This document shows positions 1 through 64,000 of a stretch of 64,000 nucleotides of DNA, in pieces; position 1 is the first letter of the stretch, and every line of letters begins with the position of its first letter. The position numbers were made by a program, and so were the translations under genes. This DNA is from Pyrinomonadaceae bacterium (GTDB lineage Bacteria; Acidobacteriota; Blastocatellia; Pyrinomonadales; Pyrinomonadaceae). The DNA is taken from contig DASUNM010000027.1 of NCBI GenBank assembly GCA_036277115.1, forward strand, positions 62,001 through 126,000, in the 5' to 3' direction. The notes under the pieces are model-generated. The model saw nothing but the letters and a program-made list of their open reading frames with translations. It searched no databases and was not told the origin of the DNA.

Positions 1-890
1 TCAACCTCTGAGCTGTAGCGGAAGCGGTAGAAAAGACCCTGCCCCGGCTCGAAGGAGGCGCGGCCCGCGGCCTCCTCGCCCGCGACGCGCTCGCGCACGT
101 AGAAGTTGTCTTCGAGCTGCGTCCGGTCGTCGCGGCTCTCAGTCTCGTCGGCGTCGTGATTGCCTATGCTGGGATATACGGGGACGCGATTGATGACGTA
201 GCGGTACGGCTGATAGTACGTAAAGTACCAATCGTCGTCCTCGTCGCCGGTTTGGCCGCCCGATCCGAGAAAGCCGCCGCTGCGGTAGATGTTGTCGCCG
301 GTCGTCAGAATCAGTCGGATGTTGTGCTCGGTGACCGCTCGTTCAAGGGCCTCGGCGATTTGCCGTTGATGGCGGTCCTCCTTGTCCTTGCGGATGCCGA
401 CACCGAAGTCGCCGAGGACGGCGAAGGTAAAAGGCGACGGCGACGCGCGGGTCGGATCGGGATGGGTGCGGAAGCGGTTGCTGTAACTCCTCCCCTTCAG
501 GGTGAGCCCCTTGCCATCGCCGCCGCTCACCCAATCGCGCCGCTCGCCGCGCGCCCACTCCTCGCCGTTAACGATGACTTTGTAGGTGTACTCCGTGTCC
601 GGCTCAAGCCCCGCCACCCAGCAATGGTTCGTGTTGGAAGTGAAGGCGGACGCGATCTCGTTGCCCGCCAAGTCCGACACGATCACGCGCGCGTTGCCGT
701 AAGGCTCAGACCTCGCGCCGATAGTCTCGCGTCGCGGAGGGTGAATCTTGTCGAGATCGTCGTCCTCCAACAGCTTGAACTCTTTGCCAGAATTCTTGAC
801 CCGGAAGTAGAAGGCGCCCCAAGCGACGAGCGCGGACTTGTGAGTCAGTCCGGCGAGGTGCACGAACGGTTCGGAGAAAAAATCCGGCAT
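1..890 (-). CDS. purple acid phosphatase-like metallophosphoesterase (3' end cut by window edge)
   Basis: Open from an ATG at 888-890 to the left edge (296 codons, no stop), so the C-terminus is missing. The N-terminal ~125 residues look like the fibronectin-like domain of purple acid phosphatases (LEPDTEYTYKVIVNGEEW). The catalytic metallophosphoesterase part follows, with metal-ligand motifs in order: GDFGVG, GDNIY and GNHD. This family hydrolyses phosphate esters with a two-metal centre. No signal peptide is visible at this start; an export signal could only lie further upstream, where no better start is seen. The gene diverges from the pilS-like gene. The large open frame on the opposite strand is its shadow. 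The family is well supported, the substrate unknown. Confidence 0.85.
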   Translation of the reverse strand, partial: MPDFFSEPFVHLAGLTHKSALVAWGAFYFRVKNSGKEFKLLEDDDLDKIHPPRRETIGARSEPYGNARVIVSDLAGNEIASAFTSNTNHCWVAGLEPDTEYTYKVIVNGEEWARGERRDWVSGGDGKGLTLKGRSYSNRFRTHPDPTRASPSPFTFAVLGDFGVGIRKDKEDRHQRQIAEALERAVTEHNIRLILTTGDNIYRSGGFLGSGGQTGDEDDDWYFTYYQPYRYVINRVPVYPSIGNHDADETESRDDRTQLEDNFYVRERVAGEEAAGRASFEPGQGLFYRFRYSSEV

Positions 891-1354
891 GAAGGAGTTT
901 CCTTTCGCGTGAGGGCGCTTCCGCAGCCCATTCTTCGGACCCTCGATGGCAGGCCCGGTCTGCTTCTCGTCACGTGCCGGGCGCAAGATGACTACACTGT
1001 AAATGACGCTGCCGCGCGAAACGTTTCCTGCTCCGGGAAGCCTAGCCGGGCCGCGTTAGGGCGGCCGACTGCCCTGGCGATTTCACAACGCACACTAGAA
1101 GGGCCGGAAGATCTTGAATGTTGGAGACAGCGTCATAGTCGGTAATTCCTTCGTGAGTACCGAAAAGATCTACGAACAGGCCCCTGTATAAAACTAACCA
1201 GAGAAACTCTTGCCAGCAGGTAAGCGAGGATTAAACGCGGACACTCTATTCCGGCGAAAGTTGCTTGTCAATTGACTTGGCGGGCGGTTGGGCGAGCTTG
1301 CCATAACCCAGTTCTTTCGCTCACGTTGTGTTGATTCCATGGTACGCTTTCGGC
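891..1354. other. divergent intergenic region with no recognised gene
   Basis: About 460 bases separate the divergent phosphoesterase and sensor kinase genes, so both promoters should lie here. I see no RNA gene. The only notable site is a 10-base palindrome, GTCAATTGAC, at 1267-1276. No convincing -35/-10 pair was found. Confidence 0.4.
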
Positions 1355-3010
1355 ATGGCGAGTGAGGGCAGCCGGACGACGCAAGCAGCATTCGGCACTC
1401 GTTTGTGGTGGTTGATTGGCGGGCGGGCGGCGGTGGCGGTGCTCGTGATGTTGGCCGGCGCAATCTGGGCTCGCGGCACATTTGGACCGAACGTCGATGA
1501 CTCGCTGCAATCAATCAAGCCGCTGCTCCTGGTAGTCGCGTTACTCACCGCAATCTACTCGGTTGCGCACCTCCTCTGGAAAAATTATCTCGTCCAGGCG
1601 CGCTTTCAATTCTTTGCGGACGTGCTTTTAGTCACGTGGCTGGTTTGGATTACCGGCGCCGTCCGCTCGCCTTACACCGCTCTTTATATCGTTGTGATTT
1701 CGGCCGCGAGTTGGTTCATCGGCCCGCGCGGCGCGCTGATTACCGCGATTGGCAGCGCCGCAGCTTTCAATGCAGTTTCGTTGCTCCTGCTGAATGGAGT
1801 GGTGCCGCGCGGTGGCCTCGCGACCGAAGAAACACTGCCCAGCGTGGTCCAGGCAATGGGTTTGGCGGATGTTTCGTTCCTCGTGGTCGGTCTGTTAGCG
1901 GCGAAGCTCGCCGAAAGGCAACGAACTTCAGATGTGCAATTGGCAGAAGCGACCCGAACCTTAGCCGATCTGCGCTTGTTGCACGAACGCATCGTCGAAT
2001 CGATCCGATCGGGTTTGATCACTACGGATCTTGGGGGCCGCATCTTTACTTTCAACGCCGCGGCGGAAGAAATCACCGGTTACGAAGCTGCCGACGTTCG
2101 CGGCAAGAACGCTTCAATGTTTTTTGGCGAGATGACGCGACAGATGGCCGATTCGATGGCGGCGGCGGCGGAAGGCAAAGTCAGCCCGCGATATGAGATT
2201 GATTCCTTAACGCAGAGTGGTTTCATGCTGCATCTTGGCTACAGCATCGCGCCTTTGTTCGCGGAATCGGGCGAGACCAGCGGACTCGTGATCACTTTTC
2301 AGGATCTTACCGACGTGCGCGTGATGGAAGAGACTGCGCGACGTCAGGATCGTCTGGCGGCGGTCGGGCGGATGGCTGCCTCGATCGCGCATGAGATTCG
2401 CAATCCCCTCGCGGCCATGCGCGGCTCAATTCAGATGCTCAGGTCTGAGATGGACAGCGATTCCGATCATTCCCAACTGATGGAGATCATCCTGCGCGAG
2501 TCTGACCGCTTGAACAAAATCGTCACTGATTATCTCAACTACGCCCGGCCCCGCGCCGCGGAAATGCAAGAAGTGGATGTGCGCGAATTGATCGGCGAGA
2601 CCCTTCAACTCCTGCGCAATAGTCCTGAGATCACTGACGGCCACAGTCTACAAGAGCAGTTACCCGCGCAACCGTTGTTGGTGAAAGGCGACGCGGAACA
2701 GTTGAAGCAAGTCTGTTGGAATGTCACGCGTAACGCTTTGCGGTCGATGCCTGACGGCGGCGAATTTCATGTCACGGCCCAACGGACCGATGCCGATCGC
2801 GTCCATATTAGTTTCAGGGACACGGGGTGCGGCATGACGCCTGAGCAGGTGGAACGCTTATTCGAACCCTTCACTTCGACGACCGGCGGCACCGGGCTCG
2901 GGCTATCGATTGTTTATCAAATTATCCGTGACCATTCTGGTACAATTAACGTTCGCAGCCGAGAGGGGTCCGGGACAACTATTACGGTTGAGTTGCCTGG
3001 GGTGAACTGA
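1355..3010 (+). CDS. pilS: PilS-like membrane sensor histidine kinase
   Basis: 551 residues from the ATG at 1355; a GTG nine codons upstream is possible, and neither has a clear ribosome site. About six N-terminal membrane segments (roughly residues 15-195) are followed by a PAS domain (ITTDLGGRIFTFNAAAEEIT), a HisKA domain with phospho-acceptor His in SIAHEIRNPLAAMRGS, and a HATPase domain with N box (WNVTRNALRSMPDGG), DTGCGM and GTGLGLSIV. Six membrane segments plus PAS is the layout of PilS, which phosphorylates the sigma-54 activator PilR and controls pilin transcription. The cognate regulator follows 7 bases downstream, and two pilin genes lie 8 kb away. Kinase identity is firm; the PilS name is inferred from layout and context. 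Confidence 0.85.
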   Translation: MASEGSRTTQAAFGTRLWWLIGGRAAVAVLVMLAGAIWARGTFGPNVDDSLQSIKPLLLVVALLTAIYSVAHLLWKNYLVQARFQFFADVLLVTWLVWITGAVRSPYTALYIVVISAASWFIGPRGALITAIGSAAAFNAVSLLLLNGVVPRGGLATEETLPSVVQAMGLADVSFLVVGLLAAKLAERQRTSDVQLAEATRTLADLRLLHERIVESIRSGLITTDLGGRIFTFNAAAEEITGYEAADVRGKNASMFFGEMTRQMADSMAAAAEGKVSPRYEIDSLTQSGFMLHLGYSIAPLFAESGETSGLVITFQDLTDVRVMEETARRQDRLAAVGRMAASIAHEIRNPLAAMRGSIQMLRSEMDSDSDHSQLMEIILRESDRLNKIVTDYLNYARPRAAEMQEVDVRELIGETLQLLRNSPEITDGHSLQEQLPAQPLLVKGDAEQLKQVCWNVTRNALRSMPDGGEFHVTAQRTDADRVHISFRDTGCGMTPEQVERLFEPFTSTTGGTGLGLSIVYQIIRDHSGTINVRSREGSGTTITVELPGVN

Positions 3011-3017
3011 CGATCCT

Positions 3018-4556
3018 ATGGCCAATCTTCTAATCGTCGACGACGAGCTCAGCATGCGCCAGTTCCTGACGCATCTTTTCCAGCGCGAGGGTCACACCGT
3101 CCGCGTGGCTGAGAATGGGCGCAAGGCGATGGAGTTGCTGCGCACCCAGCCCTCCGATGTAATCCTGTCAGATGTGAAGATGCCGGACATGGGCGGCATC
3201 GAACTGCTGCGCGCGGCGCGCGAACTTCACCCGAACGTTGAAGTGATCATGATGACCGCGTTCGCCAACGAATCGACCGCGCATGAGGCGTTTCTGCTGG
3301 GCGCATTCGATTTTGTGCACAAGCCTTTCGACAATGAGCTGCTGAAAGAAAAGGTCCTGCGCGCGCTCGCGAAGATTACCCGGGAAGCCGAAGCCCAAAC
3401 CCTTAAAGTCGAAAACGAAGCCCTGATTAAGGGACAGCGAGCGCGCGGCCGGCTGAGTAACATCATCGGCCAATCAGATCGCATGCAGGCCGTCTTTCAA
3501 ATGATCGAGACGGTCGCGCAAGTGCCTTCGACGGTTTTGCTCACCGGCGAGTCAGGCACCGGGAAAGAACTGGTTGCGCGCGCGATTCATGATCTCAGTC
3601 CGCGTGCACAGAAGCCTTTCGTCTCAGTCAATTGCGGCGCTTTCACGGAAACGTTGCTTGAGTCGGAGTTGTTCGGCTATGTGAAAGGCTCGTTCACCGG
3701 CGCCACGGCAAACCGCAAAGGACTTTTCGAAGCTGCCAATCAGGGCACAATCTTTCTCGACGAAATCGGCGAGATGTCGCCGGCGATGCAGGTGAAACTT
3801 CTGCGCGTCCTGCAGGAACGCAAAGTACGTCCGGTCGGCGCGCACGAAGAGCTGGAAGTAAACACGCGCGTCATTGCCGCAACGAACCGCGACCTGGGAG
3901 CCATGGTGAAGGATGGATCGTTCCGCGAGGATCTTTTCTATCGCATCTCCGTCATTCCGATGGAGCTGCCGCCCTTGAGAGAACGTGCCGGCGACATTGT
4001 CGAGCTGGCCGGCTACTTCATCAACAAGCACTGCACCCAAACCGGCCGTTCGATGGTGATCAGCCCATCGACGATGCGTCTGCTCGAGAATTATTCATGG
4101 CCCGGTAATGTTCGGGAACTGGAGCACACGATCGAACGCGCTGTCGCGCTCGAAACAAGTGAAGTGATTGAACCCGAGCGCCTCCCTGATCAGATTACGA
4201 AGTACAGCCAGACGCGCGTGGCTTCGGCGTTCGAACTGCCGGACGACGGAATCAATCTCACGGCGCATCTCGATCAATTGGAAAAGACTTACGTGATGGA
4301 AGCGCTGCGCCGCACGGAAGGCAATCAGACGAATGCCGCGCAGCTTCTTCAGATGTCTGTGCGCTCGCTGCGTCACCTGCTCGATAAGCATGGCGTGCGC
4401 GGGCTGACCGCGCAGATGCGTGACGAACGGCGCGGCGATTCAATTCCCCGCCGGCGCGCAAACGATCCCTATCCACGCCGCCGCGAGTATGACGACCCCG
4501 AGCCTGAACGCAGCGCTGAACAAGCGGCGGGGGCCACCGGCGAGCCGCGTCGCTGA
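3018..4556 (+). CDS. pilR: PilR-like sigma-54-dependent response regulator
   Basis: 512 residues: receiver domain (VDDE near residue 8, phospho-acceptor Asp52 in ILSDVKMPDMGG), AAA+ domain with Walker A GESGTGKE, the sigma-54 contact loop as GSFTGA (a variant of GAFTGA), Walker B FLDEIGEM, and a C-terminal Fis-type helix-turn-helix (GNQTNAAQLLQMSVRSLRHL). The last ~60 residues are an Arg/Pro/Glu-rich tail beyond the usual family end. It is co-transcribed with the upstream kinase (7-base gap). PilR proteins bind upstream of the pilin promoter and drive sigma-54 polymerase; a matching site pair lies ahead of the pilin at 12382. The NtrC family call is certain; the PilR sub-assignment is likely. 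Confidence 0.87.
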   Translation: MANLLIVDDELSMRQFLTHLFQREGHTVRVAENGRKAMELLRTQPSDVILSDVKMPDMGGIELLRAARELHPNVEVIMMTAFANESTAHEAFLLGAFDFVHKPFDNELLKEKVLRALAKITREAEAQTLKVENEALIKGQRARGRLSNIIGQSDRMQAVFQMIETVAQVPSTVLLTGESGTGKELVARAIHDLSPRAQKPFVSVNCGAFTETLLESELFGYVKGSFTGATANRKGLFEAANQGTIFLDEIGEMSPAMQVKLLRVLQERKVRPVGAHEELEVNTRVIAATNRDLGAMVKDGSFREDLFYRISVIPMELPPLRERAGDIVELAGYFINKHCTQTGRSMVISPSTMRLLENYSWPGNVRELEHTIERAVALETSEVIEPERLPDQITKYSQTRVASAFELPDDGINLTAHLDQLEKTYVMEALRRTEGNQTNAAQLLQMSVRSLRHLLDKHGVRGLTAQMRDERRGDSIPRRRANDPYPRRREYDDPEPERSAEQAAGATGEPRR

Positions 4557-4588
4557 CTTAATCGATTAGTTGCGGTTTCGGAATAGCT

Positions 4589-4607
4589 GAGGTCTTATAT
4601 AGACCTC
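4589..4607. repeat. perfect palindrome downstream of pilR-like gene
   Basis: GAGGTCT and AGACCTC flank a five-base A/T spacer, 33 bases after the response-regulator stop. There is no T run, so it is either a weak terminator stem or an operator for the gene at 4675. Confidence 0.4.
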
Positions 4608-4674
4608 TGCGGACTATGCTCGGATTTGAAACATACGCGGCTCTAAGAACATAAATCTTTGGTGGGCTTAAAAA

Positions 4675-5229
4675 ATGAAACGATTCGGTACTACACTTTT
4701 GTTCCTACTGGCAAGCTCATTAGTCTTTCCGAGTTTAGTAAGCGCTAACCAGGGAGTCGCGGAGAAGGCGCAAACCTCTGAGATAGGAGCATTGCTGGAA
4801 GCCTACGTAAAGGTAATTCAAGCGCAGGACTTCGGGCAAAAGCTGACAGATGTACAAGCCCAGGAAAAGAGAGCGGAGATTGATGCCCTGAAGGCTGCGA
4901 CTAAAGCTTTCATCCTAACTAGAATGAATGAGGAGGCGGCAAAAGCTGAGAATGCCAAACGCGTGGTGTATTGGTCGAACTTTTCCGCAAATCTCACTTT
5001 CGGGATTGCCCATGTCCTGTTGTTATTTGGCTTGATAGCTGCGGCGATGGAGTTTCGTAACGCACGGAAGTTGCGCACGAAAGGCAGCAAAGAATCGTCG
5101 ATAGATTTTGAGGTAAAGTTCGAAAGTCTTGCATTGAAGAGTTCCACCTTTGGCGTTTTGATTCTCTTTGTGAGTCTCTTGTTCTATTTCATGTACCTCA
5201 AGTTCGCCTATCCCGTCATAGTCATTTGA
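4675..5229 (+). CDS. secreted/membrane protein of unknown function
   Basis: 184 residues. The N-terminus is a signal peptide or anchor (TTLLFLLASSLVFPSLVSA). A helical, Lys/Glu-rich stretch (residues 30-95) follows, then two hydrophobic segments (ANLTFGIAHVLLLFGLIAAA and FGVLILFVSLLFYFMYL) with a basic loop between them. I do not recognise the family. It is probably an inner-membrane protein with a periplasmic coiled helical region. It stands alone, and its base composition is more A/T-rich than the neighbouring genes. Confidence 0.65.
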   Translation: MKRFGTTLLFLLASSLVFPSLVSANQGVAEKAQTSEIGALLEAYVKVIQAQDFGQKLTDVQAQEKRAEIDALKAATKAFILTRMNEEAAKAENAKRVVYWSNFSANLTFGIAHVLLLFGLIAAAMEFRNARKLRTKGSKESSIDFEVKFESLALKSSTFGVLILFVSLLFYFMYLKFAYPVIVI

Positions 5230-5399
5230 ATGATGGCGCACCAAGGTTCTTTGCGGACTTCGCAAACAAAATCGCGAGCGGTGAAAGTTGTTCCGCAACT
5301 TGCTCAGTGCGCGCAGGCTCCTTTGATTCGCGGCCACCTGGTCAACTCTTACAAATATGGCTTCTGATTCTCAATCGACTCGCCTATCATGTCGCGAAT

Positions 5400-5570
5400 G
5401 TGAAGGTTCGTGAGGTCCTAAAGCTTCTCAGAAGAGATGGTTGGTCACTCGTTGCAACCGTGGGGAGTCATCGTCAAATCAATTCGACAACGCCTGGACG
5501 CGTCACCGTGTCCGGGCACCCATCGGACGACATCCATCCCAAAACCCTTAAGAGTATCAAGCGGGCCTGA
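5400..5570 (+). pseudogene. hicA: HicA-like mRNA interferase toxin, orphan and frameshifted at its end
   Basis: Starting from the GTG at 5400, the 56-residue product MKVREVLKLLRRDGWSLVAT continues with GSHRQ and GRVTVSGHPSDDIHPKTLKSI, which is the HicA fold (dsRBD-like) with its catalytic His in GSHRQ. HicA toxins normally end ...LKQAGL. Here the frame ends KRA-stop, while the shifted frame over the same bases reads QAGLKK-stop, so a small indel has broken the last residues. No HicB antitoxin gene follows, and no ribosome site precedes the GTG. HicA cleaves mRNA in intact systems; this copy looks like a decaying remnant. Confidence 0.6.
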
Positions 5571-5636
5571 AGAAATAGAGTTTCCGGCAGAGTTAAATAA
5601 CACGCGGCGTTCAGCGACGTATAAGGTGAGGTCCCA

Positions 5637-6260
5637 ATGGTTCGTTGGAAACTATTCGTACTGAGTTTCTTCCTTCTCGTTGGCGCCGCTTTCTCTGCTG
5701 CTCAGCAGCAACCAACACCCCCACGCGAACAGCCTGACGTCACCGCGATAAAATTTCGCTGGATCAAGCAAAGCACGAGAGTCATTCGCGGCGCTGGACC
5801 AATCACCCCGCCCATGGTGGCGGAGAATCGAGATCTCGGATCGAGAAAAACTGAACTGCGGAACGTGGATAAGCAGGCCATCACCTCTGCCGATGAGCAG
5901 GGGAACACCTATCATCTCTTCCTGGAGTTCAAGAATACCGGGACGAATGTCGTCCGGAGCTTAATCTGGGAATTTAGACCCACCGCCACGCCCGCCGACT
6001 ATTCGCCAAAACAATATCTTTGCGTGCTGCGCATGAAGCCAAAGGAGAAGAAAATTCTCGATATGTGGACTCCGTATGCGCCGGTGAAGGTGATCAGCGC
6101 GATCCGTCCGGACGGGCTGAAAGATGGTGAAGTAATAATAAACCGGATTGAGTATGTGAACGGATCAGTTTGGAGGAGACACGACTGGCGTTACTCGCTG
6201 CCCGCTGACGCCACGGACAAAGTGGGCGGCGAAGGGAAATGCGCAGTATTCGACAGTTGA
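5637..6260 (+). CDS. secreted protein of unknown function, paralogue of 10711-11268
   Basis: 207 residues with a clear signal peptide (LFVLSFFLLVGAAFSAAQQQ) followed by a short Pro/Gln linker. The ATG at 5637 follows an AAGGTGAGGT ribosome site. The body contains FLEFKNTGTNVVRSLIWEF and ends with NRIEYVNGSVWRRHDW, features shared in order with the protein at 10711 (YKLTVINAGSKAIKEIEWDY, VRILYDDGTAWQ). Both look like immunoglobulin-like beta-sandwich proteins exported to the periplasm. No function is known to me. Confidence 0.75.
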   Translation: MVRWKLFVLSFFLLVGAAFSAAQQQPTPPREQPDVTAIKFRWIKQSTRVIRGAGPITPPMVAENRDLGSRKTELRNVDKQAITSADEQGNTYHLFLEFKNTGTNVVRSLIWEFRPTATPADYSPKQYLCVLRMKPKEKKILDMWTPYAPVKVISAIRPDGLKDGEVIINRIEYVNGSVWRRHDWRYSLPADATDKVGGEGKCAVFDS

Positions 6261-6370
6261 GGGTGGATCCTACTGATTTCGATCCGGTCTTTCCTTACGA
6301 ACTACTCGTTTGACATCGCTTCCCAGCGGTAAAGCCCATTGGAACATCAAAACGCAGGTGACTGTCCGTG

Positions 6371-6778
6371 ATGACGATTGAAGAAGTACTTGAATCATTG
6401 CCGAACGGATTGCACGACGCGTATTTGCGGAGCATTAACATTGATTACGCCGAGCGGACCGCTGAGTTGCAGTTGGACATTTGGATCGGCGACATGTCCC
6501 TTGATGAAGAAGCCCGCGAAGCTCGCCGTCAGGTGCTGCTAAAACTCTCGGGTCTCTGTTATTTTGTCGTCGAAGCGCCTGATCCGAAGTATACCTTCCA
6601 CGAGGCCAAACCATTGTGGATTGACGCCGGCGGTGAGTCGCCAGCAACCGAAGGATCTACCAAATTACCTGAAACGCCCGAAGGTGCGTTCACATTCTGG
6701 ATGTTTGTTCACGACTGGAACGCCTTCATCCATGTCGCGGCAATGCAGGCTGCCGTTGAATCATCGCTGCGCGCCTGA
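6371..6778 (+). CDS. small acidic cytoplasmic protein of unknown function
   Basis: 135 residues from the ATG at 6371 (a GTG lies immediately before it). No signal peptide or membrane segment. The N-terminus MTIEEVLESLPNGLHDAYLR and the following segment NIDYAERTAELQLDIWIG look like an alpha/beta domain seen in small bacterial proteins of unknown function. It is convergent with the large amidohydrolase gene, only 24 bases away. No function is assigned. Confidence 0.7.
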   Translation: MTIEEVLESLPNGLHDAYLRSINIDYAERTAELQLDIWIGDMSLDEEAREARRQVLLKLSGLCYFVVEAPDPKYTFHEAKPLWIDAGGESPATEGSTKLPETPEGAFTFWMFVHDWNAFIHVAAMQAAVESSLRA

Positions 6779-6802
6779 CGTCCTTGTGTTCTCGTTGAAG
6801 CT

Positions 6803-9800
6803 TTAACGTTCCCAGTAAAACTTCCCGCGCGGTTTCGCCTCGGGATAGACCTCGTTCATATTGTCCGTTTCATAGAGCACACCGTTAATCATCACGTTCC
6901 GGATAGACTCGCTGTTGCGAATGTTTTGCAACGGGTTCTTCTCCAACACGATCAGGTCCGCCAGTTTGCCTGGTTCGAGCGAACCGATGTCGCCGTCCAG
7001 GCCAAGGTACTGCGCGCCGTAGAGCGTGGCGCAACGCAGCGCCTCCATCGGCGTCAAGCCGCCCTGTTGCAGCATCCAGAGCTCCCACTGCGCTCCGAGA
7101 CCCTGCAGTTGGCCGTGTGCTCCGAGCTGCGCCTTGCCACCCGCGCGTACTACGTCGCGAACAGAGCGCGCCAGATCAAAGTGAAAGAAGTCGTCTTCAG
7201 GAACCATTAGCCGGCGGCGCGAGCGCGCGTCTACATCGTCGCGCGGGACGAAGCGCAGCAGCTTTTCGTTCTCCCAGACATTCGTTTTCTGATACCAGTA
7301 GTTCTCGCCCCAGATCCCGCCATAGCCCACGATGAGGGTGGGCGTGTACGCCGTGCGGCTACGGGCGAAAAGCGTGACCACGTCTTTGTAGAAAGGCGCG
7401 ACGGGCACTGCGTGCTCGATGCCTGTGTGCCCGTCAAGAATCATGTTCATGTTGTAGAAGAAGGTGGAGCCGCCCTCGGGCACGACCATCATCTTGTGAT
7501 CGCGCGCGGCCTTGATCACCATCTGCCGCACGTCACGCCGCAGTTGGTTGTAACTCTTGACTGAGAACGCGCCGTCGGCCTGCAAGCGCGCGAGGTGGCG
7601 CTTGGCATCTTCCAGGTTCTTAACGGTCGCCTTCTCGGCGTTCTCAGCGCCGTAAAGTATGAAGCCGGTCGAGTAGATACGCGGGCCGACCATGACGCCG
7701 GCCTTGACCATCTCTGACTGCGCAAAAACTGACTGCGTCGAGGCCGAAGGGTCATGCGTGGTCGTGACGCCATAGGCGAGATTGGCGTAGTAGGGCGCCT
7801 GCTTTTCAGGAGTGATGTCGAGCGTGTTGTAGCCCATGTGCGCGTGCACGTCGATCAGGCCGGGCATGATGGTCTTACCCGCCATATCAATTCGGCGCGC
7901 GCTGGCGGGAATCGCGATTCTCGAGCCGATGGCCTTGATGCGGTTGTCTTCGATGAGGATCGACCCGCGCTCAATCACCTCATCACCCTTCATGGTAATA
8001 ATGCGCGCGTTGGTGAGCGCCACGAGGCCGCGCGGGCGTGCGGTCTCAAACTCGAAGCCTATCTTTGTCGCGATTGGCGCAGCGGGTTTCTCATCCTTGG
8101 CCGCCTCTTTCACTACATTTGCTATCCCCTGTTCGTAGAAGTTTTCCCCAAGCGTCCACTGCACGGTCTTGCTGTCGGCCGACCATGCGAGCCAGTCGCC
8201 TGAGTCCTGCGACACGGTCTTGACCGGCAGAATTGATTCGCCGGAGTTGAGCTTCAGGAGTTTCCCTGTTTGCGGAAACGGCGCGAGATAGAGCTTGTGC
8301 AGCTCTTTGAAGAAGACCCACGCCATGTCTGGCGAGGGCACGATCTCCGCGGCGAACCTTGCCTCGACGTGACGCTTATAGTCGTCACCCGACAGCTTGA
8401 CGCTGCTCAAGTAAGTCAGGATGTTGGCGGGCGCACCCGGCGGCGCAGGCACCGGCGGTGACTCCATGAAGTAGATGCGCTCGCCCTTTGGATCAAAAGT
8501 GAGCACGGGCATGCGCGCGTTGGAGCCGCGGCTCTGCACGTCCATCACATAGCGGCTGGTCGAGCCGTCCCAGTAATGAATCTCGAATGCGGACTCGCTC
8601 GATAAGTCTTCTCCGCGGTTTATGCTGCCGCGCCCTTTCAGGTAAGCGACCTTCGCGCCGTCGGGTGAGAAAACCGGATTTGCGTACTGGTCGCCGACGC
8701 TCGTGATCTTGCGTGCGTTCGAGCCATCAACATCCGCGATCCAAACCGCGCCCTTCCCCGCGTCCGTCCAGGTGACGAACGTGATGCGACGGCCGTCCGC
8801 ACTGAACTTCGGTGCGAATTCGAGGTCGGTGGTCCTCAGCAGTGGACGAGGCGCACTCGCGCCTTCCTTCATGTATAGCTTGCCGAGCGCGTTGTAGATG
8901 ATGCGGTCGCCGTTCTTGCGCGCCCAGCGCAAGAGCCGCGTGTTGTCGCGCGCGGGCGCGACTTTCTGCGGGAAGCGCACCGCGTCAGTCACTTTTTGGT
9001 TGACGTGTGCGGTGAATGGAAGCGGCGTCGCCTGCTTTGTGGCGATGTTTACTCGGACAAACTTGCCACCCGCCGTAATGACGATCGACTGATTGTCGGG
9101 CGTCCAGGCGTATCCCGGGTACGTGCCGAAGACCGACCAGGTCTCCTGCTGATCGCGGGTAAGCTTGTCGTAGATCGGCCACTCGCGTCCCGACTCGATC
9201 TCGCGCAGATAAAGCACGGATTTCAAGCGATCGCGCCGAATGAAGGCGAGATACTTACCGTCGGGCGAGGGCTGGGGGCGAATCGCGCCACCGGCGCCAC
9301 GGATGAAGACGCCGCGGCGGCCCAACTGCGTGTCGTAACGTTCAATCCAGTAGATTCCGCCATAGACGTTCTTGTTGTAGTCGAAATCTCCGCTATTAAC
9401 GAAATAGACGAAGCGACCTTTCGGATCAACCGCCGGCTCGCCGACGTTCGCCGTCCAACTCGACTTTTCAGTCAGCTGTACCCCCGACCCGCCGTTGATG
9501 CTGTACATCCAGATTTCACCCGCCCCGAGCGAACGTTGATCGACGAAGTGCTTGCGCGCGACCACATACTGGCCGTCAGGTGTCCAGGCGGGCGTGTTGG
9601 TGAGCCGTTGAGTTTCTTTCGTAATCTGGCGGCGATTTTTTCCCGCCGTATCCATCAGCCAGATGTTATCGCCACCATCCCGATCGGAGGTGAAGGCGAT
9701 CCACTTGCCGTCGGGACTGTAGCGCGGTTGCACTTCCCAAGCGCGACCGCCGGCGAGCAACTGCGCCGGGCCACCGCTAATAGGCATTTGATAAATGTCA

Positions 9801-10090
9801 CCGAGTAGATCAAAGACGACGCGTTGCCCGTCGGGCGAAACATCGCAGCTCATCCAGGTGCCCTCGTCAGTGTCGAACTCAACCGTCGTGCTCGGCCCGT
9901 GATCGGCTTCGACGTCCCACTTCTCTTCCTTTTTGGCATTCTGCTCGGCTTGCTTGCGCTCCTCCTGCGTCTTTGCCGGCTCAGATGCGGGCGTGGGCGA
10001 CGGCGTAGGTTGCTGCGCATGCAGACCCGGCAGAAAGCCAGACATAAGGAAGGACAGGCACAGGCCCAACGCGAATAATTTGCGTGACAT
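6803..10090 (-). CDS. exported TolB-propeller/amidohydrolase fusion protein
   Basis: 1095 residues from the ATG at 10090, which gives a clean signal peptide (KLFALGLCLSFLMSGFLPGL); a longer reading would bury it. After a Pro/Glu-rich linker, the first ~650 residues hold WD40-like PD40/TolB propeller repeats (SPDGKWIAFTSDRDGGDNIW, SADGRRITFVTW, SPDGAKVAYL). The last ~400 residues are a metal-dependent amidohydrolase with the HxH metal motif in LIDVHAHMGY, a typical APGLIDVH-like strand, and a terminal GSLEPGKLADLIVL. It probably hydrolyses an amide or cyclic substrate in the periplasm; this fusion is common in Acidobacteriota and Bacteroidota. The substrate cannot be read from sequence. Confidence 0.88.
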   Translation of the reverse strand: MSRKLFALGLCLSFLMSGFLPGLHAQQPTPSPTPASEPAKTQEERKQAEQNAKKEEKWDVEADHGPSTTVEFDTDEGTWMSCDVSPDGQRVVFDLLGDIYQMPISGGPAQLLAGGRAWEVQPRYSPDGKWIAFTSDRDGGDNIWLMDTAGKNRRQITKETQRLTNTPAWTPDGQYVVARKHFVDQRSLGAGEIWMYSINGGSGVQLTEKSSWTANVGEPAVDPKGRFVYFVNSGDFDYNKNVYGGIYWIERYDTQLGRRGVFIRGAGGAIRPQPSPDGKYLAFIRRDRLKSVLYLREIESGREWPIYDKLTRDQQETWSVFGTYPGYAWTPDNQSIVITAGGKFVRVNIATKQATPLPFTAHVNQKVTDAVRFPQKVAPARDNTRLLRWARKNGDRIIYNALGKLYMKEGASAPRPLLRTTDLEFAPKFSADGRRITFVTWTDAGKGAVWIADVDGSNARKITSVGDQYANPVFSPDGAKVAYLKGRGSINRGEDLSSESAFEIHYWDGSTSRYVMDVQSRGSNARMPVLTFDPKGERIYFMESPPVPAPPGAPANILTYLSSVKLSGDDYKRHVEARFAAEIVPSPDMAWVFFKELHKLYLAPFPQTGKLLKLNSGESILPVKTVSQDSGDWLAWSADSKTVQWTLGENFYEQGIANVVKEAAKDEKPAAPIATKIGFEFETARPRGLVALTNARIITMKGDEVIERGSILIEDNRIKAIGSRIAIPASARRIDMAGKTIMPGLIDVHAHMGYNTLDITPEKQAPYYANLAYGVTTTHDPSASTQSVFAQSEMVKAGVMVGPRIYSTGFILYGAENAEKATVKNLEDAKRHLARLQADGAFSVKSYNQLRRDVRQMVIKAARDHKMMVVPEGGSTFFYNMNMILDGHTGIEHAVPVAPFYKDVVTLFARSRTAYTPTLIVGYGGIWGENYWYQKTNVWENEKLLRFVPRDDVDARSRRRLMVPEDDFFHFDLARSVRDVVRAGGKAQLGAHGQLQGLGAQWELWMLQQGGLTPMEALRCATLYGAQYLGLDGDIGSLEPGKLADLIVLEKNPLQNIRNSESIRNVMINGVLYETDNMNEVYPEAKPRGKFYWER

Positions 10091-10404
10091 TCTTTTCACC
10101 TCGTTTTTTACGGATGGCAATTGACGAATTGAGGCCGCCGATACACTCCAGCGGCGTGGTTGCTCTAGCCCGCGCATGTTCGACGCCACGCACGTCGTCT
10201 GTCAAGCCCACGTCCAGCCACGCATCCGGATTGTCGCGTTCAGTTCGCTTGCGTATTATCTTGGCGAAAGGCTTAACTCGGGCGTCGTGCCGTCAGCACT
10301 TGGAGGGCGCTTGCGATATCGAACCAGAGTCGACACTTGGATCGTTGTCCTGCGGCGCGCCGGATAATAACAACTCCTAAGACAGTTTTATTAGGCCGGT
10401 AGTG
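10091..10404. other. divergent intergenic region
   Basis: About 314 bases between the amidohydrolase gene (minus) and the small membrane protein gene (plus). Apart from the promoter candidate listed separately at 10231-10259, I see no RNA gene or repeat here. Confidence 0.35.
10231..10259 (+). promoter_or_regulatory. sigma-70-like promoter candidate
   Basis: TTGTCG and TATTAT are separated by exactly 17 bases, about 145 bases ahead of the ATG at 10405. Judged by eye only. Confidence 0.35.
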
Positions 10405-10635
10405 ATGGGAAAACAGTTCATTCCAAACCTCGTTTACCTTGGCGCTCTTAGTTTGCTGGTGTTTGTTTTCACCATGTTATTACTTCTCGCTGCTGCCACG
10501 CTGTTCATCCCCACCAATGTTATGTTCGCATCCGGGATCAGCGCGCGCTCATTCACTATAGCGGCGGTGGGTTTTTTCACGGCTGTCGCGGTAGCGGTGT
10601 TCTTTGTCGCTCGCGCTCTTCAAAGCCGGCACTAG
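10405..10635 (+). CDS. small two-helix membrane protein
   Basis: 76 residues from the ATG at 10405 (GTG just upstream). Two hydrophobic segments, YLGALSLLVFVFTMLLLLAA and FTIAAVGFFTAVAVAVFFVA, are separated by a short loop, with a basic C-terminal tail. It lies 75 bases upstream of the secreted protein gene at 10711 and may share its transcript. No family recognised. Confidence 0.6.
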   Translation: MGKQFIPNLVYLGALSLLVFVFTMLLLLAAATLFIPTNVMFASGISARSFTIAAVGFFTAVAVAVFFVARALQSRH

Positions 10636-10710
10636 ACTGAAACGCTGGCGAGTAACTCTTTGGACCGGGGAGCTTGTTCGACACTTTTTAAGTAAGGGAT
10701 ACTGATCAAA

Positions 10711-11268
10711 ATGAGAGTCGTTGTCACATTGATAGCGATCGTGTTCGCCGCCACATTCGTCCGCGCGCAAACGCCTGCGACGTCCCAACCATCAGACCTC
10801 CAGGTCGTGAAGCACAGCTGGAGCAAGGTCCGTATCGACTGGGACAAAACTCCTTTCGGCAAGCCGACCGAAATCTCGGATGTGCGCAGTCGTCGAGGAT
10901 CAATCCTGGAAGAGCGGGAGGCCCGCGAGCAAAAGAGCCGCCGGGAGAAAACAGCCGCACCTCCTCGTTACGTTTTTGATTACAAACTCACCGTCATCAA
11001 TGCCGGATCAAAGGCAATCAAGGAAATTGAGTGGGACTATGTCTTCGCGGACGCGGCGACCGGCGAGGAGTTTGGACGGCGCGAGTTCACCAGCGTGGAA
11101 AACATTGGCGCCGGCAAACGCAAAGAACTTTCGGTCACGATCTCAAAGCCGCCGACCCGGAGAATCAGCGCTTACACGCTCGGCAAAAATGAGCGGGAGG
11201 GGCTTCGCGAGCAAGTTATGATCGTGCGCATCCTCTACGATGACGGCACCGCCTGGCAGGCCCATTGA
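10711..11268 (+). CDS. secreted protein of unknown function, paralogue of 5637-6260
   Basis: 185 residues with signal peptide (VVVTLIAIVFAATFVRAQ). A Lys/Arg/Glu-rich segment (residues 60-85) precedes a beta-rich domain with YKLTVINAGSKAIKEIEWDY and an end segment VRILYDDGTAWQ matching the paralogue at 5637 in order and spacing. The protease gene follows almost at once (the first possible start overlaps the stop), suggesting an operon. Function unknown. Confidence 0.72.
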   Translation: MRVVVTLIAIVFAATFVRAQTPATSQPSDLQVVKHSWSKVRIDWDKTPFGKPTEISDVRSRRGSILEEREAREQKSRREKTAAPPRYVFDYKLTVINAGSKAIKEIEWDYVFADAATGEEFGRREFTSVENIGAGKRKELSVTISKPPTRRISAYTLGKNEREGLREQVMIVRILYDDGTAWQAH

Positions 11269-11285
11269 CGCGGCCGAACTCCCGA

Positions 11286-12065
11286 ATGACCTACAAAACC
11301 AAACTTTCGGCGTACCTTTTCCTGGCTGGCTTCGTTGGCATTCTCTCGTTCCTGCTGGTCGATCTTTCAGCACTCCTGGCGATGATGCCGGTACAAGATG
11401 GGACTAAACTTCCCTCACCGTGGCTGCTGAAATTGCTGAGCCTGATTCAGCCCACGGCGTTGCTGGCCCTGGCGGTGTTCGGCGGAGTCTTTTTGTCGCC
11501 AAAGGTGAATCTCGCCGCGCCCGCGTTTGAGGCATTGGCGCGTGGCAAGAGCTTCACGGCAGCGCTCAAGCCGCAAATCATTCCCGGTGTGATTGCCGGA
11601 CTGATCGCGGCAGCCGTCCTCGTGCTTAGCTGGGCCTTCCTGAGACCGTTCATGCCTGGGGATTTTGTGACGCGAGCCGAAGCCTTCAACCGTTTGCTGC
11701 CGCTGCCGACGCGCCTGCTTTACGGCGGCATCACCGAAGAATTACTTCTGAGATGGGGACTGCTAACGCTGCTGGTGTGGGTGGCATGGAGAGTCTTTCA
11801 AAGACGGCGCCCTCAGCCGGGAACAGTTTGTTTCGTGGGCGCCATCTTAATCTCGTCGATCGTTTTCGGAGTGGGACATTTACCGGTAGCGGTGGCCATC
11901 GGCGGCCCGCTTACCCTGCCCGTCGTTGCATTCGTAGTCACCGTGAACGGGGTGTTCGGATTAATCGCCGGCTATCTGTTTTGGCGCAAGGGATTGGAAG
12001 CCGCGATCATTGCGCATATGTTGGCGCACGTAGGGATAGTGTCGGCTAGTTATTTTGGAAGCTAA
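11286..12065 (+). CDS. CPBP-family intramembrane protease (Abi/CAAX-like)
   Basis: 259 residues from the ATG at 11286 (a TTG at 11265 is possible). Seven or so membrane segments. The family motifs are in order: EExxxR as GITEELLLRWG, FxxxH as VFGVGHLP, and a final helix with His (MLAHVGIV). CPBP proteins are membrane-embedded glutamic proteases related to CAAX prenyl endopeptidase Rce1; bacterial members process peptides or act in immunity and export. It lies directly after the secreted protein gene. The family is secure, the substrate unknown. Confidence 0.85.
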   Translation: MTYKTKLSAYLFLAGFVGILSFLLVDLSALLAMMPVQDGTKLPSPWLLKLLSLIQPTALLALAVFGGVFLSPKVNLAAPAFEALARGKSFTAALKPQIIPGVIAGLIAAAVLVLSWAFLRPFMPGDFVTRAEAFNRLLPLPTRLLYGGITEELLLRWGLLTLLVWVAWRVFQRRRPQPGTVCFVGAILISSIVFGVGHLPVAVAIGGPLTLPVVAFVVTVNGVFGLIAGYLFWRKGLEAAIIAHMLAHVGIVSASYFGS

Positions 12066-12150
12066 ACCGTCTCAGGCTCCGGCGAGAAGTGACCGGATCA
12101 ATTCTCCTCGCCCATTCCCCGCCCGTTGACCAAAAGCGTCACTGCCTCAA

Positions 12151-12165
12151 TGACAGTAATTGTCA
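12151..12165. promoter_or_regulatory. candidate upstream activator site for the pilin promoter
   Basis: TGACA and TGTCA form a palindrome with a five-base centre, about 95 bases ahead of the sigma-54 -24 element. PilR of Pseudomonas is known to recognise TGTC-containing sites upstream of pilA, so position and sequence both fit. Inference only. Confidence 0.4.
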
Positions 12166-12259
12166 GGAACGCCTTATCGTCTCAGGATTATTTTTCTGAG
12201 CACCGCTGAACTTCGCCAATTTCCTCAGCTTTTTTTCCACTTCGAATCTTTTAGCAACG

Positions 12260-12275
12260 TGGCACGGGCCTTGAA
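12260..12275 (+). promoter_or_regulatory. sigma-54 (-24/-12) promoter candidate for pilin
   Basis: TGGCACGGGCCTTGAA matches the sigma-54 consensus TGGCACNNNNNTTGCW at all positions of the -24 box and spacing; only the -12 GC is GA. It lies 107 bases before the pilin ATG. The rest of the 316-base gap (12066-12381) holds no other recognised feature. Confidence 0.6.
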
Positions 12276-12381
12276 GAGTACTTCCGCGACAAATCGCGCG
12301 CTGCGGTTCATCGACGAGATAAAGCCGGTGGCGCGAAGCAAAACAAAACCAGCTTATCTCATTAAGGAGCAAAGAAAAGAT

Positions 12382-12870
12382 ATGAAGAACAACCGTCAAG
12401 CAGGCTTCTCGCTCATCGAGCTGCTTATAGTCGTCGCGATCATCGGCATCATCGCCGCCATCGCGATCCCGAACCTTCTCGCTTCCCGGCGCGCCGCGAA
12501 CGAAGGCTCTGCCCAGTCGTCGCTGCGAACCATTCACAGTGCCGAGGGTACTTACCAGGCAACTGTCGGCGCTGGCAACTATGGATCTCGCGCTGAGTTG
12601 GGTGCCGAGAACTTAATCGACAACCAGTTGGAAGCTGGAGGCAAGAGTGGTTACAACTTCGAAATCAACCCGACCGACTTGGTTGTGGCCACTAGCCCGG
12701 CCGTGTTTTACGCGACTGCGGTTCCGCAGGTTACCGGACCAATCATGGGCACCGGCACGCGTCGTTTTGGTGTTGCCACCGATGGCACGATGCACGGTGA
12801 CTCGGGCGGCGGTCTCGCAGCCTATGCGAGCGAAGCCGCGGTAATGGCTGCGCCTGACCTCGGCAACTAA
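12382..12870 (+). CDS. pilA: type IV major pilin-like protein (PilA family)
   Basis: 162 residues from the ATG at 12382; an AAGGAG ribosome site lies 12 bases upstream, and this start places the short leader correctly. The prepilin signature is AGFSLIELLIVVAIIGII, with processing after the Gly, Phe as first mature residue and Glu5. The hydrophobic N-terminal helix is followed by a small globular domain (QSSLRTIHSAEGTYQATVGAG). Pilins of this type polymerise into type IVa pili or pseudopili. A candidate sigma-54 promoter lies upstream and a terminator just downstream. A paralogue follows. It could instead be a type II secretion major pseudopilin, but the PilS/PilR context favours pili. Confidence 0.88.
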   Translation: MKNNRQAGFSLIELLIVVAIIGIIAAIAIPNLLASRRAANEGSAQSSLRTIHSAEGTYQATVGAGNYGSRAELGAENLIDNQLEAGGKSGYNFEINPTDLVVATSPAVFYATAVPQVTGPIMGTGTRRFGVATDGTMHGDSGGGLAAYASEAAVMAAPDLGN

Positions 12871-12897
12871 CCTTTGACTTAGGTCAAAACTTGGTAC

Positions 12898-12931
12898 GCG
12901 GGGTGGGAGCATCTTCCACCCCGCTTTTTTT
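12898..12931 (+). terminator. Rho-independent terminator between the two pilin genes
   Basis: A nine-base stem, GCGGGGTGG with CCACCCCGC, closes a nine-base loop and is followed by seven T. A smaller palindrome (TTTGAC/GTCAAA, 12873-12888) precedes it. The second pilin is therefore expected to be expressed at a lower level or from its own promoter. Confidence 0.85.
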
Positions 12932-12974
12932 CAACCAGTGCCCCACCCCACCCTGACCTGAGAGGGGTAATATT

Positions 12975-13457
12975 ATGAGCCGTCAAGCTAAGGGATTTTC
13001 GCTCATCGAGCTTTTGATCGTTGTCGCTATCATCGGGATCGTGGCATCCATAGCGATACCGAGCCTATTGGCTTCGCGCCGTTCGGCAAACGAGGCCTCG
13101 GCTCAATCATCGCTAAGAACGATTCAGAGTTGCGAGCTGACGTACCAGGCAACTACGGGCCGTGGCGACTATGGCACACTGGCTCAGGTACGCGCAGACG
13201 TTTTGACCGACGCGGTTCTGGGCAGTGGTTCCAAGAGCGGATACAACTTCGCTGCTACGCCCAGCGCGCCGGGCATTAGACCGGCACTTTTTTACGCCAC
13301 CGCGGTGCCGATGATTACCGCCGGCATAGGCCAGACGGGAACGCGCCGTTTCGGCGTCACCGAAGATGGCGTGATCCACGGCGACTCAGGCGGTGGCCTG
13401 GCTGCCTACCCGGATGGCACAGCGGTCAGAGCTGCCCCGGCCACGGGAAATCAGTAA
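12975..13457 (+). CDS. second type IV pilin-like protein, tandem paralogue
   Basis: 160 residues with a GAGAGGGG ribosome site before the ATG. The prepilin motif KGFSLIELLIVVAIIGIV is nearly identical to that of the upstream pilin, as are SRRSANEASAQSSLRTIQS and the C-terminal GTRRFGVTEDGVIHGDSGGG. It clearly arose by tandem duplication, with a diverged middle region (residues 60-115). It lies behind a strong terminator, so readthrough or a separate promoter is needed. Probably an alternative or minor pilin. Confidence 0.85.
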   Translation: MSRQAKGFSLIELLIVVAIIGIVASIAIPSLLASRRSANEASAQSSLRTIQSCELTYQATTGRGDYGTLAQVRADVLTDAVLGSGSKSGYNFAATPSAPGIRPALFYATAVPMITAGIGQTGTRRFGVTEDGVIHGDSGGGLAAYPDGTAVRAAPATGNQ

Positions 13458-13543
13458 GCGCAGGTTCTGCGTAAAAGCAATCTTCCACGGTCGTCACACA
13501 AAGTTAGTGCACAAAATCTTTCGGGGCGTGTATATTCACCTTC

Positions 13544-14323
13544 ATGGCAGGTCGGACAATTGCGATTGCCCGTAATGCTTTCCGCGAAGCGGTTCGCGAT
13601 CGCGTCCTCTACAATTTAATTCTCTTTGCGCTGCTCTTGATTGGCAGCGCTATTTTTTTGGGAGAGCTCTCCGCCGGCCAGGAAGCGAAAATAATCGTCG
13701 ATCTGGGTTTGAGCGCGATGCTGCTGTTCGGAGCATTCATCGCAATCTTTGTCGGCGTTGGCCTGGTATTCAAAGAGATCGAGCGGCGCACGCTTTACGC
13801 AATTCTTTCAAAGCCGATCGGCCGGGGCCAGTTTCTGGTTGGCAAGTATCTTGGCCTTAGTTTGACGCTGCTCGTCAACGTCGCAGTGATGGGCGTGGGC
13901 GTAACGCTCGCGTTGGTTTATGTGCAGCGAGGATGGCATCCGCTGGCGGGAAGGATTTGGCCGGCGATTCTCCTGATCTACTTTGAACTGTTGATTATCA
14001 CCGCCGTCGCTTTGGTGTTTTCGTCGTTTTCCAGCCCGGCGTTGTCCGCCCTGCTGACTTTTTTCGTTTTCATCATTGGGCACTTCAGCGCTGACCTGAA
14101 AGTTCTGGCAAACGCGAGCGGCAGCGCTCCGACGCGTTGGCTCTTTCGCGGGCTCTATTATCTGTTGCCCAATTTTTCCAATTACAGCGCAATCACACCG
14201 ACGGCGCATGGGCTAACACCCGAACCGGCCGCGGTGCTGGTCGCGGGGATTTATGCCGTCGTTTACGTGGCCGTACTGCTGTCAGTGGCCAGCCTCATTT
14301 TCGGACGGCGAAACTTCAAATGA
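13544..14323 (+). CDS. ABC-2 type transporter permease
   Basis: 259 residues with six hydrophobic segments and the N-terminal amphipathic region typical of ABC-2 permeases (TIAIARNAFREAVRDRVLYN). The loop LVFKEIERRTLYAILSKPIGR with its acidic/basic pattern is characteristic of this family. Its stop overlaps the start of the next gene (ATGA at 14320), and the ATPase follows, so the three genes form one unit. In Myxococcus an ABC transporter (PilG/H/I) next to pilA is required for pilus assembly; position suggests the same role here, as an inference. Confidence 0.82.
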   Translation: MAGRTIAIARNAFREAVRDRVLYNLILFALLLIGSAIFLGELSAGQEAKIIVDLGLSAMLLFGAFIAIFVGVGLVFKEIERRTLYAILSKPIGRGQFLVGKYLGLSLTLLVNVAVMGVGVTLALVYVQRGWHPLAGRIWPAILLIYFELLIITAVALVFSSFSSPALSALLTFFVFIIGHFSADLKVLANASGSAPTRWLFRGLYYLLPNFSNYSAITPTAHGLTPEPAAVLVAGIYAVVYVAVLLSVASLIFGRRNFK

Positions 14324-15234
14324 AAATGAAACGCGAGGCAGCGTTAATTGTTGTGTTGGTTGCCGGCCTGGGAGCCTCAGCGGCCCTGAGTCGATGGCTC
14401 GACGCGCATCGAACCGATCACGCAAAGCAGTTTGCTGAATCACAACTCTATCTAAACGGACCGGCAGCAAAGCGGCTGACTCTGGCATTCAACGGATTGG
14501 CCGCGGACTGGTACTGGATGCGTTCGCTGCAATACGTCGGGCGCAAAATCGTTAGTCATCAAGACACCAGTAAGGATCAATTTGTGTTGAGTGACCTGTC
14601 CAGTCTTGATTTGCGTTTGCTGGCGAGTTTGCTCGACGTTGCTACGACGCTCGATCCGCAATTCATTCCGGTCTACGAGTATGGCGCCGTGATTCTGCCC
14701 GAGGTGAATCCCGATCAAGCGATCGCGCTGCTGAACAAAGGCATCGCGGCCAATCCCTCGTCGTGGCGCTTGCATCAACACCTCGGATACATCTATTGGC
14801 AGCGCCGCGAGTATTCCACTGCCTCCGAGATTTACGCTGCCGGCGCCCGGCTTCCCGGCGCTCCGCCCTGGATGACCGCGATGAGCGCGCGCTTGAAAGC
14901 TGACGCTGGTTCGCGCCAGGCCGCACGAGACATGTACCGGCATCTGTACGAATCTTCCGACAACAAGAATGTGAAAGAGATGGTTGTCGCGCATCTGATG
15001 AGGCTGGATTCGGAAGATGATCGCGAGGTAATCACGCGCGCACAGGATGAATTCCGAAAGCGAGCCGGTCGTTGTCCAACGTCGTGGCGCGAACTTCTTC
15101 CCTTCTTCCGAGGCGCACGTTTGCAAATCGATATGGCTAATGGAACTCCTTTAGATCCCAGCGGAGTTCCTTATCGGCTGACCGACGGCGGATGCAATGT
15201 CGGTCTTGGTGTAGGCTCGAAGGTGGCGGGCTAG
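14320..15234 (+). CDS. membrane-anchored TPR-like protein in ABC transporter operon
   Basis: 304 residues starting at the ATG that overlaps the permease stop; longer in-frame readings lie inside the permease. A single N-terminal membrane segment (ALIVVLVAGLGASAALSRWL) is followed by a helical region with TPR-like repeats (PDQAIALLNKGIAANPSSWR, LGYIYWQRREYSTASEIYAAG). The rest is probably periplasmic. It sits between permease and ATPase, so it is likely an accessory subunit of that transporter, in the position PilG would have in a pilGHI-like set. Confidence 0.75.
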   Translation: MKMKREAALIVVLVAGLGASAALSRWLDAHRTDHAKQFAESQLYLNGPAAKRLTLAFNGLAADWYWMRSLQYVGRKIVSHQDTSKDQFVLSDLSSLDLRLLASLLDVATTLDPQFIPVYEYGAVILPEVNPDQAIALLNKGIAANPSSWRLHQHLGYIYWQRREYSTASEIYAAGARLPGAPPWMTAMSARLKADAGSRQAARDMYRHLYESSDNKNVKEMVVAHLMRLDSEDDREVITRAQDEFRKRAGRCPTSWRELLPFFRGARLQIDMANGTPLDPSGVPYRLTDGGCNVGLGVGSKVAG

Positions 15235-15240
15235 AAAACT

Positions 15241-16152
15241 ATGCCGATCGTTGAAATCGACAATCTGACGAAAGATTACGAGGTTGGTTTCTGGCGCAAA
15301 CGCAAAGTCCGCGCGCTGGACGGCTTGTCTCTTACAGTCGAGCCGGGTCAAATTTTTGGCTTCCTCGGGGCGAACGGCGCCGGCAAAACCACGACGCTAA
15401 AGTTGCTGATGCGACTGATCTTTCCCACCGCCGGCCGGGCAAGCATTCTTGGCCAGGACATCAACGACATCTCGATGCACCAACGAATTGGCTATCTACC
15501 TGAAAACCCTTATTTCTATGATTACCTGACGCCGCGCGAGTTCCTCGACTACTCCGGACAGCTGTTCGACCTGGATTCAACGACGCGCAAGCGACGCGCG
15601 GAAGAACTGTTGCAGCGCGTGAATCTCGATCAAAAAAGCTGGGACCGGCAACTACGCAAGCTTTCAAAAGGAATGTTGCAGCGGGTGGGACTCGCTCAAG
15701 CACTGGTCAACGATCCCGAAATCGTGTTCCTGGACGAGCCAATGAGCGGTCTCGATCCCGTCGGCCGTCGCGAAGTGCGCGATCTGATTGCCTCGCTCCG
15801 CACCGAAGGCAAAACGGTTTTCATGTGCTCGCACATTCTGTCCGATATCGAAGTCCTGTGCGACAACGTCGCGATTCTGAAGCAGGGCCGGTTGGCACAT
15901 GCCGGATCGCTCGATGAGTTACGCGCGCAGGGCTCAAACCAAATTGAGATTGTCGCGACTGGCGCAAATGAGACAGTGTTGAGAGAGAGTTTAGGAAGCG
16001 ATGTGCAGGTGCTGATCGACGCCAGCGGATTAAGAATTCACATTCAGGACGAAAAGGAAATCGATGCCGTGATAGCCGCAGTGCGAAAGGCGAATGGAAA
16101 ACTGGTTTCAGTTCAGCCGGTGCGGCAGTCGCTGGAAGAATTATTCTTGTAG
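15241..16152 (+). CDS. ABC transporter ATP-binding protein
   Basis: 303 residues. Walker A GANGAGKTT, Q loop region IGYLPENPYFYDYLT, a weak signature LSKGMLQRV in place of LSGGQ, Walker B IVFLDEPMSGLDP, and the switch His in MCSHILSD are all present. The C-terminal ~80 residues are the regulatory extension seen in ABC-2 export ATPases. It partners the permease at 13544. The substrate is unknown; adjacency to pilins suggests a PilH-like role. Confidence 0.88.
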   Translation: MPIVEIDNLTKDYEVGFWRKRKVRALDGLSLTVEPGQIFGFLGANGAGKTTTLKLLMRLIFPTAGRASILGQDINDISMHQRIGYLPENPYFYDYLTPREFLDYSGQLFDLDSTTRKRRAEELLQRVNLDQKSWDRQLRKLSKGMLQRVGLAQALVNDPEIVFLDEPMSGLDPVGRREVRDLIASLRTEGKTVFMCSHILSDIEVLCDNVAILKQGRLAHAGSLDELRAQGSNQIEIVATGANETVLRESLGSDVQVLIDASGLRIHIQDEKEIDAVIAAVRKANGKLVSVQPVRQSLEELFL

Positions 16153-16159
16153 GCTTGGA

Positions 16160-16221
16160 GCGCAGGCGTCTCGCTTGCCGTGACTAAGTCTATCGATGAC
16201 GTGCAAGCGAGACGCTTGCGC
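16160..16221. repeat. long imperfect hairpin repeat between convergent genes
   Basis: Two 19-base arms (16160-16178 and 16203-16221) are inverted copies with one mismatch, separated by 24 bases. The arms read GCGCAGGCGTCTCGCTTGC and its complement. Lying between convergent genes, it may act as a two-way terminator; its look is that of a dispersed REP-type repeat. Confidence 0.6.
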
Positions 16222-16226
16222 CCCAG

Positions 16227-16721
16227 TCACCTCAACTTGAACGCGGTCACTTCCATCCAGAGACTTGCCCGGTCATCCGTTTCTTTTAGCTGGCTTATCG
16301 GAACCGTCACAAACATGGTCTTGTTCGGTTCCAGTTCCGCGCGTTTCGCGGGGATGACCACGATTGTGCGGTCTCTGAGAACGCCTCCCTGGCTGTTCAG
16401 TATCGCGGCGCGAATCTCCAGCCCGACGATTGTGCGGCCCGTAAAGTTCCGCACGGTCGTCTCTAAATCCATTTGAAATCCACCCAGCACGTTCGTCGAT
16501 TGCAGCGCTTCCGGTTTATCCAGCGCAATTTTCTCCCGGTACTGTTCGAACTCAGGTGAGCCGGCGCGGACGGCGTCTGCCAGGGTCGCGGGTGCGCCCG
16601 GCGCAGCCGTCTCGCGCATGAGCAGATAGAAAAAACCGCCGATGACGACGGCGGCGATCACCGCGACGACAATGATTAGAGTTCGCCGGGGCTTGTCTTC
16701 CGGAATGCTGTTAGCGGCCAT
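16227..16721 (-). CDS. membrane-anchored protein of unknown function
   Basis: 164 residues. One N-terminal membrane segment (TLIIVVAVIAAVVIGGFFYL) precedes a periplasmic domain with alternating strands (VLGGFQMDLETTVRNFTG, GLEIRAAILNSQGGVLRDRT, VTVPISQLKETDDRASLWME). This beta-sandwich pattern resembles the FxLyD-like domains of proteins that carry an unstructured anchor, but I cannot name it firmly. It is convergent with the ABC ATPase gene across the hairpin repeat. Confidence 0.68.
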   Translation of the reverse strand: MAANSIPEDKPRRTLIIVVAVIAAVVIGGFFYLLMRETAAPGAPATLADAVRAGSPEFEQYREKIALDKPEALQSTNVLGGFQMDLETTVRNFTGRTIVGLEIRAAILNSQGGVLRDRTIVVIPAKRAELEPNKTMFVTVPISQLKETDDRASLWMEVTAFKLR

Positions 16722-16797
16722 GGTTTGTTAGACCCGCATTTTATCGCACAGTTCCAGCGACGAGAAACTACGGCGGGTGCGCCTCCAACGCGCAAAT

Positions 16798-16855
16798 GGC
16801 ACAGACTTCCGTGTGTGACGCCTTTTGCGGAAAAACCACAGACTGAAAGTCTGTG
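16798..16855. repeat. palindromic repeat of the CACAGACT family
   Basis: CACAGACT and AGTCTGTG flank GAA at 16837-16855, with a degenerate second copy (GGCACAGACTTCCGTGTGTG) at 16798. The same palindrome recurs at 18568-18585, so this is a dispersed family lying in non-coding DNA. Confidence 0.6.
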
Positions 16856-16910
16856 CCACAATTTGCACGCCAGAGATAGGTAGCGTGTAAGATGTCGCGC
16901 GGCCTGAGTT

Positions 16911-18536
16911 ATGGCAACCACACCCGACAATCAACAATCTCAAATCTCAGATCTCAGATCTGAGATCTCAGATCTCAAATCTCAGATCTCTTCGGCAGAC
17001 ACCTCTCGTTTCTCGGCGGGAGGAATTGTCTTGGTCATCGCCTTCCTGATTTTCATGGCGGCGCGGTTGTGGCATCTGACAGCCACCTGCCTTTGGTTCG
17101 ACGAAGCTTTTTCAGTTCATGCCGCGCGCCACGGTTGGGCCGAGATGTTTAAGTTCGTCGCCGCCGACATCATCCACCCACCACTGTTCTATGCGGTGCT
17201 GAAAATTTGGATCGGCATCGGCGGCGAGTCGCTCGGCTGGCTTCGACTCCTCTCCGTGCTTTTGGCCGTCGCCACCATCGCGCCCTTTTACCTTCTCTGT
17301 CGCGAACTGAATTTGAAACCGAAAGAGCGAAACCTCGCTTTCATGCTGATCGCGGTCAGCGGTTTTCTCGTCAAGTACACGCAGGAAGTTCGCATGTACA
17401 GCCTTTTGCTGTTTCTCAGCGTCACTTCGATTTGGTTGTTTGTTAGATTCGTTCGGAACTCACGCCCTCGGACTCTCGCAGCCTTAACCGTTTGCAACCT
17501 CTTACTCGTCTACACGCATTACTACGGATGGCTGCTCCTACTTGCTCAGGCTTGTCTCGTACTCACCTGGTATCGGAAGAACCTCAGCCGATTTCTGCTC
17601 TCGGCGGCAGTGCTTATCTTCGCGTACGTTCCGTGGATCTATGCCGTGGCCACGTTCCGCGAACCGGCGCGGGGGCTGGCCCAAAACATTGGGTGGATCA
17701 AGCGTCCAAACGCGCGAGACCTTGTCGAATATTTCGTTCTGCTGAATAAACCGTTTCTGTTCAGCCAAAGCACCCTCGACCGAGCTGACAGTTTTCTGAT
17801 CGGGTGGCTGGCTTTGTTGCTCGTCGGCGTGGCTGTGGCAATTCTATTTTTCCGACGGTGGCGAGATCGCGCGTTCACCGAACCTGAACGAGTGATGCTT
17901 GCGCTTACGTTTGTTCCGCTAATTTTTGGCGCGGGGCTAAGCTGGCTATTGCCTTATTCAATTTGGGGCACGCGGCACTTAATAATTTCCGCAGTTCCCT
18001 TTTTCGTCCTCGCGGGCATCGCGGTCGCGAACCTGAAACCGTACTGGACTAAGTTGACCGTGCTAATCGGCCTCGCCTCGGTAATTGTCCTTGCCGGTGT
18101 TGTTTACTCGTTGAAGCCGGCGCCACAGCTTTCGTGGTGCGAATGGAACAATCTTGCGAAGCAGATCCCGGCGCCCACACCGGGCGAACCAACGCCCGTC
18201 GTTTACACTTTCGAGGACCTGGTCGCCTACCACGTTTGGTTCGCCCCGGAGCGGACCGTGACGCCGTCCTTCAGAGTCAAAGTAGTGAGAGGCTTGCCGG
18301 GTGTACCTGACGACCCGGCATTTTTTCTGCCACGCCGCTTCAGTGAAGTTGAAACCGTGCCTGCATCAGAAATTAACGGTCAGCATATCTGGGTTGCTTT
18401 CAGGGCCCGGCGTTGGGACGAAACCCGGCCACCAATGAGTCACCTGAAGACTCTCGGTTACCAAACAGGAAATGTTCTGTCGTCAGTGGCGCAAGGCGAG
18501 CAGGTATTTCTGGTGGAGTTGTCGCGCGAGCGCTGA
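16911..18536 (+). CDS. GT39/ArnT-like integral membrane glycosyltransferase
   Basis: 541 residues with about eleven membrane segments. The first extracytoplasmic loop carries the catalytic Asp motif in CLWFDEAFSVHAARHG, followed by HPPLFYAVLKIWIGIGGES, both typical of PMT/ArnT-type transferases, which use polyprenyl-phosphate sugar donors on the outer face of the membrane. The first ~30 residues are encoded by a heptanucleotide repeat and read as coiled-coil-like heptads (QISDLRS EISDLKS), probably an extension acquired at the gene start; a later start is possible but no better ATG is seen before the first membrane segment. The acceptor is unknown. Confidence 0.82.
   Translation: MATTPDNQQSQISDLRSEISDLKSQISSADTSRFSAGGIVLVIAFLIFMAARLWHLTATCLWFDEAFSVHAARHGWAEMFKFVAADIIHPPLFYAVLKIWIGIGGESLGWLRLLSVLLAVATIAPFYLLCRELNLKPKERNLAFMLIAVSGFLVKYTQEVRMYSLLLFLSVTSIWLFVRFVRNSRPRTLAALTVCNLLLVYTHYYGWLLLLAQACLVLTWYRKNLSRFLLSAAVLIFAYVPWIYAVATFREPARGLAQNIGWIKRPNARDLVEYFVLLNKPFLFSQSTLDRADSFLIGWLALLLVGVAVAILFFRRWRDRAFTEPERVMLALTFVPLIFGAGLSWLLPYSIWGTRHLIISAVPFFVLAGIAVANLKPYWTKLTVLIGLASVIVLAGVVYSLKPAPQLSWCEWNNLAKQIPAPTPGEPTPVVYTFEDLVAYHVWFAPERTVTPSFRVKVVRGLPGVPDDPAFFLPRRFSEVETVPASEINGQHIWVAFRARRWDETRPPMSHLKTLGYQTGNVLSSVAQGEQVFLVELSRER
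16937..16990. repeat. heptanucleotide tandem repeat inside a coding start
   Basis: Seven consecutive 7-base units of the form ATCTCAG (variants ATCTCAA, ATCTGAG) plus five bases of an eighth. The array lies inside the N-terminal codons of the glycosyltransferase. Confidence 0.85.
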
Positions 18537-18565
18537 AGCGTGCCTTAGAAGCCGGCGAGATTAGT

Positions 18566-18585
18566 GGCACAGACTTTAGTCTGTG
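18566..18585. repeat. palindromic repeat of the CACAGACT family, between convergent genes
   Basis: CACAGACTTTAGTCTGTG is a perfect palindrome at 18568-18585, followed at 18603 by a partial copy (CACAGACTAAGCCTG). It sits between the convergent glycosyltransferase genes and could fold as a terminator stem. Confidence 0.6.
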
Positions 18586-18588
18586 AAT

Positions 18589-19701
18589 TCACTCGGAAAG
18601 ATCACAGACTAAGCCTGGGCCACTGCCGGTGTTCAGAACCTGGGAGTAGACGGCTTCGGTTTCCGCAATCATTCGAGGTAAAGAAAAGTCTTCGGCGGCC
18701 TTGAGGCGGGCATTATCGCCCAGGCGTTTTCGTTCTGCAGAGTCACCCAACAATTCGGCGATCTGTCTGGCCAACCCCTCTACGTCGCCAATAGGCGTCA
18801 GGCGTCCTGTCTCTGAGTCAGTGATGATTTCGCGGGCGCCGTCACTGGCAGTCGCAACCACCGGAACTCCCGCGGCCATCGCTTCGGCAATTGCGAGCCC
18901 GAAAGCTTCCGAACGTGAGGCTGAGACGAACACGTCGAGCTGCGACAGAAACTCAGCGACGTCGATTTTCGATTCGATGACGCTAACACGGTCAGTCAGG
19001 CCGGCAGCTTCAATCAACTGCATCAGTTCCCTTCTGTATTCACCTTCGGCAGAGTTATCTCGCCCCGCGATGATGAACTCCACGTCCGCCCGTTGACCTG
19101 CGACTATCCCGGCGGCGCGCACAAATTCTTTCTGGCCCTTAACGGGAGAGAGTTCACCTAACATTCCCACCCGCAGCGTCTTTGCTTCGTTTCTTCCGAC
19201 GACGGACTGAAACCGCTCGAGATCAATGCCGTGTCGAACCACTGCGATTTGAGCTTCATCGAAGATTTTCTGCTCGCGCAAGCTGGCAGCGACCGCTTCG
19301 GATACCGCAATCACGCGCGCAACCCGGCGGCGCGTGAGCTTGTGAACCTTAGCCATCGGAAACAGAACGTGTCGAGTCAGGACAAGTCGAGGCCCCCACT
19401 TTCCTACAGCCAAAGCGGCGAGTGGATAATCGCGCGCCATGTGCGCGTGAATGATTTCTATCTCGTGTTCGCGCGCGAACAGGCGGAGTTTCCACGCCGA
19501 GGCCAGGTCAAAGGGTCTCCGGAAGGGCCGCTGTAGAACGTTGCCGCCGGGAAGTTCTGGTAGCTCTGAAAGGAGCGGAGAAGCCGGCGTCGTAACCACA
19601 AACACTTCATGGCCCTGACGCAAAAGGCCCTTCGTCAAATCGACAAAGTGACGCTCGCCTCCTCCGAAATGGCGTGCTGAAGATAATTGAAGAATCCGCA
19701 T
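18589..19701 (-). CDS. GT4-family glycosyltransferase
   Basis: 370 residues in GT-B fold. The N-terminal domain starts RILQLSSARHFGGGERHFVD with the GGxE acceptor-side loop. The C-terminal donor domain has VGMLGELSPVKGQKEFVRAA and the retaining-enzyme motif EAFGLAIAEAMAAGVPVVAT (E-x7-E). These enzymes transfer sugars from nucleotide donors in polysaccharide or glycolipid synthesis, on the cytoplasmic face. It is convergent with the membrane glycosyltransferase and lies 10 bases upstream of the VWFA gene on the same strand order. Specific sugar unknown. Confidence 0.87.
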   Translation of the reverse strand: MRILQLSSARHFGGGERHFVDLTKGLLRQGHEVFVVTTPASPLLSELPELPGGNVLQRPFRRPFDLASAWKLRLFAREHEIEIIHAHMARDYPLAALAVGKWGPRLVLTRHVLFPMAKVHKLTRRRVARVIAVSEAVAASLREQKIFDEAQIAVVRHGIDLERFQSVVGRNEAKTLRVGMLGELSPVKGQKEFVRAAGIVAGQRADVEFIIAGRDNSAEGEYRRELMQLIEAAGLTDRVSVIESKIDVAEFLSQLDVFVSASRSEAFGLAIAEAMAAGVPVVATASDGAREIITDSETGRLTPIGDVEGLARQIAELLGDSAERKRLGDNARLKAAEDFSLPRMIAETEAVYSQVLNTGSGPGLVCDLSE

Positions 19702-19711
19702 CGAGCGCGCT

Positions 19712-21877
19712 TCAATTCACGATCTGGAAATCCATCCATTGCGTCGCGATTCGATGCTTGTTGTCAGCGAGCGGGTCGGTCACGATCACCTGGAGTACGT
19801 AGTCGCCGGGTGCCATGTTATTGGCAAGTTGAATCGCGCCCCCGGTTGGCAATCGTTGCAGATCGACTTGGCCGCTGCTGTCATAGGGAAGTTTTCTACC
19901 CGAGAAGATCTCTTTGCCGTCGTGGAACAATTTGACCTGCGTGATGAGCTGGGGGCGAGATGATGCTTTATCCAGCTTCGGATTGTAGATGAAGAACGCG
20001 TACTCGATGATCGTTCCGGGTTTGAATTGCCGCACCGCGGCGCTGGTCCGAGCGCTACCCTCTTCACGTCCTTCGCCGGCAGCCGAAGCGAGCGCGCCGC
20101 CCGCCTGGGCGGGGCTTTGCGCCCGCAGGATAATCCCGGAAAGCGCAAGCCGCTTTTTCTTGATATCCGGGGCGTCGACGAATTGACTAGCCGAGCCAAC
20201 GCGTTCGCTGGCCGAATCGCGCAGCGACATCCGCAACTGATATGCGCCGGGCTTCTTAAGGGGCACCGTGACGTAATAGACCAATCCCTCGCGCAGCAGG
20301 CGCTTGTGCTCGGTGTCGCTCACTCTCATTTGATATGTCTTTCCCAGCTGATCGATGGGAACGCCGTTGTCGCCAAACGTGATCGCGACGACGTCGATCA
20401 TTGTCTTGTAAAAGCCGTCGGCCTCTTTCGTAAAGGTCAGATCGTTTGCGTCGATATGCAATAGCGAACGCATAAACGAACCCGTCTTGTTATCGTTTCC
20501 AAATAATGAAGTCAGCCGCAAATGCACGCCCGTGGCGCCGAACGGGGACATGAGCGCGTGAAGAAGCTGCTGCGCCATGGTCCGGGGCGCCTCGGTGCGC
20601 TCGTCATCGTTGATACCAAGGAATCCCTGACGCATGCGCACGTTGAACTTGCCGGGTCGTTTTATCTTCAACGAGAGACGATGAAATTGTCGGCGGCCGG
20701 TCCGAGGATTAAAAGTTGACTGGTCCGGTCGATAACCGATGAGGTAATAGCCCTTCTGGTCTTCCAGGACGCGCCGTATCCCGCCGCTGAGATCGTTATT
20801 GTTTTTAATGGCGATGCCGCCGGTCTGCCGCGCGAGCTGGTCCAGCCCTTCCTGCGTCTCAAACGCGACGTTGCGGCGGCTGTTCAAGGCGTTCTGGATC
20901 TGCTCCCCGTCACGACCCGACACATCGTCGGCAGCGGTCAGGCCGAGCGTCTGCAAGCCGGTGGCGTTCATCGTATAAATGACCACAGAAGCGCGGCCGG
21001 CTTCGTCAACCAGACGTTGGAGTCTTTGCGCAGTCCGATAGTTACGCGTCGGATCGTCGCGGCTGGAAATCCTGAACCCATCTGAGATTAGCAGAACGGA
21101 TTTGCGCCCCGGCAACTCCCGTAAACCTCGCACAACGTAATTCACCGCGCCGAGTGTGCCGACGGAAAACACGTCCTCGCGAAACTGGTTGAGTTCTTCA
21201 TTGGCTTCGTCAATCTCGGGGCCGCGCTCGCCGGGCGTGGGCGGCTGGATCGGCGCAAACGCGCCGATGCCGGCGCGGCCGCTCGGGTAAAAGCGCACGC
21301 GTTCGATGGCCGCGTAAAGCTGACGCTTGTCAGTCGTGAACTGTTGCAGCGCGCCCACGCCGCCGCGGGTGCGAATGATCGCCACGAGATCGCCGGGCTG
21401 CATCTGTTCATCCACAAATTTCTTCAACGCGAGCCGTACGAAGTGAGCGCTTTCGAAAGACAATCCAAGATCGTCGACCACCAGCGCGATCGTGCGGCGG
21501 ATGTCTTCCGTCCTCAATCGCGAGGGAGGAACCGGGGGCGCGTTCCTGGCGGCCGCGGTTCGTTTCGCATCTCGTGCAGGAGATGTGCTCTCACTGAGAT
21601 TGAAAGAGAAGTTCGTGATCTTCTGCTCCCGGCCGTTCTCGTAAATCTCCACCTCTTCCGGCTTCAGATCCGTGACCAGCTTCCCATCTTTATCGGTAAT
21701 CACCGCGTCAACCTGCACCAGGTTCGTGGTAATACGAACAACGTCCTCAGCTTCGGGTTGCTGCGGCCGTTCCTGATTAGTGGGCGAGGGGGTCGGCGTA
21801 GGCGCCGGCTGCTGTGCAAGACCGCCGTTTAGCAGCTGCGTGATGAGCAGGATTGCGAGCGGGAGTCGCGTCTTCAT
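19712..21877 (-). CDS. secreted VWFA-related acidobacterial domain protein
   Basis: 721 residues from the ATG at 21877, which exposes a signal peptide (RLPLAILLITQLLNGGLAQQ); an upstream in-frame start adds 13 unlikely residues. A Pro-rich linker leads to the conserved opening RITTNLVQVDAVITDKDGKL, then a von Willebrand A domain with a degenerate metal site (TIALVVDDLGLSFESAHFVR) and the conserved GRKSVLLISDGFR. The C-terminal half has beta-rich segments. This architecture is the VWFA-related domain family expanded in Acidobacteriota. Such proteins are exported and probably mediate protein interactions; the partner is unknown. Confidence 0.87.
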   Translation of the reverse strand: MKTRLPLAILLITQLLNGGLAQQPAPTPTPSPTNQERPQQPEAEDVVRITTNLVQVDAVITDKDGKLVTDLKPEEVEIYENGREQKITNFSFNLSESTSPARDAKRTAAARNAPPVPPSRLRTEDIRRTIALVVDDLGLSFESAHFVRLALKKFVDEQMQPGDLVAIIRTRGGVGALQQFTTDKRQLYAAIERVRFYPSGRAGIGAFAPIQPPTPGERGPEIDEANEELNQFREDVFSVGTLGAVNYVVRGLRELPGRKSVLLISDGFRISSRDDPTRNYRTAQRLQRLVDEAGRASVVIYTMNATGLQTLGLTAADDVSGRDGEQIQNALNSRRNVAFETQEGLDQLARQTGGIAIKNNNDLSGGIRRVLEDQKGYYLIGYRPDQSTFNPRTGRRQFHRLSLKIKRPGKFNVRMRQGFLGINDDERTEAPRTMAQQLLHALMSPFGATGVHLRLTSLFGNDNKTGSFMRSLLHIDANDLTFTKEADGFYKTMIDVVAITFGDNGVPIDQLGKTYQMRVSDTEHKRLLREGLVYYVTVPLKKPGAYQLRMSLRDSASERVGSASQFVDAPDIKKKRLALSGIILRAQSPAQAGGALASAAGEGREEGSARTSAAVRQFKPGTIIEYAFFIYNPKLDKASSRPQLITQVKLFHDGKEIFSGRKLPYDSSGQVDLQRLPTGGAIQLANNMAPGDYVLQVIVTDPLADNKHRIATQWMDFQIVN

Positions 21878-21937
21878 GCGTGGATAATACTTCGATGCCT
21901 GAGAAAACTGAATCATCCGGCGCCACTTCTTTGATGA

Positions 21938-23062
21938 TCACTTCGCGGCCAGGATTCGCTCGTAGAACTCGATGTACTGGGGGATGATTTTGTGCGTGCT
22001 GTAGCGCTCGATGGCCAACGCGCGGGCGCGCTTTCCCATCTCGCGGCGCAGCTTTGGGTCGATCAGAAGTCGCGCCGCGTCGTCCGCCATTTTGTCCACG
22101 TCACCGACGTGACTGAGGAATCCGGTCTCGCCATCCTCAACGACTTCCGGTAGCCCGCCGACGTGCGACGCGATCACAGGCACCTGCACCGCCATCGCTT
22201 CCAATGCCGCCAATCCGAAGGATTCCTGTTCTGACGGCAGCAGCAACACATCCGATGCACAGAGGTAATCGACGATGTTCGGTTGCTTACCGACGAATCG
22301 ACAGAAGTCGGACACGCCGAGACATTTCGCCCGATGGATACAGTTTGTGCGCTCGCTGCCATCGCCAACCATGACCAGCCTTGCTTTCGTCTTCTTCAAT
22401 ACGCGCGCCAGAATCTCAACACAGTCCACCGGCCGCTTGACGGGGCGAAAGTTGGAAACGTGAACCATCACCGGCGTGCCGTCGGGCGACATTGATTCGC
22501 GCAACTCGCAATCGATTTTCGGCTTGTAATCTTCCGGACAAACAAAATTCGGAATGACTTCGATGCGATCGAATCCGAAGTGCTCGATTGTTGATTGCTT
22601 CAGATAGTTAGAAATCGCCGTCACCCCGTCCGATTGCTCCAACCCATATTTCGTAATCGGCAGATACGAACGATCGGCGCCGACCAAAGTGATATCGGTA
22701 CCGTGCAGCGTGGTGATGACCGGCAATCGCCGATGGCTCTTGATCGACTCGCGCGCCAGAATCGCGCTGATCGAATGCGGAATCGCGTAATGGACGTGCA
22801 GTAAATCGAGGTTTTCGTTGTCTGCCACCGTGGCCATCTTCGTCGCTAAAGCCAGCGTGTAGGGCTGATGCTCGAACAACGGATACGACATCATTTCGAC
22901 TTCGTGAAAGTGCACCTGCTCGTTCAATTCGGTCAGCCGCGTCGGAAGGGCGGACGAAATGAAGTGAACGTTGTGACCGCGCGCGGCTAGTTCCTTTCCC
23001 AATTCAGAACCGACAATGCCGCTGCCGCCGTAGGTTGGATAGACTGTGATGCCGATGTTCAT
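21938..23062 (-). CDS. bshA: BshA, GlcNAc-malate synthase of bacillithiol biosynthesis
   Basis: 374 residues, the normal size for BshA. The start MNIGITVYPTYGGSGIVGSE, the segment HVHYAIPHSISAILA and TTLHGTDITLVG match BshA proteins closely; the GT4 donor motif is EQESFGLAALEAMAVQVPV. BshA joins GlcNAc from UDP-GlcNAc to L-malate, the first step toward the thiol bacillithiol. The deacetylase BshB1 is encoded at 28902-29645 on the same strand, but BshC is not in the window. An inverted repeat of heptamers lies just upstream of its ATG. Confidence 0.92.
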   Translation of the reverse strand: MNIGITVYPTYGGSGIVGSELGKELAARGHNVHFISSALPTRLTELNEQVHFHEVEMMSYPLFEHQPYTLALATKMATVADNENLDLLHVHYAIPHSISAILARESIKSHRRLPVITTLHGTDITLVGADRSYLPITKYGLEQSDGVTAISNYLKQSTIEHFGFDRIEVIPNFVCPEDYKPKIDCELRESMSPDGTPVMVHVSNFRPVKRPVDCVEILARVLKKTKARLVMVGDGSERTNCIHRAKCLGVSDFCRFVGKQPNIVDYLCASDVLLLPSEQESFGLAALEAMAVQVPVIASHVGGLPEVVEDGETGFLSHVGDVDKMADDAARLLIDPKLRREMGKRARALAIERYSTHKIIPQYIEFYERILAAK

Positions 23063-23415
23063 TCGTGGTCAGTTGTCCGTGGTCAGTTGTCAGTTGATGC
23101 TCGGCAACGTACCACTGACGACTGACGACTGACAACTGACCACAAAAAAGAGAGGCGGGCGACCCTCGCAATCGCCCACCTCGTCTCAACTTGTCTCACC
23201 TTTTGAGAAAAAGGGGGGCCAAGTGAGGCTGGGGACTATATACCCATGACCCCGGGCTCGCAAGAGGTTTCCTTCACCTTTCGGGTCAAGATTCAGCTTG
23301 TGATTGGCGTCTCTGACAGGCGATGAAATGATCTCCGGCCGCGAATCATAATGTTTGGTAGTCCTAACCTTCGGATTTGTAGCGACCCGAGCGGCAGTTG
23401 GGTAAGGGCCGCGAA
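23063..23415. other. divergent intergenic region with heptamer repeats
   Basis: About 350 bases between bshA (minus) and the plus-strand gene at 23416. The bshA-proximal third is the inverted heptamer array listed separately. I see no RNA gene in the remainder. Confidence 0.4.
23075..23143. repeat. heptamer repeat forming a 16-base inverted repeat
   Basis: GTGGTCAGTTGTCAGT (23079-23094) is exactly inverted at 23128-23143. Both arms are built of TCAGTTG/TCAGTGG-type heptamers, with partial extra units beside them. It resembles the repeats at 26833 and 28821. Confidence 0.75.
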
Positions 23416-24084
23416 ATGGAAGACCTCCCGATGGAACAGAAAGCAACTTCATGGGTCCAAACCGGCTTGACGGCCCTACTGATTCCCCTGCTACTGGCGC
23501 TGGTCAGTAGTTACTGCATTCCGAGAATCGTTGAAAAGTCCAACCGAAGAGAATTATCGAGGACTGAACGGCTCAAGAAGGCCTTTGTTTTCGGCGAACG
23601 AAACAAAGAAATGAACAGCCGCCTGAATGCGATGAAAACGCGAATGCATACCTTTAACGCGCAGAACGTCCGTGGACGTTTTTCCATTGCACAGGTTCGA
23701 GAGACCCAAAGACTTTTCCAACAACAGCATACGTCTGATTATTTGGACCTCGATAAAAACGCGTGGTGGTGGTATTGGGACTTAGAGCGCGAAGCCCAGG
23801 TCTTCGATTTGCTTTCGCCGGAAGAACTGAAGGTTTTCCACGACCTTTTATTAAAGTACGGGAACAATATGTCTCAGAGTGTGGGTGCGATTTCGCCGAG
23901 TTGGGAATTTCTTTCCTCCGCGGACTATCGGCTGGACAAAGCTAGCCAGGAACATTTCGCAGCTTTGTACGCGGAAATGATCAAGAAAATGGACACGCTT
24001 GCGACCGAGCGCTACGAGTTAATAAAGAGCATTACCAAGCTATTCGCACAAACTCAGCACTTCCCGTTCGAGTCCGGCAATTAG
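23416..24084 (+). CDS. membrane-anchored helical protein of unknown function
   Basis: 222 residues from the ATG at 23416, seven bases after TAAGGG; ATG 23431 is an alternative. One membrane segment near the start (LTALLIPLLLALVSSYCI) is followed by a wholly helical, charged domain (residues 45-222) with several Trp in KNAWWWYWDLEREAQ. I recognise no family. It stands alone between bshA and the Nfu gene. Confidence 0.65.
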   Translation: MEDLPMEQKATSWVQTGLTALLIPLLLALVSSYCIPRIVEKSNRRELSRTERLKKAFVFGERNKEMNSRLNAMKTRMHTFNAQNVRGRFSIAQVRETQRLFQQQHTSDYLDLDKNAWWWYWDLEREAQVFDLLSPEELKVFHDLLLKYGNNMSQSVGAISPSWEFLSSADYRLDKASQEHFAALYAEMIKKMDTLATERYELIKSITKLFAQTQHFPFESGN

Positions 24085-24199
24085 TTAAATCAGCCCTTCG
24101 GAAAATTTCAACAAAACGGTTTGAGAATCGGCGCTCCAGGACCGCATTAGCAGTCTGCGATTGTCCGCGTTTATAATCACAGCACAGGTAATTAAACTA

Positions 24200-24763
24200 A
24201 TGCCCAAAATCAGCGACATTCAGGAAACACCGAACCCCAACGCCGTGAAATTCATTCTGCGCGAGCCGATCACCAGCGGCGTCGCGCGCCAGTTTGCCTC
24301 AGCCGATCAGGGCCAGGGCGATTCGCTGGCGAAGTCCCTGTTCGAGATAGGTAACGTTGTCTCGGTCTTTTACATGGACAACATGGTCACCGTTGAGAAG
24401 GAAGACGTGGCGGATTGGGATGAACTCTTGCCGGCGCTCGCCGTACCGATCCGGGCCGCGGAATCCGCGACTCCGGCTCCCGGCAATGGCGCGACCGCCG
24501 CAGTGGGAGGCGCCATCGCTGCCGTCACGAGCGACGACCCGCGCCTTTTGAAAATTAATGAAATCCTCGATGAGCGAGTGCGCCCCTATCTGATGGGCGA
24601 CGGTGGGTATTTGGAAATCATCGACCTGAAAGACCACACACTGACAATTCGTTATCAAGGGGCCTGCGGCAGCTGTCCCAGCTCTCTGACAGGTACGCTC
24701 ATGGCCATAGAAAACATGCTCAAGACGGAAGTTGATCCTGAATTGGAAGTCGTGCCCGTGTAG
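24200..24763 (+). CDS. Nfu-type iron-sulfur cluster scaffold protein
   Basis: 187 residues from the ATG at 24200; an upstream extension has no support. The Nfu N-domain starts with the classic QETPNPNAVKFIL. A Gly/Ala-rich linker (residues 90-115) joins it to the NifU C-terminal domain, which ends with the cluster ligands in GACGSCPSSLTGTLMAIE (CxxC). Such two-domain Nfu proteins bind a 4Fe-4S cluster between two subunits and deliver it to client enzymes in the cytoplasm. Its stop codon overlaps the outer arm of a complex hairpin repeat. Confidence 0.9.
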   Translation: MPKISDIQETPNPNAVKFILREPITSGVARQFASADQGQGDSLAKSLFEIGNVVSVFYMDNMVTVEKEDVADWDELLPALAVPIRAAESATPAPGNGATAAVGGAIAAVTSDDPRLLKINEILDERVRPYLMGDGGYLEIIDLKDHTLTIRYQGACGSCPSSLTGTLMAIENMLKTEVDPELEVVPV

Positions 24764-24867
24764 GAGCGCACGCATCCTTGCGTGCGGTTCGCGCGCATCC
24801 TGCGCGCAAACCAAAAAACATGAGCCGTCAGGATGACGGCGTACCGCAGGCAACATGCCTGCGCTCC
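24763..24867. repeat. four-hairpin repeat enclosed by an inverted repeat
   Basis: An outer pair, GGAGCGCA (24763-24770) and TGCGCTCC (24860-24867), encloses four consecutive short hairpins: CGCACGC/GCGTGCG, GCGCGC/GCGCGC, GCCGTC/GACGGC and GCAGGC/GCCTGC, each with a five- or six-base loop. The loops are related (ATCCT, AGGAT, AACAT). It has the look of a composite REP element. Confidence 0.75.
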
Positions 24868-24951
24868 AAACTATCGGAACTACCATTCTCCCCGACGCGT
24901 TTTTATTATCACCACACGTTCGTCCGACTGACTTTTCCGGAGATTCAAGAA

Positions 24952-26826
24952 ATGCGCCGACTCTGCCTGCTTTCCCTGCTTTTGCTTCTTGCTATTTCGC
25001 CTGTCGCGGCTGGCCAGTCTGCCGAACCGGCCAAACCGTCACCGTCGGACGTCGCCAAGGCTAAAGATGAGAACGATGCCGAAGCCGAGCGGCTTCTGCG
25101 CGAGCGCCGCGCAAATGCCCAGTCGGTCCTCATCTCGCTGGCGGCCGACGCGGCGACGTACACCGACCAACGACTGCGCGCCCGCACGCTGGCGCGGATT
25201 GGCGACGCGCTCTGGGAAAATGATTCTGAACGTGCCCGCGCAATGTTTCGCAAGGCCTGGGATGCAGCGGAAGTTGTAGACGAAGAGAGCCGGCGTATCA
25301 CCTTAGAGGAAATCAAGGAGCAGCAAGCACGACGGGGCAGCTCCGCGGTTGCCAGTCGCGGCAGCATTCGCAACGAAGTGCTTCGCCTCGCTGCGCGTCG
25401 CGATCGCAAACTTGGAGAGGAATTACTCGCGAAGCTGACCAGCGACAAGCAGGAGGAAGCAAAGGAGGCGGCAGATCGCAATCGAGCCAATCTTTTAAAT
25501 ACGCCCGAAGCAATTACGCAGAGATTGAATCTCGCTCGGCAATTACTCGAAAGCGACGTCGAGCGCTCGATTCAGTTTGCGGATCCGGCACTGATGACGC
25601 TGACGCGCGATGCGATCGACTTTCTTTCCTACCTGCGCGAAAAGGACGCGGTCGCTGCCGATCGCCGCTACGCCGCGCTGCTCGGGCGGGCCGCCGGCGA
25701 CTTGCAGGCTGACGCGAATACGATCTCTTTGCTTTCGTCGTATCTGTTTACTCCGCACGTCTTTGTCACTTTCAGCGGCGGCGGATCCTCGAACACGCAA
25801 ACATCGAGAAGCAGCGGACCACCGGAAGTCTCGCCCGATCTGCGCGCCGCGTTCTTTCGGGTTGCGGCTGATGTTCTACTACGGCCATTGCCACCCACGG
25901 GACAGGATCAGACCTCGGCAGGTCCGATTGGAAAGTACTTGATGCTCAAGCGATTGATGCCGCTCTTTGAAAGGTATGCGGCGCGTGAAACGACTGAGGC
26001 CGTGCGCGCGCAAATGCAGGCTCTCGGCAGCGGCGTGCCTGAGGACTATCGCAATCGCGATGACGACTCTTTGCGTGAAGGAATCAGGCCGAAAGAGACA
26101 GGCGACGATCGTGAGAAGTCTTTGCTTGATCAACTCGAACGCGCGAAGACCGCCGAGGAACGCGACCAACTCTATCTTCAGTTGGCGCGGCTCTACACGG
26201 ACAACGGCGACCTGCGGGCGCGCGAGTACGTCGAAAAAGTCTCAGACATCGAGGTTCGCAACCAGGCGCGTCCGTTTATGGATGCCATGCTGCTGCTTCG
26301 CGCCATCGAGAAGAAAGAGCCGGATCGGATCCAGGAAATGGTGCGCATCGGCGATCTGCCTCACATTCAGAAGGTTTGGGCACTGACGCAGGCGGCGAAG
26401 TTCGTCTACAAGAACGATCTCGAAAAGGCCGTGGCCCTGTTGGAACAGGCAGACCTGGAAGCGCGGCGTATCGAAACCGCTGATGCGGATCGGCCGCGCG
26501 CATTCATGGCTATCGCGAGCACTTACTTACTGGTCGATCGTCGCAAGGCCTGGGACCAGGTTTCGGATGTAACCAAAGCCGCGAACTCGGCGCCGACTTT
26601 TTCGGGTGAGGACGGCGTGCTGCGCGTGAGTCTGCTTACGAAAGGCATGTCTTCGATTCGCACCTCCAGCGCGCGCGAGTTCGACGTCGCCCCGGTCTTC
26701 AGTGACCTTGCGAACGAAGACTACGCGCGGGCCATCGAGCTGGCGCGTCTGTTTGAAAAGCAAGCGCCGCGTGCCAGCGCTACGATTGCAATTGCCAAAG
26801 CGGTCTTGGAAGAGAAGAAGAAGTAA
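24952..26826 (+). CDS. secreted helical-repeat protein of unknown function, first of a tandem pair
   Basis: 624 residues from the ATG at 24952, which gives a signal peptide (LCLLSLLLLLAISPVAAGQS). The mature protein is almost wholly alpha-helical with TPR-like segments (RARTLARIGDALWENDSERA, ERDQLYLQLARLYTDNGDLR, NDLEKAVALLEQADLEARRI). It is a close paralogue of the next gene: the same order of segments runs from RRANAQSVLISLAADA to the C-terminal IAIAKAVLEEKKK. Probably a periplasmic scaffold; no function known to me. Confidence 0.75.
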   Translation: MRRLCLLSLLLLLAISPVAAGQSAEPAKPSPSDVAKAKDENDAEAERLLRERRANAQSVLISLAADAATYTDQRLRARTLARIGDALWENDSERARAMFRKAWDAAEVVDEESRRITLEEIKEQQARRGSSAVASRGSIRNEVLRLAARRDRKLGEELLAKLTSDKQEEAKEAADRNRANLLNTPEAITQRLNLARQLLESDVERSIQFADPALMTLTRDAIDFLSYLREKDAVAADRRYAALLGRAAGDLQADANTISLLSSYLFTPHVFVTFSGGGSSNTQTSRSSGPPEVSPDLRAAFFRVAADVLLRPLPPTGQDQTSAGPIGKYLMLKRLMPLFERYAARETTEAVRAQMQALGSGVPEDYRNRDDDSLREGIRPKETGDDREKSLLDQLERAKTAEERDQLYLQLARLYTDNGDLRAREYVEKVSDIEVRNQARPFMDAMLLLRAIEKKEPDRIQEMVRIGDLPHIQKVWALTQAAKFVYKNDLEKAVALLEQADLEARRIETADADRPRAFMAIASTYLLVDRRKAWDQVSDVTKAANSAPTFSGEDGVLRVSLLTKGMSSIRTSSAREFDVAPVFSDLANEDYARAIELARLFEKQAPRASATIAIAKAVLEEKKK

Positions 26827-26832
26827 GAGACT

Positions 26833-26874
26833 GTCAGTTGTCAGTGGTCAGTTGTCAGTGGTCAGTTGTCAGTG
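26833..26874. repeat. heptamer tandem repeat, three perfect 14-base copies
   Basis: GTCAGTTGTCAGTG is repeated three times without change (26833-26846, 26847-26860, 26861-26874), that is six heptamers alternating TCAGTTG and TCAGTGG. It starts six bases after the stop of the upstream paralogue. Confidence 0.85.
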
Positions 26875-26904
26875 GGTCCGAATTCTCTGTTTCAGGTAAC
26901 CTCC

Positions 26905-28815
26905 ATGCGTCTGCAATTATTCTTCGTTGTCGTTTTTTCTCTCGCCGTGTATTTGCCTGCCGGTGCTCAATCAAGACAGCCAACACCTCCGCCGCCGGTG
27001 ATGGCGGAAAAAACGGAAGCCGAACTCGCCGCGGAACGACTGCTATTACAGCGGCAGGCCAATGCCCAATCGCTTCTGATTAATCTGGCTGTCGACGCGC
27101 GTCACTTTAAGGACGATACAACGCGTGCGCGGGCACTCGCGCGCATTGCAGACATGCTCTGGGAGAATGACCAGGATAGGAGCCGTTCCCTGTTTCGCTC
27201 AGCATGGGACGCCGCCGAAAACGGTGATGCGAAGGGTCGCGAACGAGCGCTCGAGGATCTCCGTCAACAGAGAGCTGCGAACCCAGGAGGTGGTTACTCG
27301 CGGCTCGACCCGGGAGACCTGCGCCGGGAAGTGCTGGATCTGGCAGCCCGACGCGACCGAACTCTGACCGAAGAATTTCTGGACAAATACCGAGACCAGA
27401 AGGCTCGTGAAACTGCGGCCGAGCCAGGTCGAAGCCAAAACACCTTAGTTGCGGATGAAGCCACGCGGCAACGCTTTGCACTGGCAACCGACCTGCTAAG
27501 AGATGGCGAAATTGAGCGCGCGCTTCATTTGGCTGATCCCGCCATGAGTTCGATAAACATTCAGTCAATAGGTTTCCTCGTGCGCCTGCGCGAAAGAAAC
27601 GCTGCCGCCGCCGACGGTCGTTACGCTGCCATGCTGACCAGCGCCCCGAACAATCCTCAATCCGAGGCCAATACCGTGTCCTTACTCGCCTCGTACCTTT
27701 TCACACCTCACGTTTATGTCGTGTTCCTGCCTCGCTCAACGACCGCGCAATCTGGCCGGCCGGCGCCGCCAATTAACGCGCCGGCCAGTTTACGGTCAGC
27801 TTTCTTTCAGGCTGCGGCTGCGATTCTTTTGCGTCCGCTCGGCGATTCTTTGAGCACCGACAGTGACAGTCAGTATCTCGCCCTTAGGCGAATAATGCCT
27901 TTGTTTGACCAATATGCGCCTGCGGAAATCAATCGCGCGATTAGGACCCACCTCGAAGGTTTGACCGCGGCCGCGAGCGACAAGGCCCGTAATCGTGACG
28001 ATCAGTTCACTCGCGCCCCAATCGATGGCAACGATCGTCCGCCAAATCGTAACGATCAGGCGACCCGGCCGGGACCTGATGCCCGCAACCCTTCTTCCGA
28101 CGAACAATCACTTCTGGAACGACGCGAACGCGCAAACACCGCTGACGAGCGCGATCAACTCAATCTTCAGCTTGCGCTAGCAATGGTTGAGAGCGATGAC
28201 TCGCGCGCGCGTGCATATGTAGAGAAGATCGATGACATGGATTTGCGCAACGAAGCACGCGGCTACATCGATGCGTCGATTGCGTGGAAACTAGTGCAGA
28301 AGAAAGATGTCGATCGGGCGATCGAGCTGGTACGGACGGGACAGCTGACTCATTTTCAAAAGGCGTGGTTACTCTCGAGCACCGCCAGGGCGCTAGGTAA
28401 CGGCGATCGCGAAAAGTTCATAAGTCTGATCGAGACAGCGACGACTGAAGCTCGACGGATTGAAACATCAGATCCTGACCGCCCGCGGGCATTTATTGCG
28501 ATCGCCAACGTCGTATTTAATTTTAACCGGGCAGCCATTTGGGAAGCGATGGGCGATGCGGTCAAAGCCGCGAATTCCGCCGAGAAGTTTACCGGGGAAG
28601 ATGGAAAAATCGCATTTCGTTTGAACCGAAACGGAATTAACTCCAGTCACCAGCACGGGTTCTCGGATTTCGACATTGCCGCTATCTTCAAAAAACTGGC
28701 GAATGAGGACTACGACAAAACTGTAGAACTGGCGCGTGCAATTCAGCACGAGACGCCTGGAGCCAACGCTACCATCGCCATCGCCACGGCGGTTTTGAAA
28801 GAAAAGAAGAAATAA
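26905..28815 (+). CDS. secreted helical-repeat protein, second of the tandem pair
   Basis: 636 residues from the ATG at 26905, giving a signal peptide (LQLFFVVVFSLAVYLPAGAQ). It matches the preceding paralogue along its length: RQANAQSLLINLAVDARHF, ALARIADMLWENDQDRSRSL, NTVSLLASYLFTPHVYVVFL and the end IAIATAVLKEKKK. A variable Asn/Arg/Asp-rich insert lies at residues ~365-410. The stop is followed by the same heptamer repeat type as its paralogue, so repeat and gene were probably duplicated together. Confidence 0.75.
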   Translation: MRLQLFFVVVFSLAVYLPAGAQSRQPTPPPPVMAEKTEAELAAERLLLQRQANAQSLLINLAVDARHFKDDTTRARALARIADMLWENDQDRSRSLFRSAWDAAENGDAKGRERALEDLRQQRAANPGGGYSRLDPGDLRREVLDLAARRDRTLTEEFLDKYRDQKARETAAEPGRSQNTLVADEATRQRFALATDLLRDGEIERALHLADPAMSSINIQSIGFLVRLRERNAAAADGRYAAMLTSAPNNPQSEANTVSLLASYLFTPHVYVVFLPRSTTAQSGRPAPPINAPASLRSAFFQAAAAILLRPLGDSLSTDSDSQYLALRRIMPLFDQYAPAEINRAIRTHLEGLTAAASDKARNRDDQFTRAPIDGNDRPPNRNDQATRPGPDARNPSSDEQSLLERRERANTADERDQLNLQLALAMVESDDSRARAYVEKIDDMDLRNEARGYIDASIAWKLVQKKDVDRAIELVRTGQLTHFQKAWLLSSTARALGNGDREKFISLIETATTEARRIETSDPDRPRAFIAIANVVFNFNRAAIWEAMGDAVKAANSAEKFTGEDGKIAFRLNRNGINSSHQHGFSDFDIAAIFKKLANEDYDKTVELARAIQHETPGANATIAIATAVLKEKKK

Positions 28816-28820
28816 AAGAC

Positions 28821-28891
28821 TGTCAGTTGTCCGTGGTCAGTTGTCAGTTGGAACTCGGAGAGTTGTTTTTGCAATTGACAACGGACAACTG
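28821..28891. repeat. heptamer repeat with 11-base inverted arms
   Basis: CAGTTGTCCGT (28824-28834) is inverted as ACGGACAACTG at 28881-28891. Further TCAGTTG units lie inside. It separates two convergent genes and may end transcription from both. Confidence 0.7.
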
Positions 28892-28901
28892 GCGGCTGAC
28901 G

Positions 28902-29645
28902 TCAGGAATAGATATTCATCGGGCGGGTCAATAGGGCGAACGGATCTTCCACGTTGAGCGCCTCACGAACATAAAACGGTTCGCCGTCCTCAACTCCGAT
29001 CAAAGATCCATAGTAACGTGCGCGATCAGCGATCTGCCGCAAGAAGCCCTTCTGCGCAATTCGCGTCTCTGGCTCGCTTGAGTCGGCCAGGTAGAACTGC
29101 GAGGCGTACGCGCGAATCGCTTCCATCTTCTTCTCGGCAAATTCAGATACATCGACGATGAACGAGGGCACCACCAGGCGCGAATAAACTGCGTGCGCGA
29201 TGGCCGGCATTTTAATCGGTTCGAGGCTTACGTCTTTGTCATATCGGCGCATGGTCGCAAGGCGCGCGGCTTCACGTACGATATGCGCGGTCGCTGCATG
29301 GTCGGGATGCGGATCGTCCCAGTGCGCGGAGAAGACGACCTGGGGCCGGTACTTTCTTAAAACACGTACGACCGCCAACTTACTCTCTTCGTTGAGGGCG
29401 AGATGGCCGTCTGGCAAACCGATATTTACCCGCGCATCCAGGTTCATCACGCGAGCCGCATCCAGTGCTTCTTTCGCCCGAATCTCGGGTGTCCCGCGCG
29501 TTCCCATTTCGCCGCGTGTCATATCAGCGATGCCGGTGCGGTAGCCGAGCGACTTCAGCTTGAGTAATGTGCCGGCCATCGTTAACTCGGCATCGTCAGG
29601 ATGCGAGAAGACGGCGAGCACGTCGAGTTGGGTCTGATCAGTCAC
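28902..29645 (-). CDS. bshB1: BshB1, bacillithiol biosynthesis deacetylase
   Basis: 247 residues from the GTG at 29645. The family is LmbE-like/PIG-L deacetylase, with the metal motif FSHPDDAE, and HWDDPHPDHAATAHIVREAA with the catalytic and metal His/Asp residues; TRGEMGTRGTPEIRAKEALD is diagnostic of BshB1. It removes acetate from GlcNAc-malate made by BshA. An upstream GTG at 29726 would add 27 residues encoded by a heptamer array (RRPKTED-type repeats); I prefer the later start because the domain begins just after it. The next gene upstream on this strand is the DUF4097-like gene at 29762. Confidence 0.88.
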   Translation of the reverse strand: MTDQTQLDVLAVFSHPDDAELTMAGTLLKLKSLGYRTGIADMTRGEMGTRGTPEIRAKEALDAARVMNLDARVNIGLPDGHLALNEESKLAVVRVLRKYRPQVVFSAHWDDPHPDHAATAHIVREAARLATMRRYDKDVSLEPIKMPAIAHAVYSRLVVPSFIVDVSEFAEKKMEAIRAYASQFYLADSSEPETRIAQKGFLRQIADRARYYGSLIGVEDGEPFYVREALNVEDPFALLTRPMNIYS

Positions 29646-29650
29646 CGTTT

Positions 29651-29761
29651 GGACTTTGGTCTTTGGTCTTTGGTCTGTCTTTGGTCTTTGGTCTTTGTCT
29701 TCGGTCTTCGGTCTTCGGTCAAGCACGGTCTTTCAAAGACCTAAGACCAAAACCCAAAGAC
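29651..29761. repeat. heptamer tandem repeat of the GGTCTTT type
   Basis: Units of GGTCTTT and later TTCGGTC run from 29651 to about 29720, followed by inverted units (CAAAGACC, AAGACC) to 29761. The period is seven bases with occasional slips. It lies between two minus-strand genes and may extend the bshB1 N-terminus if the upstream GTG is used. Confidence 0.8.
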
Positions 29762-30643
29762 CTAATTCAATGGCTTGATCTCAAGTGTGCCGTCTCCCAC
29801 TGTGAACGACAGCTTTGCCCCGCCGGCGCCGGCGCGGCCCAACAGCAATCGGGGATTGTTCGCACCGCCTTCGCGCGGGGTGAGCCCAGCGTAGGAATTC
29901 TTTATCTCGCCCAGGCGGAGAACGTTCGCGTCAACGTCGCCACTGAAACCGGGGGCGAGAAGGACTTCCAGCGTGCCGCCCGCTAATTGCAAAGTCGCGC
30001 CCAGACCGCGCCAATTGCGCGAGGGAATCGTGACTTTCACCGCGCCGCGTTGAATCAAGCCGGAAAAATAACCGCCCGTCAGCGTCAGGTCGGCGTCGCT
30101 TTGCAACGCCTCGAGCCGGATCGAACCTTCAACACCGCTTAGCTTTATCGGCCCGACGCCGGAGTCAATATCGACATCAGTGAGCGCGGGAATCTTCAGA
30201 CGAAAGTCGATCTTCCAGGGCAAGCCGATAAGCGTCTTGGGAAACTTCTTTGCCACTCGTTGCAGATATTTCTTGTCGTGCGTGCCTGAAGTCAGAATGC
30301 GCACGTGATTGGTATCAACATCGATCGCCAGGTTGTTAATTGCGGCGAGCAGATCCAAGTCCGCTTCGGTCGGCGCTTGCAGCTCGATGTCCGCCTCGAT
30401 CTCGATTTCACTTCGAGACCAGCCTTCGATCGTGATCGAGCTTACCGGAGGCGCTACCAGACTGACACTGCCGCCGTACGGCAAACGATGTGTTGCGCGC
30501 CGGTTGATTGTCCGTTTGAGGTTAGCGGCCGCCGGTGCGGGCGGTTTCTTTTCTTTCTGTGCCTGAGCCGGCGTCAGAAAAAGAGCAGCCGTTACTAAAG
30601 CTGAGCTCAACGACGCGATTAGCAGTGCTCTCGGTCTGTTCAC
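29762..30643 (-). CDS. secreted DUF4097-like beta-helix protein
   Basis: 293 residues with a signal peptide (ALLIASLSSALVTAALFLTP). After a Lys/Pro linker the body consists of short repeated strands (ITIEGWSRSEIEIEADIEL, TDVDIDSGVGPIKLSGVEG, ALQSDADLTLTGGYF), the pattern of the DUF4097 putative-adhesin beta-solenoid. It follows the DUF4097 gene at 30679 with 35 bases between and belongs to the sigma/anti-sigma run. Exported; function in the family is unknown. Confidence 0.75.
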   Translation of the reverse strand: MNRPRALLIASLSSALVTAALFLTPAQAQKEKKPPAPAAANLKRTINRRATHRLPYGGSVSLVAPPVSSITIEGWSRSEIEIEADIELQAPTEADLDLLAAINNLAIDVDTNHVRILTSGTHDKKYLQRVAKKFPKTLIGLPWKIDFRLKIPALTDVDIDSGVGPIKLSGVEGSIRLEALQSDADLTLTGGYFSGLIQRGAVKVTIPSRNWRGLGATLQLAGGTLEVLLAPGFSGDVDANVLRLGEIKNSYAGLTPREGGANNPRLLLGRAGAGGAKLSFTVGDGTLEIKPLN

Positions 30644-30678
30644 TGAAGCGGATTGTGCGGGAGAGGGAAAGAGTTTGT

Positions 30679-31428
30679 CTAGCGAACGCGGAAGTTGATG
30701 TTGCCTTGATAGGTGGTGGCGGTAACCGATGCGCGGCCATCGCCGACATCGCCAATGATGCGACGGCCCTCGCCAACCGTTCTCATGTTTGGATTCCAGA
30801 ACTTACCCATTGAGATTTTTTGCGCGGGCGCAGTCGCGACCAAACGGAAACCGCAGTTGACCGGCAGTTGCAGGGTGATCGTGCCCTGACCCGACTTAAA
30901 CTCGTAGGTTCCGCCTGAAGCAAACTCGCCGTCAAAGAAGACGTCGCCGGTGGAGTTCGACGCAAACACACGCCCTGCGTTGATGCCGTAAAGCTGAATA
31001 TCACCGGAAGTCCAGACGTGCGCGCGTACCAGGTCACCTTGCAGGTTGCTGACATTGATTTGCCCGCGGCGTGTTTCCAGATCCACGGACGATCGCGCGG
31101 GCACCTGAACTTTAAAGTTTACGTCGCCCACATCGCTGCGGCCACGGTTGTCGCCCACAATGTCGATCACCAGCCCACCCTCGGTAAGCCGCGGATTGAA
31201 ATGCACTGTTGGCGCATCCATCGACGCGGTGATCTTGATCTCATCCCGGTTCCACGATTCGACGGTAATCGTGCCCGAAAGATTCTTCAGTTCAAGCCTG
31301 ACGTTCTTGCCGGCTGGAAATTTCCGCGACACGCTTTTCTGCGCAAACGCCGCCGCCGTCAAAATCAGGACGACGAAAACGACTGGCGTAATGCGTTTGG
31401 CGGTGCGGGCAAGTGGGCGATGGTTCAT
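30679..31428 (-). CDS. secreted DUF4097-family protein
   Basis: 249 residues from the ATG at 31428 (a TTG seven codons upstream is possible). Signal peptide (TPVVFVVLILTAAAFAQ), then the DUF4097 opening FPAGKNVRLELKNLSGTITV and ESWNRDEIKITASM, followed by beta-solenoid turns (SSVDLETRRGQINVSNLQGD, RVFASNSTGDVFFDGEFASG). These proteins commonly lie beside ECF sigma/anti-sigma pairs, as here, and may be part of an envelope-stress output. Confidence 0.82.
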   Translation of the reverse strand: MNHRPLARTAKRITPVVFVVLILTAAAFAQKSVSRKFPAGKNVRLELKNLSGTITVESWNRDEIKITASMDAPTVHFNPRLTEGGLVIDIVGDNRGRSDVGDVNFKVQVPARSSVDLETRRGQINVSNLQGDLVRAHVWTSGDIQLYGINAGRVFASNSTGDVFFDGEFASGGTYEFKSGQGTITLQLPVNCGFRLVATAPAQKISMGKFWNPNMRTVGEGRRIIGDVGDGRASVTATTYQGNINFRVR

Positions 31429-31466
31429 CACAATCGGGTCTGCTTTCAAACTCTGGTGCCGGGGGA

Positions 31467-32159
31467 TTATAGCTCAGCGAACTCTTTCAACAAGGCGATC
31501 TTGTCGCTCAAGGCTGCGTTCAGAATATCTTCCGAAACTTCATCGTGAGGATTCTGCTGCAATCTTCCCATCGAATCGGTGACGGCGGCGTCGATCACGT
31601 TCAGGTTGCGGTCGAATGTTTCGCGCATTTCCGGATTCCAGCGCGCCTTGTTCAGTTCAACCCGCTTATTCCAGTAGTCGATGGTCTGCTGTTGCTGCCG
31701 ATAGCGATCTTTAACCGTGACGGCGTCGGACGTTACTGCCAGGCCGCTCGATCGAAAGCCGCTGCTGTTAAAAGCTCGCATCCCGATAACGGTGGCCAGC
31801 ACGGCCACGACCACGGTGGCTGCGATCGCGGTGGCGAACTGCGGAAACGAAAGTTGCCAGTTGCGGTTCGTCAAACGGAACCACCAACCCGCGTCGACTG
31901 GTAAAGCCTTCGATTTGCCGGCTGCCAATTCAGCCTCAATCGTGTTGCTGATGCGCAGCCACATAGCGCGTTCGCTCGGCACGGCGTCGTATTCCCCACG
32001 GTGCTCGCGGCAAAACTGGACAATCGCGTGCAGGTCAGTGCGCGTGTCGGCGCAACTGGGGCACGCTTGCAAATGCGCTTCAAGTTCGTCGCAGTCGGTG
32101 GGAGTGAGCGACCCGTCAATCAGGTCGCTGAGTAGATTTTGGTGCTTCTCGCAGTTCAT
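31467..32159 (-). CDS. zinc-finger anti-sigma factor
   Basis: 230 residues from the ATG at 32159; upstream readings add unsupported residues. The N-terminal cytoplasmic ZAS domain carries Cys3 and HLQACPSC (HxxxCxxC), which bind zinc and the sigma factor. One membrane segment (FATAIAATVVVAVLATVIGM, near residue 110) leads to a periplasmic helical domain. It lies directly after the ECF sigma gene and should hold that sigma inactive until an envelope signal arrives. Confidence 0.85.
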   Translation of the reverse strand: MNCEKHQNLLSDLIDGSLTPTDCDELEAHLQACPSCADTRTDLHAIVQFCREHRGEYDAVPSERAMWLRISNTIEAELAAGKSKALPVDAGWWFRLTNRNWQLSFPQFATAIAATVVVAVLATVIGMRAFNSSGFRSSGLAVTSDAVTVKDRYRQQQQTIDYWNKRVELNKARWNPEMRETFDRNLNVIDAAVTDSMGRLQQNPHDEVSEDILNAALSDKIALLKEFAEL

Positions 32160-32352
32160 TGTCTTAACCTCTGATGGGTCGCATCTCGGAATAAAGCCTC
32201 GGACGACACGACTATCGCGGTGTCTAAAGCAATAAAGGGGAGACTGCGTAAGGTCTGGAGCGCCCAGTCGCCGGGACACGCGGGGGCTCTTGCTATGTCA
32301 ATTTGGCCGATTTCGCCAGTTTCCCGAAAAAATCGGGCCAACTTCTTGGTTG

Positions 32353-32982
32353 CTAGTGCGGCTTTTTCTGTTGCCTGAGTAATCCACGCAATTTCATGCG
32401 CGCCTTATGCAGTTGCGACTTTGATGTCCCAACTGAGCAACCCAGCATCCTCGCAATCTCCTCGTGCTCGTGTCCTTCAATGTCATGCAGCGTGAAAACC
32501 GTCCGGTAACCCGGTGGCAGCTGCGCAATGGCCTTGTCCAGCGCGATGCGGTCAACTACGGGCATCGCGTTCGGATTTTCGGTGCCTTTCACGATCTGCA
32601 CCGGAACTTCGCCCTCTTCGGTAGTCTGCTCGAGCCGCACCCCCCGCTTGCGGAAGTGCATCAGGACCTGATTAACCGTCAGCCGGTGCAGCCAGGTCGT
32701 GAAAGCCGACTCGCCACGGAAGCTGCCGATCTTTCGGAAGAGCTGAATAAAGACTTCCTGCGCCAGGTCCTCAGCCTCAACGACATTTCCGGTCATGCGC
32801 AGGCACAGCGAATAAACGCGGCGATTGTGCCGCTGGTAAAGCTCCTCGAAGGCTTTCATGTCGCCTTCGGCAGCTTTTTTCGTCAGCTCGTAGTCCGGAG
32901 TTCGCGGTGTCTCGGTATCGATGGCAGCCACTAGTTCCTTCGTGAGCGCACTTCGATCAGTCTGAAGCGTCGCCCGGCTCAT
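32353..32982 (-). CDS. ECF-type RNA polymerase sigma factor
   Basis: 209 residues. Region 2 ([59 protein letters not shown]) and region 4 ([40 protein letters not shown]) are joined by a ~35-residue linker, with no region 1.1 or 3. It directs polymerase to a small regulon, probably including this operon: anti-sigma, two DUF4097 proteins and perhaps bshB1 follow on the same strand. A 193-base gap separates it from the anti-sigma gene. Confidence 0.9.
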
Positions 32983-33193
32983 GCCTTTTCCCTATTCGAA
33001 TTACTTTCAGAGGGCTCGATTCAGTATCCGATGAAGCGCGGATGCAGGCAAGCGGCGGTGGGTTTCGGGCGGCAGTATTGTGAGCCGCTCTTGTTCGAAC
33101 GAGGTAGACATGCCGACGAAATGCGACTTGCAGAGGGGGAAACGCACGTGACGATCAGGTCGGGTCCCTTGACTCCACGCGGACCGTTGATAA

Positions 33194-33436
33194 TCATTTG
33201 CGAAGTCGAGTGCGATGACGTGCCCGGTTCAGCAGCCAGAGGATCCCGACTGCAGCGCCAGCTAGTCCCACCACGAACATCCCGCGCTTGCCGAAGAAGC
33301 CGATCAGAACCAACCCGGCTACGATCAAGGTCCCGGGCGGAGCGAAAACAAAAAAGGCAGTAACAACCAACACTATGAGAGCTTTGAGGCCCCGCGGCTT
33401 GTTTGGCTCTATACCGCTGTCGGATCGCCGTCTCAT
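33194..33436 (-). CDS. small membrane protein (tentative)
   Basis: 80 residues from the ATG at 33436. Two or three hydrophobic segments (LIVLVVTAFFVFAPPGTLIV and FVVGLAGAAVGILWLL) end with a very basic tail (RARHRTRLRK). The sequence reads like a real membrane protein. However, its start codon lies only four bases from the oppositely oriented start at 33441, which leaves no room for separate ribosome sites or promoters, so one of the two starts is probably wrong. Confidence 0.45.
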   Translation of the reverse strand: MRRRSDSGIEPNKPRGLKALIVLVVTAFFVFAPPGTLIVAGLVLIGFFGKRGMFVVGLAGAAVGILWLLNRARHRTRLRK

Positions 33437-33440
33437 GTAA

Positions 33441-35207
33441 ATGTCGAACATTAAACGCCAACTGCAAAGCTTGCAAGGCGCTGTCACTGTGGCAGCGTTA
33501 GTAATTCCGGCGGCGTTTGTGGGGTTTCTAATACTGAAGTACAGCGTGAACTTGCCTCAATGGGACGAGTGGGCGGGCGTGACATTCTTGTACAAGCTGA
33601 ACGAGGGGACCCTTTCTTTCTCCGATCTCTTCCGTCAGCAAAATGAATATCGACAATTTTTTCCCAACCTGGTTTTCGTCTTTCTGGGGCGACTGACGAA
33701 ATTCGATGTTCGATACCACATGGGTGCGAGTCTGCTGCTCGCCTGCCTCGTCTCGTTCAATGTTTACCGCCTGGGAAAGTTAACGCTTGACCGAGAGAGC
33801 GACCGGCTGTGGGCGTATCTGGCCGCTAACGTCCTTATCTTTTCTCCCGTCCAACACGAGAATTGGTTGCAGGGGCAGCAGTTGATCTATTTCTTTCCCA
33901 TCGCGTGCCTCTCGACGTGTCTGGTGATCGCGACCGCGCCGCGACTCCGGTTCGCTACGAAATGCATTGCATGCGCGGCCCTGTCGATCATCAGCACTTT
34001 CTCTTCGGTCAACGGTATTTTGTGTTGGCTCCTGGTCTTGCCGGTGTTGTTGACCTGGTCCTCGGCTAAACCGAGATCGAAGCGCGCTTTCGCAGTCGGA
34101 TGGCTCGTGGCAGTCGGACTCAGCGCTATCCTTTATATGTATGGGTACGTGCAGCCGGTGCATCCTGCGAGTCCTGCTTACGGGTTTGCTCCAACCCAGG
34201 CAGCCTTCTACTTCTTCAGCCTCGTCGGCAGACCGCTCACTTTAGGTCGATTCGTAGTCACACCCGTGATCGGTCTCGGCATCCTCGTGATGTTTATCTG
34301 GGCCTGCCGCCAATTCTGGCGGTCGTTGAATAGTTCGATCGATTCTCAAAGGCGCCTCGTGTGGCTGGTTATAGGTGCTTATGCACTTCTGACTGCCGTT
34401 TTAATAACTCTTGGCCGATCCAGTTTCGGCGTAGTCCAGTCACTAAGTTCGCGCTATACGACTTTCACAATCTACCTACCAGTCGCGCTGGTTTACCTGT
34501 TCACCCTGGAAATCCGGAAGCGGACCGGCGAACGCGGGTTCATCTGGAACACCGTTTCGCGACGCGTGCCGATTGTGGCAATCGCAATAATTCTGACGCA
34601 GGTGCCGCTTTACATTCTTGCCCTGCGCTCGGCGAGCGAAGCTCGGAGAATACAGCTTCAGGTAAAAACCTGCGTGCTCCTGACTAATGTCATTGACGAT
34701 CGCTGTCTGACGGACCAGGGATACCCCACGCCCGATGTGTTTCGGCAACTGGCAAATCAGGCTGAGAATCTGGGACTTCTGCGTCCGCCTCTGATCACGC
34801 AGCGCAACGCCCGCGCGCTTGCCCCTTGGGATTTTGCGGTTTCCCACACAGACAATTCGTTTGTAGAAGTTTCCCAGACCGCCGACCATCAGTATCTAGC
34901 CTCAGGCCGAGCAGTGGTTCCGGGAACAGGGCTGCCACCCGACGCCGTGTTGCTGGCCTATGACGACGGCAAGGGTGAGGATACAATCTTTGCCGTCGCA
35001 TTTCCGAAAACTCGCGTGCCATTGAGAAGCGGGCTCCTCGGTAAAGGCGTCGACCTGAGCTGGCGCGGAGGGTTTGACGAACGAAAACTTCCTGCTGGCC
35101 GGCTGCGAATCACCGCGTGGGGATTTGACGCGGAGACCTTAAAGGCTTATAGGCTCATAGGCGAGCACATGATTGAAAACGCTGACTCCCTCGAATTACG
35201 AAGATGA
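33441..35207 (+). CDS. polytopic membrane protein, possible glycosyltransferase
   Basis: 588 residues with about ten membrane segments in the first 400 residues and a soluble ~180-residue C-terminal domain. The first extracytoplasmic loop has LPQWDEWAGVTFLYKLNEG, where the DE pair resembles the catalytic loop of GT39/ArnT-like enzymes. The following GT2 gene overlaps by four bases, and GT2 plus polytopic membrane protein is a common pair for lipid-linked sugar transfer. I cannot assign the family firmly. Confidence 0.72.
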   Translation: MSNIKRQLQSLQGAVTVAALVIPAAFVGFLILKYSVNLPQWDEWAGVTFLYKLNEGTLSFSDLFRQQNEYRQFFPNLVFVFLGRLTKFDVRYHMGASLLLACLVSFNVYRLGKLTLDRESDRLWAYLAANVLIFSPVQHENWLQGQQLIYFFPIACLSTCLVIATAPRLRFATKCIACAALSIISTFSSVNGILCWLLVLPVLLTWSSAKPRSKRAFAVGWLVAVGLSAILYMYGYVQPVHPASPAYGFAPTQAAFYFFSLVGRPLTLGRFVVTPVIGLGILVMFIWACRQFWRSLNSSIDSQRRLVWLVIGAYALLTAVLITLGRSSFGVVQSLSSRYTTFTIYLPVALVYLFTLEIRKRTGERGFIWNTVSRRVPIVAIAIILTQVPLYILALRSASEARRIQLQVKTCVLLTNVIDDRCLTDQGYPTPDVFRQLANQAENLGLLRPPLITQRNARALAPWDFAVSHTDNSFVEVSQTADHQYLASGRAVVPGTGLPPDAVLLAYDDGKGEDTIFAVAFPKTRVPLRSGLLGKGVDLSWRGGFDERKLPAGRLRITAWGFDAETLKAYRLIGEHMIENADSLELRR

Positions 35208-35962
35208 CGGACATTTTGAGGGAGAACAGCATCACAATTTTCTTTCCGGCGTTCAATGACGCGCAGTCCATTGCACCGCTGGTTAGGAACGCGCTGGCCG
35301 TACTTCCCGCCCTTGCCAGCGACTATGAAGTGATCGTTATCAACGACGGCAGCGAAGATGACACGGCTTCCGTTCTCGAAGAACTGGCACGGAGTGAGCC
35401 GCGCGTGAAAGTAGTTCATCACGAGCGGAATATGGGTTATGGAGCGGCGCTCCGCACGGGCTTCAGCCAGGCCAGCAAGGATTTAGTTTTCTATACTGAC
35501 GGCGATGGCCAATACGACGTTCGCGAGCTCGCCAGTCTGTATCCACTTCTCACGGATGGCGTTGATGTGATAAATGGTTTCAAGAAACAGCGCGCAGACG
35601 ACGTTTCGCGGAAGTTGCTCGGAGGTTTTTACAGTCGTTTCGCGCGGGTGCTATTCAATCTGCCCATTCGGGACGTTGACTGTGATTTCAGGTTACTGCG
35701 CAGGGCCGCGCTGCAGCGAGTGCAATTAAGCTCGTCAAGCGGCGCAATTTGTATCGAACTGGTTTTCAAACTTCATAGGGCAGGTTGCGTTTTCGTCGAA
35801 GCTGAAGTGCCTCACTATCCGCGTACTCACGGTCGCTCGCAATTCTTCACCTTGCGGCGAGTGATGCGCACCGCTCTGGATTTCTGGCTGCTCTGGGTTC
35901 GTCTTGTAGTGCTGAATCGAGGGCCAAAACGGCCTGTTGGTCACGCGTTCGCGGTTGATTAA
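35204..35962 (+). CDS. GT2-family glycosyltransferase (dolichyl-phosphate-sugar synthase-like)
   Basis: 252 residues, overlapping the previous stop (ATGA). GT-A fold motifs in order: TIFFPAFNDAQSIAPLVRNA, VIVINDGSEDDTASVLEELA, YTDGDGQYD with the DxD-type metal site, and PIRDVDCDFRLLRRAALQRV. These enzymes load a sugar onto polyprenyl phosphate at the inner membrane, which suits the upstream membrane protein as user. No C-terminal membrane segments are present beyond one hydrophobic stretch. Confidence 0.86.
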   Translation: MTDILRENSITIFFPAFNDAQSIAPLVRNALAVLPALASDYEVIVINDGSEDDTASVLEELARSEPRVKVVHHERNMGYGAALRTGFSQASKDLVFYTDGDGQYDVRELASLYPLLTDGVDVINGFKKQRADDVSRKLLGGFYSRFARVLFNLPIRDVDCDFRLLRRAALQRVQLSSSSGAICIELVFKLHRAGCVFVEAEVPHYPRTHGRSQFFTLRRVMRTALDFWLLWVRLVVLNRGPKRPVGHAFAVD

Positions 35963-36047
35963 GTAGCGGCGGACGATGGGCGCCTTCAGCCAAAACTTCT
36001 AACAGAATTCCGGGCCACGATCTGGCCCCGGACATGGGTTCATAAAG

Positions 36048-37073
36048 ATGACTGACCATTACACGGTTTACAGAGACCGTTCGGTGCTTATCACGGGAGG
36101 GCTTGGATTCATCGGCAGCAACCTGGCTCGCCGCCTGGTCGAACTCGGAGGAGTAAAAGTTTTCATTCTCGATGCACTTCTGCCTGATCAAGGCGGAAAT
36201 CGTTTCAACATCCGCGAGTTTGAAAGCGACGTCACTGTCCACGAGGCCGACATGCGAGACGACTTTGTCGTCAATCACCTCGTCGGGGGCATGGATTTCA
36301 TTTTCAATCTCGCCGGCAACGTCTCGCACCTCGAGTCCATGCTCTATCCTCTCCGGGATCTCGAACTCAACTGTACCGCGCAACTCACATTGCTCGAAGC
36401 ATGCCGTCACTACAATCCGCATGTGAAGATAGTATTTGCGAGCACGCGGCAGGTTTACGGCAAGCCGCTTTACCTGCCGGTTGATGAAGAGCACCGGGTC
36501 GCGCCGCTCGACGTTAACGGGATAAACAAACTGGCAGCCGAGCACTATCACCTGCTCTATCATCGCGTTTACGGAACGCGCACGGTGTCTCTGCGGCTGA
36601 CCAACACGTATGGGCCGGGCCAGCTAATGCATCATGATCGTCAGGGCTTCATTGCCTGGTTTATCCGTCAGGCGATGGATGGGGGAGCAATTGACCTTTA
36701 TGGCGATGGCAGGCAGCGACGTGATCTTAACTACGTAGAGGATGTGGTTGAGGCGCTGCTCATGGCGGGCGCGAGTGAGGCCACTGAAGGCGAGATTTTC
36801 AATCTGGGTAGCGATGAATCTTTGAGCCTCGCGGAAGTGGCGTCGGAACTTATTGCGTTGACCGGCAAAGGCAGTGTCCGGGCCGTCGCGTTTCCGCAGG
36901 AGCGGCAGCTAATCGACATCGGGAACTTCCACTCGAGCTACGACAAGATCCAGTCAGCGGTCGGGTGGAAACCCCGGACGCGGCTTCGCGCGGGGTTGAC
37001 GCGCACGTTGGAATTCTACGGTCAGAATCGGGCCCATTATTGGGGCGCAAGCGCTGCCTCTTCGGTAGCTTAG
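36048..37073 (+). CDS. NAD-dependent epimerase/dehydratase-like extended SDR with Asn at the Tyr site
   Basis: 341 residues. The Rossmann motif GGLGFIGSNLA and the active-site Ser/Thr strand VFASTRQVYG are normal for sugar-nucleotide epimerases and dehydratases. The catalytic YxxxK is replaced: the protein reads DVNGINKLAAEHYHLL, with Asn157 where Tyr is expected and Lys161 retained. The rest (RLTNTYGPGQ, YGDGRQRRDLNYVEDVV) is typical. It may form a subfamily with altered chemistry. It follows the GT2 gene in a sugar cluster. Confidence 0.84.
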   Translation: MTDHYTVYRDRSVLITGGLGFIGSNLARRLVELGGVKVFILDALLPDQGGNRFNIREFESDVTVHEADMRDDFVVNHLVGGMDFIFNLAGNVSHLESMLYPLRDLELNCTAQLTLLEACRHYNPHVKIVFASTRQVYGKPLYLPVDEEHRVAPLDVNGINKLAAEHYHLLYHRVYGTRTVSLRLTNTYGPGQLMHHDRQGFIAWFIRQAMDGGAIDLYGDGRQRRDLNYVEDVVEALLMAGASEATEGEIFNLGSDESLSLAEVASELIALTGKGSVRAVAFPQERQLIDIGNFHSSYDKIQSAVGWKPRTRLRAGLTRTLEFYGQNRAHYWGASAASSVA

Positions 37074-37125
37074 TGCGGACTTGCGACGCAAATCGGTTGC
37101 ATGGGTGCTAAAGCGAGCGCCACTC

Positions 37126-37890
37126 CTAAGTATTCGGCTTTTGAACCACGCAGATGACGGACAGTCCTGCCGGCAAGGGGAATAACTTTAACCATACTGC
37201 CTCGCAACGCAAGAGCGTCTGAAAGATCGGATTAATCCACCTCAAACCTGACGGCAAAGGCGATACATCTGAACCCGATGGGGCCAGGCCAATCGGCTTC
37301 AAAGCAAGCCGGTGCAGAGCGGCGATCGGAAGCAGAAGGCTGTTCGCGTAGGTCGCCCGTATCACTCGAAACCCGGTGCCTTCCAACAGAGCACGCAATT
37401 CATTCAAGCTGTAACGCCGCCGGGTATCCAATGCGACATCATGCCCGCTGCGCATCCATTGGTACGCAGCAGCGCGCACGAACGCAATCCCACCGGGCGT
37501 GAGCACGCGATACATCTCACGGATGGCGCGTTCGTCTGCGCCTTCCTCAGGCAACTGCACTATGACATCAAAGCTGGTGACCAAATCGAACGTCGCATCC
37601 GGGAACGGCAGTTCAGTGACCGAGGCCTGAACAGGCAATTGCTGAACCCGCTGGCGAGCGAATTTGAGCGCGTCAGATGCGAGATCCATCCCGACGACTT
37701 CGCTTGCACCGGCGTAGCGCCGCAGCCACGCGACGTTGCCCCCGGTGCCGCATCCGGCGTCGAGAACTATGCGCGAGACATTCTCTCGCAGAAGAGGGTC
37801 CAGCACGGCTGCGGTGATTTGTCGCATCCCGACAAACCACCAGAGCTCCTCTTCGAGCTCGAACAGGTCCTGGTAGTCTTCAGTTCGCAT
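37126..37890 (-). CDS. class I SAM-dependent methyltransferase
   Basis: 254 residues. Motif I is VLDAGCGTGGNVAWL, the acidic end of strand 2 is VVGMDLASDAL, and the post-motif segments are LPFPDATFDLVTSFDVI and REMYRVLTPGGIAFVRAA. The N-terminus (DYQDLFELEEELWWFVGMRQ) is typical of methyltransferases found in polysaccharide clusters. It is convergent with the epimerase gene and directly downstream of the comM remnant on the same strand. Substrate unknown. Confidence 0.85.
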   Translation of the reverse strand: MRTEDYQDLFELEEELWWFVGMRQITAAVLDPLLRENVSRIVLDAGCGTGGNVAWLRRYAGASEVVGMDLASDALKFARQRVQQLPVQASVTELPFPDATFDLVTSFDVIVQLPEEGADERAIREMYRVLTPGGIAFVRAAAYQWMRSGHDVALDTRRRYSLNELRALLEGTGFRVIRATYANSLLLPIAALHRLALKPIGLAPSGSDVSPLPSGLRWINPIFQTLLRCEAVWLKLFPLPAGLSVICVVQKPNT

Positions 37891-37897
37891 TCAGAAA

Positions 37898-38380
37898 TTA
37901 AGTCCAATAGGTGCGATCGAGCGAGCGGTAATGTACAGCTTCGGACACGTGAGCGGAACTGATGGCGGCTGAGTCATCGAGATCAGCGATGGTTCGGCTC
38001 ACCTTAAGGATGCGATCATAGGCGCGCGCCGACAAGCCGAGACGGGCCATTGCGCGTTCCAGCATCGTCTCGCTTTCCGAATCGATGCGGCAATATTTGC
38101 GAATTAGCCTTGGTGACATGGCTGCGTTCGAGAAGATTCCTTCTGCCGCCAGGCGCTCGCTCTGGTGCGCGCGGGCACGAATGACGCGGTGTCGAATTGC
38201 TTTTGAGTCTTCGGCATCCGGCGGCGTGTCGCCGGTAAGTTCACGAAACTTCACAGCGGGTACGTCAATGTGAATATCGATCCGATCAAGCAGCGGTCCG
38301 GATATGCGTCCGACATAACGCTGAATCTGCAACGGCGAGCAGTTACATTCGCGCGTCGGATCATTCCAAAAGCCGCACGG
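37898..38380 (-). pseudogene. comM: comM (Mg-chelatase-like helicase) C-terminal remnant, split by the prophage
   Basis: The minus-strand frame reads [20 protein letters not shown], then [20 protein letters not shown] and a normal C-terminus ending RSLDRTYWT, about 160 residues. This is the end of ComM/YifB (normally ~500 residues), the hexameric helicase that helps branch migration in natural transformation. In intact proteins the segment before PCG is usually MNPC; here it changes to unrelated residues (WVGKTQ) and a stop within 20 bases, exactly where phage genes begin. The N-terminal part should lie beyond the right edge of the prophage. Confidence 0.85.
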
Positions 38381-38400
38381 CTGAGTCTTTCCTACCCACT
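38373..38400. other. left host/prophage junction (candidate attL)
   Basis: ComM coding similarity stops at about 38380. The host side ends CCGCACGG (38373-38380) on the plus strand; the bases beyond have no comM similarity. The other copy of the crossover core would be expected at the right end, outside the window. Confidence 0.55.
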
Positions 38401-38493
38401 ACGTATTTCAAACTCGGAATAAGGCTGAAAGCGGCATGAGAAAGGGCTACATCTGGCCTGAAACGGCTTGGGGCTGTGTGGGGGAGAAAACGA

Positions 38494-38736
38494 ATGACGA
38501 TTTATCACCGATTGAAAGTGACGGCTCACGATGCAGGGTGCCGTGGCTGTGCGCAGAGCGGGGTCTCGCGCATGGTGTCCGGCGGCATTTGGCAGTGCCC
38601 GTGCTGCAAGGACGGATTCGATATGTTTGATCCCGGCCACTCGGTTGGCGGTGTCACTTATTGCCGCTCTTGCGCGGATGGCGTTGTCTGGGCGAACCGC
38701 GAAGTCGCAGCGGCGGCGATGTTGATTGCTGCATAG
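38494..38736 (+). CDS. phage zinc-ribbon mini-protein
   Basis: 80 residues from the ATG at 38494, eight bases after GGGGGAG. Three Cys pairs (CRGCAQSG, CPCCKDGF, CRSCADG) suggest one or two structural zinc sites. It is the first clear gene of the prophage. It may bind nucleic acid or a host protein; no family recognised. Confidence 0.62.
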   Translation: MTIYHRLKVTAHDAGCRGCAQSGVSRMVSGGIWQCPCCKDGFDMFDPGHSVGGVTYCRSCADGVVWANREVAAAAMLIAA

Positions 38737-38760
38737 GCAGGAGAAGCGAAAGGAAATTGA

Positions 38761-39237
38761 ATGCCGATATTGAATTACACAACGACGGTTGAGGCCGCGA
38801 AGTCCATTGCTGAGATTCAAGGGATTCTCGCAAAGCACGGAGCGCGGAAAATCTCAACAGACTTTGACGACAACGGGAACGTCAGCGGGATTGACTTCAT
38901 CATCCTGATTGACGGGTTGCCGCTTGCTATTCGCCTGCCCTGCGATGTTGAGGGTGTTTACAGAACGTTGATTCGAGCGAAAGGCGTACCGCGCCGCTCG
39001 CATACAAAGCTGCAAGCCCGTCGCGTGGCGTGGCGCATTCTGAAGGACTGGATTGAAGCGCAACTGGCGCTCTATGAAGTCGGTCAAGCGGAGCTGGGCC
39101 AGGTGCTTATGCCTTACGCAATCGACGCGCAAGGACGGACAGCATACGACGCATTCAAAGAGGTTCACATTAAACAACTCAACGCGGCATCTGACAACGT
39201 AGTCGAGGGAGACTTTCAAGCAGCGGTGAACGAGTAG
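38761..39237 (+). CDS. phage protein of unknown function
   Basis: 158 residues with a GGAGAAG ribosome site. Helical start (TTVEAAKSIAEIQGILAKHG), a short beta region, then ARRVAWRILKDWIEAQLALY. The total pattern, including the phrase MPYAIDAQGRTAYDAF, recalls conserved hypothetical proteins of many siphophages, but no function is known to me. Confidence 0.72.
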   Translation: MPILNYTTTVEAAKSIAEIQGILAKHGARKISTDFDDNGNVSGIDFIILIDGLPLAIRLPCDVEGVYRTLIRAKGVPRRSHTKLQARRVAWRILKDWIEAQLALYEVGQAELGQVLMPYAIDAQGRTAYDAFKEVHIKQLNAASDNVVEGDFQAAVNE

Positions 39238-39265
39238 CCCGCTAGGTTCTCTTTTGTGAGGTGAG

Positions 39266-39877
39266 ATGAAGGTTGGAATTCAAGCACGACTGAAGAACGG
39301 CATCCTTTGGGAAGCGGCTAAAAAGCTGGGTTCGGCCACGGCTCTGGCGCGATACCTCGGCTTGAGTCCTTCCGAGGTAGTTGCTTGGATCAATTTTGAT
39401 CGATCGCCGCTAAGTTTGAAGTCCAGACGTTCAGAAGAGTTTTGGCAGGACGTTGAAAACAAACTATTCACGCTGACAGGCCACACGCTTGAAGAAATCT
39501 TCCCGCCCGAAATTCGCACTCCTGCGTTTTTAAAACGGCAGAAGAAAATCGACGCAATCGTTGAAATGCCCACGCACGTCTTAATCGAGGCGGGGGCGTG
39601 TCCGCAACTTCCGCCAATGCCCGATGAGGCCGTGTTTCAGCATGAGCGGAGCCAGCTAATCGATCGCGTTGTTTCATCGCTGAACAAGCCGCGCTACGAA
39701 AAACTGATCAAGATGCGCTTTGGCTTGCCGCCCTACAGAGAGCACACGCTTGCTGAAGTCGCGGACGAGTTGGGCGTTTCAACTGGGCGTGTAAGGCAGA
39801 TGGAAAGCAAGGCATTGATGCAACTGCGTCATCCGTCACGGAGCGCAGAACTAGAGAGACAGATAGGCAAGATCTGA
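39266..39877 (+). CDS. phage regulator joining an N-terminal HTH to sigma-70 region 4
   Basis: 203 residues. The first ~45 residues contain a YdaS/XRE-like helix-turn-helix (SATALARYLGLSPSEVVAWI). The last ~60 residues are a clear sigma region 4.2 of the primary-sigma type: LIKMRFGLPPYREHTLAEVA, DELGVSTGRVRQMESKALMQ. Regions 2 and 3 are missing, so it cannot act as an ordinary sigma factor. It may recruit or redirect host polymerase to late promoters, or act as an activator or anti-sigma-like factor. Good candidate for the late-gene switch. Confidence 0.78.
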   Translation: MKVGIQARLKNGILWEAAKKLGSATALARYLGLSPSEVVAWINFDRSPLSLKSRRSEEFWQDVENKLFTLTGHTLEEIFPPEIRTPAFLKRQKKIDAIVEMPTHVLIEAGACPQLPPMPDEAVFQHERSQLIDRVVSSLNKPRYEKLIKMRFGLPPYREHTLAEVADELGVSTGRVRQMESKALMQLRHPSRSAELERQIGKI

Positions 39878-39924
39878 GAGGGCCGCATGGCTGACTCCTG
39901 AAGGGGGCGAAGGGGGGAAACGAG

Positions 39925-40110
39925 ATGGCGATCAAGCGAATCTATGTCGGGCGGCTGTCCTGCGGATGCGCAGTGGCGGCAACGATTGACCCGGATGACG
40001 TAGCCGAGATGGCGCGGAACGGTTACTCAATCGAGACGGTGGATGCGGAGTACGTCGAGATTTCAGGATGCCAATGCGCAAACACACAATCCACTGTAGC
40101 CGTGGAATAA
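39925..40110 (+). CDS. phage small protein of unknown function
   Basis: 61 residues. It has two Cys pairs (LSCGCAVAA and SGCQCANTQ) with a short acidic middle region. The ATG follows GGGGGGAAACGAG. Another of the Cys-rich mini-proteins in this prophage. Confidence 0.6.
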   Translation: MAIKRIYVGRLSCGCAVAATIDPDDVAEMARNGYSIETVDAEYVEISGCQCANTQSTVAVE

Positions 40111-40120
40111 AGGAGTCCGC

Positions 40121-40240
40121 ATGGACGAGAGCGAATACAGCTACAACTCAACGCCTCGCAAGCGAAGATCCGGCATCGTCGGATTATTTTTAATTATTGG
40201 GGCGGCGACGGGGGCTTGGTTCTTGTTTTGGCGAGGGTGA
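40121..40240 (+). CDS. 39-residue single-span membrane protein
   Basis: Starts at 40121 after an AAGGAG ribosome site and ends directly before the next ATG at 40241. A charged head (MDESEYSYNSTPRKRRSG) leads into one membrane segment (IVGLFLIIGAATGAWFLFW). The tight packing and clear ribosome site support a real gene. Confidence 0.6.
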   Translation: MDESEYSYNSTPRKRRSGIVGLFLIIGAATGAWFLFWRG

Positions 40241-40528
40241 ATGAAGCGAGTTGACGCCAACCAGGTTGAAATTGTGAAAGCTCTGCGGCAAGTCGGCGCA
40301 GAGTGGATTCACACGTCTGAAGCGACGGATTGCGGCTTCGATGGGGTCATACTGTGGCGCGGTCGTTCTCTAATCGCAGAGTGTAAAGACGGCAACAAAC
40401 CACCATCGCAACGGAAGTTGACCGACAACGAAGAAAAGACCAAAGCAAAGTGCGAGGCGCGGGGAGTCCCGTATCTGATTCTAACGAGTCCGATTCAGGC
40501 AGTTGAAACGCTCGCAGAATTTCATTGA
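40241..40528 (+). CDS. PD-(D/E)XK-like nuclease domain protein (small)
   Basis: 95 residues. The segment ATDCGFDGVILWRGRSLIAE followed by CKDG gives a D-x(n)-ExK-like core, with Asp in GFDG and Glu/Lys in AECKDG, then PPSQRKLTDNE. This is the layout of small VRR-NUC or resolvase-like nucleases of phages. It starts at the base after the previous stop. The function is probably DNA processing; the catalytic set is inferred. Confidence 0.6.
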   Translation: MKRVDANQVEIVKALRQVGAEWIHTSEATDCGFDGVILWRGRSLIAECKDGNKPPSQRKLTDNEEKTKAKCEARGVPYLILTSPIQAVETLAEFH

Positions 40529-40539
40529 GGTGAGAGGGA

Positions 40540-40584
40540 ATGGCTGAAACGAACGTTTCAAAGAGGGCAAAAAGGAACCCATGA
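40540..40584 (+). CDS. 14-residue leader peptide coupled to the next gene (tentative)
   Basis: MAETNVSKRAKRNP, with GAGAGGGA as ribosome site; its stop overlaps the ATG at 40581 (ATGA). The start region is nearly the same as that of the genes at 41043 and 41402. It may be the remnant of a duplicated gene start kept for translational coupling. Confidence 0.4.
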   Translation: MAETNVSKRAKRNP

Positions 40585-40967
40585 AATTAGCAAACACATC
40601 AATCCTGCATGAATCCGCTTTGAAAGCCATTGCTCAACTGGAGATAGAAAAAAATAGCTGGAGAGCAACGCCTGAAAGCACAGAACGCCTTGATGCTCGA
40701 ATTCGGATGATTAAAGAAGGCAAGCCGTTTCGCGGTGAAGGTCAAATTAATTACCTGACGCGGCGTTGTTGGGAATTCACAGAAGCTATTTATGCTTTGC
40801 AACTTCAACACGCTGGTGCATCTATACCGAATTATGAAATTGAGGTAGAGCGTCTTAAAAGCCACTTGGAAACCGCTCGTACTTTACTGGGTAAACCCGA
40901 CATCGAAATTACAGTTGAAAACTATATCGCTGTGGACTTCACCTTGGCTTTTATATCGGTTGCTTAA
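40581..40967 (+). CDS. phage protein of unknown function
   Basis: 128 residues, mainly helical with no membrane segment or Cys motif. Contains KAIAQLEIEKNSWRATPEST and QINYLTRRCWEFTEAIYALQ. It is more A/T-rich than its neighbours. The region after its stop, in another frame, reads SCDFENVFEALAAHGIEIQG before a stop at 41032-41034, so a frameshift or a second small gene may exist there. Confidence 0.6.
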   Translation: MKLANTSILHESALKAIAQLEIEKNSWRATPESTERLDARIRMIKEGKPFRGEGQINYLTRRCWEFTEAIYALQLQHAGASIPNYEIEVERLKSHLETARTLLGKPDIEITVENYIAVDFTLAFISVA

Positions 40968-41042
40968 AGAGAGCTGTGACTTTGAGAACGTTTTTGAAGC
41001 GTTAGCGGCGCACGGAATAGAGATTCAAGGGTGAGGTGAGCA

Positions 41043-41399
41043 ATGGCTGAAACGAACGAAAAGATCGTGAGAGCAAAGTCGCTTGGCCTCGGCCCCAAGC
41101 TAGAGTCGGTTTTTGGCTGCAAGGAATGCCGCCCTTACCACACGACGCACGGGCCTCGCCATCAGGTCACATGTCCAACTCTAACTGACAGTGAGCGTAT
41201 GGAGTGGTGGAAGGCCCGATATTACGAGATTGAGCAAACCGTCCGTAAGGACGCAAGTCGCCACACTCAAGCCGCCCTGAAATGGAACGAACGGATCACG
41301 TTCTGGCAAGGGAAGTTCGCGGCTGTGAAGCATGAAAACAATAAACTACGGCGCAAGCTACAGCGCGTTGACCCTCTACCACAGGAGAAGCAGGGGTAA
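41043..41399 (+). CDS. phage protein of unknown function with C-terminal coiled coil
   Basis: 118 residues. The N-terminal third holds a Cys/His group (GCKECRPYHTTHGPRHQVTC) that could bind zinc. The last ~50 residues are helical and charged (FAAVKHENNKLRRKLQRVDP), likely a coiled coil. Its start region duplicates that of 40540. No family recognised. Confidence 0.62.
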   Translation: MAETNEKIVRAKSLGLGPKLESVFGCKECRPYHTTHGPRHQVTCPTLTDSERMEWWKARYYEIEQTVRKDASRHTQAALKWNERITFWQGKFAAVKHENNKLRRKLQRVDPLPQEKQG

Positions 41400-41401
41400 A
41401 G

Positions 41402-41683
41402 ATGGCTGAAACAGTAACGATACCTGCCTACGTGTTTCGAGAAGGCGTTGAGCCGCCTTACTTTCAAGTGTGGGACAACGACGAATCATCGGACGTTATT
41501 CACTCGCGCTGCGCGCAGACTCCTTACGACAGAGAGTTTCCTGTTTACGCTGACGAGATTCAGGAGATGCGTTGCCTTGAAGATATTTATTGCGCGAGGT
41601 GTGAACGGCTGATTCTAGTTGCAGTAATTCCGGCGGTAAGCGATGCCGCTGCCCCTTCAGAGGAGAGACAAGCGCGAAAATAG
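41402..41683 (+). CDS. phage Cys-containing small protein
   Basis: 93 residues beginning MAETVTIPAYVFREGVEPPY, with late Cys pairs (MRCLEDIYCARCERLI). Located two bases after the upstream stop. It is probably a zinc-ribbon mini-protein; function unknown. Confidence 0.6.
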   Translation: MAETVTIPAYVFREGVEPPYFQVWDNDESSDVIHSRCAQTPYDREFPVYADEIQEMRCLEDIYCARCERLILVAVIPAVSDAAAPSEERQARK

Positions 41684-41727
41684 CTCAACCCAAGCCGCGT
41701 AAAGTGTTGTAAACTAAAGAGAAACAA

Positions 41728-42780
41728 GTGATTCAGTGCCAACTTAAATTAAAGCTCACGCCACGCCAAGAGCGGCAGTTGGATCACTGGCTGTGGCATC
41801 TGCCTGCTGTTTGGAATTGGGCTATCAAGAAGCTAGAGAACGATGCACGCGGCGGGATTTACCATTCGTCATACGGTCTGAGAAATATAGTTTCAGGACA
41901 CGGGGCGCGAATCGGCATTCCTGCGCATGTGTTAGCGGCTGTTGTAATGGGTGCGCACGAAGCGCGGAAGCGGCATCTCAAAGGACTCTCACGCAAGCCC
42001 CGTCTAAAAGGGCGACGCAATAAATTAAACAGCATTCCATTGTCAGACCCGATGAGGCTTTGGGATCGGCGTCGCGTGGGCCTGTTGGGTGTCGGGCGCG
42101 TTCGTTACCACAAGCAAGACATCCCTGAAGGCAAGATTAAATGTGGTCGGATCGTTAAGCGAGCGTCGGGCTGGTATCTCTGCTTATTCATTGACGCAGA
42201 GCCGCAAGCGATCCCCGCAACGGGGCATGCGCAGGTTGGCGTTGATTCGGGCTTCACTTCGCTTCTCACTCTTTCAAACGGTGAGAAGGTTACTCACCCG
42301 CGAGAGTTAGAGGCTGCCGCGTGGAGGCTCGCACAGGCGCAGCGTGGCGGCAATGGTCGATTGGCAGCGCGGACTCAAGAACGAATCGGAAATCAGCGGA
42401 AGGATCGCAACCACAAACTGTCTCGTCGGCTTGTTTCAGAAAATGAATTTATTGCATTTAGCGCGGATCGCCATCGAGCGATAGCGCGGAAGTTTGGTAA
42501 GTCTGTGACTTCATCGAGCCACGGTCAGCTTCGATCAATGCTCGCTTACAAGTGCCGTGCAGGCGGTAGCGAGTACGTCGAAGTGCCGAGTAGAAATTCC
42601 ACCAAGACCTGCTCAACGTGCGGTGCTCTTTCAGGGCCGACCGGATGGGCAGGCTTGAAGGTAAGACAATGGACGTGTGTTCACTGTGGAACCGAACACG
42701 ATAGGGACGTTAACGCCGCTATCAACACGCTCAATGTCGGGCTTGGAATGAGCCACGAGATGTCCGCGAGGGCAGCCTGA
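41728..42780 (+). CDS. tnpB: TnpB-family (IS200/IS605 OrfB) protein with altered RuvC-II site
   Basis: 350 residues from the GTG at 41728. It has the N-terminal TnpB helical region (LKLTPRQERQLDHWLWHLPA), RuvC-I with Asp173 (QVGVDSGFTSLLTLSNGEK), a basic bridge region ending KDRNHKLSRRLVSENEFIAF, the zinc ribbon CSTCG / CVHCG and RuvC-III with Asp327 (HDRDVNAAINTL). At RuvC-II the expected Glu (IVVEDL in active relatives) is Ser245 (IAFSAD). TnpB proteins are RNA-guided nucleases using an RNA made from the element's right end. There is no TnpA beside it. The guide RNA would be expected at 42750-42865. It may be a nuclease-dead RNA-guided binder or an enzyme with a rearranged site. Confidence 0.85.
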   Translation: MIQCQLKLKLTPRQERQLDHWLWHLPAVWNWAIKKLENDARGGIYHSSYGLRNIVSGHGARIGIPAHVLAAVVMGAHEARKRHLKGLSRKPRLKGRRNKLNSIPLSDPMRLWDRRRVGLLGVGRVRYHKQDIPEGKIKCGRIVKRASGWYLCLFIDAEPQAIPATGHAQVGVDSGFTSLLTLSNGEKVTHPRELEAAAWRLAQAQRGGNGRLAARTQERIGNQRKDRNHKLSRRLVSENEFIAFSADRHRAIARKFGKSVTSSSHGQLRSMLAYKCRAGGSEYVEVPSRNSTKTCSTCGALSGPTGWAGLKVRQWTCVHCGTEHDRDVNAAINTLNVGLGMSHEMSARAA

Positions 42781-42865
42781 AATCGTCAATTAGCAACACG
42801 GCGAAGTTCAAGAGAGACACAAGCAGTCACGTCCGACTACGTAAGAGAGGGGGAGAGACGAAAAG

Positions 42866-43048
42866 GTGAGCCTAGCGGAAGTTACAGCAAAGATTAAAGG
42901 CGTCGCATTGCATCTCGGTCGCGCAGACACGGGCGGCTACTGGTGTCGCACCCGAAGTTCGAACAAGACTCTTCACACTTGGACGCCAGAGAAGGCGACT
43001 TGCAAAAAGTGTCTCGCGGCGTATCGCAAACACAGCAGCGGAGCGTAA
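42866..43048 (+). CDS. phage Cys-containing small protein
   Basis: 60 residues from a GTG start behind GAGAGACGAAAAG. Contains WCRTRSSNKTLHTW and CKKCLAAYRKHSSG, a possible His/Cys zinc site. It lies where a TnpB element's right end would be, so part of the region may double as guide RNA. Confidence 0.55.
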   Translation: MSLAEVTAKIKGVALHLGRADTGGYWCRTRSSNKTLHTWTPEKATCKKCLAAYRKHSSGA

Positions 43049-43052
43049 CCCC

Positions 43053-43598
43053 ATGACTAGAGACTCAGCTAAAGATGATCGGGATCGCGGTTTGAGTTAC
43101 GAGGCTCGCGGGCTGCTTGCGCTTCTGCGTGAGCATGGGCCTTACGGTCTAGGTGGTTCTGACGGCTGCCGTTGCTGCCATTTCAGCAATTACGGTTTCA
43201 TTATTGACATGTCATGCCACAAGTCGAGTGGCGGCGTTAGCGACAAGTGGCATCGGTGGGGTGTCCTTCGTATCACAGCGGGCCGCATGGAGAACTTGAT
43301 GGATGATTACAAGGCCATCGCTGAAGAAATATTGTCTCGCATTCGAGAGCCAGAATGGGACGACGAAGAGGGCGATCCTTATTGGTTGGTGCGCTTCTGC
43401 GACTGGAAGCACGACGCGGAACAGTTGTGCGTTTATTGCAGCAAGCCTCGCGAGGAGCAACAGGGCTACCTCTGCACAAAATGCTTAAACGGAACGGGAT
43501 GGAACGATCAAGATAAACTCGCGGATACTTACGACTACCGACGAATCAAACTCGCGCCCGCCGCTGCTTTATCCGCTACTAAGGATTCAGGGAGTTAA
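43053..43598 (+). CDS. phage protein with zinc-ribbon segments
   Basis: 181 residues. Segments GCRCCHFSNYGFI and the late CVYCSKPREEQQGYLCTKCL look like two Cys clusters, the second a CxxC-x(11)-CxxC ribbon. Between them lies a helical acidic stretch. Function unknown; it shares the Cys-rich character of other early genes here. Confidence 0.65.
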   Translation: MTRDSAKDDRDRGLSYEARGLLALLREHGPYGLGGSDGCRCCHFSNYGFIIDMSCHKSSGGVSDKWHRWGVLRITAGRMENLMDDYKAIAEEILSRIREPEWDDEEGDPYWLVRFCDWKHDAEQLCVYCSKPREEQQGYLCTKCLNGTGWNDQDKLADTYDYRRIKLAPAAALSATKDSGS

Positions 43599-43612
43599 GA
43601 GAAGGAGAACTG

Positions 43613-43885
43613 ATGGCTAAGTTTAGAAAGAAGCCAGTTGTCATTGATGCGATCCAGTTTGTCGGTGTGTTCGACCAGATCGATACGTGGCTGGACGGGA
43701 TGGGCTACCAAGAAGACGAAGACCCGTCAATGTGGCCGAACGAAGACGGCTCAATCACAATTTGCACCCTTGAAGGCGAGATGAAGTGTAGCCCCGGCGA
43801 TTGGATTATACGCGGCGTCGCAGGTGAGTTTTATCCATGCAAACCGCAGATATTCGCGGCTACATATGATCCGGTGGTGAGTTGA
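43613..43885 (+). CDS. conserved small phage protein (PGDWI...GEFYPCKPxIF type)
   Basis: 90 residues. The segment CSPGDWIIRGVAGEFYPCKP and the end QIFAATYDPVV are a widely conserved signature of small proteins in many tailed phages of Gram-positive and Gram-negative hosts. The N-terminus FRKKPVVIDAIQF is also typical. No function is known to me. Confidence 0.75.
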   Translation: MAKFRKKPVVIDAIQFVGVFDQIDTWLDGMGYQEDEDPSMWPNEDGSITICTLEGEMKCSPGDWIIRGVAGEFYPCKPQIFAATYDPVVS

Positions 43886-43996
43886 GAAACGAAAAGGGCG
43901 CTGGGATTTGCCGATCACCAAACGCCCCCGAGCTAAGAAGGTTAGACCCTATCTGAGAGTGCCAAGGTCATTCAATCACAGATAGGAGACTTAAAA
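43886..43996 (+). promoter_or_regulatory. structured leader with a hairpin covering the ribosome site
   Basis: Two hairpins precede the ATG at 43997. The first pairs GGGCG (43896-43900) with CGCCC (43923-43927), with an inner TGG/CCA. The second pairs CCTATCTG (43948-43955) with CAGATAGG (43979-43986), and its right arm contains the AGGAG ribosome site. Translation of the next gene may be switched by opening the second stem. Confidence 0.5.
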
Positions 43997-45184
43997 ATGA
44001 GCAGTGCCAAACTTGCGATAGTGCCCGATCCATCCCCGTTGCCCGTTCGTGTTGAGGACGGGTTTTCTCAGATCTTCGGGGCAATAGATAAACTGGAAAA
44101 CCTGGAATCTGTCGCGGCTGAACTCGCGCCTGACGCCACAGACAAACAGTTGATCGACGGCCGAGTTTACGCTACCCAACTTGGCAAGACCGCTTGGAAG
44201 ATTGTCGTTATTTTCGACGCGGAAATCTGGAAGCGCACCGAGCGGCTAGTTGGCGGGCGCGGCGCGAAGGACGTTGACGAAAAAGGGATAATGAAGGCCG
44301 TTGATAAACAAGCGCATGAATTGGGTTGCGGCGCGAGCACGATCTATGCCAATGCGCGAATATTTAAGACCTTCAAAACCACTCTGACCACTCAGAATAC
44401 TTTAGAGGACAAGGGCTTTTACCAAGCCGCGTTGGCCGCAAAAGATCCGCGCGCCGCCATTGAACACTTCACCAAGCAGCGGAGTGAAAACCCTTTTTAT
44501 CGGCCGGCGGACGCTTGGCGATATGTCAACGCAACAAAGAAGCCGTGCGCGCCTCGAGTACAACGAGGCCCCGCGCTGCAAAAGATTCACGATAAAGCCG
44601 TGCGTGAAGAGTTAGACGCCAAGATTGCGCTGGTACGTGAGTGGCCCATGTCTACGGTTGACCCTCTCTTGGCTACCGTCTATCGCAGGGCTATCGAAAT
44701 GTTCGAGTGGCAGCGAGATCGCGATATTGAAAAAGACTGCGCCGCGATAATGAAAATCTTTGCGGGAGATGAAGGGACTGAGGCGCCAGATCGAGCCAGT
44801 GATGATTACATTTCGGTGTGGTTGCACAGCCACGGATTTGTCATGTCCGAAGATGAGATCGGGCAAGGTGGCTGCGCTCCGAGATGCACAATCAAGCACG
44901 ATGAAGATAAGCACATTGAGCCGAGCGGACGATTGGGGCTAATGGTCAGGTTAAAGATGCTGACGGTTGAGACGCGAGAGGAAAGCAGAGGCCCGACGCA
45001 GAGAGGTGTGATCACTTCCGTATACGGCGGACAGAATCACTACATGGAAATGCTGGACGGAGTTTCGATCTTAAAGACGTTGGCAGAGAGAAACGCGGCG
45101 ATTCATGTCGATTGGCTGGAAAGACTTGAGCGTTACGCTCCGGAATTACTGCCTAAGAAAGACGACAAAGCCAAGGCAGCGTAA
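43997..45184 (+). CDS. putative phage DNA-binding protein with HTH-like segment
   Basis: 395 residues, the largest early gene. The segment ELGCGASTIYANARIFKTF looks like a helix-turn-helix, followed by LAAKDPRAAIEHFTKQRSEN, which recalls the KorB/ParB-like segments of plasmid and phage DNA-binding proteins. A Cys/His group follows in QGGCAPRCTIKHDEDKH. It is preceded by the structured leader and followed by a strong terminator. Likely a regulator or DNA-binding protein; no precise family. Confidence 0.6.
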   Translation: MSSAKLAIVPDPSPLPVRVEDGFSQIFGAIDKLENLESVAAELAPDATDKQLIDGRVYATQLGKTAWKIVVIFDAEIWKRTERLVGGRGAKDVDEKGIMKAVDKQAHELGCGASTIYANARIFKTFKTTLTTQNTLEDKGFYQAALAAKDPRAAIEHFTKQRSENPFYRPADAWRYVNATKKPCAPRVQRGPALQKIHDKAVREELDAKIALVREWPMSTVDPLLATVYRRAIEMFEWQRDRDIEKDCAAIMKIFAGDEGTEAPDRASDDYISVWLHSHGFVMSEDEIGQGGCAPRCTIKHDEDKHIEPSGRLGLMVRLKMLTVETREESRGPTQRGVITSVYGGQNHYMEMLDGVSILKTLAERNAAIHVDWLERLERYAPELLPKKDDKAKAA

Positions 45185-45277
45185 AGCAACCAAAGGTCTA
45201 AGATGAACTTTCAACTTTTCAAAAAGAGGAGAGGAAGGGCAGGATCGAACAGTCAACAACTTAAAAGATCGAAGCAC

Positions 45278-45316
45278 GGGGCGGTTTATCGGGTCGGGAC
45301 CGAGCCGCCCCTTTTT
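45278..45316 (+). terminator. strong Rho-independent terminator
   Basis: GGGGCGG (45278-45284) and CCGCCCC (45305-45311) pair across a 20-base loop, followed by five T. It ends the transcript containing the gene at 43997. Confidence 0.85.
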
Positions 45317-45391
45317 AATTGTGGGATTTCAGAACTAGCCAGCCTTAACGACTTTGATAAGGCTGTTGGGGTTGTTTATGAGGTGAAAGAG

Positions 45392-45571
45392 ATGAAAGAC
45401 GAACAAGTTATTAGTGTAGGCACTCGTTGTAATGAATGCGATAAGCCAATAGCGCTCTGGGATCCGACGCCGCCCGGCGAGTTTCTTATTCGCGTGGGCT
45501 ATCTTCCCTGTGGAGAATGTTTCCCCGGCGTGGATCCGAAAGACTGGCGCAAGTACTGCGTTCAGCGGTAA
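45392..45571 (+). CDS. phage Cys-rich small protein
   Basis: 59 residues from the ATG at 45392. An upstream extension to 45203 would run through the strong terminator, so I prefer this start, behind GAGGTGAAAGAG. Contains CNECDKPIALWD and later LPCGECF, a CxxC-CxxC ribbon pattern. The structured-RNA region starts just after its stop. Confidence 0.55.
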   Translation: MKDEQVISVGTRCNECDKPIALWDPTPPGEFLIRVGYLPCGECFPGVDPKDWRKYCVQR

Positions 45572-45725
45572 AACGGATCGGCAGCGCGTCTCGTTTGGGT
45601 GTATAATTCTCTTGCTCGTTGGGCCTGTCTTTAGTGGCAGCAAACTTGACTTGCTTGGCGGCTGACAGTGCTTTGCTCCATAAGCAGGGCCATCGGGAAA
45701 CCGAGTCGGTCGCCCCTTACTTTAC
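45572..45725 (+). ncRNA. structured leader upstream of the phage tRNA, with promoter
   Basis: A TATAAT -10 (45602-45607) with a possible TCGGCA -35 18 bases upstream starts this non-coding stretch. Downstream, CTGTC (45625-45629) can pair with GACAG, enclosing AGCAA/TTGCT; TGCTT and AAGCA form another hairpin. No open frame of merit exists. It appears to be transcribed together with the tRNA and the RNA behind it. Confidence 0.4.
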
Positions 45726-45799
45726 GGGCCAATAGCTCAGACGGATAGAGCGCCAGTTTTCTAAACCGGATGTCGCAGGTTCGATTCCTGCTTGGCCCT
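45726..45799 (+). tRNA. phage-encoded tRNA-Arg (anticodon UCU)
   Basis: Acceptor arm GGGCCAA/TTGGCCC, D stem GCTC/GAGC, T arm GCAGG-TTCGATT-CCTGC, discriminator T. The anticodon loop is TTTCTAA, anticodon TCT, which reads AGA (Arg), a codon rare in this GC-rich host. The anticodon stem CCAGT/ACCGG has one A-C mismatch. No CCA is encoded. Confidence 0.9.
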
Positions 45800-46050
45800 A
45801 ATTCCATCGTGGAGCATGGTGCTCGTGCCTTGCGCGATAACGCGGGCCGCTCGATGCGGATGTAAGCTGGGCGCTACTCCGTGAAAGCCGGAGACACGAA
45901 ACGCCCGCGAGGGCGGAGCAAAGCGTGAGGCTTCGTGCAGTCAGAACGAAGTGCTCGGCGGAATTTCGTTACAGTCCTTCGACAAGGCAAGAGCTAGCCG
46001 CTAAACACGCGATAACAAAGGCCGCTTGGGAAAACTCAGGCGGCTTTTGC
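45800..46050 (+). ncRNA. candidate structured RNA downstream of the phage tRNA
   Basis: About 220 non-coding bases followed by a terminator. Visible stems: GAGC/GCTC (45812-45824), CCGC-TCGAT-GCGG (45847-45859), CGCCC-GCGA-GGGCG with a GNRA loop (45902-45915), and AACGAA/TTCGTT (45945-45970). CGTGGAG (45808-) can also pair with CTCCGTG (45878-). The word CGCGATAACNNNGGCCGCT occurs twice (45833 and 46008). No frame has a ribosome site. Large ornate RNAs such as GOLLD and ROOL are known beside phage tRNAs; I do not claim homology. Confidence 0.42.
46021..46048 (+). terminator. Rho-independent terminator after the tRNA/RNA region
   Basis: GCCGC (46021-46025) and GCGGC (46040-46044) close a stem continued by TGGG/CTCA, followed by four T. 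It lies just ahead of the peptidoglycan-binding gene. Confidence 0.75.
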
Positions 46051-46096
46051 TTTGCCCCCGCAAAATAAACCCAGCCCTAAGCCTAGTATCAAAGGC

Positions 46097-46327
46097 ATGG
46101 GTCTGCCTGCAAACCAACCCGACGAGCGACGGATCCGGCTACTTCAAGAGAAGCTGAGTATTCGCATCACGGGAGTATTCGACGCCGACACGATCCACGC
46201 TCTCCGCGAATTCCAAGCACATCACGGATTAAACGTAACTGGCGAAGCGAACGAAGAGACTAATGCGCTTCTCTTTTCTGCTTCTGAGGATGCAGAGACG
46301 TGGATGAACTTTAGGGAGCACGAATAA
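46097..46327 (+). CDS. peptidoglycan-binding domain protein
   Basis: 76 residues from the ATG at 46097; a TTG at 46052 would lie inside the terminator. The body LLQEKLSIRITGVFDADTIH followed by ALREFQAHHGLNVTGEANEE is the PG_binding_1 three-helix fold. No catalytic lytic domain is attached. It may dock a partner enzyme on the wall during lysis. It is coupled to the holin-like gene by a 1-base overlap. Confidence 0.72.
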   Translation: MGLPANQPDERRIRLLQEKLSIRITGVFDADTIHALREFQAHHGLNVTGEANEETNALLFSASEDAETWMNFREHE

Positions 46328-46623
46328 TGGAAGCTTTCAAACAAATGCTGGGCGAGTTAGCAACGTCCAAGAAGTTTATGGCGATGATTGTCGGTGTGAT
46401 CGTTGCCGCCGGGGCGAAGTACGGCCTCGACCTGGACCCAGCAATGGTTAACGGAATTCTCGCCTTGTTCGTTGCCTACATCCTCGGGCAAGGGCTTCAG
46501 GGTTTCAACAAAGACGCCGCAAGGATTGCCGCGGTGTCGGCAGCATCATTAAGCGAGCCGAGCACGCCGAAGGCAGATAAGGCCGTCGCTGCAATGTCTG
46601 AAAGCGTGGCCGCAAAGGAGTAA
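46327..46623 (+). CDS. holin-like membrane protein
   Basis: 98 residues. One to two hydrophobic segments (FMAMIVGVIVAAGAKYGLDL, VNGILALFVAYILGQGLQG) and a hydrophilic C-terminal tail. Position after the peptidoglycan-binding gene fits a holin that opens the inner membrane for lysis. Sequence alone is not specific. Confidence 0.6.
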   Translation: MEAFKQMLGELATSKKFMAMIVGVIVAAGAKYGLDLDPAMVNGILALFVAYILGQGLQGFNKDAARIAAVSAASLSEPSTPKADKAVAAMSESVAAKE

Positions 46624-46625
46624 CT

Positions 46626-46763
46626 ATGAAATTTCTCAACGCAGTCTACAAGAAAGACGACGAGTACACCGACCTAAGCGGACGCGTGTTCCTTACGGCC
46701 AAGTGGTACGACGCTGAAGATATTCAGGTGGGGACTGAGATTACCCCAAAGGAGAGAGCATGA
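46626..46763 (+). CDS. 45-residue phage protein
   Basis: Starts at 46626, two bases after the holin-like stop, and its stop overlaps the next ATG (46760). Product MKFLNAVYKKDDEYTDLSGR continues into VFLTAKWYDAEDIQVG; soluble, acidic and without Cys. Coupling at both sides supports a real gene. Function unknown. Confidence 0.6.
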   Translation: MKFLNAVYKKDDEYTDLSGRVFLTAKWYDAEDIQVGTEITPKERA

Positions 46764-47284
46764 ATCGAATCAAACGGAAAATCGCAGCACTCGCATTAGC
46801 GTCGGTGCTCATCGTTCAAACGGCCTGCGGAGGGAATGTTCTCACAACTGTACGCCTTGCTTTGGCGTCCTCTGGGCCTCTGGTTAATTCCCTGGTTGCC
46901 GCCGGCGTGCTGAAGCAGGAGCAGGCTGGCCCCATCATTACTGACTTTACAGACGGGTCTAACGTCGCTCTAACACTCCAAACGGACTTCAAGGCTTGCG
47001 CGAAAGATCGGCCTTGCAAGCTGCGAGCGGCACAAAAGGCGGAGACGGGCTTCCGCGCCATTATCAACCGGCAGCACTTCGCCGCAAATCCGCGTGTGCA
47101 GCAAATTGCCGACATTGCATCGGGAATTCTCTCGTCACTGGTGATCTTCTACGGCGGCACGTCACCTAATGCAACAGTGATGGTCGCAATGGACGCAGGC
47201 CCACCGCTCACTGACGATCAGATTGAAGCTCGGGTAAAACCCGACGCGGACAAGCTGAAACAGCTAATGAAGATGGATAAGTGA
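46760..47284 (+). CDS. phage-encoded lipoprotein
   Basis: 174 residues. The N-terminal signal (KIAALALASVLIVQTAC) ends with a lipobox, so Cys is the probable lipidated residue. The rest is soluble, helical, with an Ala-rich core. Phage lipoproteins in the lysis region can be o-spanins or superinfection-exclusion factors; this one is longer than a typical o-spanin. Confidence 0.7.
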   Translation: MNRIKRKIAALALASVLIVQTACGGNVLTTVRLALASSGPLVNSLVAAGVLKQEQAGPIITDFTDGSNVALTLQTDFKACAKDRPCKLRAAQKAETGFRAIINRQHFAANPRVQQIADIASGILSSLVIFYGGTSPNATVMVAMDAGPPLTDDQIEARVKPDADKLKQLMKMDK

Positions 47285-47291
47285 AGCGTCC

Positions 47292-47456
47292 ATGACAACG
47301 CAGCCATGCCATCGTTGTAGCGGTAGACGAGGCTTTCGTAATGGAGGCCGATGGTTCATTTGTGGCGCGTGTCATGGATCCGGTGTCCATATTATTTCAG
47401 AGTATCCGCCGGAGTTTTACGGCGGAGGGACAAGCAAGCGCGCATCACCGCGATGA
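47292..47456 (+). CDS. small DnaJ-type zinc-finger protein
   Basis: 54 residues from the ATG at 47292. It reads TTQPCHRCSGRRGFRNGG then CGACHGSG: two CxxCxGxG-type units like one half of the DnaJ central zinc domain. Its stop overlaps the next ATG (47453). Found because of the Cys spacing. Function unknown. Confidence 0.58.
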   Translation: MTTQPCHRCSGRRGFRNGGRWFICGACHGSGVHIISEYPPEFYGGGTSKRASPR

Positions 47457-47569
47457 CCTGTATTCAGCGCATTAGATTGTTTTTCCTAGAGATACGCGGG
47501 GCTTACGGGACCGCAGGCCAGAGTATTGACGCTCTGGGAGATTTGTTATCTGGGAAGTGGTTGAGGTAG
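47453..47569 (+). CDS. 38-residue phage protein
   Basis: Start overlaps the stop of the zinc-finger gene (ATGA at 47453). Product MTCIQRIRLFFLEIRGAYGT, then AGQSIDALGDLLSGKWLR: amphipathic, basic. The coupling supports it; the function is unknown. Confidence 0.45.
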   Translation: MTCIQRIRLFFLEIRGAYGTAGQSIDALGDLLSGKWLR

Positions 47570-47581
47570 GACGTGAGATGA

Positions 47582-47911
47582 ATGTTGGTTTTATTCCAAC
47601 CTGTCGATTGGTCCGCAGTGGGGAAGACGTGGGGGCCGTTGGGGATAATCTTTGTCGCTGCCCTGATTTTGCTATTCGGCATTGCGCGGTTTCTAAAGAC
47701 GTACCTGGAGCGGAAAGACGCAGACGCGGCGAAGCTAGTAGCGGATGCGATTATTGACGCTCGAAGCGAGCGGGATGTAACCCGGTTGTTAATCAAGGAA
47801 CAAGCGGCTGAGTTCGTGGCGCATATCAAAGAAGAAAATCAGCAGTTCAGAGACTCCCTAAAAGATGTTGTGGCGGCATTTGAACGTGAGAGTACGAGGC
47901 GTAAAAGATGA
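47582..47911 (+). CDS. single-span membrane protein with coiled coil
   Basis: 109 residues. One membrane segment (PLGIIFVAALILLFGIARFL) precedes a charged helix (FLKTYLERKDADAAKLVADA, EEFRDSL-like heptads) to the end. This layout fits an i-spanin/Rz-like or holin accessory role. The stop overlaps the next gene. Confidence 0.62.
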   Translation: MLVLFQPVDWSAVGKTWGPLGIIFVAALILLFGIARFLKTYLERKDADAAKLVADAIIDARSERDVTRLLIKEQAAEFVAHIKEENQQFRDSLKDVVAAFERESTRRKR

Positions 47912-48429
47912 AGATTACCCGACCGTCAAGCTTCTGGCGATACCTGATTTCAATATCGATCGTATCGCTCTCGCTGGCGGCGTTCTTTTTCGCCCTGATC
48001 GTATTGGCTGGGGTTTCTACTCGGCAGGTTGCCGCGTGGACGTTTGTAGCCATCTGGTTTGTGCATTTACTTGTTGGGGCCGGAGCTGGCTACGCCGCAT
48101 GGAGGTTGTGGCCGAACAGAGAGAACGCCTTCGTCAAGCTCACGATGGTGCATTTGCATGCTGCCATTGTTGATGCCATCGGAGGGGTTGTACTGATTTT
48201 TCTGGCGACTAACGTCAGGTTTACATGGAAGTTTTCGTTGGGGTTTTTTGCTTTTGCGCTTGCGCGGGACATAGTACGAATGCCGTTGATTCTTTACATT
48301 ATTCGCGGCCCGAAGCATACCCCAGAAGACACTGCGGATCGCAGCGGAGAACAGCATCCCGACTTCTGGCGGGAAGAGTTTCGAAAAGCGATTCGCGACA
48401 CAGTTAAGCCCGATCTGTTGAATGATTAA
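47908..48429 (+). CDS. four-span membrane protein of the lysis region
   Basis: 173 residues. Hydrophobic segments: YLISISIVSLSLAAFFFALI, AAWTFVAIWFVHLLVGAGAG, IVDAIGGVVLIFLATNVRF and FSLGFFAFALARDIVRMPLI, then a soluble acidic tail. Overlaps the preceding gene by four bases. Possibly a holin/antiholin; no family recognised. Confidence 0.62.
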   Translation: MKITRPSSFWRYLISISIVSLSLAAFFFALIVLAGVSTRQVAAWTFVAIWFVHLLVGAGAGYAAWRLWPNRENAFVKLTMVHLHAAIVDAIGGVVLIFLATNVRFTWKFSLGFFAFALARDIVRMPLILYIIRGPKHTPEDTADRSGEQHPDFWREEFRKAIRDTVKPDLLND

Positions 48430-48471
48430 GTTTTGATTCGGTAGAGGCGCGACGCCTCCGGTAAAGGGAAG

Positions 48472-48666
48472 ATGAAAGGTTTTGTATTGACGGTTGATAG
48501 CGAAGGTCGGCTGAGGCTGTGGAAATGCGCGGTTGAAGGTCGCTATCTGCTCAACGACGAATTCTTTATTCCTAAGACGAGCCGGGGCGAGCCCGCAAGC
48601 CCGCCCCAACTGCAACGCACCAGCCCAAGTGATGAGCCCAAGCTGGCGCGCGCGGCGAGACATTAA
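48472..48666 (+). CDS. 64-residue phage protein
   Basis: GTAAAGGGA ribosome site, ATG at 48472. Product begins MKGFVLTVDSEGRLRLWKCA, followed by a Pro/Ser-rich tail. Soluble. Function unknown. Confidence 0.5.
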   Translation: MKGFVLTVDSEGRLRLWKCAVEGRYLLNDEFFIPKTSRGEPASPPQLQRTSPSDEPKLARAARH

Positions 48667-48692
48667 CAAACCCGCATTCGGGAGAGCAAATT

Positions 48693-48839
48693 ATGAGAAC
48701 CGACAGAGACGAAAAAGATCCGAAGGACAAAGACAAAGATAAAGATAAGCCCGATGTTCAGCCGTTGGATGGCGAGCCGCCTCCGCCCCCACCGCCGCCA
48801 GGGGGAGGGTCCACCGAGGGACCCGGCGGCCCGAAGTAG
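48693..48839 (+). CDS. 48-residue low-complexity phage protein
   Basis: ATG at 48693 behind GGAGAG. A Lys/Asp repeat (KDKDKDKDKP) is followed by a run of Pro and Gly (EPPPPPPPPGGGSTEG). Ends two bases before the ATG at 48843. Probably unstructured. Confidence 0.5.
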   Translation: MRTDRDEKDPKDKDKDKDKPDVQPLDGEPPPPPPPPGGGSTEGPGGPK

Positions 48840-48842
48840 ATC

Positions 48843-49244
48843 ATGGCACCGTTAGCAGCAGTGAAGCCCAAGGCTCGCATTGTGTGGCGGGTGGGGATGC
48901 ATTCGCCTGGATTGCAGACCTACCGTCTGTGGGCTAGATGGCTCATCAGGTTCGTGTATTTCGTGACGGGCTACCAAGTTACGGCGCACGACATTGGGGT
49001 AGCCGACAGCGAGGAAGAGGCGCGATCGTGGCTACTGGATAAGAACTACTTTGCGAAGCCTGTTTACCTTGGCGTCCCGCTGGGGAAAGAAGGGCAAGGG
49101 CCAGGTACGGTGATTTGGGGAGATGCAAAAGTTAACGATCTCTACGCAAAGCACTCCCCTGATTTAGTGACGCTGACAAGAGATCAATTTGAAGCATTAG
49201 GAGGCGCAGTGGAGGGGGTATGTCGCACTGCGCACGCGCGATGA
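48843..49244 (+). CDS. phage protein of unknown function
   Basis: 133 residues. One hydrophobic stretch (WARWLIRFVYFVTGYQV) in an otherwise soluble alpha/beta sequence (VADSEEEARSWLLDKNYFA, VYLGVPLGKEGQGPGTV). Not recognised. It precedes the second spanin-like gene. Confidence 0.58.
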   Translation: MAPLAAVKPKARIVWRVGMHSPGLQTYRLWARWLIRFVYFVTGYQVTAHDIGVADSEEEARSWLLDKNYFAKPVYLGVPLGKEGQGPGTVIWGDAKVNDLYAKHSPDLVTLTRDQFEALGGAVEGVCRTAHAR

Positions 49245-49247
49245 GAG

Positions 49248-49652
49248 ATGCAATCCCTACCCACGATCCCTCAGAGTTGGACGGGCCTAGCTTGGTTTGT
49301 CATAGCAAATATCGTTACAAGCGGGTCGGTGGGGTTAATTGTTTTAGCGGTTATCAAAGGAGTTCTGAATCGGAAGAAGCCGCAAGTAGTCGCGGCCGAG
49401 ATTCACGAATCGCAAGCTCGAGCAGCGCGTGATTTAGCAGATGCAAAGAGGACAGAATTACAGTCAAACATTTCGGCTGGCGATGCCGTAGTGAGATGGA
49501 TTCAACGGATGGAGTTCGCGCAGATTGCGAGCGAGAAACTCCACGAAGAGATTGAGCGGCTGCAGAACGAAAACGACGCGTACGAGCGGCAGATTCAATG
49601 GGCCAAAGGGATCTTTAAGATGAAGGGTATTCAGTGGGAAGACCACGAATAA
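49248..49652 (+). CDS. spanin-like single-span coiled-coil protein
   Basis: 134 residues. N-terminal membrane segment (FVIANIVTSGSVGLIVLAVI), then a long charged coiled coil (HEEIERLQNENDAYERQIQW). The layout is that of an Rz/i-spanin, which links inner and outer membrane at lysis. A second such protein lies at 47582, so which one is the spanin is open. Confidence 0.6.
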   Translation: MQSLPTIPQSWTGLAWFVIANIVTSGSVGLIVLAVIKGVLNRKKPQVVAAEIHESQARAARDLADAKRTELQSNISAGDAVVRWIQRMEFAQIASEKLHEEIERLQNENDAYERQIQWAKGIFKMKGIQWEDHE

Positions 49653-49678
49653 TTTCCAAGGCTTGAGAAGAAGTATCA

Positions 49679-49819
49679 ATGAGGTGTTCGCTTTGTCCAC
49701 GAAAGATCGATCCAACCAAGGACGACTTTGAAGAGACAGCATCGTGTGAGTTTGCTCATTCTGAGTGTGTTGAAGAGAAGGAAGAAAAGGAACGCGGTGA
49801 AGTCGAAGTTGACACTTAA
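49679..49819 (+). CDS. 46-residue Cys-containing protein overlapping the terminase start
   Basis: ATG at 49679; product MRCSLCPRKIDPTKDDFEET, ASCEFAHSECVEEKEEKERG. The four Cys with one His suggest a zinc site. Its last codons overlap the small terminase start (49797) in another frame, which suggests coupling. Confidence 0.55.
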   Translation: MRCSLCPRKIDPTKDDFEETASCEFAHSECVEEKEEKERGEVEVDT

Positions 49820-50363
49820 GCAGCGAGCGTTTTGCCTGGCTTATGCCGGCGAGGCGAACGGGAACGCGACTGAAGCGGCGCGGATAGCGGGCTACAAAGG
49901 CGATGATGCGACCCTTAGCGTCACCGGGTTTCGGATGCTAAGAAAAGCTAATATTGAGGCCGCGATTGGTGAATTGAGGCGCGACGCTGAAAAGAAGGCC
50001 AGCGGAAAGATCCTTAGTGCGACGGAAACGCTTGTTGGCCTAACCAGGATTGCGCTTGCCGATATTGCGGAAGTGTTTGAGCCTGACGGCAGTTTTGATC
50101 TTCAGAAAGCGAAGGCTCGTAATGTTTCGCGGCTCATCAAGAGCATCAGTTTCGATAAAGACACTGGCCGAATGACCAAGATTGAACTGCATAACGCTCA
50201 TGGTGCTCATGTTGATCTCGGCAAGTATCACGGGCTATTCCCCACAAAGATCGTTATCACCCCGGAAGACGCCGATCGACTTGCTGATGAAGCCGCAAAA
50301 CGTTATGGACTTCCCTTGCCTGAGACGTTTGGCGGTGAACCTCTGGCGAAGTCGGAAATGTGA
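49797..50363 (+). CDS. terminase small subunit
   Basis: 188 residues from the GTG at 49797, seven bases behind AAAGGAA; a longer reading adds a basic stretch overlapping the previous gene. KLTLKQRAFCLAYAGEANGN then ATEAARIAGYKGDDATLSVT is the typical DNA-binding terminase_2 (XtmA) domain. The middle holds a helical oligomerisation part. It recognises phage DNA for packaging and works with the large subunit downstream. Confidence 0.85.
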   Translation: MKSKLTLKQRAFCLAYAGEANGNATEAARIAGYKGDDATLSVTGFRMLRKANIEAAIGELRRDAEKKASGKILSATETLVGLTRIALADIAEVFEPDGSFDLQKAKARNVSRLIKSISFDKDTGRMTKIELHNAHGAHVDLGKYHGLFPTKIVITPEDADRLADEAAKRYGLPLPETFGGEPLAKSEM

Positions 50364-50406
50364 GTATCCCGCCCGTGAGCATATGGCACTTTCATTAGCA
50401 AAATGA

Positions 50407-52032
50407 ATGATTCCGCAAATCCAACTCGGCCCCGATCCTAATCAATGGCCTGAACCAATAAGAGATCGGTATTTCCAACGGCTAAGACAGCAGCGCCCCA
50501 CCGAGTCGGTTCTATCTGACTACCAACAGAAGCCCCAAGCCTATGCGCGTGAAATCTTGGGAGTTCGTCTCACGCCTGACCAAGACGAGATGTTGCAAAG
50601 CATCCTCGATAATCGCTATACGGTTGTTAAGGCTTCCCACGCGGTCGGTAAGACGTTCACGGCGGCCGTTGCCGAATCGTGGTGGTTTGATTGCTGGTCA
50701 AAGCATATTGGCTACATCACTGCTCCAACATGGGAGCAGTCATTCGGCCTTACTTTCAAGCAATTAAAGTCTCTACGGCGCAGCAAGAGCTTGCCAGGGC
50801 TAATCCTCGAACGAATCATCCGAGACGCAGATAAGAACCGTGAAGGCGATCATTATGTTCGAGCACTGAATGCGGAAAAGGGCGAGGGTTTTCAGGGTGA
50901 ACACTCCGCGCCGATCCTAATTGTTATCGAGGAGGGTGTTGGGGTTCCAAAGTACATCTGGGATGCCATTGGCGGACTGATGACAAATCCGCTGTGCCGA
51001 GTTTTTGCGATCGGGAATCCCACTGATGAGGCTACCGAATTTGGTATCGCGTGCGAGTCCAGCCTGTATCACACAATGAGTATTTCAGCTCTGAACCATC
51101 CGAATATCAAAGCTGAATTGAGCTGTGAATCGCCTCCATTCCCTGATGCTGTAAGACTTCTCTGGCTTTATGAAATGCTTGAGAAGGAATGCGAACAGAC
51201 CGAGAAAATAGTCGAGGATGCCTTTGAGTTTGTTTCGCTACCTGAGATTAAGAAAGCACTCTCAGGGCAGCCGGCGGATCTCAGTCAGAAGATGGTTTAC
51301 ATGCCGACTGCCTACTTTCAGGGGCGGGTGTTAGGTGAGTTTCCAACTCAGGCAGATCAACAAGTGATTCCGAAGGCTTGGCTAAAGTTTCAGCCTTTAC
51401 TTGAACCGATCAACCAGGACGAGCCTGAGATCGGGTGCGACATAGCCAGATTCGGTGATGATCGAACCACGATATTTACGCGGCGCGGTCCGTGCGTCTA
51501 TGCCGCCAGAGAGTTGCGCAAGATGGACAATCTAGAAGTTGAGTCCGCGTTGCGAGATGCGGCACGACAAGCCCCCGTCCTCACCCAAAGTTCTATTGAG
51601 CCAAAGCGGATTAGAATCAAAATCGACGTTACGGGTGGTTTGGGCACAGGACCATACGATCACTTACTCGCAGAAGGTTACTCAGTTGTCGCAATTAACA
51701 GTTCCACCAAGGCAAACAACCAAGAACTCTACCGGAATAAACGTTCGGAGTTGTGGTTTGACTCGCGCGACAGAGCAAAGGAAAAACGTCTCGACCTGTC
51801 GAGGTTAAAGAAAGAGATCCGCGGAAGGTTAGAAAAAGAGTTAGCTGCCCCTAAGTATAAATCACCAGGGCAAAAAATTGTTGAGGACAAGGCGTTGATG
51901 AAAAAACGATTGGGCTACTCCCCTGATTTGGCTGACGGGCTTAACTTAGCGTTTGCGCCCGACGCTGCGGGCGTGGTTGAAGAACTTGACGAAAGCCTGG
52001 CTTATGCCATTTCAGATTACCGAGGACGTTAG
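50407..52032 (+). CDS. terminase large subunit (packaging ATPase/nuclease)
   Basis: 541 residues. ATPase domain: Walker A-like KASHAVGKTFTAAVAESW near residue 80, Walker B ILIVIEEGVGV near 173, with the Glu next to the acidic strand end. Nuclease domain: EIGCDIARFGDDRTTIF near 344 provides the first catalytic Asp, and KRLGYSPDLADGLNLAF near the end provides the last Asp. It pumps DNA into the prohead through the portal. Confidence 0.9.
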   Translation: MIPQIQLGPDPNQWPEPIRDRYFQRLRQQRPTESVLSDYQQKPQAYAREILGVRLTPDQDEMLQSILDNRYTVVKASHAVGKTFTAAVAESWWFDCWSKHIGYITAPTWEQSFGLTFKQLKSLRRSKSLPGLILERIIRDADKNREGDHYVRALNAEKGEGFQGEHSAPILIVIEEGVGVPKYIWDAIGGLMTNPLCRVFAIGNPTDEATEFGIACESSLYHTMSISALNHPNIKAELSCESPPFPDAVRLLWLYEMLEKECEQTEKIVEDAFEFVSLPEIKKALSGQPADLSQKMVYMPTAYFQGRVLGEFPTQADQQVIPKAWLKFQPLLEPINQDEPEIGCDIARFGDDRTTIFTRRGPCVYAARELRKMDNLEVESALRDAARQAPVLTQSSIEPKRIRIKIDVTGGLGTGPYDHLLAEGYSVVAINSSTKANNQELYRNKRSELWFDSRDRAKEKRLDLSRLKKEIRGRLEKELAAPKYKSPGQKIVEDKALMKKRLGYSPDLADGLNLAFAPDAAGVVEELDESLAYAISDYRGR

Positions 52033-52035
52033 AGT

Positions 52036-53649
52036 GTGGCGAGTATTTGGAATAGACTCATGGCGGCAGTAGCAGCATTCCGGGACCCTCAAGGCTTTCC
52101 AGGTGACATTAGCCGCTCGACGGTTGATCGCGCCCGGCTTCAGATGCTTTGGCACTGCTACCAGAACACTCAATTTGACGATCTGACAGTTTGGCAGAGC
52201 TACCGTGAGAAGTTTCAGTTATATCGAAACATCCGCCCTATCTACAACCCAACCCGCCGACTTGTTAATTTCTACGTTGACCATGTTTACCCTGGAGCGT
52301 TAAGCGAGGACGCCTCGCAACTGCCTGATGGTGTTCAACTAGCCATTCCGTTGTCCGACGACACAGACGAGAACTTGAAGATAGCGATTGCCCAATTCTG
52401 GCAATGGTCGAACTGGCAATCGGAAAACAAGAAAATGGTTTTGTTTGGAGGCTCAACAGGCTCATGTCTAGTCGAAGTTGTGGACAATGTGGAAAAAGGA
52501 AAAGTCTCCGCAGTGGTGCGGTGGCCAGGACGGTTGGCTGACAAAGCTAAAGACGAGTCCCCGAGCCTCGTCTTAGACTCATCGGGCAACGTCAAGTTTT
52601 ATGCGTTGGAATACGACGCCTTGGACGCTACTGGGAAGACGGTTAAGTATCGCAAAGAGGTTAGCCAGGAATCGTTTCGCTACTACAAAGACGACACACT
52701 GGATGAAGAGGTAGAGAACTTTTACGGCTTTGTCCCGGCGGTGTGGTGTAAGCATTTGGACGAAGGGGATGACTTTGGCAGTCCCGCGATCGCTGGAAGT
52801 CTGGGCAAGATTGACGAGCTGAACGGCTTGGTTTCCCACGACCATGACAACGTGGACATCTTGATCGATTCACCCGGAATTATTACCACGAGTGGAAACA
52901 TCGGGAATATTGCTTCCGACTCAGCCAACCTTAAAACCTCTCGTGCAGATGAATACAGTGCCCTGTCTGCGGCAAAAGAAAAACCAACAAAGAGGCTGTT
53001 ACTTAAGGGGCCGGAGGGGACGCAGTGGGTTCCGCTAACCGGCAACCTAGACCCTGACAAGGTGGTTCCTTTAATTGATCGGCTTCTCACTGAAATTGAA
53101 CACGACTTTCCTGAACTCTCGATGTATCAAAAACTGAGAGAGATGAGCGAAGTTACAGGTCCCGGTGCGGCAAGGTTAATGGGCGATGTTGGGAAGCGAG
53201 TATTGCGCGTTTCCAGTAACTACGATCAGCAGTCAATAAAACTCTTCCAAATGGCTTGTGCTATTGGGGGGTTCCGGTTTCGAGAAGGCAAAGAAGGGTG
53301 GCGTGAGAAGACAGACCAGCGGAAGAAGTTCGCGCCGTTCAGCCTGGATTCCTACGCTAAAGGTGAATTGGACATGGCGATCATGCCGCGTCCGTTAATC
53401 CCAATGACCGAAGCCGATATGGTGGACATCGAAGGCAAGAGGCTGGATAACGCTGGAAAGGCAAAAGATATTTTCTCTCAAGACAAGGTTCTAGAAGTCG
53501 CTGGGATTGCTGACGAGGAGGAGCGAAAGCAGATCATCGCAGATCGTGAACAGGCTTCTCAGAATCAAAACAATAATGCGCTAGGTGATTTGGCTCGCAG
53601 GGCTGCGCTAGGCGGTCCGGCAGGGGTTAGAGGGTTACTTGCTCCGTGA
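52036..53649 (+). CDS. portal protein
   Basis: 537 residues from a GTG at 52036. Segments NIRPIYNPTRRLVNFYVDHV, NEKMVLFGGSTGSCLVEV-like strands and YSALSAAKEKPTKRLLLKGP, along with its position between terminase and minor head protein, fit a siphophage portal. Forms the dodecameric DNA gate at one capsid vertex. The stop overlaps the next gene. Confidence 0.82.
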   Translation: MASIWNRLMAAVAAFRDPQGFPGDISRSTVDRARLQMLWHCYQNTQFDDLTVWQSYREKFQLYRNIRPIYNPTRRLVNFYVDHVYPGALSEDASQLPDGVQLAIPLSDDTDENLKIAIAQFWQWSNWQSENKKMVLFGGSTGSCLVEVVDNVEKGKVSAVVRWPGRLADKAKDESPSLVLDSSGNVKFYALEYDALDATGKTVKYRKEVSQESFRYYKDDTLDEEVENFYGFVPAVWCKHLDEGDDFGSPAIAGSLGKIDELNGLVSHDHDNVDILIDSPGIITTSGNIGNIASDSANLKTSRADEYSALSAAKEKPTKRLLLKGPEGTQWVPLTGNLDPDKVVPLIDRLLTEIEHDFPELSMYQKLREMSEVTGPGAARLMGDVGKRVLRVSSNYDQQSIKLFQMACAIGGFRFREGKEGWREKTDQRKKFAPFSLDSYAKGELDMAIMPRPLIPMTEADMVDIEGKRLDNAGKAKDIFSQDKVLEVAGIADEEERKQIIADREQASQNQNNNALGDLARRAALGGPAGVRGLLAP

Positions 53650-54494
53650 AATGGGACCCAAAAGATCGCCGGTACGAAGACGAGAACGGCCACCCGCTAA
53701 CACAATCTGAGGTTCGGAAGCGGATTGAAGAATATATTGAGCACGGACAGCGGGAAGTAGATCGGCAGGCCAATAAGCTTTTTATCGGTGCTCTTTCACT
53801 CTCCGCCTTCTTTGAACTCCTCAGACACAAAATAACTTCATGGCATTCTGTTGCGGGATTGGCTGCTTATGGTGAGCCAGATAACAAGCAATGGTCTCGA
53901 ATCAATCAGAAGATCCTCTCCGAATTGGACTTTCTAAACCGGTTTGAAGCCGAAGCCCAAGCGTCGTTTTTCGCCGCGGAAACCATAGCTTCTCAGGTTG
54001 TTACTTCACTCGGAAACAAGATCCCTGCTGGATTAGAAAGTCTTGTTGAGGAGCGCGTAGCCCAGGCATTACTAAAAGCGGCCCCGTCTGAGGCTGCCGT
54101 TGTAGCCCGATCGGTAGTTGCTGAGACGTTGGCTGATTCTGTCGCAGAGGCGAGTGTGATTGCTCAATCCGTCGAAGTGGCAGGCGCAGAGCCTTTAATT
54201 GGGGCAACTATTCCTAGTCGGGCAGGGATGTACGTTGATTCCACGTACGGCACATTTGAAAACAGCGTCAGGGATCGTGAATCGGATGCAGGGGCGGTCG
54301 GAGTGCGGCGCGTGTCAGAGAATGACGGGAATGTCTGCGAGGACTGCGAGGCGTGGGCAAGTGATGAATACGTCCCGCTGAGTGAAATTCAGGACATTGG
54401 CTCAGGGCAATGCGGCTCGCGGGATCGCTGCACGTTTGAGTTCTCTTATGAAGGCGTTGAGCCTTTAACGATTGATCGAAGGCTGACGGGCTAA
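53646..54494 (+). CDS. minor head (MuF-like) morphogenesis protein
   Basis: 282 residues from a GTG overlapping the portal stop. A long helical N-terminal part is followed by a C-terminal zinc-like segment (NDGNVCEDCEAWASDEYVPL, QCGSRDRCTFEF), the pattern of Mu gpF/SPP1 gp7-type minor head proteins. It probably enters the prohead with the portal and helps assembly or DNA ejection. Confidence 0.75.
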   Translation: MKWDPKDRRYEDENGHPLTQSEVRKRIEEYIEHGQREVDRQANKLFIGALSLSAFFELLRHKITSWHSVAGLAAYGEPDNKQWSRINQKILSELDFLNRFEAEAQASFFAAETIASQVVTSLGNKIPAGLESLVEERVAQALLKAAPSEAAVVARSVVAETLADSVAEASVIAQSVEVAGAEPLIGATIPSRAGMYVDSTYGTFENSVRDRESDAGAVGVRRVSENDGNVCEDCEAWASDEYVPLSEIQDIGSGQCGSRDRCTFEFSYEGVEPLTIDRRLTG

Positions 54495-54496
54495 CG

Positions 54497-54982
54497 ATGC
54501 TTGTAATTATTGACTGTCAAAAGCAGTTTCCAGCCGTCGAGCGCGTGATTGCGCCAGTATCGAGGGAGATAGGCCGAGCCAAAAAGCGTTCAGAGTGGAT
54601 TATGGTTGTTACTTACGGTGGGCGCACTGTCACGCGAATCGCGAGTCAGTTACGGGGCTATCAAAAGGTGGTCAAAGTCAATAAGGATTATGACGACGGA
54701 AGTGCCGTGATATTTGAAAGATTATTCGCGTATCACTGGCGGAAGAAGAGCGCATTAGGTGTTAAGCACGTTGGCCGCGTTCGACACTTGCGAGTTGCGG
54801 GTGTGAATACTTCAGCGTGTGTAATGAAAACTGTAGACGGATTGCGGCGCTTTGTTCGTGTAACAGTCATCAGCGATGCGTGTGCGAATTCAGCCAACAT
54901 GAAGTCTCCTTTAAGTCCCGAAATTCATCACAAGGGCGCATTGCGCCGCATGGCTAAGTGGAACAACGTTACGATTGGCTAA
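54497..54982 (+). CDS. isochorismatase-like cysteine hydrolase
   Basis: 161 residues. The fold motifs are in order: LVIIDCQKQF with Asp6, KVNKDYDDGSAVIF with Lys63, and LRVAGVNTSACVMKTVDGL with Cys108, the usual Asp-Lys-Cys triad. The metal-binding DxH...H of nicotinamidase is absent. It is shorter than host enzymes (180-220) and lies between head genes. It could cleave a small metabolite or signal, possibly an NAD-related one; inference only. Confidence 0.78.
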   Translation: MLVIIDCQKQFPAVERVIAPVSREIGRAKKRSEWIMVVTYGGRTVTRIASQLRGYQKVVKVNKDYDDGSAVIFERLFAYHWRKKSALGVKHVGRVRHLRVAGVNTSACVMKTVDGLRRFVRVTVISDACANSANMKSPLSPEIHHKGALRRMAKWNNVTIG

Positions 54983-54985
54983 ACC

Positions 54986-55471
54986 GTGGGAAGGTATTCC
55001 AAGATTGACATCGCCCTGTTGGCGGTCAGCGGCAAAAAACTACGCACGCAGATTAAGTACCTATGCGCAGAGGATCTGGATTACGGTCTCTATCGCGATG
55101 TCTACGTGTTCAAACAAGATCGCCGATACGTTGTTAAGGTCGAGCGCGATATGTCCACGGGCCAGTTTGCAAACGTAACCGAATGGCGCAACTGGATCGA
55201 CAATGAAGAATGGAAAGAGTTCTCCCGATGGTTAGCGCCCTGCCATGCCATTACAGAAAGCGGACAAATTCTCATTCAACGTCGAGTGTATTCACATTCA
55301 CTTGATCATTACCCAGAACGAATTCCCGCCCTATTTACCGACACGAAACGTACTAACTTTGGATGGATCGGTAGTCGGTTTGTCTGCTGCGACTATTCAT
55401 ATCTGCTATCAGCATCGTTCCGACTTAAGAAAGTGAAGTGGTGGGATGTTGATTCCCCTCCCAAAACGTAA
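54986..55471 (+). CDS. phage kinase-like protein
   Basis: 161 residues from a GTG. The order of motifs resembles a compact protein-kinase fold: YRDVYVFKQDRRYVVKVE with Lys51, EWRNW with Glu66, a hinge-like LAPCHAITESGQILIQRRV, a catalytic-loop-like TDTKRTNFG with Asp119, Lys121 and Asn124, and CCDYS with Asp136 as the metal-binding Asp. The usual activation segment and C-lobe helices are mostly missing. Similar short proteins occur beside head genes of other phages, to my recollection. Activity is unproven. Confidence 0.6.
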   Translation: MGRYSKIDIALLAVSGKKLRTQIKYLCAEDLDYGLYRDVYVFKQDRRYVVKVERDMSTGQFANVTEWRNWIDNEEWKEFSRWLAPCHAITESGQILIQRRVYSHSLDHYPERIPALFTDTKRTNFGWIGSRFVCCDYSYLLSASFRLKKVKWWDVDSPPKT

Positions 55472-55518
55472 ACCTCTGGACTGTGTTTTTCTTTGTTCGG
55501 AGGATATTTCACTAACTC

Positions 55519-56109
55519 ATGCCAGATCCTAAACCTGAAACCACGTCTGAGGAGACGGACAAAACACCGGAAGGCAAAGATAAGGCGGGTACTCAGCCCA
55601 AATCTGAGGACGCACTGAAGTTCACGCAAGCAGACCTTGATCGCGTAGCCGCCAAGACTCGTGAAGAGGAAAAGGAAAAGGCGCGCAAGGCCAAGGAAAA
55701 AGAGGACGCGGCCCGAGCGGAAGCGGAGGCCAAAGAGCAGGGTAAGTTCCAGCAGCTAGCAGAAGCCAGACAAAAGGAACTTGATGAGATTACGCCGAAA
55801 TTGGAAGCAGCCGAAGCGGAACTTAAAGAACTTAAACCCGCATTTGCTGCCCTGATTGACGCGGAACTCAAAACCCTGCCAGAAGATGTTGTTGAAGCTG
55901 GCCCGGCCAAATTCGATGACTCGAAAACACTAACAAACCCTCTTGATGTTGCTGCGTGGTTGCCCAATGGAAAAAAACTCGCTGAGAAGCTGAACGGCCA
56001 GTCCGCAAAACCAGGAGCGAAGATCGATCCGAAAGAGATCGGCGCTCCGGGAAATGAAGCGGCCGACCGGCAAGCCAGAGCACAAGCGCGGCGAGCCTAC
56101 CGAGATTAA
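55519..56109 (+). CDS. capsid scaffolding protein
   Basis: 196 residues. Highly charged and helical: an acidic/Thr start, then a coiled coil (EEEKEKARKAKEKEDAARAE) and a second helical part (PKLEAAEAELKELKPAFAAL), ending in a basic segment (RQARAQARRAYRD). This composition, and the place before the decoration and major capsid genes, is typical of siphophage scaffolds that guide prohead assembly. Confidence 0.82.
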   Translation: MPDPKPETTSEETDKTPEGKDKAGTQPKSEDALKFTQADLDRVAAKTREEEKEKARKAKEKEDAARAEAEAKEQGKFQQLAEARQKELDEITPKLEAAEAELKELKPAFAALIDAELKTLPEDVVEAGPAKFDDSKTLTNPLDVAAWLPNGKKLAEKLNGQSAKPGAKIDPKEIGAPGNEAADRQARAQARRAYRD

Positions 56110-56121
56110 GGAGAATACAAC

Positions 56122-56550
56122 ATGGCAGACGTGGTTTTAGTAACCGCAGGCCAGTTGCGGGTGGAGGAGAGTCTTGAGCAAGACACCAAACCCGCAGGCG
56201 TGGCTATTGCGGCAGGACAAAGCGTGCGACAAGACGCCACAACCGGAAAGTGGGCATTAGCCGACGCTTCCGTAGCGGGAACCGCGGATGCCTATGGCAT
56301 GGCCGTTAAGACCGTCCCGGCTGGCCTTCCAGTGACCGCAATCCGGCGTGGCGTTATTGAAGGTTTTGATCTGACGGATCAGGATTACGGCGAACAGATT
56401 TTCCTTTCGGACACAGCCGGCGCAATCGCGGACGCCGCTGGAACGGTGTCCAAAGTTGTGGGTGATGTTACGTCTGTTCACACTCACCTAATGGGCGGCA
56501 CGCCCGACAAGCTTTTGCGGGTTAACTACTCAGGGGAGGTATCAGTCTAA
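56122..56550 (+). CDS. capsid decoration (cement) protein
   Basis: 142 residues, all-beta. The segment VTAIRRGVIEGFDLTDQDYG and IFLSDTAGAIADAAGTVSKV match the DUF2190-like capsid cement proteins. Located between scaffold and major capsid and overlapping the latter by one base. It stabilises the expanded capsid. Confidence 0.8.
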   Translation: MADVVLVTAGQLRVEESLEQDTKPAGVAIAAGQSVRQDATTGKWALADASVAGTADAYGMAVKTVPAGLPVTAIRRGVIEGFDLTDQDYGEQIFLSDTAGAIADAAGTVSKVVGDVTSVHTHLMGGTPDKLLRVNYSGEVSV

Positions 56551-57611
56551 TGGCTAACATCATCCCTTATGGATTCCGCGACATGCGGGATCTTGCCGAC
56601 ACCGCTGTTACTGAGGCGCTGGTTCCGCGAATCGACAAAGCGATCGTGGACACCGTGGAGTTTCACAACGAAGAGATGGATCGCGTGATGGATTTCTTCG
56701 TCAAGCGCACTACTGATTACAAGGTTAAATACAGAACACCTACGTCCGCTCGGCTGATGGGTCTGGACGAACACGGTCGTGCGCGTAAGATTCGACCGGG
56801 CGCGGAGTACGAGATCGGCCTTCCGATTCAAGCCGCAGGACTTGCGGAGGGCGCGACGGACACCACTCGTCTACTCGAAACCGTTCAAGATGTGATGGAC
56901 ATCACGGCAACGATGACTCTGGCTGACAAGAACTGGATGCTGGATCACGTTCTCGCCGCGTTGTTCAACGCTACAACCTGGACGTTTCCCGATGACCGTT
57001 ACGGCGATCTCGTGGTTCAGCCGATTGCCAACGGCGATACTGTGACCTACCTCAAGAAGAACGGCGCCGCTGCGACCGCAGATCACGTTAACGGACAAGC
57101 CGCCGCCATTGCGGATGCCACTAACCCTTTCCCTGGAATTTACTCGCGGCTGACAAGACCCGCTGCAAACTCAGGCGAGGTGGTCTCATTCGTGGCCGAA
57201 AATCTCGTGACGAGTATCGAGGGACTCGGAAACTTCATTGAGTATTCCGATCCCGATGTTCGCCAACCCGCAAACACCGAAGAGCTGATCGGTAGGCTGC
57301 CCGATACGATGCCTGGAATGGTGCTGGGCAAGGTGGATAAGGTGTGGGTTGTTCAGTGGGACCGCCTCCCTGACAGCTACGTCCTGTCCACCGTGACCGG
57401 GGGTGAGCGTCCGCTGGCAATGCGTGAGTATCCAGTGGCCGCGCTGAAGGGCTTCCGGCGGGCAGGTCAACGCAATGACTACCCGTACTTTGAAACCCAA
57501 TTCAAACGCGATGCGGGTTTCGGAGCATGGAACAGAGTCGCGGCGGATGTGCTTGAAATCGGCGATGCGTCTTATGACGTGCCGACTGGATACGAGTCTC
57601 CGATGCAGTAA
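56550..57611 (+). CDS. major capsid protein
   Basis: 353 residues. N-arm and HK97-fold-like segments (VKYRTPTSARLMGLDEHGRA, ADKNWMLDHVLAALFNATTW, YFETQFKRDAGFGAWNRVAA) and the location after scaffold and decoration genes identify it. Forms the capsid shell. Confidence 0.82.
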   Translation: MANIIPYGFRDMRDLADTAVTEALVPRIDKAIVDTVEFHNEEMDRVMDFFVKRTTDYKVKYRTPTSARLMGLDEHGRARKIRPGAEYEIGLPIQAAGLAEGATDTTRLLETVQDVMDITATMTLADKNWMLDHVLAALFNATTWTFPDDRYGDLVVQPIANGDTVTYLKKNGAAATADHVNGQAAAIADATNPFPGIYSRLTRPAANSGEVVSFVAENLVTSIEGLGNFIEYSDPDVRQPANTEELIGRLPDTMPGMVLGKVDKVWVVQWDRLPDSYVLSTVTGGERPLAMREYPVAALKGFRRAGQRNDYPYFETQFKRDAGFGAWNRVAADVLEIGDASYDVPTGYESPMQ

Positions 57612-57672
57612 ACCCAACCTGAAAGCGGGGCGTGGGCTTCGGTTCACCCCCCTGCTCTTCGGAGGATTCAAC

Positions 57673-58560
57673 ATGAAAAAGTTATCTCTGTGTTTCGCGC
57701 TTCTCTTATTCGCGGTTCCGGCATTTGCCCAGCAGTCCATGAGGTCCGGGGGTGGTGAGGTTTCGATTAGTCGAACCGGGCAGACGCTCATTAAGTCTCG
57801 TTCGGATAAGTCAATCACCGTTAGCAGTCCTGTGGCGGATCTCACCGTTGTAGGGGCGCTGAATAGTTGCGTTGACGCCGGCGCGAACGACACTTATACG
57901 TGCTCTCTGTCTCCCGCTCCATTGGCTTATGCGACGGGCCAGGTTTTTTGGTTCAAAGCTGCCACAGCTAACACCACGGCGGCGACGGTCAACTTCAATT
58001 CACTTGGTGCTAAGACGATTAAGAAGGTTGCTGGTGGAATCACTACCGACCTCGCCACTGGAGACATTCGGGCAGGCCAATGGGTTGCTCTTATCTACGA
58101 CGGCACGAACATGCAAATGCTGTCGGATTCTGGCGCCGTGGACGCGGGTGGAACTGTTACCAGTGTGTCCGGCACTGCGAATCAGATAAGCGTGGCGACG
58201 GGAACAACGACGCCTGTCCTTTCTCTTCCCGCGGCGATTACAGCGCCAGGAACGCTCACAATCACTACAAGCCTAACAGTTGGATCAGGCACAGCAGTAA
58301 CGCGAATCGGGTATTACACGGCCTCGCTGACTCCGGCTGAAGTGGCGGCGAATACCTGCGCAGAAGAGTTGTTTACTGTTACCGGAATAACCGCCGGCGA
58401 CGCGGTGTTCGTGAATAAGCCCACAGCTCAGGCAGGACTTGGAATAGGTGGCGTTAGAGCAAGCGGAGCAAACCAGGTGGGGATTAACTTCTGCAACAAC
58501 ACCGGCGCACCAATTACACCAACCGCGGCTCAGTCTTACATCTTTGGAGTGATTCGATAA
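57673..58560 (+). CDS. phage head- or tail-fibre-like protein with a signal peptide
   Basis: 295 residues from the ATG at 57673 behind GGAGGATTC; an earlier in-frame start lies inside the capsid gene. The first 20 residues (KKLSLCFALLLFAVPAFAQQ) are a clear signal peptide, which is unusual for a virion protein. The middle has fibre-type repeats (NFNSLGAKTIKKVAGGITTD, IRAGQWVALIYDGTNMQML); the C-terminus has the Cys-containing GINFCNNTGAPITPTAAQSY found in phage fibre ends. It may be a surface-exposed or exported fibre. Confidence 0.7.
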   Translation: MKKLSLCFALLLFAVPAFAQQSMRSGGGEVSISRTGQTLIKSRSDKSITVSSPVADLTVVGALNSCVDAGANDTYTCSLSPAPLAYATGQVFWFKAATANTTAATVNFNSLGAKTIKKVAGGITTDLATGDIRAGQWVALIYDGTNMQMLSDSGAVDAGGTVTSVSGTANQISVATGTTTPVLSLPAAITAPGTLTITTSLTVGSGTAVTRIGYYTASLTPAEVAANTCAEELFTVTGITAGDAVFVNKPTAQAGLGIGGVRASGANQVGINFCNNTGAPITPTAAQSYIFGVIR

Positions 58561-58931
58561 TGGCAAGCAACGCAGCAAGGGTTCTTCGTCGCGCTCAGGC
58601 ACTAAATCGCTTAAGTTCTCTGTCTGAACTCCTCTCTGAGAATCTTGGTGTAGAGATGCCTGACAGCGCGGTTAGCAATCGGGATTCTCAACTAGCAGAG
58701 ATTCAGCGAATCGAAGGCATCAATGAACTCTTGGAAAAGGTCTTGAAGGCCAGCGACGTTGAAGTCCCTGACGCCGAACTGGAAACGGAAGCCCCGAATA
58801 CGCCGGATACAAGGCCCGACTTGAGCGGCATGACGAAAGCCGAACTTCTGGAGCATGCGGAGAGTGAAGGAATTGAGGTGGCAAGGTCTAAGACGAAGGC
58901 TGAGATTATCGAGGCGATACAAGGTGCTTAA
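58560..58931 (+). CDS. phage protein with C-terminal SAP/HeH-like domain
   Basis: 123 residues. The C-terminal ~40 residues (LSGMTKAELLEHAESEGIEV, SKTKAEIIEAIQG) are a SAP/Rho-N/HeH-like two-helix domain, often seen in phage head proteins near the major capsid gene. The N-terminal part is helical and acidic. It may bind DNA or act in head completion. Confidence 0.7.
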   Translation: MASNAARVLRRAQALNRLSSLSELLSENLGVEMPDSAVSNRDSQLAEIQRIEGINELLEKVLKASDVEVPDAELETEAPNTPDTRPDLSGMTKAELLEHAESEGIEVARSKTKAEIIEAIQGA

Positions 58932-59245
58932 TGGCTCTCAATCCGACACAGATAGCCAATCTCGTAGAAATTACCCGCGAGGATCTTGAGGATGTAGAGT
59001 CCGCTGTGTCCGCTATCACGTCCGCACAGGAAACAATCCTCGCCGCTGATATCGTTAGCTGGAACCTAAAACGAAACTCCATCGCGAATCTTAAAGGCAA
59101 AGTTAACTACGATGCGGTGGATTTACTCGCCCGTATCTTCTATCGCGTTCGGGATATGCTGGGGTTTGACGAAATAGCCTTCACGGTAGATCCCGGCGCA
59201 AACCTCGAAATGCTGGAACTTGAAACTGGAGTGAACTTTGGTTGA
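58931..59245 (+). CDS. head-tail connector protein (gp6-like)
   Basis: 104 residues, mostly helical, with LVEITREDLEDVESAVSAIT. One-base overlap with the previous gene. Size and position (after the capsid, before head closure) fit the adaptor that binds under the portal ring. Confidence 0.65.
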   Translation: MALNPTQIANLVEITREDLEDVESAVSAITSAQETILAADIVSWNLKRNSIANLKGKVNYDAVDLLARIFYRVRDMLGFDEIAFTVDPGANLEMLELETGVNFG

Positions 59246-59640
59246 GTGAAGTCGGGGACGCTATCAATGAAGTTAGATCCGAACTCGCCAGCGTTGCAAG
59301 CGAGTTCATGGCTGACACCTGCACAATTAAACTCGTTTCCAATTCACTGGACGAGTTTGGCGGCTCAACTGATACCGAATCAACAGTAGCTTCAGACGTT
59401 CCTTGTGATTACATCGCCATCCGGCCTGAACAACTAGAAATAGCCGGGAAGTCTGTCGTAGGACGCACTCACACTATTACCCTGCCCTCTAACGCAAACA
59501 CAGAAGCAATACTGCCAAAGCATAAGATCGTTGTGAATGCGCGAGGCAGCACCCCGGCGTTGACGTTTAACGATCCGGTTGTTTTGCCGAGCTCGCTTGA
59601 GCCGTTTCTGACCGTGGCGGCGACGTTAGGAGTTCAGTGA
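59242..59640 (+). CDS. head closure/stopper protein
   Basis: 132 residues from a TTG overlapping the upstream stop. Beta-rich: TCTIKLVSNSLDEFGGSTD, VGRTHTITLPSNANTEAILP, the pattern of phage head-closure proteins (SPP1 gp16-like). Overlaps the next gene by four bases. Confidence 0.65.
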   Translation: MSEVGDAINEVRSELASVASEFMADTCTIKLVSNSLDEFGGSTDTESTVASDVPCDYIAIRPEQLEIAGKSVVGRTHTITLPSNANTEAILPKHKIVVNARGSTPALTFNDPVVLPSSLEPFLTVAATLGVQ

Positions 59641-60056
59641 GCGTCCGATTAGTCGATAACACGGAGAAGATTAAGCACGCGCTACGCGAACAAGTGGCGG
59701 TTGGAATAAATAACGCCTGCCAGTTTTGGGTAGATGAGGCGATTGATCTTGCACCAGAAGACACGGGCTTTCTAAAGGCGCATATCGGACAAACTAAGGC
59801 GGCGAACGCGAATGATTTATCAGGGGAAATTAGATCGCTCGCTCCCTACAGCGGCCCGGTGAACTACGGAACGGCGAAGCAATCAGCGCAACCATTCTGG
59901 ACCGTTTCAGGGCTTCTTACTCGTCAGAAGTTCACCTATCTACTGAAGTCTGGGTTTGTAAAGATCGGCAGAGGAGTGTCGGCAGGTGCGGGAGTTATCA
60001 AGTCAGCGTTGATGGACTTTCACGGTCCAATGGGAAGAAAAGGCGGAGGATTCTAA
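59637..60056 (+). CDS. HK97 gp10-like neck/tail-completion protein
   Basis: 139 residues from a GTG. Segments WVDEAIDLAPEDTGFLKAHI and IRSLAPYSGPVNYGTAKQSA are the classic HK97-gp10 family motif (LAPEDTG...Y...VNYGT). It joins the head completion complex. Confidence 0.8.
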   Translation: MSVRLVDNTEKIKHALREQVAVGINNACQFWVDEAIDLAPEDTGFLKAHIGQTKAANANDLSGEIRSLAPYSGPVNYGTAKQSAQPFWTVSGLLTRQKFTYLLKSGFVKIGRGVSAGAGVIKSALMDFHGPMGRKGGGF

Positions 60057-60226
60057 TGCCTGATTATCTAGTTCGCTTGCTAACTGGATGTCTCGCTGTG
60101 TGGCTCGTTGACCAGGTGCTTGTGAAGTTCGGAGTCGGTGAGCCCGCTGCGCGAGTAATTCAGATCCTCGTGATCATTCTTGCTGTTCTGTACATCGTCT
60201 TTGGCTGGATGCTTCGCTTTCAATGA
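60056..60226 (+). CDS. 56-residue membrane protein in the tail operon
   Basis: Starts with its ATG overlapping the previous stop and ends overlapping the next ATG (60223). Two hydrophobic segments, LLTGCLAVWLVDQVLV and IQILVIILAVLYIVFGWML. Unusual among structural genes. Probably an inner-membrane protein; function unknown. Confidence 0.6.
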   Translation: MPDYLVRLLTGCLAVWLVDQVLVKFGVGEPAARVIQILVIILAVLYIVFGWMLRFQ

Positions 60227-60669
60227 ACGAGCTAGACAGATCACTGAAGGCTAAGATGACCGCTGATGGTGGCGCGGGAGGGCTTGCCACGCTTTCTAAT
60301 GGGGGGTTTCATCAGCAGGCGGCAGATGAAAACACGCCTTTCAATTACACAATCTTTGAGCGCCTAACCGATCTCCCTTCGTACACGTTTGGAAACGTCA
60401 CAGCATTCAATTACACGCCTTATCAGATCCGACACTACTCAGTGAAGGGTGCAAATAATTCCACGCTGAGTCCGCAAGAGGTGACGGGCAAGATGCTTGA
60501 TCGAACGATCGTGTTGCTCACAAACCCCTCTCTAAACGTAACCGGAAAATCAGTGCTATGTTGCCGTTTCGACCGTGAAATTCCACTAAGGCCCGAATGG
60601 GACGAGACGCTTAAGCGTTGGATTTATGGCAAGGGCGCGATCTACGCGCTGTGGCTAACAAATGCCTAA
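60223..60669 (+). CDS. tail terminator protein
   Basis: 148 residues. Alpha/beta, with YTIFERLTDLPSYTFGNVTA and later FDREIPLRPEWDETLKRWIY, a pattern seen in siphophage tail terminator/completion proteins. It sits between gp10-like and tail tube genes. Caps the tail at its final length. Confidence 0.65.
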   Translation: MNELDRSLKAKMTADGGAGGLATLSNGGFHQQAADENTPFNYTIFERLTDLPSYTFGNVTAFNYTPYQIRHYSVKGANNSTLSPQEVTGKMLDRTIVLLTNPSLNVTGKSVLCCRFDREIPLRPEWDETLKRWIYGKGAIYALWLTNA

Positions 60670-60844
60670 AGACGATCAAACATCTTCGGAAGTAGCAAAG
60701 AAGAAATACGTTTGTGCTGTTGCGTGTGACTTTGAAGGCTTCAAGCCTCCGATCCATTGCGAGGCTGGCGATCCAATTCCCAGGGGCCTGACAGATAAAC
60801 AGATCAAGGAATACATCGAGGGTGGGTTGATTAAGGAAGCGTAA
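60662..60844 (+). CDS. 60-residue phage protein
   Basis: Overlaps the tail terminator stop and ends at the base where the next ATG starts. Contains VCAVACDFEGFKPPIHCEAG and a short helical end (LTDKQIKEYIEGGLIKEA). Similar small proteins lie before tail tube genes in other siphophages. Role unknown. Confidence 0.55.
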   Translation: MPKDDQTSSEVAKKKYVCAVACDFEGFKPPIHCEAGDPIPRGLTDKQIKEYIEGGLIKEA

Positions 60845-61575
60845 TGGCGACTCCTGTTCACAGCAAAAGCACGGCGGTTTTGGTCGATGAATACGATCTC
60901 ACCTCCCTGTTTACAAAGATCGCGCCCTCGAACTCGCGGGACGTTTACGATAAGACGGTTCTCGGCGAGTCTTCTAAGTCGTTTCACTTAGGCTTCAAAC
61001 AGGGCGAGATTAATGCCGAGGGGCTGTTTACGATTTTCACTGAAACGCCGACCTTGGACAGTCTGTTTGGTGAGCCAGGGACGCCGCGGATCGTGAGCGC
61101 TTTTCCCGAGGGTCACGCAGTCGGTAAGCCCGCTTACATCCTTTACGCCAACCAATCCGAATTTAGTCTGGACACGTCCGTTGGTGATCTCATTCGCAAC
61201 GCTGCGAAATTTTCATCCTTGGATGATGGTCTAGAGCGGGGACTGTCGCTTCATCCGTTAAGCGCAGAGGTTGGCACAGCGAACGGCGCGACGGTTGACG
61301 GCCTTGCGGCTTCAACAGGTGGTGCGCTTGGGGTCTTACACGTCACGGCGATCGCGGGCGCGGCGCCTAGCGTCGTTATAAAGCTCCAGTCGAGCACTGA
61401 CGCGGCCGCCTGGGGGGATGTAACCGGGGGTGCGTTTACGGCTGCAACGATTGCAACCAAGCAGCGTCTTGAGATTGCTTCCGGGGTCACGATCAATCGC
61501 TATCTGCGGTGTGTTGCCACTTTCGGGGGGACGACGACATCGATCACGTTTCAATGTTCACTAGCAAGGAGATAA
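60844..61575 (+). CDS. tail tube protein-like, with extra C-terminal domain
   Basis: 243 residues. The first ~135 residues resemble the following tail tube protein: MATPVHSKSTAVLVDEYDLT, KTVLGESSKSFHLGFKQGEI and EFSLDTSVGD. A C-terminal ~100-residue beta domain (PSVVIKLQSSTDAAAWGDVT, ASGVTINRYLRCVATFGG) is added, like surface Ig-like domains. It may form the outer decorated tube. Confidence 0.72.
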   Translation: MATPVHSKSTAVLVDEYDLTSLFTKIAPSNSRDVYDKTVLGESSKSFHLGFKQGEINAEGLFTIFTETPTLDSLFGEPGTPRIVSAFPEGHAVGKPAYILYANQSEFSLDTSVGDLIRNAAKFSSLDDGLERGLSLHPLSAEVGTANGATVDGLAASTGGALGVLHVTAIAGAAPSVVIKLQSSTDAAAWGDVTGGAFTAATIATKQRLEIASGVTINRYLRCVATFGGTTTSITFQCSLARR

Positions 61576-61579
61576 GGCC

Positions 61580-62005
61580 ATGCCTACACCTGTCCACGGA
61601 ACGAACACAGTAGTAAAACTCGACAACGCCGCAGGGTCGCTAACTGCCATCACTGATTACATCGTCAAGGTTGGCCCCTTCGGTCGGCCGCAGGAGACTC
61701 ACGACGTTACGACGCTGGGCAACACGTCCAAGAACTTCATGCTCGGACTGAAAGACGGCGATCAGATTTCGATTGAGTGCATCTATGACAACGCGCTCGA
61801 AACGATACTGGCAGCAATCAACGCTCTTACTACCGGCGCGTCCCAGTCGTTTGAGATTCATCCTGAAGGCACAGCGACAGGCAAGCCGAAGTATTCCGTG
61901 GAAACGTTTCTGGCGAACTACAACATTGATTCGAGCGTCAACGCTCCGATCGGCATCAGCATCACGCTTCAAAAGACTGGCGCGGTCACGCGCGGCACGA
62001 ACTAA
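61580..62005 (+). CDS. major tail tube protein
   Basis: 141 residues: MPTPVHGTNTVVKLDNAAGS, ETHDVTTLGNTSKNFMLGLK, YSVETFLANYNIDSSVNAPI. Beta-rich, of the same family as the preceding protein but without its extra domain. Probably forms the stacked rings of the tail. Confidence 0.75.
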   Translation: MPTPVHGTNTVVKLDNAAGSLTAITDYIVKVGPFGRPQETHDVTTLGNTSKNFMLGLKDGDQISIECIYDNALETILAAINALTTGASQSFEIHPEGTATGKPKYSVETFLANYNIDSSVNAPIGISITLQKTGAVTRGTN

Positions 62006-62014
62006 CGGAGGATT

Positions 62015-62455
62015 ATGGATCTCGGAAACCTGGTAAACGCCACCAAGAGAATTGAAGTTATGTTTGCGGGCGAAGTAACAGCCCTTGAGGTCTACACCCT
62101 CGGGAGCGCGCGACTGACGGCAGAGCAACGTCAACCCGTCGCGGAGCTTGCGCTCAATGACAGCGAAGACATCGCGCGGGGCGCGCGTTACGCGCAACAA
62201 ATCGAGGTAGCGCGGCTTACCCTACCCTTGCTGATTAAGAGTTGGGATGTTACGTGGAAAGGTGAACCGCTTCCTATTGAGGTGATAAACGAACTCGATG
62301 AAGCGGGCCAGCGAAAATATCCCATTCCTGATGATTTCGTTGTGCAGGTAAACAGGGCAATCATAGAGGATCTGGCCGACCCTACAACACCCGAGGAATC
62401 GCTCAGTTCCTCGGGTCAAACGGCGACGTTAGAAACCCCGATGGCAGTTCAATAG
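62015..62455 (+). CDS. tail assembly chaperone (G-type)
   Basis: 146 residues. Helical after residue 30 (TAEQRQPVAELALNDSEDIA, IPDDFVVQVNRAIIEDLADP). It lies between tail tube and tape measure, the standard place of gpG-like chaperones. A second frame starting near its end continues to the tape measure, so a G-T fusion is likely made by -1 frameshifting. The chaperone coats the tape measure during tail assembly. Confidence 0.7.
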   Translation: MDLGNLVNATKRIEVMFAGEVTALEVYTLGSARLTAEQRQPVAELALNDSEDIARGARYAQQIEVARLTLPLLIKSWDVTWKGEPLPIEVINELDEAGQRKYPIPDDFVVQVNRAIIEDLADPTTPEESLSSSGQTATLETPMAVQ

Positions 62456-62640
62456 AACTTCCCCCTGAATACCTAGCACTAAACAAGCTTGCTTTTGCGG
62501 CGAAGTATCTGAATTGCTCTGTGTTCGAGCTAAACGAACACGGGGACACGGATCTGATTGAGCGGGCCTATGCCTACGCATTGGCAAACAAGCGCGCGGA
62601 AATCGCCGCAATGGAATTGGCGAGTGAGCGTAATTCGTAA
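62335..62640 (+). CDS. tail assembly chaperone T extension (-1 frame, no start codon of its own)
   Basis: The -1 frame relative to the G gene is open from 62335 to the TAA at 62638-62640 and has no useful start codon. Beyond the G stop it reads IELPPEYLALNKLAFAAKYL, then NCSVFELNEHGDTDLIERAY, a helical sequence typical of T-type chaperones. Its stop overlaps the tape-measure ATG (62640). I find no classic XXXYYYZ slip site in the overlap; candidate single-slip codons are TTTC, AAAC, CCCT and GGGT. Production by frameshift is inferred. Confidence 0.65.
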   Translation, partial: FRCAGKQGNHRGSGRPYNTRGIAQFLGSNGDVRNPDGSSIELPPEYLALNKLAFAAKYLNCSVFELNEHGDTDLIERAYAYALANKRAEIAAMELASERNS

Positions 62641-64000
62641 TGGATCTTTTTGACCTCGCGGCCAAAATCACCGTGGACGCTAAGGGCGTCGATAGCACTC
62701 TCACGTCTACGCAGCGGAAGGTTAAAAGTCTCGCCACGGAATTCCGCCAGGTTGACGCCGGCACAAAGGGCTTTGGTGGTTCTCTAACATCGCTGGGTTC
62801 TACGTTACCCGCCATTGCTGGGAGTTTGACTGTCGCGGCTTCTGCTGTTGGTGGGCTGGCCGCTGGCCTCTTCGCGCTCATAAAGCACGCCGCAGACGCG
62901 GGTGATAATCTTTACGATCTCTCGACCAAGACAAATTTCAGCGTCGAAACCCTCTCGGGTTTAGACATCCTCGCCAAGAAAACCGGATCGTCTATCGCGT
63001 CACTTTCCAACTCGTTAGTGATTTTTCAGTCGAACATGGTCAAGGCGAGGGATGAAGGGTCGGAGCTTCACTCCGTTTTCCAGCGATTAAAAATTTCCAC
63101 CGAAGATCAAGAGAAGGCTTTGCGCCAAGCGGTTACTCAACTGGCGAAGATGGGAGCAACCGAAACCCAAGCTGCGGTCGCTAAACAAATCTTCGGACGA
63201 GCAGGAAAAGACGTACTCGCGATCATCAAGGAAACTAACGGAAATCTTGATGAGGCTATCGATCGCTTCCAACGCATGGGGCTAATCGTTTCTACCGGAG
63301 CAGCGGAAGCAAGTAATCGGTTTAATGACACCCTCGAAGAAACCACTCTTCAGTTGAGTGCTGTTGCGCGCGAGATTGGAACCCAACTATTGCCGATTGC
63401 GACCGATGCGCTACAGCGCATTTCGCGGAATCTTCAAGAGAACAAGGATCAGTGGGCGTCCTGGGGTCAAACCATTTCAGACACGTTGCGCGGCGTGGCA
63501 ATTGCGGCCGACAGCGAAATTGGACGAATGATCGGTAGGCTTGCGCAGTTTGGAGTTGAGTATCTATCGCTAACCGGGCTACTTCTCAAGGCCGCGAATT
63601 GGCTGGGTGCGGGTAGTCGGCCTCCTGAGGTGGGTATCGGCGCGAGCGTTAAATTAGGTTCAAAGGCTCGCAATGCAGACTTTGACGATATTGGCAGAAC
63701 TGGCGGCGGGGGTGGTGGAGGCCGCGCTGCAAAGGTGTCAGCCGGCCAGCAATTACTCAACAGGCTTACCGAGGAATACAATCGCCTTCAGGAAAAGACT
63801 CTTGAGCTGACGAAAGTTGAGATCGTTCAGAAGGAACTACTCGACAAGAAGTATCAAAACATTAGTGCCAGTCTCCGAGAGCAGATCGAGACTCTTGCCA
63901 CGTGGATCGCCATTGACGAACAAGAAGCCAAGGCGTCAAAAACGTGGCGTGAGGCTGCCGAGAAGCAGCAAGATGCTCTCAACGACGCCGCAGCGGAGTA
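62640..64000 (+). CDS. tail tape measure protein (3' end cut by window edge)
   Basis: Open from the ATG at 62640 to the right edge (453 codons so far). Helical start (DLAAKITVDAKGVDSTLTST), hydrophobic segment (AIAGSLTVAASAVGGLAAGL), then KHAADAGDNLYDLSTKTNFS and GLDILAKKTGSSIASLSNSL, the typical N-terminal region of phage tape measure proteins. It sets tail length and may help DNA passage. Confidence 0.88.
   Translation, partial: MDLFDLAAKITVDAKGVDSTLTSTQRKVKSLATEFRQVDAGTKGFGGSLTSLGSTLPAIAGSLTVAASAVGGLAAGLFALIKHAADAGDNLYDLSTKTNFSVETLSGLDILAKKTGSSIASLSNSLVIFQSNMVKARDEGSELHSVFQRLKISTEDQEKALRQAVTQLAKMGATETQAAVAKQIFGRAGKDVLAIIKETNGNLDEAIDRFQRMGLIVSTGAAEASNRFNDTLEETTLQLSAVAREIGTQLLPIATDALQRISRNLQENKDQWASWGQTISDTLRGVAIAADSEIGRMIGRLAQFGVEYLSLTGLLLKAANWLGAGSRPPEVGIGASVKLGSKARNADFDDIGRTGGGGGGGRAAKVSAGQQLLNRLTEEYNRLQEKTLELTKVEIVQKELLDKKYQNISASLREQIETLATWIAIDEQEAKASKTWREAAEKQQDALNDAAAE

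What the first reader, a model, noticed from the sequence alone, without database searches (positions are those of the whole stretch)
41728..42865. Prophage TnpB-family protein without the RuvC-II glutamate: possible RNA-guided DNA binder
The protein keeps RuvC-I Asp173, RuvC-III Asp327 and the zinc ribbon, but the RuvC-II strand reads IAFSAD instead of IVVEDL, so Ser245 replaces the catalytic Glu. It is a lone gene (no TnpA) inside an otherwise intact phage gene run. Known nuclease-dead TnpB-like repressors (TldR) are carried by prophages and steer host promoters by guide RNA. TnpBs with rearranged catalytic sites are also known. The 85 bases after the stop, or the overlap with the next small gene, would be the place for the guide RNA.
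Basis: partly seen in the sequence, partly recalled or inferred. Interest (0 to 1): 0.8.

Follow-up and report, generated by a model that had tools for sequence, protein, structure and literature searches.

The report
Phage RNA-guided TnpB, altered catalytic site
A prophage carries a small RNA-guided DNA-targeting gene of the TnpB kind whose usual catalytic glutamate is missing; the whole family of this gene lacks it, carries a guide RNA confirmed by covariation, and has two new invariant acids that suggest a rebuilt cutting site rather than a dead one.

Summary
In detail: window 41728-42780 (+) encodes a 350-aa TnpB with Asp173, Asp327 and the zinc ribbon, but Ser245 in place of the RuvC-II Glu. 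This is not a defect of one copy. All 35 Ser-type sequences aligned (relatives 42-73% identical) have Ser or Thr there, and they also lack the alternative Fanzor-type Glu. Two acids are invariant in this family and absent from 73 other TnpBs: Asp247, just after the RuvC-II strand, and Glu193, at the start of the first helix. With Asp173 and Asp327 they match the DEDD layout of RNase HI, so a rebuilt active site is more likely than a dead one (inferred; no distances measured).

The guide RNA is well supported. Hairpins across the gene's end covary in relatives and are complete here. The scaffold ends at 42811 and the guide starts at 42812.

Some relatives are full IS200/IS605 transposons with tnpA. 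Guides are flank-derived and unrelated between copies, and this guide has no target in the host genome. One relative's guide matches intact sites in two related phages. These facts favour a mobile or homing-type RNA-guided nuclease over a host-promoter repressor (TldR). In four or five lone copies the guide's first bases recur just upstream of tnpB.

The parts
41728..42780 (+). tnpB, Ser-type (350 aa): D173, E193, D247, D327 invariant in the family; S245 replaces the RuvC-II Glu; S288 at the position of the alternative (Fanzor-type) Glu
42738..42757 (+). guide-RNA hairpin A, inside the end of the coding region
   Evidence: covariation in 24 relatives; all pairs standard here
42761..42774 (+). 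guide-RNA hairpin B (TGTCC gcga GGGCA), just before the stop codon
   Evidence: arms change together in relatives (arms picked by hand); predicted fold
42783..42804 (+). guide-RNA hairpin C, after the stop codon
42805..42811 (+). scaffold end / element right end (AGTTCAA); homology between elements stops here
42812..42827 (+). predicted guide, GAGAGACACAAGCAGT (16 nt)
   Evidence: position by homology to the right end; no other perfect match in own genome or IMG/VR
41663..41670 (+). copy of the first 8 guide bases (GAGAGACA), 65 nt upstream of the tnpB start: left remnant or duplication of the target site, or an operator
41671..42819 (+). inferred extent of the insertion (left end to second copy of GAGAGACA); joining the flanks in silico gives a longer upstream ORF ending just before the ribosome-binding site of the gene at 42866
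   Evidence: inference

Best explanation
This is the TnpB-guide RNA cassette of an IS200/IS605-type element living without its transposase in a prophage. The transcript of tnpB is probably trimmed to a guide RNA with three hairpins whose 3' 16 or so bases are the adjacent phage DNA. The protein-RNA complex recognises that sequence beside a short motif (TGAAC-like in relatives) at sites that lack the element, as in related phages. I think it cuts there, favouring spread or retention of the element, using a RuvC site in which the lost Glu at 245 is replaced by Asp247 and Glu193, an RNase HI-like D-E-D-D set with Asp173 and Asp327. Shown: family-wide loss of the Glu, the invariant acids, the guide-RNA structure, the tnpA link in relatives, and the flank-derived guides. 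Inferred: RNA binding, metal binding by Asp247/Glu193, cleavage, homing.
For: Ser/Thr245 in 35/35 aligned Ser-type sequences; D173, E193, D247, D327 in 35/35; E193 and D247 in 0 of 73 Ecan/Ealt TnpBs, and they are the only family-specific invariant acids in the protein. The three types form separate clades, with full support for the Ser-type split. In the AF2 model Asp247 follows strand 239-246 and Glu193 starts helix 192-207, the first helix after the opening strands, as in RNase HI topology; best fold matches are ISFba1 and ISDra2 TnpB. Guide RNA: 94% of pair cells standard against 77% in shuffles, 55 double-changed cells against 14.5 +/- 3.2, slid versions 6-18. Y1 tnpA next to tnpB in relatives. 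One phage contig holds two near-identical copies at two sites with different guides. L024's guide matches two related phages lacking the insertion, beside the same TGACT motif. Purifying selection, dN/dS about 0.1 (dS saturated).
Against: No coordinates were available, so distances between D173, E193, D247 and D327 were not measured, and profile comparison with RNase HI was uninformative. Cas12m2 shows that a conserved altered RuvC site can bind DNA without cutting (PMC10442227). The Ser-type family is one clade, so E193 and D247 may have arisen together once and are not independent tests. No target of this particular guide was found.
Confidence: 0.6

Rival explanations
1. An RNA-guided DNA binder that does not cut: the altered site holds at most one metal ion, and the complex silences genes at its target, for example related phages' gene starts or its own leader, where the first 8-11 guide bases recur.
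For: Loss of both known positions of the RuvC-II Glu. Cas12m2 (His-Asp-Asp site) silences without cutting (PMC10442227), and TldRs are prophage-borne with guides as short as 6 nt sufficing (PMC13418256). Guide-seed copies lie 19-65 nt upstream of tnpB in four lone copies (4 of 21 loci against 1 of 420 mismatched pairs). L024's target is a gene start in related phages.
Against: Two new acids are fixed and D173/D327 never drift. The same protein type sits in intact tnpA-bearing transposons. Guides are unrelated between relatives, so no conserved regulatory target. No host target.
Confidence: 0.25
2. A decaying remnant of an insertion sequence with no present function in this phage.
For: No tnpA, single copy in the genome, no target found, three unusual residues at family-conserved positions (L55V, W80R, C83H) and DSG instead of DPG.
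Against: Full-length frame, dN/dS about 0.1 against its nearest relatives (saturated), all guide-RNA model pairs intact. Its three departures are within the range of other members (0-12).
Confidence: 0.12
3. A TldR that steers a host promoter by its guide RNA, as in flagellin-remodelling prophages.
For: Prophage location, no tnpA, missing Glu.
Against: Host genome matches to the guide are no more than in the reversed control (27 against 35 at up to 3 mismatches) and the only perfect one is its own flank. No flagellin-like or other typical partner gene was recognised beside it. Family members are transposons.
Confidence: 0.03

Closest known systems
TnpB of IS200/IS605 elements (ISDra2, ISFba1)
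   Same: Fold, zinc ribbon, RuvC-I and RuvC-III Asp, guide RNA overlapping the gene's 3' end with the guide taken from the flank; relatives carry the Y1 tnpA
   Different: No RuvC-II Glu; an Asp two residues later and a Glu at the start of the first helix instead; lone gene in a prophage here
Ealt TnpBs / Fanzor-type active site (PMC10711439)
   Same: Canonical Glu position empty; DPG motif common in the family (DSG in this copy)
   Different: The alternative Glu seven residues before the first zinc Cys is also absent (Ser288); separate clade
TldR, TnpB-like nuclease-dead repressors (PMC13418256)
   Same: Prophage-borne, altered RuvC site, short guide RNA after the gene
   Different: Acids kept and two gained, tnpA-bearing relatives, non-conserved guides, no host target found
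Cas12m2 (PMC10442227)
   Same: Conserved non-canonical RuvC site in a TnpB-derived protein
   Different: His-Asp-Asp rather than the acid set seen here; CRISPR effector, not a transposon or phage gene
RNase HI
   Same: Order and position of acids in the fold: first strand, first helix, end of fourth strand, last helix (layout of E. coli RNase HI recalled, not fetched)
   Different: No detectable sequence similarity; geometry untested

Membership tests
IS200/IS605 TnpB | TnpB family profile and fold | tested here: met
   NF040570 E 2e-52 above cut-off; Foldseek to ISFba1/ISDra2 TnpB
IS200/IS605 TnpB | RuvC D-E-D triad | tested here: not met
   Glu replaced by Ser245; D173 and D327 kept
IS200/IS605 TnpB | guide RNA at the gene's 3' end, guide from the flank | tested here: met
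   covariation and boundary
IS200/IS605 TnpB | RNA-guided DNA cleavage | not testable with these tools
   needs biochemistry
TldR | RuvC active site inactivated | tested here: inconclusive
   Glu lost, but D173/D327 invariant and D247/E193 newly invariant
TldR | domesticated, not in a transposon | tested here: inconclusive
   lone here, but family members carry tnpA and move
TldR | guide complementary to a host promoter | tested here: not met
   no host match above control; matches shorter than 16 nt were not ruled out
Ealt (Fanzor-type) TnpB | Glu seven residues before the first zinc Cys | tested here: not met
   Ser288; never acidic in 35 members
RNase HI-like DEDD site | acids in strand 1, helix A, end of strand 4, last helix | tested here: met
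   positions against AF2 secondary structure and conservation
RNase HI-like DEDD site | acids within metal-binding distance of each other | not testable with these tools
   no model coordinates returned

The most novel reading that the evidence does not exclude
A third natural arrangement of the TnpB/Cas12 RuvC site, RNase HI-like D-E-D-D with Asp at Glu+2 and Glu in the first helix, in a clade of transposon- and phage-borne TnpBs whose lone phage copies insert with an 8-11 bp duplication of the guide's seed and act as RNA-guided homing elements against related phages.
Probability: 0.4. Interest if true: 0.8.

Novelty: new variant of a known kind. Interest (0 to 1): 0.6.

Why it matters
TnpB is the ancestor of Cas12 and is being developed for editing. 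A clade that lost the essential RuvC Glu yet stays under selection in mobile elements would show how the site can be rebuilt, or give compact natural RNA-guided binders. Either answer could be had from one purified complex. The seed repeats upstream of lone phage copies also raise a testable question about how tnpB-only elements move.

Tried and rejected
RNase HI profile against Ser-type, Ecan and Ealt profiles with hhalign: no meaningful alignment. Rfam: no match. Guide targets: own genome at up to 3 mismatches, no excess; IMG/VR exact, none; phages and plasmids, none. Empty site of this prophage: flanking DNA has no relative in 97 related genomes, and the downstream gene has none in IMG/VR. 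An apparent empty site for L016 turned out to be a second copy of the element. Glu285 considered as the missing ligand and rejected: not invariant, and common in Ealt TnpBs. Glu218 and Asp226 rejected: common in other TnpBs. A TGARY-plus-seed scan of the host genome gave 19 hits at up to one mismatch against 13 in the reversed control, too few to interpret. The 2023 PNAS survey of TnpB catalytic-site rearrangements and the 2024 Nature TldR paper are not in the library, so I could not check whether this clade was listed there.

Full report
OBSERVATION. The ORF 41728-42780 (+) encodes 350 aa and is a TnpB by Pfam, PHROGs and NCBIfam. Asp173, Asp327 and the zinc ribbon are present, and Ser245 stands where the RuvC-II Glu should be. 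The gene is single in the 4.85-Mb genome, without tnpA, in a prophage with terminase, portal, scaffold and tail genes.

THE SERINE IS A FAMILY TRAIT. Relatives at 42-73% identity were found in viral contigs and in bacterial genomes. In an alignment of 35 Ser-type, 23 canonical-Glu (Ecan) and 50 alternative-Glu (Ealt) TnpBs, the three sets fall in separate clades, and the Ser-type split has full support. All 35 have Ser or Thr at 245. None has an acid at 288, where Fanzor-type proteins keep the displaced Glu (definition from PMC10711439). So neither known version of the catalytic Glu exists here.

REBUILT RATHER THAN DEAD. Fifteen residues are near-invariant in the Ser-type family and essentially absent from the others; only two are acids, Glu193 and Asp247, each 35/35 against 0/73. 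In the AF2 model (mean pLDDT 85) Asp247 directly follows strand 239-246 and Glu193 begins helix 192-207, the first helix after the opening strands. With Asp173 in the first strand and Asp327 at the start of the last helix, this is the order of the RNase HI acids D10, E48, D70, D134 (recalled layout). Asp173 and Asp327 do not drift. I could not measure distances because the tool returns no coordinates, and sequence profiles cannot align RNase HI with TnpB. The caution is Cas12m2, whose conserved His-Asp-Asp site binds one Mg and does not cut (PMC10442227); conversely GtFz1 cuts with a non-canonical triad (PMC11423790).

GUIDE RNA. Just past the stop codon many relatives share CCGGAATCCCC...GGGGAGGTTCAA, and homology between elements stops there, as at IS200/IS605 right ends. 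In 24 sequences, two hairpins (one in the coding end, one after the stop) show strong covariation: 94% of cells paired against 77% in shuffles, 55 double changes against 14.5 +/- 3.2, and slid registers give 6-18. A third hairpin at the stop changes both arms in step (arms picked by hand; single-sequence z-scores average -1.7). In this copy every model pair is standard (the model includes this sequence, so its E-value is not independent). The guide starts at 42812: GAGAGACACAAGCAGT. TnpB is known to process its own mRNA into the guide RNA (title of PMC10278001).

MOBILITY. At least five relatives have a Y1 transposase gene directly upstream (Pfam E 1e-29 to 1e-45). One phage contig holds two copies about 99% identical over the shared part, at two sites with different guides, one without tnpA. 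Guides of relatives are unrelated to one another. These are transposon properties. Two other Ser-type phages, L002 and L008, share distant neighbour genes with this prophage, so the gene may also persist in a phage lineage.

TARGETS. In the own genome the guide matches only its own flank perfectly, and matches with up to 3 mismatches are no more than in the reversed control. For L024 the guide is found, 20 of 20, in two related phages without the insertion at that spot, preceded by the same ATGACT as L024's left flank. That is the expected target of a TnpB: the uninvaded site.

AN UNEXPECTED REPEAT. In this copy, L002, L024 and L056 the first 8, 9, 11 and 10 guide bases recur 65, 60, 47 and 19 nt upstream of the start codon; L003 has a 24-nt imperfect repeat overlapping its start codon. 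Exact repeats of 8 or more within 70 nt occur in 4 of 21 loci against 1 of 420 mismatched pairs. Joining the flanks at the repeat gives a longer upstream ORF in this prophage that ends just before the next gene's ribosome-binding site, and a coherent short ORF in L056. Classical IS200/IS605 insertion makes no target duplication (established knowledge). I read the repeat as the left remnant of the target; a guide-matched operator is possible.

VERDICT. The TldR reading is not supported. A mobile RNA-guided TnpB with a rebuilt active site is the best explanation (0.6 overall; RNA guidance alone about 0.93, rebuilt and active rather than dead about 0.65). It is a new variant of a known kind. The published survey of TnpB catalytic-site rearrangements could not be read, so priority is uncertain.

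Noticed in passing
window 37898-38332 and contig C27 100.4-160.9 kb: The prophage seems to split a comM-like (Mg chelatase family) gene: its C-terminal part is at 37898-38332 (-) and an N-terminal ChlI domain is about 60.6 kb away (C27:160977-161324, same strand), so the prophage would be about 60 kb and inserted in comM.
   Followed up: partly
window 45726-45799: A tRNA-Arg (tct) gene inside the prophage.
   Followed up: no
window 39266-39877: Phage regulator with a sigma-70 region 4 domain (E 1e-14) at the C-terminus and a weaker YdaS/Cro-like HTH at the N-terminus.
   Followed up: no
window 41663-41670 and 42812-42819; L002, L003, L024, L056: Repeat of the guide's first 8-11 bases just upstream of lone phage tnpB genes; target duplication, homing scar or operator not distinguished.
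   Followed up: partly
L183:2620-2639 (-), L185:122-141 (-), L024: Related phages reuse an identical gene start (ATGACTACAGATAACCAACCAGCACCGGA) before different genes; L024's guide targets exactly this shared gene-start module.
   Followed up: partly
L020/L061 against L016/L019: A tnpA-less derivative of a Ser-type IS (tnpA internally deleted, left-end bases GAACAGAGTGTGAG kept) sits in the same phage contig as another copy of the element.
   Followed up: partly
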